Translations under genes and position numbers: made by a program
Part shown: positions 1-33,013 of the stretch, one piece after another
Layout of the letters: each line of letters begins with the position of its first letter
Numbering within the stretch: the first letter of the stretch is position 1
Notes under the pieces: model-generated
What the model was told of the DNA's origin: nothing
What the model saw: the letters and a program-made list of their open reading frames with translations, nothing else
Databases searched by the model: none
From: Myxococcales bacterium
GTDB lineage: Bacteria; Myxococcota_A; Polyangia; Polyangiales; Polyangiaceae
Assembly: GCA_012514535.1 (NCBI GenBank)
Contig: JAAZAA010000084.1
Coordinates: 1 to 33,013, forward strand
Reading direction: 5' to 3'
DNA length: 33,013 bases

Positions 1-2
1 GG

Positions 3-494
3 ATCAACTGCTTGAACATCGCCGCTCCCCCCGACGCGGTGCCGCCGCTCCCGCAAGCGGGAGACAAGACGAACCGCGAGATGGTGGAGGAGCACACGGA
101 GGTCGACGGGACGAGCTGCAAGAGCTGCCACGCCAGCGTCATCAACCCCTTCGGCTTCCCCTTCGAGAGCTACGACGCGATCGGCGCCTACAGGACCGAG
201 GACAACGGCAAGCCCGTGGACACCTCGGCGTCGCCGCCCATCGGCGGGGTGCGCGTCGACGTGACCGACGCGACGGAGCTCGCCCACACGATGGCGAGCG
301 CCGCGGCCGTCCACGAGTGTTTCGCCAAGCACCTGGTGGAGTTCGCCCAGGGGCGGACGTCGGTCTCCGCCGATGAGGGCATCGTGAGCAAGCTGGGCAC
401 CGAGTCCCTGACCGGAGTGGATTTCAAGGAAATGATGGTACGTCTCGCAGTGGCCGATTCGTTCTTGAACCGCGCGACGGAGGAGCTGCCATGA
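3..494 (+). CDS. DUF1588/DUF1585 cytochrome-type protein, C-terminal part (5' end outside window)
   Basis: The open frame enters from the left edge, so only the last 163 residues are seen. The fragment begins with a Cys followed by a Pro-rich stretch, as at the start of DUF1588. It then has a CKSCH haem-binding motif (fragment residues 39-43) followed by the NPFGFPFESYDAIGAYR signature of this family. The last 80 or so residues fit DUF1585. Complete members are large secreted proteins with DUF1587/1592/1588/1585 modules, found in Planctomycetes, Acidobacteria and Myxococcota; their biochemical role is not established. The stop codon overlaps the next start (ATGA at 491-494), so it is translationally coupled to a DUF1552 gene, its usual partner. 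The TTG at 12 should not be taken as a start, because the family signature already begins upstream of it. Confidence 0.85.
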   Translation: MNCLNIAAPPDAVPPLPQAGDKTNREMVEEHTEVDGTSCKSCHASVINPFGFPFESYDAIGAYRTEDNGKPVDTSASPPIGGVRVDVTDATELAHTMASAAAVHECFAKHLVEFAQGRTSVSADEGIVSKLGTESLTGVDFKEMMVRLAVADSFLNRATEELP

Positions 495-1927
495 AGGTCT
501 CACGTCGCGTCATCCTCCGGGGGCTCGGCGGAGCTACCCTCGCGCTCCCCTTCCTGGAGGGGTTCTCGGATCGCCGCGCGGACGCCGCGGACGAGACCGT
601 CGACCCCTTCGTGATCTTCCTCCGGCAAGCCAACGGGGTCGGGGCGCAGCAGACCTTCACCCTGAACGACGGACCTCCGATCACCGAACCAGAGCGGTTC
701 TGGCCTCACGAGGTCGGCCCCCTCACCCCCGAGAACCTCGAGGGTAGGGCCCTGGAGGAGTTGGTGGACTACGCGGGCAAGCTGCTCGTCGTACGGAACA
801 TCAACATGGAGAACTACGACTACGCCGACGGGCACGCCCGGGGCGCGCTCCAGTGCCTGACCGCGCGCGGGCCGGTCGTGCCGGGGGTGGGCGGCGACTC
901 GGAGGCGGACGGCGAGTCCATCGATCACCGGATCGGGCGAGAGCTGAACCCGGGCGGGAGCGACTCCCTCTTCCTCTACGCGGGGCCCGCGGGGGGCTGG
1001 TTGGGCGGGCCGTGCATCTCCTATCGCGGCTCGGACAACCGCCGCAGCGCCCTGCACGACCCCCTCGTCGCCTACGAGACCATGGTGGGTCAGGCGGGCG
1101 GGTTGAGCCCGGAGGCGATCGCCCAGCTCGTCGAGCGGAACCGCAGCGTGAACGATCTGGTGCGCGACCAGTTGGTCGCCCTGCGCTCGAGCCCTCGTCT
1201 GAGCAGCAACGATCGTCAACGCCTGGATCTGCACCTGTCGAGCATCCGGGATCTGGAGGCCACGCTGACCTGTCGCCTCAGCCAGTCCCAGGAGATGGAG
1301 CTGGCGGGCATGGGGACCCTGTACAACAGCGGCGACGGAGACGACGTGTTCGCCACCGTGCGCGCGCACATGGATATCGCCGCCATCGCCGTGGGCTGCG
1401 GCTACACGCGCTCCGTCGCGATCCAGGTGGGCAACGGCAACGACGGCTCCACCCGGTACCGTCACTCCGTGACGGGGGATCGGATGGAGAACTTCCACTA
1501 CGTCTCCCATCGCCTGCTGACCCACGGCGGAGAGGGGGACGTGTATCAGGGCGCCGATGAGCTCCACCACGAGGTGGACCGGCAGTTCGCCCGGGTGTTC
1601 AAGTACCTCCTCGACAAGCTGAGCTCCTATCCGGCGGGGGACACGACCCTGCTCGATCACGGCGTCGCGGTGTGGCTGAACGACCTCGGCAACGGCCCCG
1701 CGCACTCCCCGCGGAACGTCCCGTACATCATGGCGGGCAGCGCGGGCGGCTTCTTGAAGCAGGGCGAGTACGTGGTGCTCGACGAGGGCGATCGCACCCC
1801 GAACCTGGCCCGCGTGCTCAACACGCTGGGGAGCGCGGCAGGGCTGCGTAAGGAGAACGGCGACCTGATCGACGACTTCGGTGATCCGGAGCTCGATCGG
1901 CGGCCGCACCCCGACCTGATGGCTTGA
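491..1927 (+). CDS. DUF1552 family protein with twin-arginine signal
   Basis: 478 residues. The N-terminus SRRVILRGLGGATLALPFLEG is a twin-arginine export signal with a hydrophobic core and a likely cleavage site near residues 30-33, so the folded protein is probably exported by Tat. The rest matches the DUF1552 family by overall pattern, including FLRQANGVG near residue 44, YADGHARG and, near the C-terminus, a VWLNDLGNG...PYIMAGSAGG segment. DUF1552 has no proven activity. The start ATG overlaps the stop of the upstream cytochrome gene and is preceded by GGAG in gaggagctgcc, a good ribosome-binding site. The pairing suggests the two work together outside the cytoplasm, possibly in redox chemistry; that is inference. 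Confidence 0.85.
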   Translation: MKVSRRVILRGLGGATLALPFLEGFSDRRADAADETVDPFVIFLRQANGVGAQQTFTLNDGPPITEPERFWPHEVGPLTPENLEGRALEELVDYAGKLLVVRNINMENYDYADGHARGALQCLTARGPVVPGVGGDSEADGESIDHRIGRELNPGGSDSLFLYAGPAGGWLGGPCISYRGSDNRRSALHDPLVAYETMVGQAGGLSPEAIAQLVERNRSVNDLVRDQLVALRSSPRLSSNDRQRLDLHLSSIRDLEATLTCRLSQSQEMELAGMGTLYNSGDGDDVFATVRAHMDIAAIAVGCGYTRSVAIQVGNGNDGSTRYRHSVTGDRMENFHYVSHRLLTHGGEGDVYQGADELHHEVDRQFARVFKYLLDKLSSYPAGDTTLLDHGVAVWLNDLGNGPAHSPRNVPYIMAGSAGGFLKQGEYVVLDEGDRTPNLARVLNTLGSAAGLRKENGDLIDDFGDPELDRRPHPDLMA

Positions 1928-1935
1928 CGTCAGCT

Positions 1936-1969
1936 CGTCCGCGCGTCGCTCTCCTGCGGCGCGCGGACG
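1936..1969. terminator. Hairpin between convergent genes
   Basis: A perfect 10-bp inverted repeat, CGTCCGCGCG (1936-1945) and CGCGCGGACG (1960-1969), with a 14-nt loop. It lies between the stop of the DUF1552 gene and the stop of the convergent kinase gene, where a bidirectional terminator is expected. There is no T tract, so intrinsic termination is uncertain. Confidence 0.45.
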
Positions 1970-2029
1970 GTGCCGAGCGTGCGCAGGGCGCCCCCGGACG
2001 GCGTCGTCCAAAGGAAGGCGCCCGAGCGC

Positions 2030-6064
<4,035 letters not shown>

Positions 6065-6077
6065 GTGGGGAGGGGCC

Positions 6078-6105
6078 AGTGTAACGCGGCGGCCGGGGGC
6101 GTCGA
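6078..6105 (-). promoter_or_regulatory. Candidate promoter of the kinase gene
   Basis: Read on the minus strand: TCGACG (6105-6100), a 16-nt spacer, then TACACT (6083-6078). The -10-like element ends 13 nt before the ATG, so the 5' leader would be only a few bases. The start has no Shine-Dalgarno sequence, consistent with a leaderless or near-leaderless transcript. Confidence 0.35.
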
Positions 6106-6116
6106 GGGGTGGGGGA

Positions 6117-6254
6117 CCTCCGAGCGACCCCGCGTCCACCCCCGCGTCCACGGCTCGCTCGGAGGAAGCGGCCCGGGGGCGGGTGGACGCCTCGACGCGG
6201 CGGGTCCGCCGAGGGTGGAGCGCGGCGTGGAACGCTCCGTCGAGCGCGGCGTGG
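6117..6254. repeat. Repeat-rich divergent intergenic region (inverted and direct repeats)
   Basis: An 11-bp perfect inverted repeat, CCTCCGAGCGA (6117-6127) and TCGCTCGGAGG (6155-6165), encloses two direct copies of CCCGCGTCCA. GCGTCCACCC (6132-6141) is also the inverse of GGGTGGACGC (6181-6190). Further on, the 13-mer GAGCGCGGCGTGG occurs at 6218-6230 and 6242-6254, exactly 24 bp apart. The region lies between the divergent kinase and glyA starts and could hold operators for either gene. Confidence 0.5.
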
Positions 6255-6260
6255 GACCGT

Positions 6261-6289
6261 TTGCCAGACCCCCGGGCGAACACTAGGCT
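6261..6289 (+). promoter_or_regulatory. Candidate glyA promoter
   Basis: TTGCCA (6261-6266, five of six matches to the sigma-70 -35), a 17-nt spacer, then TAGGCT (6284-6289, a weak -10). The -10 ends 10 nt before the glyA ATG, so the transcript would start about 3-5 nt before the start codon. No Shine-Dalgarno sequence is present. Confidence 0.45.
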
Positions 6290-6299
6290 GCGCGCCGCC

Positions 6300-7574
6300 A
6301 TGGCTGGACAGACAAGCAAGCTCGCCGACCTTCCTCTGCTCGAGCGCGATCCGGAGATCGCGGAGCTCATCCGGGCCGAGGAGCGCCGGGAGGCGGACAA
6401 GTTCCGCCTGATCCCCAGCGAGAACTACGTCTCACGCGCGGTGCTCGAGGCCACGGGCTCCGTGCTGACGAACAAGTACTCCGAGGGGTATGCGGACAAG
6501 CGGTACTACGAGGGGCAGCAGATCATCGATCGCGTGGAGCGGCTCGCCATCGATCGCATGAAGAGCTTGTTCGGCGCCGAGCACGTCAACGTCCAGCCCT
6601 ACAGCGGCAGCCCCGCGAACCTCAGCGTCTACCTCGCCTTCTGCGCGCCTCACGACCCGGTCATGGGATTGGCGCTGCCCGCCGGGGGACACCTGACCCA
6701 TGGCTGGAACGTCAGCATCACGGGCAAGTACTTCAACAGCGTGGGGTATGGCGTGCGCCGTGAGGACCAGCGCATCGACTTCGACGAGGTGGCGCGGCTC
6801 GCTCGCGAACACCGCCCGAAGATCCTGTGGTGTGGTACGACGGCCTACCCGCGGGTGTTGGACTTCGCGAAGTTCCGGGAGATCGCGGACGAGGTGGGGG
6901 CGCTGCTCTGCGCCGACATCGCCCACATCGCCGGGCTCGTCGCGGGCGGCGCGCATCCGTCGCCCGTCGGGATCGCGGACGTCGTGACGAGCACGACCCA
7001 CAAGACGCTGCGTGGACCCCGTGGGGGCGTGGTGATGTGCAAGGCGGAGCACGCGCGCGCCATCGATCGCGCGGTGTTCCCCGGACTCCAGGGAGGTCCG
7101 CACAACCACACGACCGCCGGCATCGCCGTGGCGGCGCGCGAAGCGGCCACGCCGGAGTTCTCCGCCTACGCGCACGCCGTCGTGGCCAACGCTCGCGTGC
7201 TGGCAGAGGAGCTGCTGTCCCTCGGCTTCGAGCTGGTCACCGGCGGCACCGACAACCACCTGATCCTGATCGATCTGACGAACAAGGGGACGCCCGGCAA
7301 GGTGGCCGCCCAGGCCCTCGATCGCGCGGGCATCGTCTGCAACTACAACTCCGTTCCTTTCGATCCGCGCAAGCCGTTCGATCCCTCGGGCATCCGCATC
7401 GGGACCCCCGCGGTGACGAGCCGCGGCATGGGCGCCGACGAGATGAAGAAGCTCGCCCGCTGGATGGACCAGGTGGTGCGCGCGCCCGAAGACGAGGCCC
7501 TGCTGAGCCGGATCGCGGCAGAGGTCAAGGAGTGCTGCGACGCGTTCCCCGCCCCCGGCTTGCCCACCGCGTGA
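6300..7574 (+). CDS. glyA: Serine hydroxymethyltransferase
   Basis: 424 residues, close to the usual 415-430. This cytosolic PLP enzyme interconverts serine and glycine while loading one-carbon units onto tetrahydrofolate. The PLP lysine is K235 in TSTTHKTLRGPRGG. Other hallmarks are NKYSEGYADKRYYEG near residue 58, GGHLTHG with H131 stacking on the cofactor, and DIAHIAGL (D206, H209). The ATG at 6300 begins MAGQTSKL and fits the family N-terminus; the open frame continues upstream but that part shows no family similarity. A promoter-like sequence lies immediately upstream and two hairpins follow the stop, so glyA is probably transcribed alone. The divergent neighbour is the large kinase gene. 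purU, another folate one-carbon gene, lies elsewhere in the window. Confidence 0.97.
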   Translation: MAGQTSKLADLPLLERDPEIAELIRAEERREADKFRLIPSENYVSRAVLEATGSVLTNKYSEGYADKRYYEGQQIIDRVERLAIDRMKSLFGAEHVNVQPYSGSPANLSVYLAFCAPHDPVMGLALPAGGHLTHGWNVSITGKYFNSVGYGVRREDQRIDFDEVARLAREHRPKILWCGTTAYPRVLDFAKFREIADEVGALLCADIAHIAGLVAGGAHPSPVGIADVVTSTTHKTLRGPRGGVVMCKAEHARAIDRAVFPGLQGGPHNHTTAGIAVAAREAATPEFSAYAHAVVANARVLAEELLSLGFELVTGGTDNHLILIDLTNKGTPGKVAAQALDRAGIVCNYNSVPFDPRKPFDPSGIRIGTPAVTSRGMGADEMKKLARWMDQVVRAPEDEALLSRIAAEVKECCDAFPAPGLPTA

Positions 7575-7575
7575 C

Positions 7576-7592
7576 GAGCCCCTGAGGGGCTC
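7576..7592 (+). terminator. Hairpin directly after glyA
   Basis: GAGCCCC-TGA-GGGGCTC, a perfect 7-bp stem with a 3-nt loop, starts two bases after the glyA stop. Outer bases (ACGAG/CTCGT) can extend it with a bulge. There is no T tract directly after it. Confidence 0.5.
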
Positions 7593-7647
7593 CTCGTGGG
7601 GCCCCCTGAGGGCGCGCTCTCTGCGGGGCGCTCCGAGAGCCACTCCA

Positions 7648-7671
7648 GGGTCCCTTTCGAGGGGCCCTTTT
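7648..7671 (+). terminator. Rho-independent terminator with UUCG loop
   Basis: GGGTCCCT-TTCG-AGGGGCCC forms an 8-bp stem with one G-T pair, closed by a UUCG tetraloop and followed by TTTT. This is the most convincing intrinsic terminator in the window and would end glyA transcription about 75 nt after its stop. Confidence 0.75.
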
Positions 7672-7774
7672 CTATTGGCGAGCTCCTTCTTTCTCTGGCC
7701 CGCCCGAGGCCCTCCCGAGGGGCTCGGGACCGTTCGTGCGGCGGTCCGGCGGCGGTGGTACATGACGCCTCGCG

Positions 7775-9085
7775 ATGTCCTCCAAACTCGAGCTTGCCCA
7801 GGCGCCCACCGCCTTCCGAGCGGTCCCCCGCACGGGGGTCATCTACGTCACCGCGGAGGCGGAGCGCGCAGGCTACCGACCTGGTGATCCAGATTGGTGC
7901 AACCTGGGTCAGGGGCAGCCCGAGACCGGAGAGCTGCCGGGCGCTCCTCCGCGCGTCGTCTCGACGACCTTCGGCGTCGACGAGGTCGAGTACGCTCCGG
8001 TGGCGGGGCTCTGGGAGGTGCGCGAGGCCGTCGCGAGCCTCTACAACCAGCTCTTCCGTAGGGGGCTGCCCTCCCAATACACGGCGGAGAACGTCGCCAT
8101 TTGTGGAGGCGGACGCGTCTCGATCATGCGCGCTTGCGCCGCGATGGGCTCGATCCACGTCGGGCACTTCCTGCCGGACTACACCGCTTACGAGGAGCTC
8201 CTCGACGTCTTCCGTCGCTTCACGCCCATCCCCATCCTGCTGGATCCCGAGCACGGCTACGACTTCTCCATCGAGCAGCTGCGGCGCGAAATCGCAGGGC
8301 GGGGGCTCGGCGCGCTGCTCATGAGCAACCCGTGCAATCCCACGGGCAAGGCGCTCGTCGGACCGGAGCTCGCCGCGTGGGTCGCCACGGCGCGTCAGCT
8401 CGACTGCACGCTCCTCATGGACGAGTTCTACTCCCACTACGTCTGGCGGGACGGGCCGGCCCTCATGAGCGCCGCCGAGTACGTCGAGGACGTGAACCGA
8501 GATCCGGTCGTGATCTTCGACGGGCTCACGAAGAACTGGCGCTACCCCGGCTGGCGCGTGACCTGGACCGTCGGACCGAAGAAGGTCATCGAGGCGGTGG
8601 CGAGCGCCGGATCCTTCCTCGACGGTGGCGGTTGTCGTCCGATGCAGCGCGCCGCGCTGGAGGTGCTCACCCCGGAGCACGCGCGGCAGGAAGCGGAGGC
8701 GATCCGCAGCGCGTTCCGCGTCAAGCGGGACCACATGCTGGATGGCCTGCGCGCCCTCGGTGTGCGCTTCGAGCGGGAGCCCGACGCCACCTTCTACGCC
8801 TGGGGAAACCTCTCCGCGCTCCCCGAGGGGCTACGCACGGGTCCGGAGTTCTTCCGCGCCGCGCTCGCGCAGCGCGTGATCGTCGTCCCCGGACAGTTCT
8901 TCGACATCGACCCGGGTCAGCGGCGCTACGGGCGCCCCTCGCGCTTCGCGAACCACGCCCGCTTCTCCTTCGGGCCAGCGCTCCCCGTGATCGACACCGC
9001 CCTGACCCGTCTGCGGGAGATGGTACGAGCCGTGGGCGCCGCCCCGAGTCAGCCCGGTCCGGGGCTCACCCCTCCGGGGAGCTGA
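7775..9085 (+). CDS. Class I/II pyridoxal-phosphate aminotransferase
   Basis: 436 residues of fold-type I aminotransferase. Visible hallmarks are the N-terminal substrate loop LGQGQPETGELPG (44-56), N185 in SNPCNPTGKAL, D216 in LLMDEFYSHY, the Schiff-base lysine K253 in DGLTKNWRYPGWR, and the carboxylate-binding Arg of ARFSFG near the C-terminus. It transfers amino groups between an amino acid and a 2-oxo acid in the cytoplasm; the substrate cannot be read from the sequence. The ATG at 7775 is the natural start; no strong Shine-Dalgarno is seen. It follows the glyA terminator by about 100 nt and converges on the GlsB-like gene, so it is probably its own unit. Confidence 0.9.
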   Translation: MSSKLELAQAPTAFRAVPRTGVIYVTAEAERAGYRPGDPDWCNLGQGQPETGELPGAPPRVVSTTFGVDEVEYAPVAGLWEVREAVASLYNQLFRRGLPSQYTAENVAICGGGRVSIMRACAAMGSIHVGHFLPDYTAYEELLDVFRRFTPIPILLDPEHGYDFSIEQLRREIAGRGLGALLMSNPCNPTGKALVGPELAAWVATARQLDCTLLMDEFYSHYVWRDGPALMSAAEYVEDVNRDPVVIFDGLTKNWRYPGWRVTWTVGPKKVIEAVASAGSFLDGGGCRPMQRAALEVLTPEHARQEAEAIRSAFRVKRDHMLDGLRALGVRFEREPDATFYAWGNLSALPEGLRTGPEFFRAALAQRVIVVPGQFFDIDPGQRRYGRPSRFANHARFSFGPALPVIDTALTRLREMVRAVGAAPSQPGPGLTPPGS

Positions 9086-9110
9086 GCCCGCGGGCGGGCC
9101 CACTGCTCGT

Positions 9111-9139
9111 CGTCCGCGGCCTCGCGGTGACCGCGGACG
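9111..9139. terminator. Hairpin between convergent genes
   Basis: CGTCCGCGG (9111-9119) and CCGCGGACG (9131-9139) make a perfect 9-bp stem with an 11-nt loop, between the aminotransferase and the convergent GlsB-like gene. Its arms share CGTCCGCG/CGCGGACG with the hairpin at 1936-1969. Confidence 0.45.
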
Positions 9140-9158
9140 TGTCCGCTGCCCTGCTGCG

Positions 9159-9407
9159 CTAGCGCGCGAGCTTTCTGTAGAGAAACAGCAGCAGGGCGGC
9201 ACCGGCAATGGCAATGAGCAGGCTCCTGAGGTCGAACCCCTGCACGCTACCGAAGCCGAGCAGCGTGGCGATGTAGCCACCCACGAACGCGCCGGCGATA
9301 CCGATCAGCATGGTGACGACGACGCCACCCGGGTCGCGACCAGGCATCACCCACTTGGCGATAGCGCCCGCCACGAGGCCAAACAGAATCCACGAGATAA
9401 TTCCCAT
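9159..9407 (-). CDS. GlsB/YeaQ/YmgE family small membrane protein
   Basis: 82 residues. The sequence begins MGIISWILFGLVAGAIAKW and continues with PGRDPGG and a Gly-rich second segment, the signature of the transglycosylase-associated (YeaQ/YmgE) family. Three hydrophobic segments are visible (about 4-19, 29-51 and 60-78). Members are inner-membrane proteins, often induced by stress; their molecular role is unclear. The start is well supported by a purine-rich leader with GAGGGGG about 9 nt before the ATG. It is divergent from the CPBP-family gene. Confidence 0.9.
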   Translation of the reverse strand: MGIISWILFGLVAGAIAKWVMPGRDPGGVVVTMLIGIAGAFVGGYIATLLGFGSVQGFDLRSLLIAIAGAALLLFLYRKLAR

Positions 9408-9756
9408 GGTTGGTTTCCCCCTCTTTTTTCCTTTTTGGTCTCGAGCGCCGCGTTCACTGACGGACGCTCCCCCCTAGTGTAGCGATGTCGATCGGGAGCG
9501 CCCGCGAGCTCTGCGCGCAAACGCCGAACTTTGGAATACTTTCGGGGGCTTCGTGGCCGGACAAAAAACGAGGCCGTCGAAGGGTACGTCGGAGCACGCC
9601 TCGAGGGCGTCGACCGACGTAGGCCAGAGGCGCTGGTCCGTCCTTTGCAGGAGACGTGATCCCGGGCGTCGCACGGCGGTGCTCGAAGTGCGTTGACCGA
9701 GGACCGCGTGACCTCGGTCGGCGCCGGCTCGAGGATGAGGTCGGGGAACGAACGAA
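9408..9756. other. Divergent intergenic region
   Basis: 349 bp between the GlsB-like gene (-) and the CPBP gene (+). Next to the GlsB-like start is an A/G-rich leader (read on the minus strand) holding its ribosome-binding site. A TACACT element lies further out. The rest shows no convincing ORF, RNA gene or long repeat. Confidence 0.6.
9476..9481 (-). promoter_or_regulatory. Candidate -10 element of the GlsB-like gene
   Basis: TACACT read on the minus strand, about 68 nt before the ATG, identical to the -10-like element of the large kinase gene. No recognisable -35 lies 16-18 nt upstream, so sigma-factor choice is open. Unlike the kinase gene, this transcript would carry a leader with a Shine-Dalgarno sequence. 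Confidence 0.25.
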
Positions 9757-10410
9757 ATGCTCGTGAATGCTTTGGTGGGTGCGGCTCTCGCCGTCGTGGT
9801 GTTGAGCCTGGTGGACGAGGGGAGCTCCCTCCGGAAGAGCACCAAGCAACGGGTTTTGTGGCGGGTGGTGTGGCGATCGATGCGGATGCGCCACGTCTGG
9901 CCTGCCCCCTTCGTGTTGGCGGGCGCGGCCCTGTTGGGCTGGCTGCTCTCGACCTACGTGGGTGGCATCCTGAACTGGGGTTGGTGGTCGGCCATGGGCG
10001 GCACCGGCAACGTCGTGCTCGGCAACAACAGCGATCTGTTCGGCACGCTGGGCTCCCAGTGGGTCAGCCGGATCATGCTCGTGGTGCTCGCGTTGTTGAT
10101 GCCCAACCTCGTCACCTGGGAGGAGCGCGTCTTCCGTCGCGGCATCGAGCGGCGCAGCGCGCTCGGTCGGCTGCTCTGGGCGGGGGCGTTCGGGCTCATC
10201 CACGTCGTGGCGGGGATCCCGCTCTGGGCGGCCCTGGCGCTCACCGTGGTCGGCCTCTATTGCTCCCACGTCTACATGAAGACCTATCGCGCCCTCGCGC
10301 CGACGCGCGGTGACGCGGTGGCGCGCCGACGCGCGGTGTTGGAGTCGACCTGCGCTCACCTCGGCTTCAACTCTTTGGGGGTCATCGTGGCGGCCCTGAG
10401 CCTCGCCTGA
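9757..10410 (+). CDS. CPBP family intramembrane metalloprotease-like protein
   Basis: 217 residues with about five or six hydrophobic segments. It carries all three CPBP (Abi/Rce1) motifs in order: EExxxR as EERVFR (122-127), FxxxH as FGLIH (145-149), and HxxxN as HLGFN (201-205). In Rce1-type enzymes the Glu and His residues hold a catalytic metal within the membrane, so this one may be an active protease; bacterial substrates are mostly unknown. The start ATG is preceded by a purine-rich stretch but only a weak Shine-Dalgarno. No partner gene such as a bacteriocin precursor is adjacent. Confidence 0.8.
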   Translation: MLVNALVGAALAVVVLSLVDEGSSLRKSTKQRVLWRVVWRSMRMRHVWPAPFVLAGAALLGWLLSTYVGGILNWGWWSAMGGTGNVVLGNNSDLFGTLGSQWVSRIMLVVLALLMPNLVTWEERVFRRGIERRSALGRLLWAGAFGLIHVVAGIPLWAALALTVVGLYCSHVYMKTYRALAPTRGDAVARRRAVLESTCAHLGFNSLGVIVAALSLA

Positions 10411-10651
10411 GTCGCGCCACCTCCCCGAGCCACCCCGAGCCCCCCCGAGGCATGCTGCGGACGCCTGCTCTGGAACGAGGCGGACGAGTGACCGCGCGAT
10501 CCGGACATTCGTGCGGACAGACTGGTCGTGTCCACGACGCCGTCCTCGCGTGGGCCGCCCCGGTCGTACCTTCGGCGTGGGAGTGGGGGGAAAGCGTAAT
10601 CATCCGGCGTCGAAGGGGTGTCTGAGCGCCCCGGGAGGGAGCGCGGCGCGG

Positions 10652-10657
10652 TAGACT
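10652..10657 (+). promoter_or_regulatory. Candidate -10 element of the pseudokinase gene
   Basis: TAGACT matches TATAAT at four positions and ends 9 nt before the GTG start, so transcription would begin within a few bases of the start codon. No good -35 is visible. Its first three bases are also the in-frame stop codon that fixes the upstream limit of the next gene. Confidence 0.3.
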
Positions 10658-10660
10658 GGA

Positions 10661-10676
10661 AGAGGAGTGATCCTCT
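10661..10676 (+). promoter_or_regulatory. Hairpin enclosing the GTG start codon
   Basis: AGAGGA-GTGA-TCCTCT: a perfect 6-bp stem closed by a GTGA (GNRA-type) tetraloop. The loop is the GTG start codon plus one base, and the 5' arm is the only purine-rich, Shine-Dalgarno-like stretch next to it. If formed in mRNA it would hide the initiation site. Confidence 0.45.
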
Positions 10677-12589
10677 CGCGTCCCCTCACGGCAGAGGTCC
10701 TGGGCGCCTATCGGCTCTCACGCCTCATCGCTCACGGAAGCCTGGCCCGCCTCTATGAAGGTCACCTGATCGGAACCCGCGGGTTCGAGAAGCGGGTGGC
10801 CATCAAGCGGGTGCATGCAGAGCTCGCCGCCGATCCCGTGTGGGTCAGCGCGTTCTGTGAAGAGGCGCGCCGCCAGGCGTCCCTGCGTCACCCGAACTTG
10901 GTCGAGGTGATCGACTTCGAAGCGGGCGGCGGGGAGCTGCTGCTCGCCTTCGAGTACGTCGACGGCATGACCGCGGCGGATCTGATCACTCGCGTGGCGG
11001 CGCGCCGGCGACGCATCGAGGTGGGGGTCGCGCTGTTCATCGCCCGAGAGCTGCTCCGGGGGCTGGAGCATGTCCACGAGGCTCAGGACGACCTCGGACC
11101 GCTGGGCATGCTGCACGGCACCTTGACCCCGCGGGAGGTGCTGATCGGGAACGCCGGTCAGGTGAAGCTCGGGGAGTTCGGGCTGCGCCGGGCGGCGGAG
11201 GCCACCGGCGTGCTGCCGCCGGGCGGTCAGCGCAAGGGATACACGGCGCCCGAGCTGCTCCAAGGACACCGCGCCGATCGGCGCAGCGACGTCTTCGCCG
11301 CGGGCGTCGTGTTGGCGGAGCTGCTCCTCACGGGTCCCCTGTTTCCGGAGACCTCGACCTCCGAGGGGATGGTCGCCATGGCCGCGGGGGATCTCAGTCG
11401 CCTGCGCACCCACGGCTGGCACCTGTCCGACGAGGTGCGTCACGTCCTCGAAGGGGCTCTCGCCGTGAGCCCTCGAGAGCGTTATCCGAGCGTGACGGCG
11501 TTCCGAATCGCGGTGGAGTCGGTGCTCCGGGAGAACCAGGGGCCGCGCTCCGGGCACGAGCTCGCGGAGTGGCTCGCGAGCCTCGGCCTGGTCGAGCTGC
11601 GCAGCGAGGTGCGCAGCTGTGAGCGGGGCGCTGCGTCCCGGGACCTCCGCAGCTCCTATCGGCCGGCTCCGGCGCGTCAGTATCGCCTGCGGTGGGGGGA
11701 GACGGACGAGGGCCCGCTCTCGGCGGCCGTCCTCATCGAGCGCATCACCACCGGGGCGTTGCCCGACGAGGTCAGCGTCTCTCGGGGGCACGAGCCCTTC
11801 GTTCCGTTGCGCTCCTTCCCCGAGCTGCAGGGCTTGGTGGAGCTGCCACCCTATCGCTTTCACGACGAGCTCGATCCGCGCGCGGTCGCCATCGCCGCCG
11901 ACCCCTTGGCCCTGGCGCGCCAGCTGCTGGCGCTCGCGGTGTCGAGGGGGGGCGGGCTCTTGCGCGTGAGCACGGCGGACGCGCAGGTGCGGATCTATTT
12001 CCAGGACGGCTGTCCCGTCTTCTCCGCATCGACGGATCCGAGCTTGCTCCTGGGGCGACAGCTCGTGGCGTCGGGGGTCGTCTCGGAGGGGGCGATCGAA
12101 TCGGCCCTCACCTCGGGATGGCGCCCCGACGAACCCCTCGGGGCCAGCCTGGTCCTCCGTGGGTTCCTCTCCCTGGCGGCCCTCCAGGCGGCCCTCGAGA
12201 AGCAGATGGAATCCCGGCTGCGTCAGCTCCTGACCCTCTCGGGCGCGAGCGCCTGGTTTCTCGCTGGCGCGCGCCCCGGTGTACCGCCCATCCCTGCGCG
12301 TCGTTCCGGGGCAGCCTTGCTCACGAGGGTGCTGCTCAGCGCCCACGCCCCGGAGGACCTCGCCAAGTTCCTCCTGCCCTATTGGCATCGGGAGCTCCGG
12401 TTGACCCCGCATGCTGGCCGCCTCGCTCGGCTCCTCGAGCTCGACGAGGTTCACCTCGCCTGGCTCGCCCCCGCCGCGCAGGGGGTCTCCCTGAGCGCCC
12501 TCGTGAAGGAGTCCCGCGGCGATCGGGAGCGGATCACGGACCTGCTCCGGCTCGTGCTCGTCGGGATCGCCTCGGGGCTCCTGAGCTGA
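10667..12589 (+). CDS. Pseudokinase with GYF-like and DUF4388 (PATAN) domains
   Basis: 640 residues. Residues 14-290 have the protein kinase fold: VAIK lysine K47, an APE motif (194-196) and an SDVF segment with D208. Catalytic residues are lost, however: HRD is HGT (150-152, Thr for the catalytic Asp), DFG is EFG (170-172), and the glycine loop is degraded. It is probably inactive as a kinase and acts by binding. About 339-392 resembles a GYF_2-type domain. About 413-535 fits DUF4388/PATAN, a domain common in myxobacterial and cyanobacterial signalling proteins. The GTG start is the only plausible one, since an in-frame TAG lies five codons upstream and no ATG follows nearby. No membrane segment or signal peptide is seen. 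Confidence 0.8.
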   Translation: MILSRPLTAEVLGAYRLSRLIAHGSLARLYEGHLIGTRGFEKRVAIKRVHAELAADPVWVSAFCEEARRQASLRHPNLVEVIDFEAGGGELLLAFEYVDGMTAADLITRVAARRRRIEVGVALFIARELLRGLEHVHEAQDDLGPLGMLHGTLTPREVLIGNAGQVKLGEFGLRRAAEATGVLPPGGQRKGYTAPELLQGHRADRRSDVFAAGVVLAELLLTGPLFPETSTSEGMVAMAAGDLSRLRTHGWHLSDEVRHVLEGALAVSPRERYPSVTAFRIAVESVLRENQGPRSGHELAEWLASLGLVELRSEVRSCERGAASRDLRSSYRPAPARQYRLRWGETDEGPLSAAVLIERITTGALPDEVSVSRGHEPFVPLRSFPELQGLVELPPYRFHDELDPRAVAIAADPLALARQLLALAVSRGGGLLRVSTADAQVRIYFQDGCPVFSASTDPSLLLGRQLVASGVVSEGAIESALTSGWRPDEPLGASLVLRGFLSLAALQAALEKQMESRLRQLLTLSGASAWFLAGARPGVPPIPARRSGAALLTRVLLSAHAPEDLAKFLLPYWHRELRLTPHAGRLARLLELDEVHLAWLAPAAQGVSLSALVKESRGDRERITDLLRLVLVGIASGLLS

Positions 12590-12658
12590 GCGCAGAGAGC
12601 AGGCAGAGGCGCAAGGCAGCCTTGTCCCCACCTCCTGGGGCGGAGCATCCGCCGCGCT

Positions 12659-12675
12659 GGCGCCCAGGTGGCGCC
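12659..12675. terminator. GC-rich hairpin between convergent genes
   Basis: GGCGCC-CAGGT-GGCGCC, a perfect 6-bp stem with a 5-nt loop, between the pseudokinase and SOD-like genes. No T tract, so it is only a candidate for bidirectional termination. Confidence 0.3.
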
Positions 12676-12692
12676 CGCTGGAGGGGCGCGCT

Positions 12693-12728
12693 GGTTCCAG
12701 GTGGGGCGCTGGTTCCAGATGGGGCGCT
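12693..12728. repeat. 18-bp tandem repeat
   Basis: Two copies of GGTTCCAGGTGGGGCGCT (12693-12710 and 12711-12728), differing at one base, followed by a degraded third unit from 12729 (GGCGTCCAGGAGGG). They occupy the non-coding gap between two convergent genes. Confidence 0.8.
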
Positions 12729-12763
12729 GGCGTCCAGGAGGGAAGGCGCCCCCCGGAGATGCC

Positions 12764-13315
12764 TCAGCGAGGCCGGATGACCCCGCAGGCGAGGTACGGC
12801 ACCCGCTCGAGCTCCACGTTCGGATCGTAGGGCCACGCATGGACCACCAGGGCGCGGCCCACCACCGAGTCGCTGCCGCTCATGCTGAGCTCGGGGGCGG
12901 TCAGCTCGACGTCCGTCTTTCCAGCGACCTTGGTCTCGATGTCTCCGAGCAGACCGAGGGGAGGATCTCCGCCCCCAGGAGCGAACAATCCACCCACGGA
13001 CTTCGCGTCGTGGGCGGTGCAGTCCCCGTTTTCGTGGATGGCCAGCGCGTGGGTGCCCGCGGGGAGCCCGGTGAGCCGCCCTTTCAACAACACGCCCCCC
13101 TCCGTCATGCGCACCACGATGGTGCCGCTCACCTCGGACTGTTGGGTCGGATACATCTCCGCCAGAGCCCGATCCGCGTCCTCCGGCGCGGTCTCTGCGC
13201 CAGCGGCAGGTTGCTCCGGAGGCGGCGTCGTCCCTCCACAAGCGACGCCGAAAAACAACGAAACGAGGGCCCCGAGCCGAGCCGCGCCCGCGGAGCCGAT
13301 GAGGAGTCTTCCCAT
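12764..13315 (-). CDS. Cu/Zn superoxide dismutase-like lipoprotein, metal ligands mostly lost
   Basis: 183 residues. The N-terminus is a signal peptide ending in GVAC (C26), a weak lipobox, followed by a Pro/Ala-rich linker, so the protein is probably a lipoprotein. Residues 63-180 follow the Cu/Zn-SOD fold: GTHALAIHENGDC (87-99), GGLFAPGG (108-115), LGLLGDI, ALVVHAW and YLACGVI. The structural Cys pair (C99, C177) is kept. By alignment with human SOD1, the ligands for H48 (H94), D83 (D125) and H120 (H159) remain. H46 is Ala92, the bridging H63 is Leu110, H80 is Leu122, H71 has no His counterpart, and the active-site Arg143 is Tyr174. Dismutase activity is therefore unlikely. It is divergent from the patatin gene. 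Function unknown. Confidence 0.8.
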   Translation of the reverse strand: MGRLLIGSAGAARLGALVSLFFGVACGGTTPPPEQPAAGAETAPEDADRALAEMYPTQQSEVSGTIVVRMTEGGVLLKGRLTGLPAGTHALAIHENGDCTAHDAKSVGGLFAPGGGDPPLGLLGDIETKVAGKTDVELTAPELSMSGSDSVVGRALVVHAWPYDPNVELERVPYLACGVIRPR

Positions 13316-13322
13316 ACCTTTC

Positions 13323-13352
13323 AGCCTAACGCTCTCCTCCGGACCGGTGCAA
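13323..13352 (-). promoter_or_regulatory. Candidate promoter of the SOD-like gene
   Basis: On the minus strand: TTGCAC (13352-13347), an 18-nt spacer, then TAGGCT (13328-13323), the same -10-like hexamer as glyA. It ends 7 nt before the ATG, which suggests a leaderless transcript; the AAAGG just before the ATG is too close to serve as a normal ribosome-binding site. Confidence 0.4.
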
Positions 13353-13432
13353 CAACGTGTGCGCGGAGACCTCTTCGTGATCCGAAGACGGTGTCGAGGT
13401 GAGTCCCGTGTAGGATGTCAGCGGCTCGTGAC

Positions 13433-13499
13433 TCACAATGTGATTACGGGCGTCAACCACGGCGAAGGGTTGGTTCGCTCACGGCCGGACGTCACAATG
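13433..13499. promoter_or_regulatory. TCACAATG direct repeat with an 11-bp palindrome
   Basis: TCACAATG occurs at 13433-13440 and again at 13492-13499. The first copy lies in the perfect palindrome TCACA-A-TGTGA (13433-13443). Both lie in the 190-bp divergent gap, the second ending 6 nt before the patatin start. Together they could be an operator or alternative promoters: TTGGTT and CACAAT, 17 nt apart, overlap the second copy. Confidence 0.3.
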
Positions 13500-13505
13500 G
13501 GCTAG

Positions 13506-14822
13506 ATGAGTGTTCATCCACGGACGGCCGGCCTGGTCCTCTCGGGAGGAGGCGTGCGCGGCGCCTACGAGGCGGGCGTCCTGTGTGGCATCGTGGAGGT
13601 GCTCGGGCTCTCGGCCCAGGACGAGCCTCCGTTCCGGGTGTTCGCGGGCACGTCGGTGGGCGCGATCAACGCGGCGTTCCTCGCCGCGCACGCGGATCGA
13701 GGGGACTTGGGCGCCGAGCTGCTCGCGCAGATCTGGCAGGAGCTCGACATCGACGAGCACTTCCGCATCCATCCGCGCGGGATCCTGGGAGCTCGACGGC
13801 GCCGCTGGTTCTCGGAGAAGGCGATCCAGCAGGACGCACCGGTGCAGCTGGGGCGTTCGCTGCTCGATCCGCGCCCCCTCGACAAACTCGTGCGGGACTC
13901 GATCCCCTGGGAGCGCCTGAACGCGAACGTGGACGCGGGGCGGGTGCGCGCCCTGGTGGTGACGGCGCTCGAGATCGCCCACGGCCGGACCACGATGTTC
14001 AGCCAGCTCGCCCCCGGTGGGGTGTTCTATCCGTCGCGGGATCCGCGTCGCATCGTGAGCACGGAGGTCATCACGGCCGATCACGTGCTGGCCTCTGCGG
14101 CGATCCCCGTGGTGTTCCCCGCCCGCAAGGTCGGGAGTCGCTACTACTGCGACGGTGGGCTCCGCTTCAATACACCCATCTCGCCTGCGATCCGCACCGG
14201 CGCCGACCGTCTGGTCGTCGTGTCGCTGCGCCGGGCCTTCCTCACCGAGGAGTCCTACGCGCAAGATCCGGATCATACCCCGGCGTATCCCAGCTTGTTC
14301 TTCCTCCTTGGGAAGCTGATCAACGCCCTGCTGCTCGATCCGTTCGCCTACGACCTCGAGGTGTTGGCGCGGTTCAACCGGGTCATGGAAGTCCTCGAAG
14401 ACACCCTCCCCGCCGAGGAGATGGAGCGGGTGCGCGAGGTCCTGGTGGACGCGCGCGGCATGGGCTACCGGCGCATCGACACCCTGCTGTTCACCCCTTC
14501 CGTCGACATCGGTGCGCTCGCGCGAGACTACGTCACCGACAGGCTCGATCGAGATCGCCTCGGCTGGACGCAGCGTTGGTTCCTCGACCAGGCAGCGAAA
14601 TCGACCCTCGCCGGTGAAGCGGATCTCGCCTCGTACTTCTTGTTCGATGGAGACTTCGCGGCGGAGCTCATCGAGCTCGGGCGGCAGGACGTCTTCGCGC
14701 GCGCGGCGGAGGTCCGCGCGTTCTTCCGATCGAAGCGTGAACCCCCGGCGGGCACCTCGACGCCGCCGGATCTCGTCACGGAGTCCGAGGAGGAGGTGTC
14801 GGCGGTGACGGACACCGCCTGA
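13506..14822 (+). CDS. Patatin-like phospholipase family protein
   Basis: 438 residues. The catalytic features of patatin lipid acyl hydrolases are all present: oxyanion loop SGGGVRG (13-19), nucleophile S50 in GTSVG (GxSxG), and the catalytic Asp in DGG (D216-G217), followed by LRFNTPIS. It should hydrolyse acyl ester bonds in lipids, using a Ser-Asp dyad. About 200 residues follow the dyad and show no second domain I recognise; the last 25 or so are polar. No signal peptide is visible, so it is probably cytoplasmic or membrane-associated. It is divergent from the SOD-like gene and 105 bp upstream of mrpA on the same strand; co-transcription is possible but not shown. Confidence 0.9.
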
Positions 14823-14927
14823 GACGGCGCGGAGCCTCCAGGTCACCGGACCGATGCCGCGCTCGGGCCTTTGGCCGGGCGGCGAAGGGTTGCCGGAGCT
14901 CCGCGCTGTGGCAGAGCTGAGGGACCG

Positions 14928-17222
14928 GTGAGTTTCGCGACCACGCCTGGGGGAGGGCGGAGGGCTCCGTCTCGAATGGGTTGGCTGGCGCTCGTGCCGC
15001 TGACGTCGTTCTTTGCCGCCTTCGCCCTGTTGCTGCGGGGAGGGCCTCCGCTCTCCGTGAGCGTGCCGTGGGTTCCGTCGCTGGGAGTCGACCTCGGCGT
15101 GCACCTCGACGGTCTGGCGTTGCTGATGGTGCTCCTGATCACGGGCGTCGGGGCCTGCGTGTTCGTCTATGCCGCGGGGTACATGCAGGGCGAGTCCGGG
15201 CGCAGGCGACTCGCGCTGGTGTTGCTTCTGTTCATGACGGCGATGCTCGGCTGCGTCACCGCCGACAACCTGCTCGTGGTGTTCGCCTGTTGGGAGATCA
15301 CCAGCATCACCTCGTTCTTGCTCGTCGGGTTTCACCACGAGGAGGAGTCGAGCCGGAAGTCCGCGCTCCAGGCGCTGCTCGTGACGACGGGCGGTGGCTT
15401 GGCGCTGCTGGCCGGGGTGGTGCTCCTGGGCAACATGGCCGGGACCTACTCCATCCAGGAGCTCCTGCGCACCGCTCCCGCCTGGCGGGAGCAGCCCCTC
15501 CGCGACGTCGCGCTCCTGTGCGTGATCGTGGGGGCCTTTTCCAAGTCCGCGCAGCTGCCGTTCCACTTCTGGTTGCCCAACGCCATGGCCGCGCCCACGC
15601 CGGTGAGCGCCTATCTCCACTCCGCGACCATGGTGAAGCTCGGGGTGTACCTCCTCGCTCGGATGGACGCCGCCTTCGACGGCACGCCCTTCTGGGGCTT
15701 CACCCTGATGAGCTGCGGCGGGCTCACCTCTGCCTGGGCGGTGTTGCAGACCCTGCGTGAGCGAGACCTGAAGCGCATCTTGGCCTGGTCGACCGTATCT
15801 GCCTTGGGGACGATGGTGATGTTGATCGGATTGCCCGGCGACGACTCGGCGCTCGCCGTCGCGGCGTTCGTCCTGGCGCACGCCTTGTACAAGGCGCCCC
15901 TGTTCTTCGTGGCGGGCAACGTCGATCACAGCACTGGCACGCGGAACATCGATCACCTGGCGGGGCTGGCTCCCCGCATGCCCTGGACCGCTGCGGCGGC
16001 GCTGTTGGCCGCGGCGTCCATGAGCGGCTTCCCGATGTCGTTCGGGTACCTGGCCAAGGAGCTCACGAACGTCGCGAAGAAGGAGGGGGGCCTGTATACG
16101 TGGATCGGCCACTCGAGCGTGCTGGCGAGCGCGATCACCGTGGCCGTCGCGGCGATCGCCGCCATCCGTATCTTTTGGCACCGCGGAGGGGCCGTGGTGC
16201 CCGGGCACGTGCACGAGGTGGGCTGGAGCATGCGCCTGCCTCCGCTGCTGATCGCCTCCGTCGGGATCCTCTTCGGCGTCCGCCCGCGCCTCGCGGACCC
16301 GCTGATCGGGGCTGCGGCGGAGGCCATGCACCCGCTCTATGATTTCGCGGCCGCGTCGGCGACGGCGCGCGCCGAGCCTGGCTGGACGGCGCTGCTCGTG
16401 GCCCTGACCCTCGGCGTGGGGGTCTTCCTCGCGTGGGATCGCCTGCACGATGCCCTGGGCAAGGTGGAGCTCCCGTCGGTGCTGCGGCTGGCGGACTGGT
16501 ACGAGCGGCTCCTGCGGGGGATCCCGGCTGCAGCGCGCGGAGTCACGGGGCTGCTGCAGCGTGGCGCCTTGACGGGCTACGTCACGTCGCTGGTCGGGTT
16601 CGTCGTCGTGGTCCTCGGCGCGGTGACCTGGGCGCTTCTTGGGCAGCGCGGGGTCGCGGTGGAGGTCTCTCCGGGAGGAGCGCCCTGGGGCAAGGACCTC
16701 GGGGTTCTGGGGGCGGCCGTGGTGCTCAGCGTCGGGGCAGTCGCCGCCTGCCTGGTGCGCGACTCGTTCGTGTTGTTGTTGTCGAGCGGGCTCGTGGGGA
16801 TGGCGTGCGCCCTGCTATTTCTCTTCCTCGGAGCTCCCGATCTCGCGTTCACGCAGTTCGGCGTGGAGGTCGCCTTCGTGGTCGTCGTCGCGTCGACGCT
16901 GCTCCGCCTGCGGCGGATGGACGCCCGACCCTCGGCGCCTCAACGGCGGTTGCCTCGGATCGTCCTGTCCACCTCCCTCGGCGTGCTGGTCACGGCCCTG
17001 CTCCTCGTCGCCCTCGGGGCACCCACCTTCGACCCGGAGGTCGCCGCGTTCTTCGCGGAGCACAGCGTCGAGGACGCTCACGGCCGAAACGTCGTGAACG
17101 TCCTCCTCGTCGATTTTCGTGCCTTCGACACGCTCGGGGAGATCGTCGTCGTGCTGGTGAGCTTCCTGGCGACGCTCCCATTGTTCCAGGCGCTGCGCGT
17201 CCGCGGAGGTGAGCCGTCGTGA
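14928..17222 (+). CDS. mrpA: Mrp-type Na+/H+ antiporter subunit A (fused MbhD/MbhE-like C-terminus)
   Basis: 764 residues from GTG 14928, chosen because GAGGGA lies just upstream; TTG 14871 and ATG 14976 are alternatives. It is the largest membrane subunit, related to NuoL. Conserved ion-path residues are visible: E123 in CWEITSITSFLL, K206 in FSKSAQLPFHFWLP and K237 in SATMVKLGVYLLAR. The C-terminal 200 residues carry the MbhD-like segment (GAPDLAFTQFGVEVAFV) and the MbhE-like segment (FDTLGEIVVVLVSFLATLPLF). The first family transmembrane helix is missing: sequence similarity begins at the second one (MGWLALVPLTSFFAAF) after about 17 polar residues. Its stop overlaps the mrpB start (GTGA), so it heads the antiporter operon. 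Confidence 0.95.
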   Translation: MSFATTPGGGRRAPSRMGWLALVPLTSFFAAFALLLRGGPPLSVSVPWVPSLGVDLGVHLDGLALLMVLLITGVGACVFVYAAGYMQGESGRRRLALVLLLFMTAMLGCVTADNLLVVFACWEITSITSFLLVGFHHEEESSRKSALQALLVTTGGGLALLAGVVLLGNMAGTYSIQELLRTAPAWREQPLRDVALLCVIVGAFSKSAQLPFHFWLPNAMAAPTPVSAYLHSATMVKLGVYLLARMDAAFDGTPFWGFTLMSCGGLTSAWAVLQTLRERDLKRILAWSTVSALGTMVMLIGLPGDDSALAVAAFVLAHALYKAPLFFVAGNVDHSTGTRNIDHLAGLAPRMPWTAAAALLAAASMSGFPMSFGYLAKELTNVAKKEGGLYTWIGHSSVLASAITVAVAAIAAIRIFWHRGGAVVPGHVHEVGWSMRLPPLLIASVGILFGVRPRLADPLIGAAAEAMHPLYDFAAASATARAEPGWTALLVALTLGVGVFLAWDRLHDALGKVELPSVLRLADWYERLLRGIPAAARGVTGLLQRGALTGYVTSLVGFVVVVLGAVTWALLGQRGVAVEVSPGGAPWGKDLGVLGAAVVLSVGAVAACLVRDSFVLLLSSGLVGMACALLFLFLGAPDLAFTQFGVEVAFVVVVASTLLRLRRMDARPSAPQRRLPRIVLSTSLGVLVTALLLVALGAPTFDPEVAAFFAEHSVEDAHGRNVVNVLLVDFRAFDTLGEIVVVLVSFLATLPLFQALRVRGGEPS

Positions 17223-17653
17223 CCTCCCGTGCGCTCCTCCTCGACGTGGTCGTTCGCGGGCTGCACCCGTTCATGATCTTCGTCTCGGTCATGCTCCTCC
17301 TGCGTGGACACGACGCGCCGGGAGGCGGGTTCATCGGAGGGCTGGTGGCGGTCGCCGCCACCGCGTTGCTGACGGTGGCGCGAGGCCATCGTCAAGCGCT
17401 GGCGCGCCTCCCCCTGGCGCCGGTGCCCCTGGCGGCGCTGGGGGCGTTGCTCTCCCTGGGGAGCGGGGTGCCCGCGCTCTGGGTCGGCGAGCCCTTCCTG
17501 ACGCACCTGTGGGTGGAGGCACCGGTCGGTCCGTGGCTGGTCCCCCTGTCGACGGTGCACCTCTTCGACGTCGGCGTGTACGCGACCGTGTGGGGTGCGC
17601 TGGGGGGGCTCGCCGCGGCGATCATCGCCGTCGACGAGGAGGGGGCGGCGTGA
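17219..17653 (+). CDS. mrpB: Mrp-type Na+/H+ antiporter subunit B
   Basis: 144 residues, four hydrophobic segments. The family signature HPFMIFVSVMLLLRGHDAPGGGFIGGLV is almost complete (the Pro/Gly-rich GHxxPGGGFxGG motif), and TVHLFDVGVYATVWG lies in the last membrane segment. The GTG start overlaps the mrpA stop in GTGA and the stop TGA overlaps the mrpC ATG by one base, so translation is coupled on both sides. It is a membrane subunit required for a complete Mrp complex; it is not itself thought to be the ion-translocating channel. Confidence 0.95.
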   Translation: MTSRALLLDVVVRGLHPFMIFVSVMLLLRGHDAPGGGFIGGLVAVAATALLTVARGHRQALARLPLAPVPLAALGALLSLGSGVPALWVGEPFLTHLWVEAPVGPWLVPLSTVHLFDVGVYATVWGALGGLAAAIIAVDEEGAA

Positions 17654-18042
17654 TGCTCGTGGTCGCCTGCGCCGTGGGGGTCAGCCTGACCGCGGGGGTG
17701 TACCTCACCTCGTCCCGGGATCTGCTCCGCTGCGTCATCGGGATCTCGCTCATCGGGGTCTCCGCGAACCTCGCCATGTTCGCGGCGGGGCGCTCCACGA
17801 CGGCGTCGGCTCCCCCCGTGGTCCTGGAGGGGGCGCGCCAGCTCCCGGTCGACGCGGCGAACCCGCTGCCCCAGGCGCTCGTGCTCACGGCCATCGTCAT
17901 CAGCTTCGCGCTCACCTGCTTTTCGCTGGTGCTCGCGCTGGTGTTGCAGCAACGAACGGGCATCTCCGACGCGGACGCCCTGCGCCGGTCGGAGCCGCCT
18001 CCCTGCCCGGACGGGAAACCGCCGCTCGAGGGGGAGTGCTGA
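17653..18042 (+). CDS. mrpC: Mrp-type Na+/H+ antiporter subunit C (NuoK-like)
   Basis: 129 residues. It has the NuoK-like three-helix pattern: helix 1 from the N-terminus, SRDLLRCVIGISLIGVSANLAMFAAG, and NPLPQALVLTAIVISFALTCFSLVLAL, where the DPLPQALVLTAIVI motif of MrpC appears as NPLPQALVLTAIVI. The ATG overlaps the mrpB stop (TGATG). The last 28 residues are polar and Pro-rich, longer than usual. It forms part of the membrane arm next to MrpD. mrpD begins 3 nt after its stop. Confidence 0.95.
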   Translation: MLVVACAVGVSLTAGVYLTSSRDLLRCVIGISLIGVSANLAMFAAGRSTTASAPPVVLEGARQLPVDAANPLPQALVLTAIVISFALTCFSLVLALVLQQRTGISDADALRRSEPPPCPDGKPPLEGEC

Positions 18043-18045
18043 GCG

Positions 18046-19560
18046 TTGTCGTCCCTCGTGCTCACTCCCGTGCTCGTGCCCCTCGGTACGGCTCTGCTCA
18101 CCGCTGCCCTCGTCGGTCAACCCCGGGCTCAGCGGCTCACGGCGCTCCTCGGGACGGGGGCGCTGTTGGGGTGCGCCGGGGCGCTGCTCCGCGAGGTGCA
18201 ACGGATGGGGCCGGTCCGGACCCACTTGGGCGCCTGGCCTGCCCCCTTCGGGATCGAGCTCGTCGCGGACGGCCTCGGGGCAGCCATGGTGTTGCTCATG
18301 GCGATCGTCGGCGCGGTGACCCTGCTGTTCCAGCAGAGCTGCGCCGATCCGGCCCCGGCGAGGCCGGGCTTGCTGCCGCTGTTCAGCGTGCTCCTCGCCG
18401 GGGTGGGCGGCACCTTCGTCACGGGGGATCTCTTCAACCTCTACGTCTGGTTCGAGGTGCTGCTCTTGGCGGCGCTGGGACTGCTCGCGCTCGGCGGGCA
18501 GGTGCGGCAGCTGGACGCCACGCTCAAGTACTTCGTGTTGAACACCCTGGGCACGCTGCTGCTCCTGGTGGGGATCGGCTACCTCTACGCCGCGACCGGC
18601 CACTTGAACTTCGGTGCGCTGCGGGAGGCGGCAGGGCGGGGCGAGGCGGCGTCGTGGCTCCCGTTCCTGGTCGTGCCCTTGTTGGCCTTCCTGGTGAAGG
18701 CGGGCGCGTTCCCGTTGTTTGCGTGGCTGCCGGCTTCCTACCACACGTTGCCGGGCCCGCTCCTGGCCCTGTTCGCGGGGCTACTCACCAAGGTGGGGGT
18801 CTACGCGATCCTGCGCACGCTGAGCGATGTGTTCGCAGCGTCTCCGCGCGTGATCTACGAGTGCGTGGGGTGGCTGGCGGTGCCTACGATGATCGTGGGC
18901 GCCCTCGGCGCGGCGTACCATTGGGATCTGAGACGCATCCTCGCGTTCCACGTCATCAGCCAGATCGGTTACCTCCTGCTCGGGGTAGGGCTGGGCACGA
19001 TGGCGGGCGCGTCGGCCACGGTGTTCTACCTCGGGCACAACGTGCTCGCGAAGACGAACCTCGTCTTGATCGCAGCCATCGTGTTCCGCTTGGGGGGCAG
19101 CTACGATCTGAGGAGATGCGGGGGGCTCTACAAGGCACGCCCGCTGCTCGCGGTGATGTTCTTGATCTCCGCCTTCGCGATGGTGGGCGCGCCTCCGCTC
19201 TCGGGATTCTGGGCGAAGCTCATGTTGATCCGGGAGACGTTGCTGCTCGAGCGCGGTGTCTGGGCCGCGGCGGCCCTCACGACGGGCTTCTTGACGCTGT
19301 ACTCGATGTCGAAGATCTGGCTCGAGGCGTTCTGGAAGGAGAGGCCTCCACGGGACGAATCCCACGGCAGCGAAGCGGGGCACGCGCTGGAGCGCCCCGA
19401 AGGGCTCGGCTGCGCCTATGCAGCCGTGGGGATCCTCGCCGGGCTCACGGTCGCGCTCGGGCTCTTCCCGGAGCCGGTGGTGAGCTTCCTGGATCGCAGC
19501 GCCGGCCAGCTCGGGGTGGCTCGTGTCCACCCATCCCCAGGCTTCGGAGGAGCGCCATGA
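18046..19560 (+). CDS. mrpD: Mrp-type Na+/H+ antiporter subunit D (NuoM/N-like)
   Basis: 504 residues, the normal length. It is a polytopic antiporter-like subunit with E137 in LYVWFEVLLLAALGLL and K218 in FLVKAGAFPLFAWLPASY, at the positions known to be needed for proton movement in MrpD of alkaliphilic Bacillus. K249 follows in LLTKVGVYAILR. The start is TTG at 18046, supported by GGGGGAG upstream in the end of mrpC. The stop overlaps the ATG of a 27-codon small ORF (ATGA at 19557-19560), not mrpE directly, which is unusual. Confidence 0.95.
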   Translation: MSSLVLTPVLVPLGTALLTAALVGQPRAQRLTALLGTGALLGCAGALLREVQRMGPVRTHLGAWPAPFGIELVADGLGAAMVLLMAIVGAVTLLFQQSCADPAPARPGLLPLFSVLLAGVGGTFVTGDLFNLYVWFEVLLLAALGLLALGGQVRQLDATLKYFVLNTLGTLLLLVGIGYLYAATGHLNFGALREAAGRGEAASWLPFLVVPLLAFLVKAGAFPLFAWLPASYHTLPGPLLALFAGLLTKVGVYAILRTLSDVFAASPRVIYECVGWLAVPTMIVGALGAAYHWDLRRILAFHVISQIGYLLLGVGLGTMAGASATVFYLGHNVLAKTNLVLIAAIVFRLGGSYDLRRCGGLYKARPLLAVMFLISAFAMVGAPPLSGFWAKLMLIRETLLLERGVWAAAALTTGFLTLYSMSKIWLEAFWKERPPRDESHGSEAGHALERPEGLGCAYAAVGILAGLTVALGLFPEPVVSFLDRSAGQLGVARVHPSPGFGGAP

Positions 19561-19640
19561 TCGCCACGAGCACCAGCGGCATCACCACGAGCGCCCTCAC
19601 CACGAGCTCCGACGGGGCCGTCCTCGGAGGACGGAGATGA
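19557..19640 (+). CDS. Small ORF of 27 codons between mrpD and mrpE
   Basis: A peptide starting MIATSTSGITTSALTTSS and ending GGRR; about 11 of 27 residues are Ser or Thr, with no membrane segment. It is too short for usual gene finders. Evidence that it is translated: its ATG overlaps the mrpD stop (ATGA), its own stop overlaps the mrpE ATG (ATGA), a consensus GGAGGAG lies four bases before its ATG, and its third codon positions are almost all G or C until the mrpE ribosome-binding site begins. I recognise no family. It may be a real small protein of the antiporter complex or a translational coupling device that links mrpD and mrpE. Confidence 0.6.
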   Translation: MIATSTSGITTSALTTSSDGAVLGGRR

Positions 19641-19981
19641 GCTGGGCGCGACGTATCCCGGTCGTCATGCGTTTGGGAGCCCACTTCCTCGGCCAGGTGG
19701 TGCACTCCGGACTGCTGACCGCCTGGCTCATCGTGCGCCCCGGTCCGCGGCCGCGGTCCGGGCTCGTCCGCATCGGCTACGAGAACCTCAGCGAGACCGG
19801 CGCGGCCGTCCTGGGCTGCCTCGTGACGCTCACGCCGGGGTCGACCGCGGTGGACATCGACCCGGAGCGCCGGGAGCTGCTCCTGCACCTGCTCGACGCC
19901 TCGAACGCGTGCGCGGTGGCGAGCAACATCCAACGGCGCTTCGCGATCCCGCTGCAGCGCGTGTTCCCGGAGAAGGGGTGA
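19637..19981 (+). CDS. mrpE: Mrp-type Na+/H+ antiporter subunit E, N-terminally short
   Basis: 114 residues, against about 158-165 in well-studied MrpE proteins. The conserved core is present: a helix followed by a VHSGLLTAWLIVRPG segment and the LVTLTPGSTAVDIDPERRELLLHLLDA signature (usually xxTLTPGTxxVD). Similarity begins where the usual third hydrophobic segment lies, so the first two membrane helices are absent. The ATG at 19637 overlaps the small ORF stop and has GGAGGA five bases upstream. The frame stays open upstream but encodes a His/Arg-rich stretch, not membrane helices, so no better start exists. Confidence 0.9.
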   Translation: MSWARRIPVVMRLGAHFLGQVVHSGLLTAWLIVRPGPRPRSGLVRIGYENLSETGAAVLGCLVTLTPGSTAVDIDPERRELLLHLLDASNACAVASNIQRRFAIPLQRVFPEKG

Positions 19982-19995
19982 GTCGGGGGTGAGTC

Positions 19996-20307
19996 ATGAG
20001 CGAGGTGTTGGTGGGGGTCATCGTCGTCGGCGCGCTGACGGCCTTGGGGATGGCGGTGTCGCGGTTGCTGCGCGGTCCGAGCCAGGCCGATCGCGTGGTC
20101 GCCCTGGACGTCGTGTTCTCCTCGAGCATCGCTCTCGCCGCCGGGGCGGCGGTGGGCAGCGGCGCGCCCCTGTATCTGGACGTGGGGATCGGGCTCTCCA
20201 TCATCGGCTTCGTGTCCACCGTCCTCTGGGCGCGGCTGTTGGATGAGGCGACGCGCGGAGAAGAGCGAGCGCCTCGGGAGCCACCGAGCCACGGGGACAC
20301 CCCATGA
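19996..20307 (+). CDS. mrpF: Mrp-type Na+/H+ antiporter subunit F
   Basis: 103 residues with three hydrophobic segments. The MrpF signature RLLRGPSQADRVVALDVV follows the first segment (family RxxxGPxxxDRVxALD). The last 20 or so residues are charged. The ATG lies 14 nt after the mrpE stop and is preceded by GGGGG-TGAGTC. Its stop overlaps the mrpG start (ATGA at 20304-20307). Confidence 0.93.
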   Translation: MSEVLVGVIVVGALTALGMAVSRLLRGPSQADRVVALDVVFSSSIALAAGAAVGSGAPLYLDVGIGLSIIGFVSTVLWARLLDEATRGEERAPREPPSHGDTP

Positions 20308-20639
20308 GGGCGGCGCTGGCGCTCTGCGTGACGGCGCTGGGGGCGACGCTGTTCGTCGTGGCCGCGTGGGGCGTGCTGCGCCTGCCGGACACGCTGTCGC
20401 GTCAGCACGCGGCCACCAAGTCCGCCACGTTTGCGCTCGGTTTGATCTTGCTCGGGGTGGCGCTGCACGCAGGGGAGGGGAGCTGGTGGGTGCGGGTGGT
20501 GGCGATCGAAGCGTTGTTGCTCGTGACGTTGCCCGTGGCGTCCCACATGCTCTCCCGGGCCGCGGCGCGCCACACCTACACCCTCGACGAGCTGCGGAAC
20601 GCGCCCCACGTCGGAGAGCCGCGAGCTCCGGAGCGCTGA
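20304..20639 (+). CDS. mrpG: Mrp-type Na+/H+ antiporter subunit G
   Basis: 111 residues, three hydrophobic segments. The MrpG signature GVLRLPDTLSRQHAATKSATFALGL is clear (family RxPDxYxRxHAxTKxxTLG). This is the last gene of a complete A-G set, expected to assemble one membrane complex that exchanges Na+ for H+. The start overlaps the mrpF stop. A hairpin lies about 55 nt downstream of the stop. Confidence 0.94.
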   Translation: MRAALALCVTALGATLFVVAAWGVLRLPDTLSRQHAATKSATFALGLILLGVALHAGEGSWWVRVVAIEALLLVTLPVASHMLSRAAARHTYTLDELRNAPHVGEPRAPER

Positions 20640-20692
20640 CCGAGGGGAGTCAGCGGGGGAGCTGGCCTGGTGTGTGGAGACGGAGGAGGACG

Positions 20693-20724
20693 AGGAGCGC
20701 GTCCCCTCGAGGGCTTGCGCTCCT
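20693..20724 (+). terminator. Hairpin after the mrp operon
   Basis: AGGAGCGC (20693-20700) and GCGCTCCT (20717-20724) form a perfect 8-bp stem; the loop holds the smaller palindrome CCCTCGAGGG. It lies between mrpG and the next lipoprotein gene. No T tract, so termination is only possible, not shown. Confidence 0.35.
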
Positions 20725-20751
20725 GGGGCGAGGCGTGAATCCTGGGGAGTC

Positions 20752-21888
20752 GTGAGGTCGCTGGCCGTTCATGTGCTCGCGGGCGCCGTCCTGCTCGGTG
20801 GGTGTCGCGACGGAGGAGGGAAGGCCGCGCCGCCCGCGACGGCTCCGCCCGCGACGGCCCCGTCCGTGACGGCGCAGACCCCGGAAACTCCGCCCGCTGC
20901 AGCCGCGCCGGACGTGCCCTCGAGCGCCGCCGACGACGCGGCGAGCCCGAAGAGCGCGCAAGAGGCGGCCCCGAGCGACCGAGAGCCCGCTGGGGAGCCA
21001 GCCGTCGCGCGGAGCTTTCCGCCTGCGGACTTCGCGCCGCCCTTCGAGCGCTCCGCCCAGGAGGGGGACGGTGTGTGGAGCCCCCTGGGCCCCGAGGGCG
21101 AGCCGCTGCTGGTGCGCACGGTGGTGCATCCCCACGAGGTGAGCCGTTTCCTCAGCGTGCACGTGGTGGCCGTCGATCTCGAGCGGATGACGCTCCACTA
21201 CATGCCCGGCTCCGACGACATGGGGAACGCCACGCTGCCGGATCCCCTCGTGCCCGGCCGCATCCCGCGGGAGCACCTGCCGGGGCTCGTGGCTGCCTTC
21301 AACGGAGGGTTCATGCCTCGGCACGGGCGCTGGGGCATGAAGGCGGCCGGGGTCGTGATCGTCCCGCCCCGAGAGTCGGGGTGTACGGTCGCCTTGCTGG
21401 ATCCGCCCGACGCCAGCGCCGGCACGAAGACGACGGTGGTCGTCGCGCCGTGGCCGCGGGTGGAGCCGCACGACGCGCGCGCGGCGTACTATCGGCAGAC
21501 GCCGCCCTGTCTGCTCGACGAAGGCGAGCTGCATCCCCAGCTCCTCCGGGGCAACGAGAAACCCTGGGGTGGCTTCAACGCCAACCTGGTGACCCGCCGG
21601 CGCTCGGCGGTGGGGCTCGACGCGACGGGCAAGACGTTGTTCTACGCGGTGGGCATCGAGGTGGGGCCGCGGCTGCTCGCCGAAGGTCTGCGTTACGCGG
21701 GCGCTCGGCAAGCGGCCGAGCTCGACATCAACGACAACTGGACGCGCTTTGCCCTCTTCGAGGTCGACGCCGCCGCCGGTGAGCCCCGGGTGGCGACGAT
21801 GCTCCTCGACGACATGGTCAAGCAGAAGAGCGGCTACGTGGCGCGCCCCTCCGAACGGGATTTCTTCTACCTGCGCCGAGGGCAGTGA
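20752..21888 (+). CDS. Phosphodiester glycosidase (NAGPA/DUF2233) domain lipoprotein
   Basis: 378 residues from GTG 20752, chosen because GGGGAG lies just upstream and the start gives a compact lipoprotein signal, MRSLAVHVLAGAVLLGGC, with lipid-modified C18. About 90 Ala/Pro/Thr-rich residues then form a linker. The NAGPA-type domain follows, with LVAAFNGGFM, WGMKAAGVVI, RRRSAVGLDATGKTLFYAVG and AAELDINDNW, all in family order. The family includes the human enzyme that uncovers mannose-6-phosphate; bacterial members act outside the cell on sugar phosphodiesters or wall polymers, and the substrate here is unknown. It is 112 bp downstream of mrpG, probably a separate unit. Confidence 0.85.
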   Translation: MRSLAVHVLAGAVLLGGCRDGGGKAAPPATAPPATAPSVTAQTPETPPAAAAPDVPSSAADDAASPKSAQEAAPSDREPAGEPAVARSFPPADFAPPFERSAQEGDGVWSPLGPEGEPLLVRTVVHPHEVSRFLSVHVVAVDLERMTLHYMPGSDDMGNATLPDPLVPGRIPREHLPGLVAAFNGGFMPRHGRWGMKAAGVVIVPPRESGCTVALLDPPDASAGTKTTVVVAPWPRVEPHDARAAYYRQTPPCLLDEGELHPQLLRGNEKPWGGFNANLVTRRRSAVGLDATGKTLFYAVGIEVGPRLLAEGLRYAGARQAAELDINDNWTRFALFEVDAAAGEPRVATMLLDDMVKQKSGYVARPSERDFFYLRRGQ

Positions 21889-21889
21889 G

Positions 21890-21918
21890 CTCGCCGTGAG
21901 CTGGCGCAGGTCGGCGAG
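21890..21918. terminator. Hairpin between convergent genes
   Basis: CTCGCCG (21890-21896) and CGGCGAG (21912-21918), a perfect 7-bp stem with a 15-nt loop, lie in the 51-bp gap between the NAGPA-domain and YbaK-type genes. No T tract. Confidence 0.35.
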
Positions 21919-21939
21919 GTGACCACGCGGCGGACCTCG

Positions 21940-22410
21940 TCAGGAGTGGCGGCTGATGGGCCCGACGCCACCCTTGCGCATCATGCGGCGAAACGTCGAC
22001 CCGGTGACGCGCAGGAGGCTCTCGTGGTCGCCTCCCTCGAACCACACCTCGTCTTGGGTGAGGAGCTTCGAGTCCGTCACGGTCGGAAGTCCGTAGGCGG
22101 AGCCAGCTGCTGGCACGGCGCCGATCTCGCAATCGGTGAAGAGCCGCGCGAGCTCGGCTTCCGGCATCAGGGCGAGGTGACGCCCCGTCAGATCGTTGAG
22201 GCGATCTACGTCGACGGAGTGGCTGGCGGGGATGACCGCGAGCATCGGGCCCTGGTCGTCCTTCATGACCACGCCCTTGGCGAGCCTGTCCCCGGGGATC
22301 CGGGCGGCCTCTGCCGTTTGTTGACTGTGAACCGTCGGTTCGTGGGTGATGACCTCGTAGTCGAGGCCCTGCTCGGAGAGCTCTTCCTGGACGCGGCGTG
22401 CGATGCTCAT
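21940..22410 (-). CDS. YbaK/ProX-type aminoacyl-tRNA deacylase
   Basis: 156 residues, the usual size of free-standing YbaK-fold editing enzymes. Hallmarks: LAKGVVMKDDQG with the conserved lysine K45, VIPASHSVDVDRL, and CEIGAVPAAGSAYGLPTVTD near residue 95. In this family the lysine and the G-x-x-P loop position mischarged aminoacyl-tRNA for hydrolysis; substrates include Ala- or Cys-tRNAPro, and the exact one cannot be told here. The start has a strong GAGGAGGGG about two bases before the ATG. astB lies upstream on the same strand across a 265-bp gap, so the two are probably separate units. Confidence 0.88.
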   Translation of the reverse strand: MSIARRVQEELSEQGLDYEVITHEPTVHSQQTAEAARIPGDRLAKGVVMKDDQGPMLAVIPASHSVDVDRLNDLTGRHLALMPEAELARLFTDCEIGAVPAAGSAYGLPTVTDSKLLTQDEVWFEGGDHESLLRVTGSTFRRMMRKGGVGPISRHS

Positions 22411-22504
22411 TTCCCCTCCTCGGGTTGGTCCCGGGGACTAGCCCCTGGCGCGCGGTGTCGTGGTCGCGGCGCGAGGTGCGCCCCTCCTGTCAGGAATGAT
22501 CCAT

Positions 22505-22518
22505 CGCGGCGCGCCGCG
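22505..22518. repeat. 14-bp perfect palindrome
   Basis: CGCGGCGCGCCGCG in the 265-bp gap between astB and the YbaK-type gene. It could be an operator or a GC-rich chance palindrome; the rest of the gap shows no ORF or RNA gene. Confidence 0.4.
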
Positions 22519-22675
22519 CGAGCGGATGTGTGACGCGCCGTCGACGTGCCTGGACGGGTGTTTCGGGCCGAGCCTGGGGAGCTGGAGCGGGTCTCCTGGG
22601 GGACGGCCCCGGAGTCACAGGAGCGTCTCCCTGCGGCATGCGCGTGAAATCGATGGGGCTCGACGGGCGCTTCGG

Positions 22676-24022
22676 CTAGCTCGCGTTGGGTGCGCTCGGG
22701 TCCGTCTGGAAATCGTAGACCGAGCCGAGCTCGAGGATCTCGCTGAGCTCGTCGAGGGCCGTGTGGACCTCCGTGAGGAGCTCGGGATCGGAGAGGTCCT
22801 CGAGGGTGAGCCGGTCTCGGTAGTGCCGCTGCACCCAGGCGCGTAGCTCGCCGTCGAGGGCAGCGTCATACGTCACGCGCGCGCCGAGGGAGCTCGCCTC
22901 GGTCTCCGTGAGGGGAACCCGGAGGCGCAGGCACGCAGGACCGCCGCCGTTGTTCATGGAGGCGTTCACGTCGATCGCCTCCACGTCGACGACCGGACCC
23001 CCTTCCGCCACGACCCGCTGGAGGAAGGCTCGGGAGGCGTCGGACTGCCACGCCTCCTGGGGGGCGAGGATCACCAAGCTGCCATCACTGCGCTCGATGA
23101 GCTCGCTGTTGAAGGGGTAAGCGGCGACCGCCTCCGCGACGGGCAGCTCGGCAGAGTTCGCCACGACGATCTGGAGCTCGTGGCCGAGGCGGGCGGCGAG
23201 CGCTTCGCGCAGGGCGTCCGGCTCGACGAAGGCCGCCTCGTGCATCATGAAGAACGCCCCCTCGCCGACGGCCAGGACGTCCGTGTGAAAGGCCCCCGCG
23301 TCGATGCCCGCGGGATTCTGCTGCCAGAAGAGCGCCTCCTCGGGGCGGAGCTGGTGCAAACGCGCCACGGCGCGGCTCGCCAGCTCTCCCTGACGTGCCG
23401 GGAAGCGCAGCTGAGGGTCCGGTCCCGTCGCCGCGCGACCCCAGGCGAACAGGTGCACGCGGCCCTGGGTCGTGGTCAGGCGGGTGTGGTTGGCGGCGCC
23501 TTCGTCGAACAGGGGCGGGACGGCGGGGAGGGGTTCGTGGACGACGAAGTGCTCGGCGCTCGCGAACACGCGGCGGAGCACGCGGAACGTCGTGGGCGGC
23601 TCGAGGGAGCGGTGGGCCATCGTGGCCAGGTTCGCCACGGTCAGGTGGACGCGCCCGTCGCCGCTGTCACTCGACGGGGCGACGGTGGCCGCGTTGGCGG
23701 TCCACATGGCCGAAGCGCTGGACGCCGCCCGCAACAGGTCCGGGGCCTCGGCCGAGCAGCGACGCAACACGGCCGCGTCGCTCCCCGTGAACCCGAGCCG
23801 GCGGAGCCAGCGGACGTCGGGGCGCGGCTGCGGCGGGAGCACGGCCTGGCACCCCCCGAGGTCGTGCACGCGCCGCATCTTGTCGAGGCCCTGGAGCGCC
23901 GCCGCGCGGGGATTCGCCGGGGCGCCGCGGTGCCGCATGCTCGCCAGGTTGCCCGGGGAGAGCCCCCCATAACCGTGGGTCGGGCCGACGATCCCGTCGA
24001 AGTTGTAGGTCCTGGTGGCCAT
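22676..24022 (-). CDS. astB: N-succinylarginine dihydrolase
   Basis: 448 residues, almost the same length as the E. coli enzyme. It hydrolyses N2-succinylarginine to succinylornithine, CO2 and ammonia, the second step of the arginine succinyltransferase pathway. The N-terminus NFDGIVGPTHGYGGLSPGN is typical. Catalytic residues align with E. coli: E174 in DEGAANH, H246 in AGAFHTDV and C364 in NNGGGPACLRL. The ATG at 24022 is set by the family N-terminus; the frame continues upstream into the purU start, so the longer form is unlikely. No astA, astC, astD or astE lies in the window. Divergent from purU across 94 bp. Confidence 0.95.
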   Translation of the reverse strand: MATRTYNFDGIVGPTHGYGGLSPGNLASMRHRGAPANPRAAALQGLDKMRRVHDLGGCQAVLPPQPRPDVRWLRRLGFTGSDAAVLRRCSAEAPDLLRAASSASAMWTANAATVAPSSDSGDGRVHLTVANLATMAHRSLEPPTTFRVLRRVFASAEHFVVHEPLPAVPPLFDEGAANHTRLTTTQGRVHLFAWGRAATGPDPQLRFPARQGELASRAVARLHQLRPEEALFWQQNPAGIDAGAFHTDVLAVGEGAFFMMHEAAFVEPDALREALAARLGHELQIVVANSAELPVAEAVAAYPFNSELIERSDGSLVILAPQEAWQSDASRAFLQRVVAEGGPVVDVEAIDVNASMNNGGGPACLRLRVPLTETEASSLGARVTYDAALDGELRAWVQRHYRDRLTLEDLSDPELLTEVHTALDELSEILELGSVYDFQTDPSAPNAS

Positions 24023-24102
24023 CTCGCTCGTACGCTCCCTCGCGCGGTGCCCGTCGGAGCGAGCGTGGGGCGAGGCCGCGGGGAAATCAACCGAGCGCCT
24101 GT

Positions 24103-24108
24103 TATAGT
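24103..24108 (+). promoter_or_regulatory. Candidate -10 element of purU
   Basis: TATAGT matches five of six positions of TATAAT and ends 8 nt before the purU ATG; transcription would start at or next to the start codon. No recognisable -35 is seen 16-18 nt upstream, and there is no Shine-Dalgarno sequence, which together suggest a leaderless mRNA. Confidence 0.4.
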
Positions 24109-24116
24109 TCGCGCCC

Positions 24117-25004
24117 ATGAGTTCTCGCTTGCCTCCGCAGCTGGCCACCCTGCTCGTCTCTTGTCCGGATCGGCGCGGCATCGTCGCGGCCCTCGCACAG
24201 GTCCTGGCGGGTCACGGCGCCAACATCCTCGACTCCGACCAGCACACGGATCGCCAAGCTGGCCAGTTCTTCCAGCGCATCTGCTTCGAGACCTCCGAGC
24301 TCACCACCGACCGCCTCACGCTGCGTCGCGCCATCGACGAGGTCGCCGGGCGCTTCTCCATGAAGTGCCGCGTCGAGTTCAGCACCGACGAGGAGGGGCG
24401 GCAGAAGCGCAAGCGCATCGCCATCTTCGTGTCCAAGTACGATCACTGCCTCTACGATCTCCTGTTGCGTCATCGCGCGGGCGAAATCGACGGAGACCTG
24501 GCGCTCGTGGTGAGCAATCACCCCGATCTCGGGCCCGTCGCGGAGCAGTTCGGGATCCCGTTCCACCACCTCCCCGTCTCGAAGGCGACCCAGCGTGAGC
24601 AGGAGCAGCAGGCCCTGGAGCTCCTCCGGAGCTCCGAGATCGATCTCGTGGTGCTGGCCCGGTACATGCAGATCCTCAGCGCCGAGTTCGTGGCGGAGTA
24701 CCCGGAGCGGATCATCAACATCCACCACTCCTTCTTGCCGGCCTTCGTCGGGGGACGACCGTATCACCAGGCGTACGAGCGCGGGGTGAAGCTGGTCGGA
24801 GCCACGGCTCACTACGCCACGTCACAGCTCGACGAAGGGCCGATCATCGAGCAGGATGTGGTTCGGTGCTCCCACCGCGACTCGGTGGAGGACCTGGTGC
24901 GCAAGGGCAAGGACCTCGAAAAATCCGTGCTGGCGCGCGCGGTGCGCTGGCACCTGGAGAGCCGCGTCCTGGCCTACGACAACAAGACCGTCGTCTTTTC
25001 GTGA
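24117..25004 (+). CDS. purU: Formyltetrahydrofolate deformylase
   Basis: 295 residues. It hydrolyses 10-formyl-tetrahydrofolate to formate and tetrahydrofolate, supplying formate for purine synthesis and balancing the one-carbon pool with glyA. An N-terminal ACT domain (about 9-85; LLVSCPDRRGIVAALAQVLAGHGANI) is followed by the formyltransferase-fold domain from about 97 (KRIAIFVSKYDHCLYDLL). Catalytic residues are N201 and H203 in NIHHSFLPAF and D239 in TSQLDEGPIIEQDV. Length and domain order are normal. The ATG at 24117 has no Shine-Dalgarno, but TATAGT lies 8 nt upstream. It ends before an array of short imperfect repeats. Confidence 0.96.
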   Translation: MSSRLPPQLATLLVSCPDRRGIVAALAQVLAGHGANILDSDQHTDRQAGQFFQRICFETSELTTDRLTLRRAIDEVAGRFSMKCRVEFSTDEEGRQKRKRIAIFVSKYDHCLYDLLLRHRAGEIDGDLALVVSNHPDLGPVAEQFGIPFHHLPVSKATQREQEQQALELLRSSEIDLVVLARYMQILSAEFVAEYPERIINIHHSFLPAFVGGRPYHQAYERGVKLVGATAHYATSQLDEGPIIEQDVVRCSHRDSVEDLVRKGKDLEKSVLARAVRWHLESRVLAYDNKTVVFS

Positions 25005-25030
25005 GGGGGCGCCTGCGGCGGGCCCTGAGA

Positions 25031-25156
25031 GGCAGGCTTCCTGAAGGCAGGAACGCTCGGGAGGCAGGGCCTCGAGGAGGCAGGGCCGCCCCTGAGGAAG
25101 CGGGGACCCCCGAGCAAGCAGGGGCCTCCGAGCAAGCAGACCCCCGAGGAGGCAGG
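25031..25156. repeat. Degenerate array of (G/A)GCAGG-centred repeats
   Basis: Eight related cores begin at 25031, 25046, 25063, 25079, 25099, 25117, 25135 and 25151, each close to GGCAGG or AGCAGG, at spacings of 15-20 bp (18 bp in the best-kept part, GAGCAAGCAGGGGCCTCC). The array fills the 169-bp gap between the convergent purU and lipoprotein genes. No ORF spans it convincingly. Confidence 0.7.
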
Positions 25157-25173
25157 GTCGCAGGCGCGTTCCG

Positions 25174-25995
25174 TCACTCCTCGTCGAGGGGCTCTCCTGC
25201 GGGCCAGCGACCGAAGGTGACGCTCTCCGCGGACCCGTTTTCCCCCTGACTCGTCGCGAGGGTTCCGGTGATCGACCCCCGGAAGCCTTCCGGGGAGAAG
25301 GTCGTCGAGAGGCGGACCTGCTCGATCGTCTGGTGAGGCTGGAGCACCTCGACGGCGAAGCTGCCTCGCAGCCGAGCCGGGATGAGGGGGAGGTGCAAGC
25401 TCGCTTCGGTGCCGCTGGTGGTGCGGAGCTCGGCGTCGAACACCTCGTCGAGGCCACCGTCGTCCGTCGTGATCTGCACCCGCACGCCGATCGTGAGGAG
25501 ATCGGGGCACGCGGCGGGAGCCAACTCTTCTCCGCCGTCGCTCGAGGAGGGGGTCTGTTCGCGGACCTCGATCGGGCCAGTGGCCTCGATCGTGAGCATC
25601 AGCTGGCCCGTCCCATCTGCGGGGGTCACTCGGAGCGCGTCTGCGTGGCGTGCTCCGGGGCCCCACTGGATCGTCTCCGTGTGTGAGCCCTCGGTGAAGG
25701 CGAGGATCGAGTCGGCCGGGAACCCCAAGGGGGTCGCCGCCTCCCGCTCGACGGGCGTGCGCGTCACGTCGACGCAGCCGCTCTCCGCGGCGTCCTCCGC
25801 CGGGGTGCGCACCTGCCCTCCCGTCTGGCCGCTGGTGCATGCCAGCACCACCAGAAGGCAGCTCCCGCAGAGCCAACGACCCGGGGAACGCCGACTCGCG
25901 GCGTCGTGACGCCCCAGGCAGCGACCCGACGTGCCCTGTCCGGCGGAGCCGTGAGCGGTGGGGGAAAGGAGTAAAGCGCGGAGAGAGCGGTGCAT
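25174..25995 (-). CDS. Lipoprotein of unknown function
   Basis: 273 residues from ATG 25995, which has GGGAG eight bases upstream. The lipobox is LVVLAC (C53), preceded by a hydrophobic stretch, but the n-region before it is about 40 residues long and basic, much longer than usual; no later ATG, GTG or TTG in frame gives a shorter form. The mature part is polar and rich in beta-prone sequence, with repeated Thr/Glu-rich patterns and two Cys (AESGCVD, AACPDL). I recognise no family. It converges with purU and is divergent from the DUF4423 gene. It is probably anchored at a membrane, possibly facing the periplasm or cell surface. Confidence 0.75.
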   Translation of the reverse strand: MHRSLRALLLSPTAHGSAGQGTSGRCLGRHDAASRRSPGRWLCGSCLLVVLACTSGQTGGQVRTPAEDAAESGCVDVTRTPVEREAATPLGFPADSILAFTEGSHTETIQWGPGARHADALRVTPADGTGQLMLTIEATGPIEVREQTPSSSDGGEELAPAACPDLLTIGVRVQITTDDGGLDEVFDAELRTTSGTEASLHLPLIPARLRGSFAVEVLQPHQTIEQVRLSTTFSPEGFRGSITGTLATSQGENGSAESVTFGRWPAGEPLDEE

Positions 25996-26183
25996 CGAGG
26001 TGCTCCCGAGTGGGGCGGATCTCCAGGACCCGGCCTCTCCCATCCTTGCCCTCCAGCTCTCCGAGGGCCAGAGTCGATTTGCACTTTCCGTCCCTCGAAG
26101 TACCCGCTCAGGTGCAGAACTCCCGGAGACTCCCTTCCGGCCTTTCCTGACCTCTTTCTTCGTTCCCTCTCCGAATCCGACCC

Positions 26184-27149
26184 GTGGACACGTCGAGACT
26201 CGCCTGCCAGCTGATCCGCGCCCTGCGGGGCCGCCGCTCCCAGGTGGCTCTGAGCCATCGCCTCGGGTACCGGAGCAACGTGCTCTACAGCTGGGAGAGC
26301 GGGCAGGGGTTCCCCTCGGCCGCCAAGTTCTTCCGGCTGGCGCTCCTGGTCGGGCGTACGCCGAACGAGGCGCTGCAGCGTTTCCTTCCCCACCCGGACC
26401 TCGCGGAGCAGGTCGACCTCACCACCAAGGCGGGGGTCGCGGCGGTGCTCCGGGACCTGTGGGGGAGGCGCCCCCTGGCGACGTTGGCCGACGCTCTGGG
26501 GCGCGATCGCTTCGCCGTCTCCCGCTGGCTGCACGGGAAGACCGAGCCACCTCTGCCGGAGTTTCTGGCGCTCTTCGAGGCGGCCACCCTGGCGCTCGTG
26601 GACTTCCTCGCGACTCTCGTCGATCCCGCGGAGCTGCCGGAGGTCGCCGAGCTGTGGCGCGCTCTGCAAGCAGCGCGACGCTCCGCGTACGAGTTGCCGT
26701 GGTCCCACGCGGTGTTGCGTGCCGTCGATCTCGAGTCCTACGCCGCCCTGACCGAGCACCGCCCGGGCTGGATCGCGTCGCGCCTCGGGCTGACGGTGAA
26801 CGAGGAGCAGCGCTGTCTCGATCTGCTGTGCGCGACGGGGGACCTGACCTGGGACGGCAAGAGGTATCGGGCGACGAAGTCCCTCACGGTCGACACGGGG
26901 CGCGACCCGGCGGCGACGCGCCACCTGGCGGCTTTCTGGATGCAGCAGGGAGCCGAGCGGGTGCGGGAGGCGGGGCCCGGGAATTTCGCCTTCAACGTGT
27001 TCGGGGTCTCCCGCGCGGACTACGCACGACTGCGGGAGCTGCAGCGCAGCTATTTCGCCGAGCTGCGTTCGATCATCGCCCGCTCCGAGTCGACGGAGTG
27101 CGTCGCGGTGGCGACGTTCCAGCTCTTCCCGCTGATCGACGAGGACTGA
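26184..27149 (+). CDS. Regulator with two HTH units and a DUF4423 (TIGR02147-type) domain
   Basis: 321 residues. An XRE-type helix-turn-helix spans about 18-60 (SQVALSHRLGYRSNVLYSWESG). A second unit about 95-135 (LATLADALGRDRFAVSRWLHGKTEPP) has the same spacing, so the DNA-binding part looks duplicated. From about 205 it matches the DUF4423 family: WIASRLGLTVNEEQRCLDLL, HLAAFWMQQGAERVR and the end VAVATFQLFPL. Such proteins are probable transcription regulators, common in Fibrobacter and myxobacteria; ligand and targets are unknown. The GTG start is the only one giving the whole first HTH; no Shine-Dalgarno is seen. It is divergent from the lipoprotein gene, a possible target. Confidence 0.8.
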   Translation: MDTSRLACQLIRALRGRRSQVALSHRLGYRSNVLYSWESGQGFPSAAKFFRLALLVGRTPNEALQRFLPHPDLAEQVDLTTKAGVAAVLRDLWGRRPLATLADALGRDRFAVSRWLHGKTEPPLPEFLALFEAATLALVDFLATLVDPAELPEVAELWRALQAARRSAYELPWSHAVLRAVDLESYAALTEHRPGWIASRLGLTVNEEQRCLDLLCATGDLTWDGKRYRATKSLTVDTGRDPAATRHLAAFWMQQGAERVREAGPGNFAFNVFGVSRADYARLRELQRSYFAELRSIIARSESTECVAVATFQLFPLIDED

Positions 27150-27173
27150 GCCGGACCGAGCCTCGCCCGGCTC
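27148..27173. terminator. Hairpin between convergent genes
   Basis: GAGCCGG (27148-27154, starting inside the stop codon of the DUF4423 gene) and CCGGCTC (27167-27173) form a perfect 7-bp stem, 11 bases before the treZ stop. Likely shared terminator; no T tract. Confidence 0.4.
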
Positions 27174-27183
27174 AAGCGACGGC

Positions 27184-28914
27184 TCAGGCGACGGAGAACA
27201 CGGCGACGCCGTCCGCGTCGAGCTCCACGGTGCCCGGTCCGAAGACGGGCGCGCCATTTCCGAGCAAGAGCTCCTCTGGCTGACGAGCGAGAGGGATCGC
27301 GCGCCGGCGCGCGGCGAGGTTCACGGCCACCCCGACGGCGCCACGCAGCACGACGAGCCAGCGCTCGGCTTCGTCGTGGGTGACGTGCACGTCCTCGATG
27401 CGCCCCCCACGGAGCTCCGGGCGCGCGCGCCGCAGCCCCAGGAGCGCCCGATACCAGCGCAGCAGCCGCTGGTGGGGCTCCCGCTCCAGCTCGGTCCAGT
27501 CGAGCCGGGACGACCGAAACGTCTCCGGATCTTGGGGATCGGGCACCGCCTCTGGATCCCATCCGAACGCCCGAAACTCGTTGCGGCGCCCCTCGCTCAC
27601 GGCGCGGGCGAGCGCGGGATCCTCGTGGTCGGTGAAGTAGAGGAACGGCGTGCGGGCGCCCCACTCTTCGCCCTGGAACAGGAGCGGCACGAAGGGGCTC
27701 GTGAGCAACAGCGCCGCGGCGATCTCGAGCCGCTCCACGGACAGGAGCTGACTCGTGCGCTCCCCGCGGGCCCGATTGCCGACCTGATCGTGGTTCTGGG
27801 TGCACACCACGAACTGGTGTCCCGAGAGCCCCACCGGGGGGCGCCCGTGTCGACGCCTGCGATGAGGGGAGTACACGCCGTCGTACACCCAGGCTTGGCG
27901 CAGCGCCTTCGCGAGGTGAGCCAGGCTCCCGAAGTCGCGATAGTAGCCGTCGCGCTCGCCGGTGAGCGCCGCGTGCAGCGCGTGGTGCCACTCGTCCGCC
28001 CACGCGGCGTCGAGGCCGTAGCCGCCGCTGGCAGCAGGCCGCACGAAGCGCGGGTCGGACAGGTCACTCTCCGGCATCAGCCAGAGGCGGCGGCCGAGCT
28101 GGGCGGACAGCTCCCGGACCTCGCTGGACAGCTCTTCGAGGAAGTGGAGCGCCGAGTCGTCGACGAGGGCGTGCACGGCGTCGAGCCGCAACCCGTCCGC
28201 GTGGTAGTCGCGCAGCCACATGCGCGCGTTGTCCAGGAAGAAGCGCCGGACGTGATCGCTGTCCGGTCCGTCCAGGTTCACGCCGTCTCCCCAGTTGGTC
28301 GAGTGACGACTCGAGAAGTAGGGTCCGTACTCCCCCAAGTAGTTCCCGGACGGGCCGAGGTGGTTGTAGACGACGTCGACGATCACGCCGAGGCCGCGCG
28401 CGTGGCAGGCATCGACGAGGCGCTGGAGCCCGCCCGGCCCGCCGTAGGCGTGGTGCGGCGCGAAGAGATCGACGCCGTCGTAGCCCCAGCCCCGCGTGCC
28501 GGGGAACTCGACGACGGGCATCAGCTCCACGGCGTCGACGCCGAGATCGACGAGGTGATCCAGGCGGGCGATCGCGCCGTCGAAGGTGCCCTCGGGAGAG
28601 AACGTCCCGACGTGGAGCTCGTAGAGCACGGATCCGGGCAGGTGAAATCCCTTCCAAGCGCCATCGCTCCACGGAAACCCAGCGAGATCGACGACCTGGC
28701 TCGGGCCATGGACGCCCGCCGGTTGGTGCTGGGAGCGAGGATCCGGCAGGGGACGCCCGCCATCAAGGACGAACGCGTAGTTCGTCCCCGGTCCGGCCTC
28801 GGGCACCTCGAGGAACCACTCATCGTCCGGACCGCGGTGGAGCGCGCGGCGCTCGCCGGCGATCTCGACCTCCACGCCGTGACGGGCGCGTGGCGCCCAG
28901 ACGGAGAACCTCAT
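27184..28914 (-). CDS. treZ: Malto-oligosyltrehalose trehalohydrolase
   Basis: 576 residues, normal for the family. This GH13 enzyme cuts trehalose from the end of maltooligosyl-trehalose. N-terminal carbohydrate-binding-type beta domain (1-90), then the catalytic barrel with LYELHVGTFSPEGTF (98-112), DVVYNHLGPSGNYL (180-193), nucleophile D245 in GLRLDAVHAL, acid/base E282 in LMPESDL, and D376 in TQNHDQVGN. GGAGGT lies six bases before the ATG. It follows treY with a 46-bp gap and is the last gene of a treX-treY-treZ unit, which turns alpha-1,4-glucan into free trehalose, a common stress and desiccation protectant. Confidence 0.95.
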   Translation of the reverse strand: MRFSVWAPRARHGVEVEIAGERRALHRGPDDEWFLEVPEAGPGTNYAFVLDGGRPLPDPRSQHQPAGVHGPSQVVDLAGFPWSDGAWKGFHLPGSVLYELHVGTFSPEGTFDGAIARLDHLVDLGVDAVELMPVVEFPGTRGWGYDGVDLFAPHHAYGGPGGLQRLVDACHARGLGVIVDVVYNHLGPSGNYLGEYGPYFSSRHSTNWGDGVNLDGPDSDHVRRFFLDNARMWLRDYHADGLRLDAVHALVDDSALHFLEELSSEVRELSAQLGRRLWLMPESDLSDPRFVRPAASGGYGLDAAWADEWHHALHAALTGERDGYYRDFGSLAHLAKALRQAWVYDGVYSPHRRRRHGRPPVGLSGHQFVVCTQNHDQVGNRARGERTSQLLSVERLEIAAALLLTSPFVPLLFQGEEWGARTPFLYFTDHEDPALARAVSEGRRNEFRAFGWDPEAVPDPQDPETFRSSRLDWTELEREPHQRLLRWYRALLGLRRARPELRGGRIEDVHVTHDEAERWLVVLRGAVGVAVNLAARRRAIPLARQPEELLLGNGAPVFGPGTVELDADGVAVFSVA

Positions 28915-28960
28915 GACCGCACCTCCAGGGGGTGCGCCGCGCGGGCGGTGGATCGTGTCC

Positions 28961-31636
28961 TCATACGTCGTTCACCCTCTCCAGGAGCGCGACCGGGAAC
29001 CGCCCGAGGAGGGCGCGCCCCGCGATCGTACCGCCCTCGAGCGCCTCTCCGGTGAGCCGGTTTCGCCAGGAGCCCCGCGGGAGCTCACACTGCAGCTCCG
29101 GGCTCCAGCGGGGATCGCGCTGCAGCGCGCGCGCGGCGAGCCGCGGCACGAGCACGGCGACTCGATCGCCGCGGGTGAAGCCGACGCAGTACCGCGCCTC
29201 GGGCCCCTCGAAGGAGAGGGGGCGGTAGGCGCCCGCCGCGCCGCTCCCGAACGCGGCGGGGTGACGCCTGCGCAGATGCAGCGCGGCGCGGATCACGTGG
29301 AGCTTGATGGCTCCGTCGTCGGCCCGCGCCACGAGGTCCTCGGGGGTGCGCTGGTCGAGCTCCGCGAGCAGACGGCGTCGCACCTCGTAGTCGACGGGGC
29401 GGCGGTTGTCGGGGTCGACGAGGCTGAGGTCCCAGAGGTCGGTGCCCTGATACACGTCGGGCACTCCGGGCGCCGTGAGCGCGAGGAGGGTCTGAGCCAG
29501 GGAGTTGACCCGCCCGGGCCAGAGCAGCGAGTCGACGAACTCGCCGAGGGCGCTCTGGAACTCTCCGTCGAGAGCGACGCGCTCCACGAAGCCGCGTAGC
29601 GCCTGGTCGTACTCGGCGTCCGGGTTCACCCAGCTCGTGCGGCGCTTGGCCTCCTTCGACGCCTTCTCCATGTAGGCGGCGGCCCGGGGCGCTTCGAGGG
29701 GGTGGGCCCCGACGAGCGCCTGCAGGAGCACGTAGGCGGCGTCCGGATCGTACTCCCCGGACCAGTGGCGCTCGAACCGACGGACCCAGCGCTCCGCGAA
29801 GGTGCACCACTCGCGCGCGAGCTCCGAGAGGACGAACAGGCGCGCGCGCACGTCGGCGCTCCGCTTCGTGTCGTGGGTGGACAGGGTGCGCATGGTGTGG
29901 GGCCAGCGCGCGTGGCTCTCCTCCATGGCGCGATGGAACTGGTCCGGCGTGACCCCGAAGCGAGCCGGGTTCCCGCCCACCTCGTTGAGGGCAACGAAGC
30001 GGTTGAAGCGATAGAAGGTCGTGTCCTCCACGCCCTTGGCCATGGCGGGCCCCGTGAGCTGCTGAAAGCGCATCACGAGGTCGTGTTCGAGGGGGCTGGC
30101 GTTCGCGACGCGCAGCAGGAGCAGGCTCTCGATGAACTCGAAGAGCTCGCCGTCCAGGTCCGGGCGACGCTCTCGGGCCGCGGCGATCGCCGCGGTGACG
30201 TAGCGGGCGTCCGCCGGGCGCACGAGCCCCTCCGCGGCCCGCACGTAGCTCCGGTACACGGGGAAACAGGCGACGACCTCGCGCAGCGCCTCCGTCAGAT
30301 CCCAGCGGGTGTAGTCGCGATGACGTCGGTGCCGCTCGCACACGGCGACGAATACCTCCGCCAAACGGGTGACGTCCGCCGCCAGGATCTCGCGGAGCAC
30401 GAGGCGCTTGTTCCGGTAGACCGCCTCTTCGTAGTCGAGATCGTTGCCGGTCAGATCCCGGTAGAGGTTCGTGATGGGCGTCTCCCCCTCGGGATCCACG
30501 AACAGCCCGCCCACGAGATTGCAGAACTCGTAGCCGGTGGTGCCCGCCACCGCCCACTCCGTGGGGAGCTCCTCGTCCGCCTCCAGGATCTTCTCGGCCA
30601 CGGTCCACGCGCCGCCAGTGGCCTCGGCGAGCCGGGAGAAATACTGCTCGGGATCCAGGAGCCCGTCGGGGTGGTCGACGCGGAGGCCGTCGACGACGCC
30701 CGCCGCGATCCACTGCAGGACGAGCGCGTGGGACTCCTCGAAGACCCGCGGGTCCTCGACGCGCAGGCCCGCCAGAGTGTTGATGTCGAAGAAGCGCCGG
30801 TAGTCCAGCTCGCGCCCCGCCGTGCGCCAGTACGCCACGCGATAGTTCTGCGCCTCCAGGAGCCGATCGAGCGCGTCCACGTCCCGGTTGATGTTGGCCA
30901 CCTCCTCGTCGATGGCCGCGCCGACCTCGGGGTTCTGCTCCAGCAGGCGCGCCAGCTGCGCCGTCAGCACCCGCTGATCCCGGTGACGCTCCTCGACGCT
31001 GGCGGGATCGGTGAGGGTGGCGTAGGGGAGGCGCCCGTAGGCGGTGGCGATGAAGGCGAGCTCGTCGGACTGGATGCGGCGCGCCGGCGGTGCGAGCAGG
31101 CCGCGCAGCGTCCTCGGCGCGATCGGCAGGACGTGGTCGAAGTAGCGGACGTGGAAGACGGGCCCCTCCCGCTCCAGCACGAGCTGCCCCGCCTCCAGGA
31201 CCCGCCCGTAGTGGTCGCCGAGGATCGGCATGAGCACCAGGTTGCGCAGCTTGGCCTCGGGGGAGTCCCAGGTGACGTCGAAATACGGCGCGTAGCGGGA
31301 CGCGGGCCCGTTCTGGAGCACGTCCCACCACCAGCGGTTCTCCCGACCAGGGATGGCCATGTGATTGGGGACGATGTCGAGCACCTGTCCGAGGCCGGCC
31401 TCACCGAGGGCGCGGCAGTAGCGGGCGTGCCCCTCCTCACCGCCGAGCTCCGCGTTCGGTCGGCTGTGGTCCACGACGTCGTAGCCGTGGGTGGAGCCGC
31501 GGGCGGCCTGCAGCTGGGGCGACGAGTAGACGTGCGTCACCCCGAGCGCTCTCAGGTAGGGCAGGACGCCGATGGCGTCCTCGAAGCGAAAGCCGGGGTG
31601 GAGCTGGAGGCGATACGTCGAGCCAGGGGGATTCAT
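28961..31636 (-). CDS. treY: Malto-oligosyltrehalose synthase
   Basis: 891 residues, somewhat longer than the 720-780 of the archaeal and Arthrobacter enzymes but within the range of proteobacterial ones. It isomerises the terminal alpha-1,4 bond of a maltodextrin into an alpha,alpha-1,1 trehalose bond. Family motifs: STYRLQLHPGFRFEDA (6-21), LGVTHVYSSP (31-40), DIVPNHMAI, GLRVDHPDGLLDP with the likely nucleophile D321, VAEKILEADEELP with the likely acid/base E348, and STHDTKRSADVRAR. No clear Shine-Dalgarno precedes the ATG, which lies 79 bp after the treX stop. Confidence 0.95.
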   Translation of the reverse strand: MNPPGSTYRLQLHPGFRFEDAIGVLPYLRALGVTHVYSSPQLQAARGSTHGYDVVDHSRPNAELGGEEGHARYCRALGEAGLGQVLDIVPNHMAIPGRENRWWWDVLQNGPASRYAPYFDVTWDSPEAKLRNLVLMPILGDHYGRVLEAGQLVLEREGPVFHVRYFDHVLPIAPRTLRGLLAPPARRIQSDELAFIATAYGRLPYATLTDPASVEERHRDQRVLTAQLARLLEQNPEVGAAIDEEVANINRDVDALDRLLEAQNYRVAYWRTAGRELDYRRFFDINTLAGLRVEDPRVFEESHALVLQWIAAGVVDGLRVDHPDGLLDPEQYFSRLAEATGGAWTVAEKILEADEELPTEWAVAGTTGYEFCNLVGGLFVDPEGETPITNLYRDLTGNDLDYEEAVYRNKRLVLREILAADVTRLAEVFVAVCERHRRHRDYTRWDLTEALREVVACFPVYRSYVRAAEGLVRPADARYVTAAIAAARERRPDLDGELFEFIESLLLLRVANASPLEHDLVMRFQQLTGPAMAKGVEDTTFYRFNRFVALNEVGGNPARFGVTPDQFHRAMEESHARWPHTMRTLSTHDTKRSADVRARLFVLSELAREWCTFAERWVRRFERHWSGEYDPDAAYVLLQALVGAHPLEAPRAAAYMEKASKEAKRRTSWVNPDAEYDQALRGFVERVALDGEFQSALGEFVDSLLWPGRVNSLAQTLLALTAPGVPDVYQGTDLWDLSLVDPDNRRPVDYEVRRRLLAELDQRTPEDLVARADDGAIKLHVIRAALHLRRRHPAAFGSGAAGAYRPLSFEGPEARYCVGFTRGDRVAVLVPRLAARALQRDPRWSPELQCELPRGSWRNRLTGEALEGGTIAGRALLGRFPVALLERVNDV

Positions 31637-31715
31637 GGAACACCGCGCAGAACGGAGGGGAGCAGAGCGGAGGGCGGGGCCGGCCGTCGAGCGCGCTGCG
31701 CCGAGAAGGACACGC

Positions 31716-33013
31716 TCATTCCTCCAGCTTGCGGAGCAACACGAGGCTGCGACCCGCTACGATCAGCGACTTCCGCACGAGCCTCGGCTCGTGCTCCGTG
31801 CTCGCGTTCGTGTCCACCGCGACCTCCCAGCGGGTGCCCCACTGTTTGGGGAGGGTCCACTGCAGGGGGCCATGGTGGGCGTTCAGCAGCACCAAGAACG
31901 AGTCGTCGTGGATGCGTTGGCCGCGCGGGTCGCGCCCGAGGAGGGCCGTCCCGTTCAGGAACACTCCCACGGCTCGGGCGTACCCCGTCGACCAATCCTC
32001 GTCGCTCATTTCGCTGCCATCGGGCCGACACCAGCCGATGTCCACCGTGCCGCGGATCGGCTGCCCGAAGAACCAGCGCTGCCTCCGGAAGACGGGGTGC
32101 TCGCGCCGCAGCGCGATGAGCTTGCTGGTGAAGTCGAGCAGCTCCTCGTCGACCTGCTCCCAATCGAACCAGGACAGCTCGTTGTCCTGGCAGTAGGCGT
32201 TGTTGTTCCCGCGTTGGGTTCGCCCGATCTCGTCGCCGCCGAGGATCATGGGTACGCCCTGGGACAACAAGAGCGTCGCCAGGAAGTTGCGCTGCTGGCG
32301 GGCCCGCAAGGCGCGGACCGCGGCGGCGTTCGTCGGCCCCTCGACGCCGCAGTTCCACGAGCGGTTGTGGGTCTCGCCGTCGCGGTTCTCCTCGCCGTTC
32401 GCCTCGTTGTGCTTGTTGTTGTAGGAGACGAGGTCCTTCAGCGTGAACCCGTCGTGGGCGGTCACGAAATTGATGCTGGCGGAGGGCGCGCGCGTGTCCT
32501 TGAAGTACAGGTCCGAGGAGCCGGTGAGGCGCGAGGCGAGCTCCGCCAGGGTGGCGTGCTGGCCGCGCCAGTAGTCGCGCACGGTGTCGCGGTACTTGCC
32601 GTTCCACTCCGACCAGTTGGGGGGGAAATTGCCCACCTGGTAGCCGCCCTCCCCCAAGTCCCAGGGCTCCGCGATCAGCTTCACCCGGCCCACGATGGGA
32701 TCCTGCTGCACGAGATCGAAGAACGCCGAGAGCTTGTCCACCTCGTGGAACTGACGGGCGAGGGTCGCGGCGAGGTCGAAGCGGAAGCCGTCGACGTGCA
32801 TCTCGGTGACCCAGTAGCGCAGCGAGTCCATGATCAGCTGCAGCGTGTGGGGATTCGCCATGTTCAGCGAGTTCCCGGTGCCCGTCGTGTCATAATAGTA
32901 GAAGGGGTCGTCCCCCACGAGGCGGTAGTAGGCCTGGTTGTCGATGCCCTTGAACGACAGGATCGGGCCCAGGTGGTTGCCCTCCGCGGTGTGGTTGTAG
33001 ACGACGTCCAGGA
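31716..33013 (-). CDS. treX: Glycogen debranching enzyme TreX/GlgX, C-terminal part (5' end outside window)
   Basis: The frame runs to the right edge; about 431 residues are visible and roughly the first 270 are missing. The internal GTG at 32918 is not the start, because [15 protein letters not shown] lies upstream of it in frame. GH13 catalytic residues are visible: the nucleophile Asp in [11 protein letters not shown], Glu in LIAEPWDLG, and Asp in [26 protein letters not shown]-type sequence, with [21 protein letters not shown] typical of GlgX/TreX. It removes alpha-1,6 branches from glycogen, giving linear maltodextrin for TreY and TreZ downstream. Named treX from its neighbours; glgX is the alternative symbol. 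Confidence 0.93.

Follow-up and report, generated by a model that had tools for sequence, protein, structure and literature searches.

A lineage-specific spacer with a double-overlap mini-ORF at the mrpD/mrpE junction of a Myxococcales genome

Layout of the mrp operon

We analyzed a window of 33,013 nt (positions 1 to 33,013, forward strand, of contig JAAZAA010000084.1, assembly GCA_012514535.1) from a Myxococcales bacterium. The mrp/mnh/pha operons encode CPA3 antiporters. The window holds a complete one, in which A, B, C, D, E, F and G were all recognized with Pfam and follow one another in this order, as the seven subunits do in canonical operons. It differs from those in an extra spacer with a mini-ORF between D and E, and in a short-form MrpE, which is also found in its whole closest clade. 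The features are the following.

14871 onward, + strand: mrpA (PF00361/PF13244/PF20501), start probably at 14976 by codon-score gene calling
17219-17653, + strand: mrpB (PF04039)
about 17653-18042, + strand: mrpC (PF00420)
18046-19560, + strand: mrpD, 504 aa (ORF list; PF00361, E=1e-52)
19546-19552, + strand: GGAGGAG, Shine-Dalgarno sequence (SD) of the mini-ORF, read from the sequence 4 nt upstream of its ATG
19557-19640, + strand: 27-codon mini-ORF, MIATSTSGITTSALTTSSDGAVLGGRR and stop, with an ATGA overlap at both ends (sequence and ORF list)
19561-19636, + strand: 76-nt spacer, lineage-specific (absent at related D/E junctions) and single copy (whole-genome search)
19571-19607, + strand: imperfect 15-nt tandem repeat CACGAGCGCCATCAC, 2.5 copies (repeat analysis)
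19618-19634, + strand: perfect hairpin CCGTCCT-CGG-AGGACGG, 7-bp stem, -10.9 kcal/mol, with the mrpE SD in its 3' arm
19637-19981, + strand: mrpE, short form, 114 aa (PF01899, E=4.9e-21, profile positions 39-144)
19996-20307, + strand: mrpF (PF04066)
20304-20639, + strand: mrpG (PF03334)

mrpD ends in ...GCG CCA TGA, and the mini-ORF ATG (19557-19559) shares the ATGA at 19557-19560 with that stop codon (19558-19560); its TGA, ending at 19640, shares a second ATGA (19637-19640) with the ATG of mrpE at 19637. Sequence and ORF list together confirmed this double overlap, which a first-pass annotation had described, and the GGAGGAG that it placed four bases ahead of the mini-ORF ATG is indeed there. 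Third codon positions, said to be nearly all G/C, are G or C in 24 of 27 codons, and the peptide, called Ser/Thr-rich and not hydrophobic, carries Ser or Thr at 11 of 27 residues and is polar and Ser/Thr/Gly-rich by inspection. mrpE has an SD of its own, GGAGGA, ahead of its ATG. Stop/start overlaps of 4 or 1 nt are taken to mark the set of translationally coupled overlapping genes, and both junctions of the mini-ORF, at 19557-19560 and 19637-19640, are of the 4-nt type.

A spacer carried by one genome

We located the mrpD stop codon and the mrpE reading frame in 98 loci, 93 of which are used in the counts after the window and duplicate loci were left out. mrpE starts inside the mrpD stop by exactly 4 nt in 77 of these 93, and this overlap is kept with either a long or a short MrpE N-terminus. 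The start lies within -15 to +6 of the mrpD end in 88/93, and an SD core precedes it at 67 of 88 related junctions, in agreement with the earlier statement that canonical mrp operons run directly from D into E. The first-pass annotation had suggested looking for the same ORF at this place in relatives; the mini-ORF was found in none of the 93 loci and its peptide had no match in 96 related genomes, which rules out a conserved peptide; the insert is carried by one genome only. The closest MrpD homologues are 58-61% identical and come from other Myxococcota, and two genomes of the same genus gave no MrpD match at E<=1e-60. Because D normally leads straight into E and the mini-ORF is absent in relatives, the window has a lineage-specific insertion of ~80 nt, and its junction is shifted by ~80 nt from the ancestral -4 overlap.

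MrpE aligns from residue 1 with its own clade (22 relatives in the alignment), showing that its N-terminus is full length from 19637 and that the extra ~80 nt therefore lie wholly between the genes. Accordingly, mrpE probably once initiated where the mini-ORF, with its GGAGGAG, now starts, and it has probably acquired a second SD and ATGA. The ancestral operon would have had the mrpE start inside the mrpD stop codon (ATGA), and ~80 nt would then have been inserted, or have grown by repeat expansion, leaving an SD and an ATGA at each end. The short form lacks the first ~38 positions of the Pfam profile, throughout the closest clade, and this missing part is the region of the helix pair at the N-terminus that makes up the dimer interface in a solved Mrp structure (PMC7419157). 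We also considered whether the spacer is the decayed N-terminus of a long-form MrpE and rejected this, as the whole closest clade is short and the spacer peptides are non-hydrophobic in any + strand frame.

The composition of the insert is peculiar. TA and TG dinucleotides are entirely absent from its 76 nt, so that stops are impossible in any + strand frame, and the mini-ORF frame is open already from 17595, through mrpD (ORF list); for both reasons the openness of the frame is no evidence of use. The Ser/Thr richness of the peptide is largely due to the imperfect 15-nt tandem repeat. A whole-genome search found no second copy of the insert, the next matches being 26 nt at 88% or similar; these weak matches fall inside long open frames and are of chance quality. 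A repeat or mobile element within its own genome is thus ruled out, the only match being to itself. The insert also had no RNA family match in Rfam. The two copies of SD and ATGA are spaced 80 nt apart and share no visible similarity beyond SD and ATGA, and a tandem duplication of the junction was rejected on this ground.

Proposed translational coupling, or a chance frame

The explanation that we prefer, at a probability of roughly 0.55, is a spacer insertion whose mini-ORF restores the translational coupling of D to E, with the peptide being incidental. When genes are ~20 nt apart, reinitiation is almost abolished in H. volcanii and E. coli (Huber et al. 2023, PMC10666635), and D and E should therefore lose their coupling across an untranslated 76-nt spacer; a ribosome that terminates at mrpD would face a gap too long for direct reinitiation at mrpE. 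The mini-ORF, running from the old mrpE site to the new one, would allow ribosomes to translate across the gap and to melt the hairpin covering the mrpE SD, and reinitiation at mrpE would then take place at the customary -4 overlap; the peptide would have no function of its own. Of 14 tests of overlapping gene pairs, 13 showed strict coupling (Huber et al. 2019, PMC6728339), and it has been suggested that a short ORF can bring ribosomes to the start of the gene that follows it (PMC12548453). Three points are inferences: ribosomes translate the mini-ORF, mrpE relies on it, and the arrangement has a selective reason.

This arrangement resembles the known ATGA termination-reinitiation coupling (PMC6728339; PMC10666635) in that genes of the same orientation, encoding subunits of a single complex, overlap by 4 nt, and in the SD ahead of the downstream start. 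Such coupling normally involves one overlap between two real genes; at this junction there are two, and a 27-codon ORF that spans the 76-nt spacer connects them. Since its peptide is common to no relative, the mini-ORF represents a minor variant of a type of translational coupling already known, and not a new protein; it is a real, lineage-specific feature of a known kind. Another small ORF between operon genes is mgtQ, in the Salmonella mgtC-mgtB intergenic region; its translation acts via RNA structure to raise expression of the transporter gene that lies downstream (PMC8092293). mgtQ, however, acts via ribosome-destabilizing acidic codons and alternative stem-loops (PMC8092293), neither of which is evident in the mini-ORF.

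The main rival, to which we assign a substantial but clearly smaller likelihood, is that the ORF arose by chance in a neutral spacer: the insertion parted D and E, mrpE, which could start independently of the mini-ORF from its own good SD, does so, and the open double-ATGA frame is a by-product of the inherited ATGA at the D stop, of the ATGA with which E starts, and of GC-rich DNA in which no + frame can hold a stop. The GGAGGA preceding the mrpE ATG is in favor of this. So is the frequency of such frames in this genome, where 156 same-strand gaps measure 20-200 nt and 5 of them contain ORFs with a 4-nt overlap at each end, the mrpD/mrpE case included; these statistics come from 1.05 Mb of contigs and 706 genes called by a simple codon-score caller, which undercounts genes. 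Double 4-nt overlaps are thus uncommon but not rare here. One of them also lies within the window, where the minus-strand mini-ORF MRTRSTARAAHPLEVRS (28911-28964) joins two co-directional genes by ATGA at both ends; its codon score is negative.

One point against a chance frame is that the codon bias is specific to its phase (p of about 0.001-0.025). The codon score is 4.0 in the mini-ORF frame versus -19.6 and -4.5 in the other frames, and a score as high or higher was found in 75% of in-frame gene windows and in 10% of stop-free intergenic windows. It was reached by 0.1% of dinucleotide shuffles, or by 2.5% when the internal 15-nt repeat was tied, and among the five double-overlap mini-ORFs only that of mrpD/mrpE scores above zero, the other four being below. 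The second point against a chance frame is the occlusion of the mrpE SD in the predicted hairpin: a 7-bp stem over the SD occurs at 1.0% of 573 gene starts, and by predicted accessibility the mrpE SD ranks among the lowest 10%. Folding of the whole junction was no stronger than that of shuffled sequences (z=0.37). The codon-bias and hairpin signals favor use of the frame, but they are modest and post hoc.

Other D/E spacers and remaining explanations

Spacers between mrpD and mrpE were also seen in other lineages, and they bear on both readings. Two Burkholderiales loci, L061 and L237, have 34-nt spacers with 13-codon mini-ORFs that carry ATGA at both ends (5461-5502 in L061). Their peptides, MNRRSRHMNCRAA and MMTSIQHRKEYLA, are unrelated, and the spacers are identical at 13 of 34 positions even though the MrpE proteins are 77% identical; the mrpE start of L061 has no obvious SD. 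This pattern fits a bridge whose sequence is irrelevant, with the proviso that, at the spacer length which the two share, it is not unlikely for a frame this long to be open. A third Burkholderiales locus, L055, has a 9-codon mini-ORF ending 4 nt ahead of mrpE. This repeated bridging of D/E spacers in Burkholderiales argues against a chance frame.

On the other hand, L095 (Phycisphaerae) and L097 (Balneolales) have D/E insertions of 200-340 nt without a bridging ORF, which implies that a bridge is not required for persistence of the operon. The bridge is therefore not obligatory, a point that counts against the coupling account and for the chance frame. The suggestion in the first-pass annotation of a coupling device remains plausible, being supported by the double overlap across the 76-nt gap, the hairpin over the mrpE SD and the Burkholderiales bridges, and it is weakened by these two unbridged lineages.

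A broader proposal is that mini-ORFs of this bridging type arise repeatedly as an evolutionary repair where genes for subunits of a complex meet, and that Myxococcota and Burkholderiales provide independent instances. DNA would be inserted into an ATGA overlap and selection would keep the frame that joins both ATGAs, so that start, stop and frame are held while the sequence drifts. We regard this generalization as rather doubtful; if it is true, the mrpD/mrpE junction is a natural test case. The mini-ORF of the window, if translated, is a clear example from nature of an ORF whose peptide does not matter but which maintains translational coupling between two subunits of a complex despite an insertion, and it cautions against annotating such bridging ORFs as small proteins. 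If untranslated, it lies in an ordinary lineage-specific spacer.

It is improbable that a short MIRU-like mobile repeat with its own ORF was inserted at the D/E ATGA and duplicated it, and this idea concerns the origin of the spacer and is compatible with coupling. In PMC12548453, mycobacterial MIRUs are described as duplicating ATGA on insertion (citing Supply et al. 1997), and the MIRU internal ORF as becoming coupled at the insertion site with -4 nt spacing. Like a MIRU, the mini-ORF overlaps the neighboring gene start by 4 nt, and the 80-nt period between the two copies of SD and ATGA would agree with such an event. That insertion does happen at this very junction is shown by an ATGA-bounded repeat of ~100 nt in Balneolales. 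The insert of the window differs from a MIRU in that it is single copy and outside any repeat family in its own genome, and, being non-repetitive, it is not a MIRU; the absence of an Rfam match is also unfavorable.

The Balneolales repeat lies in two tandem copies at the mrpD/mrpE junction of L097 (5515-5716; MAG SLNO01000018.1) and has 45 matches in that genome. The copies that we inspected have ATGA at the beginning and end just ahead of ATGAAA, often an apparent gene start. Its appearance is that of a family of MIRU-like elements occurring outside the mycobacteria. The ~340-nt insertion in the Phycisphaerae MAG (L095:4880-5222) has inverted-repeat-like segments, CCCGGCTGAAGCCGG ... CTTCAGCCGGGCTT, and is possibly a mobile element.

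The first-pass annotation had also offered an extra small component of the antiporter. The ribosome-binding site, the coding-like codon usage and the place within a complex-encoding operon would suit a small Mrp subunit or functional microprotein, but neither the related mrp operons that were examined nor the 96 related genomes contain the ORF, the sequence is low-complexity, repeat-derived and without a hydrophobic segment, and the mini-ORFs of other lineages at this junction encode unrelated peptides. The product had no Pfam match and hence no recognizable Mrp domain, and no membrane segment was seen by inspection. With D running directly into E in 88/93 loci, we consider a subunit very unlikely. 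An N-terminal extension of mrpE from GTG 19523, in which the spacer would encode 38 extra His/Arg-rich residues, is allowed by the mrpE frame being open back to 19523 (ORF list), but it lowers the codon score from 28.8 to 23.5, is found in no relative and would lengthen a protein already full length from 19637, and we give it next to no credence.

At the other end of mrpE, a tandem 11-nt repeat, GGGGTGAGTCG, spans the stop codon (19975-19995), and mrpE and mrpF do not overlap in the window.
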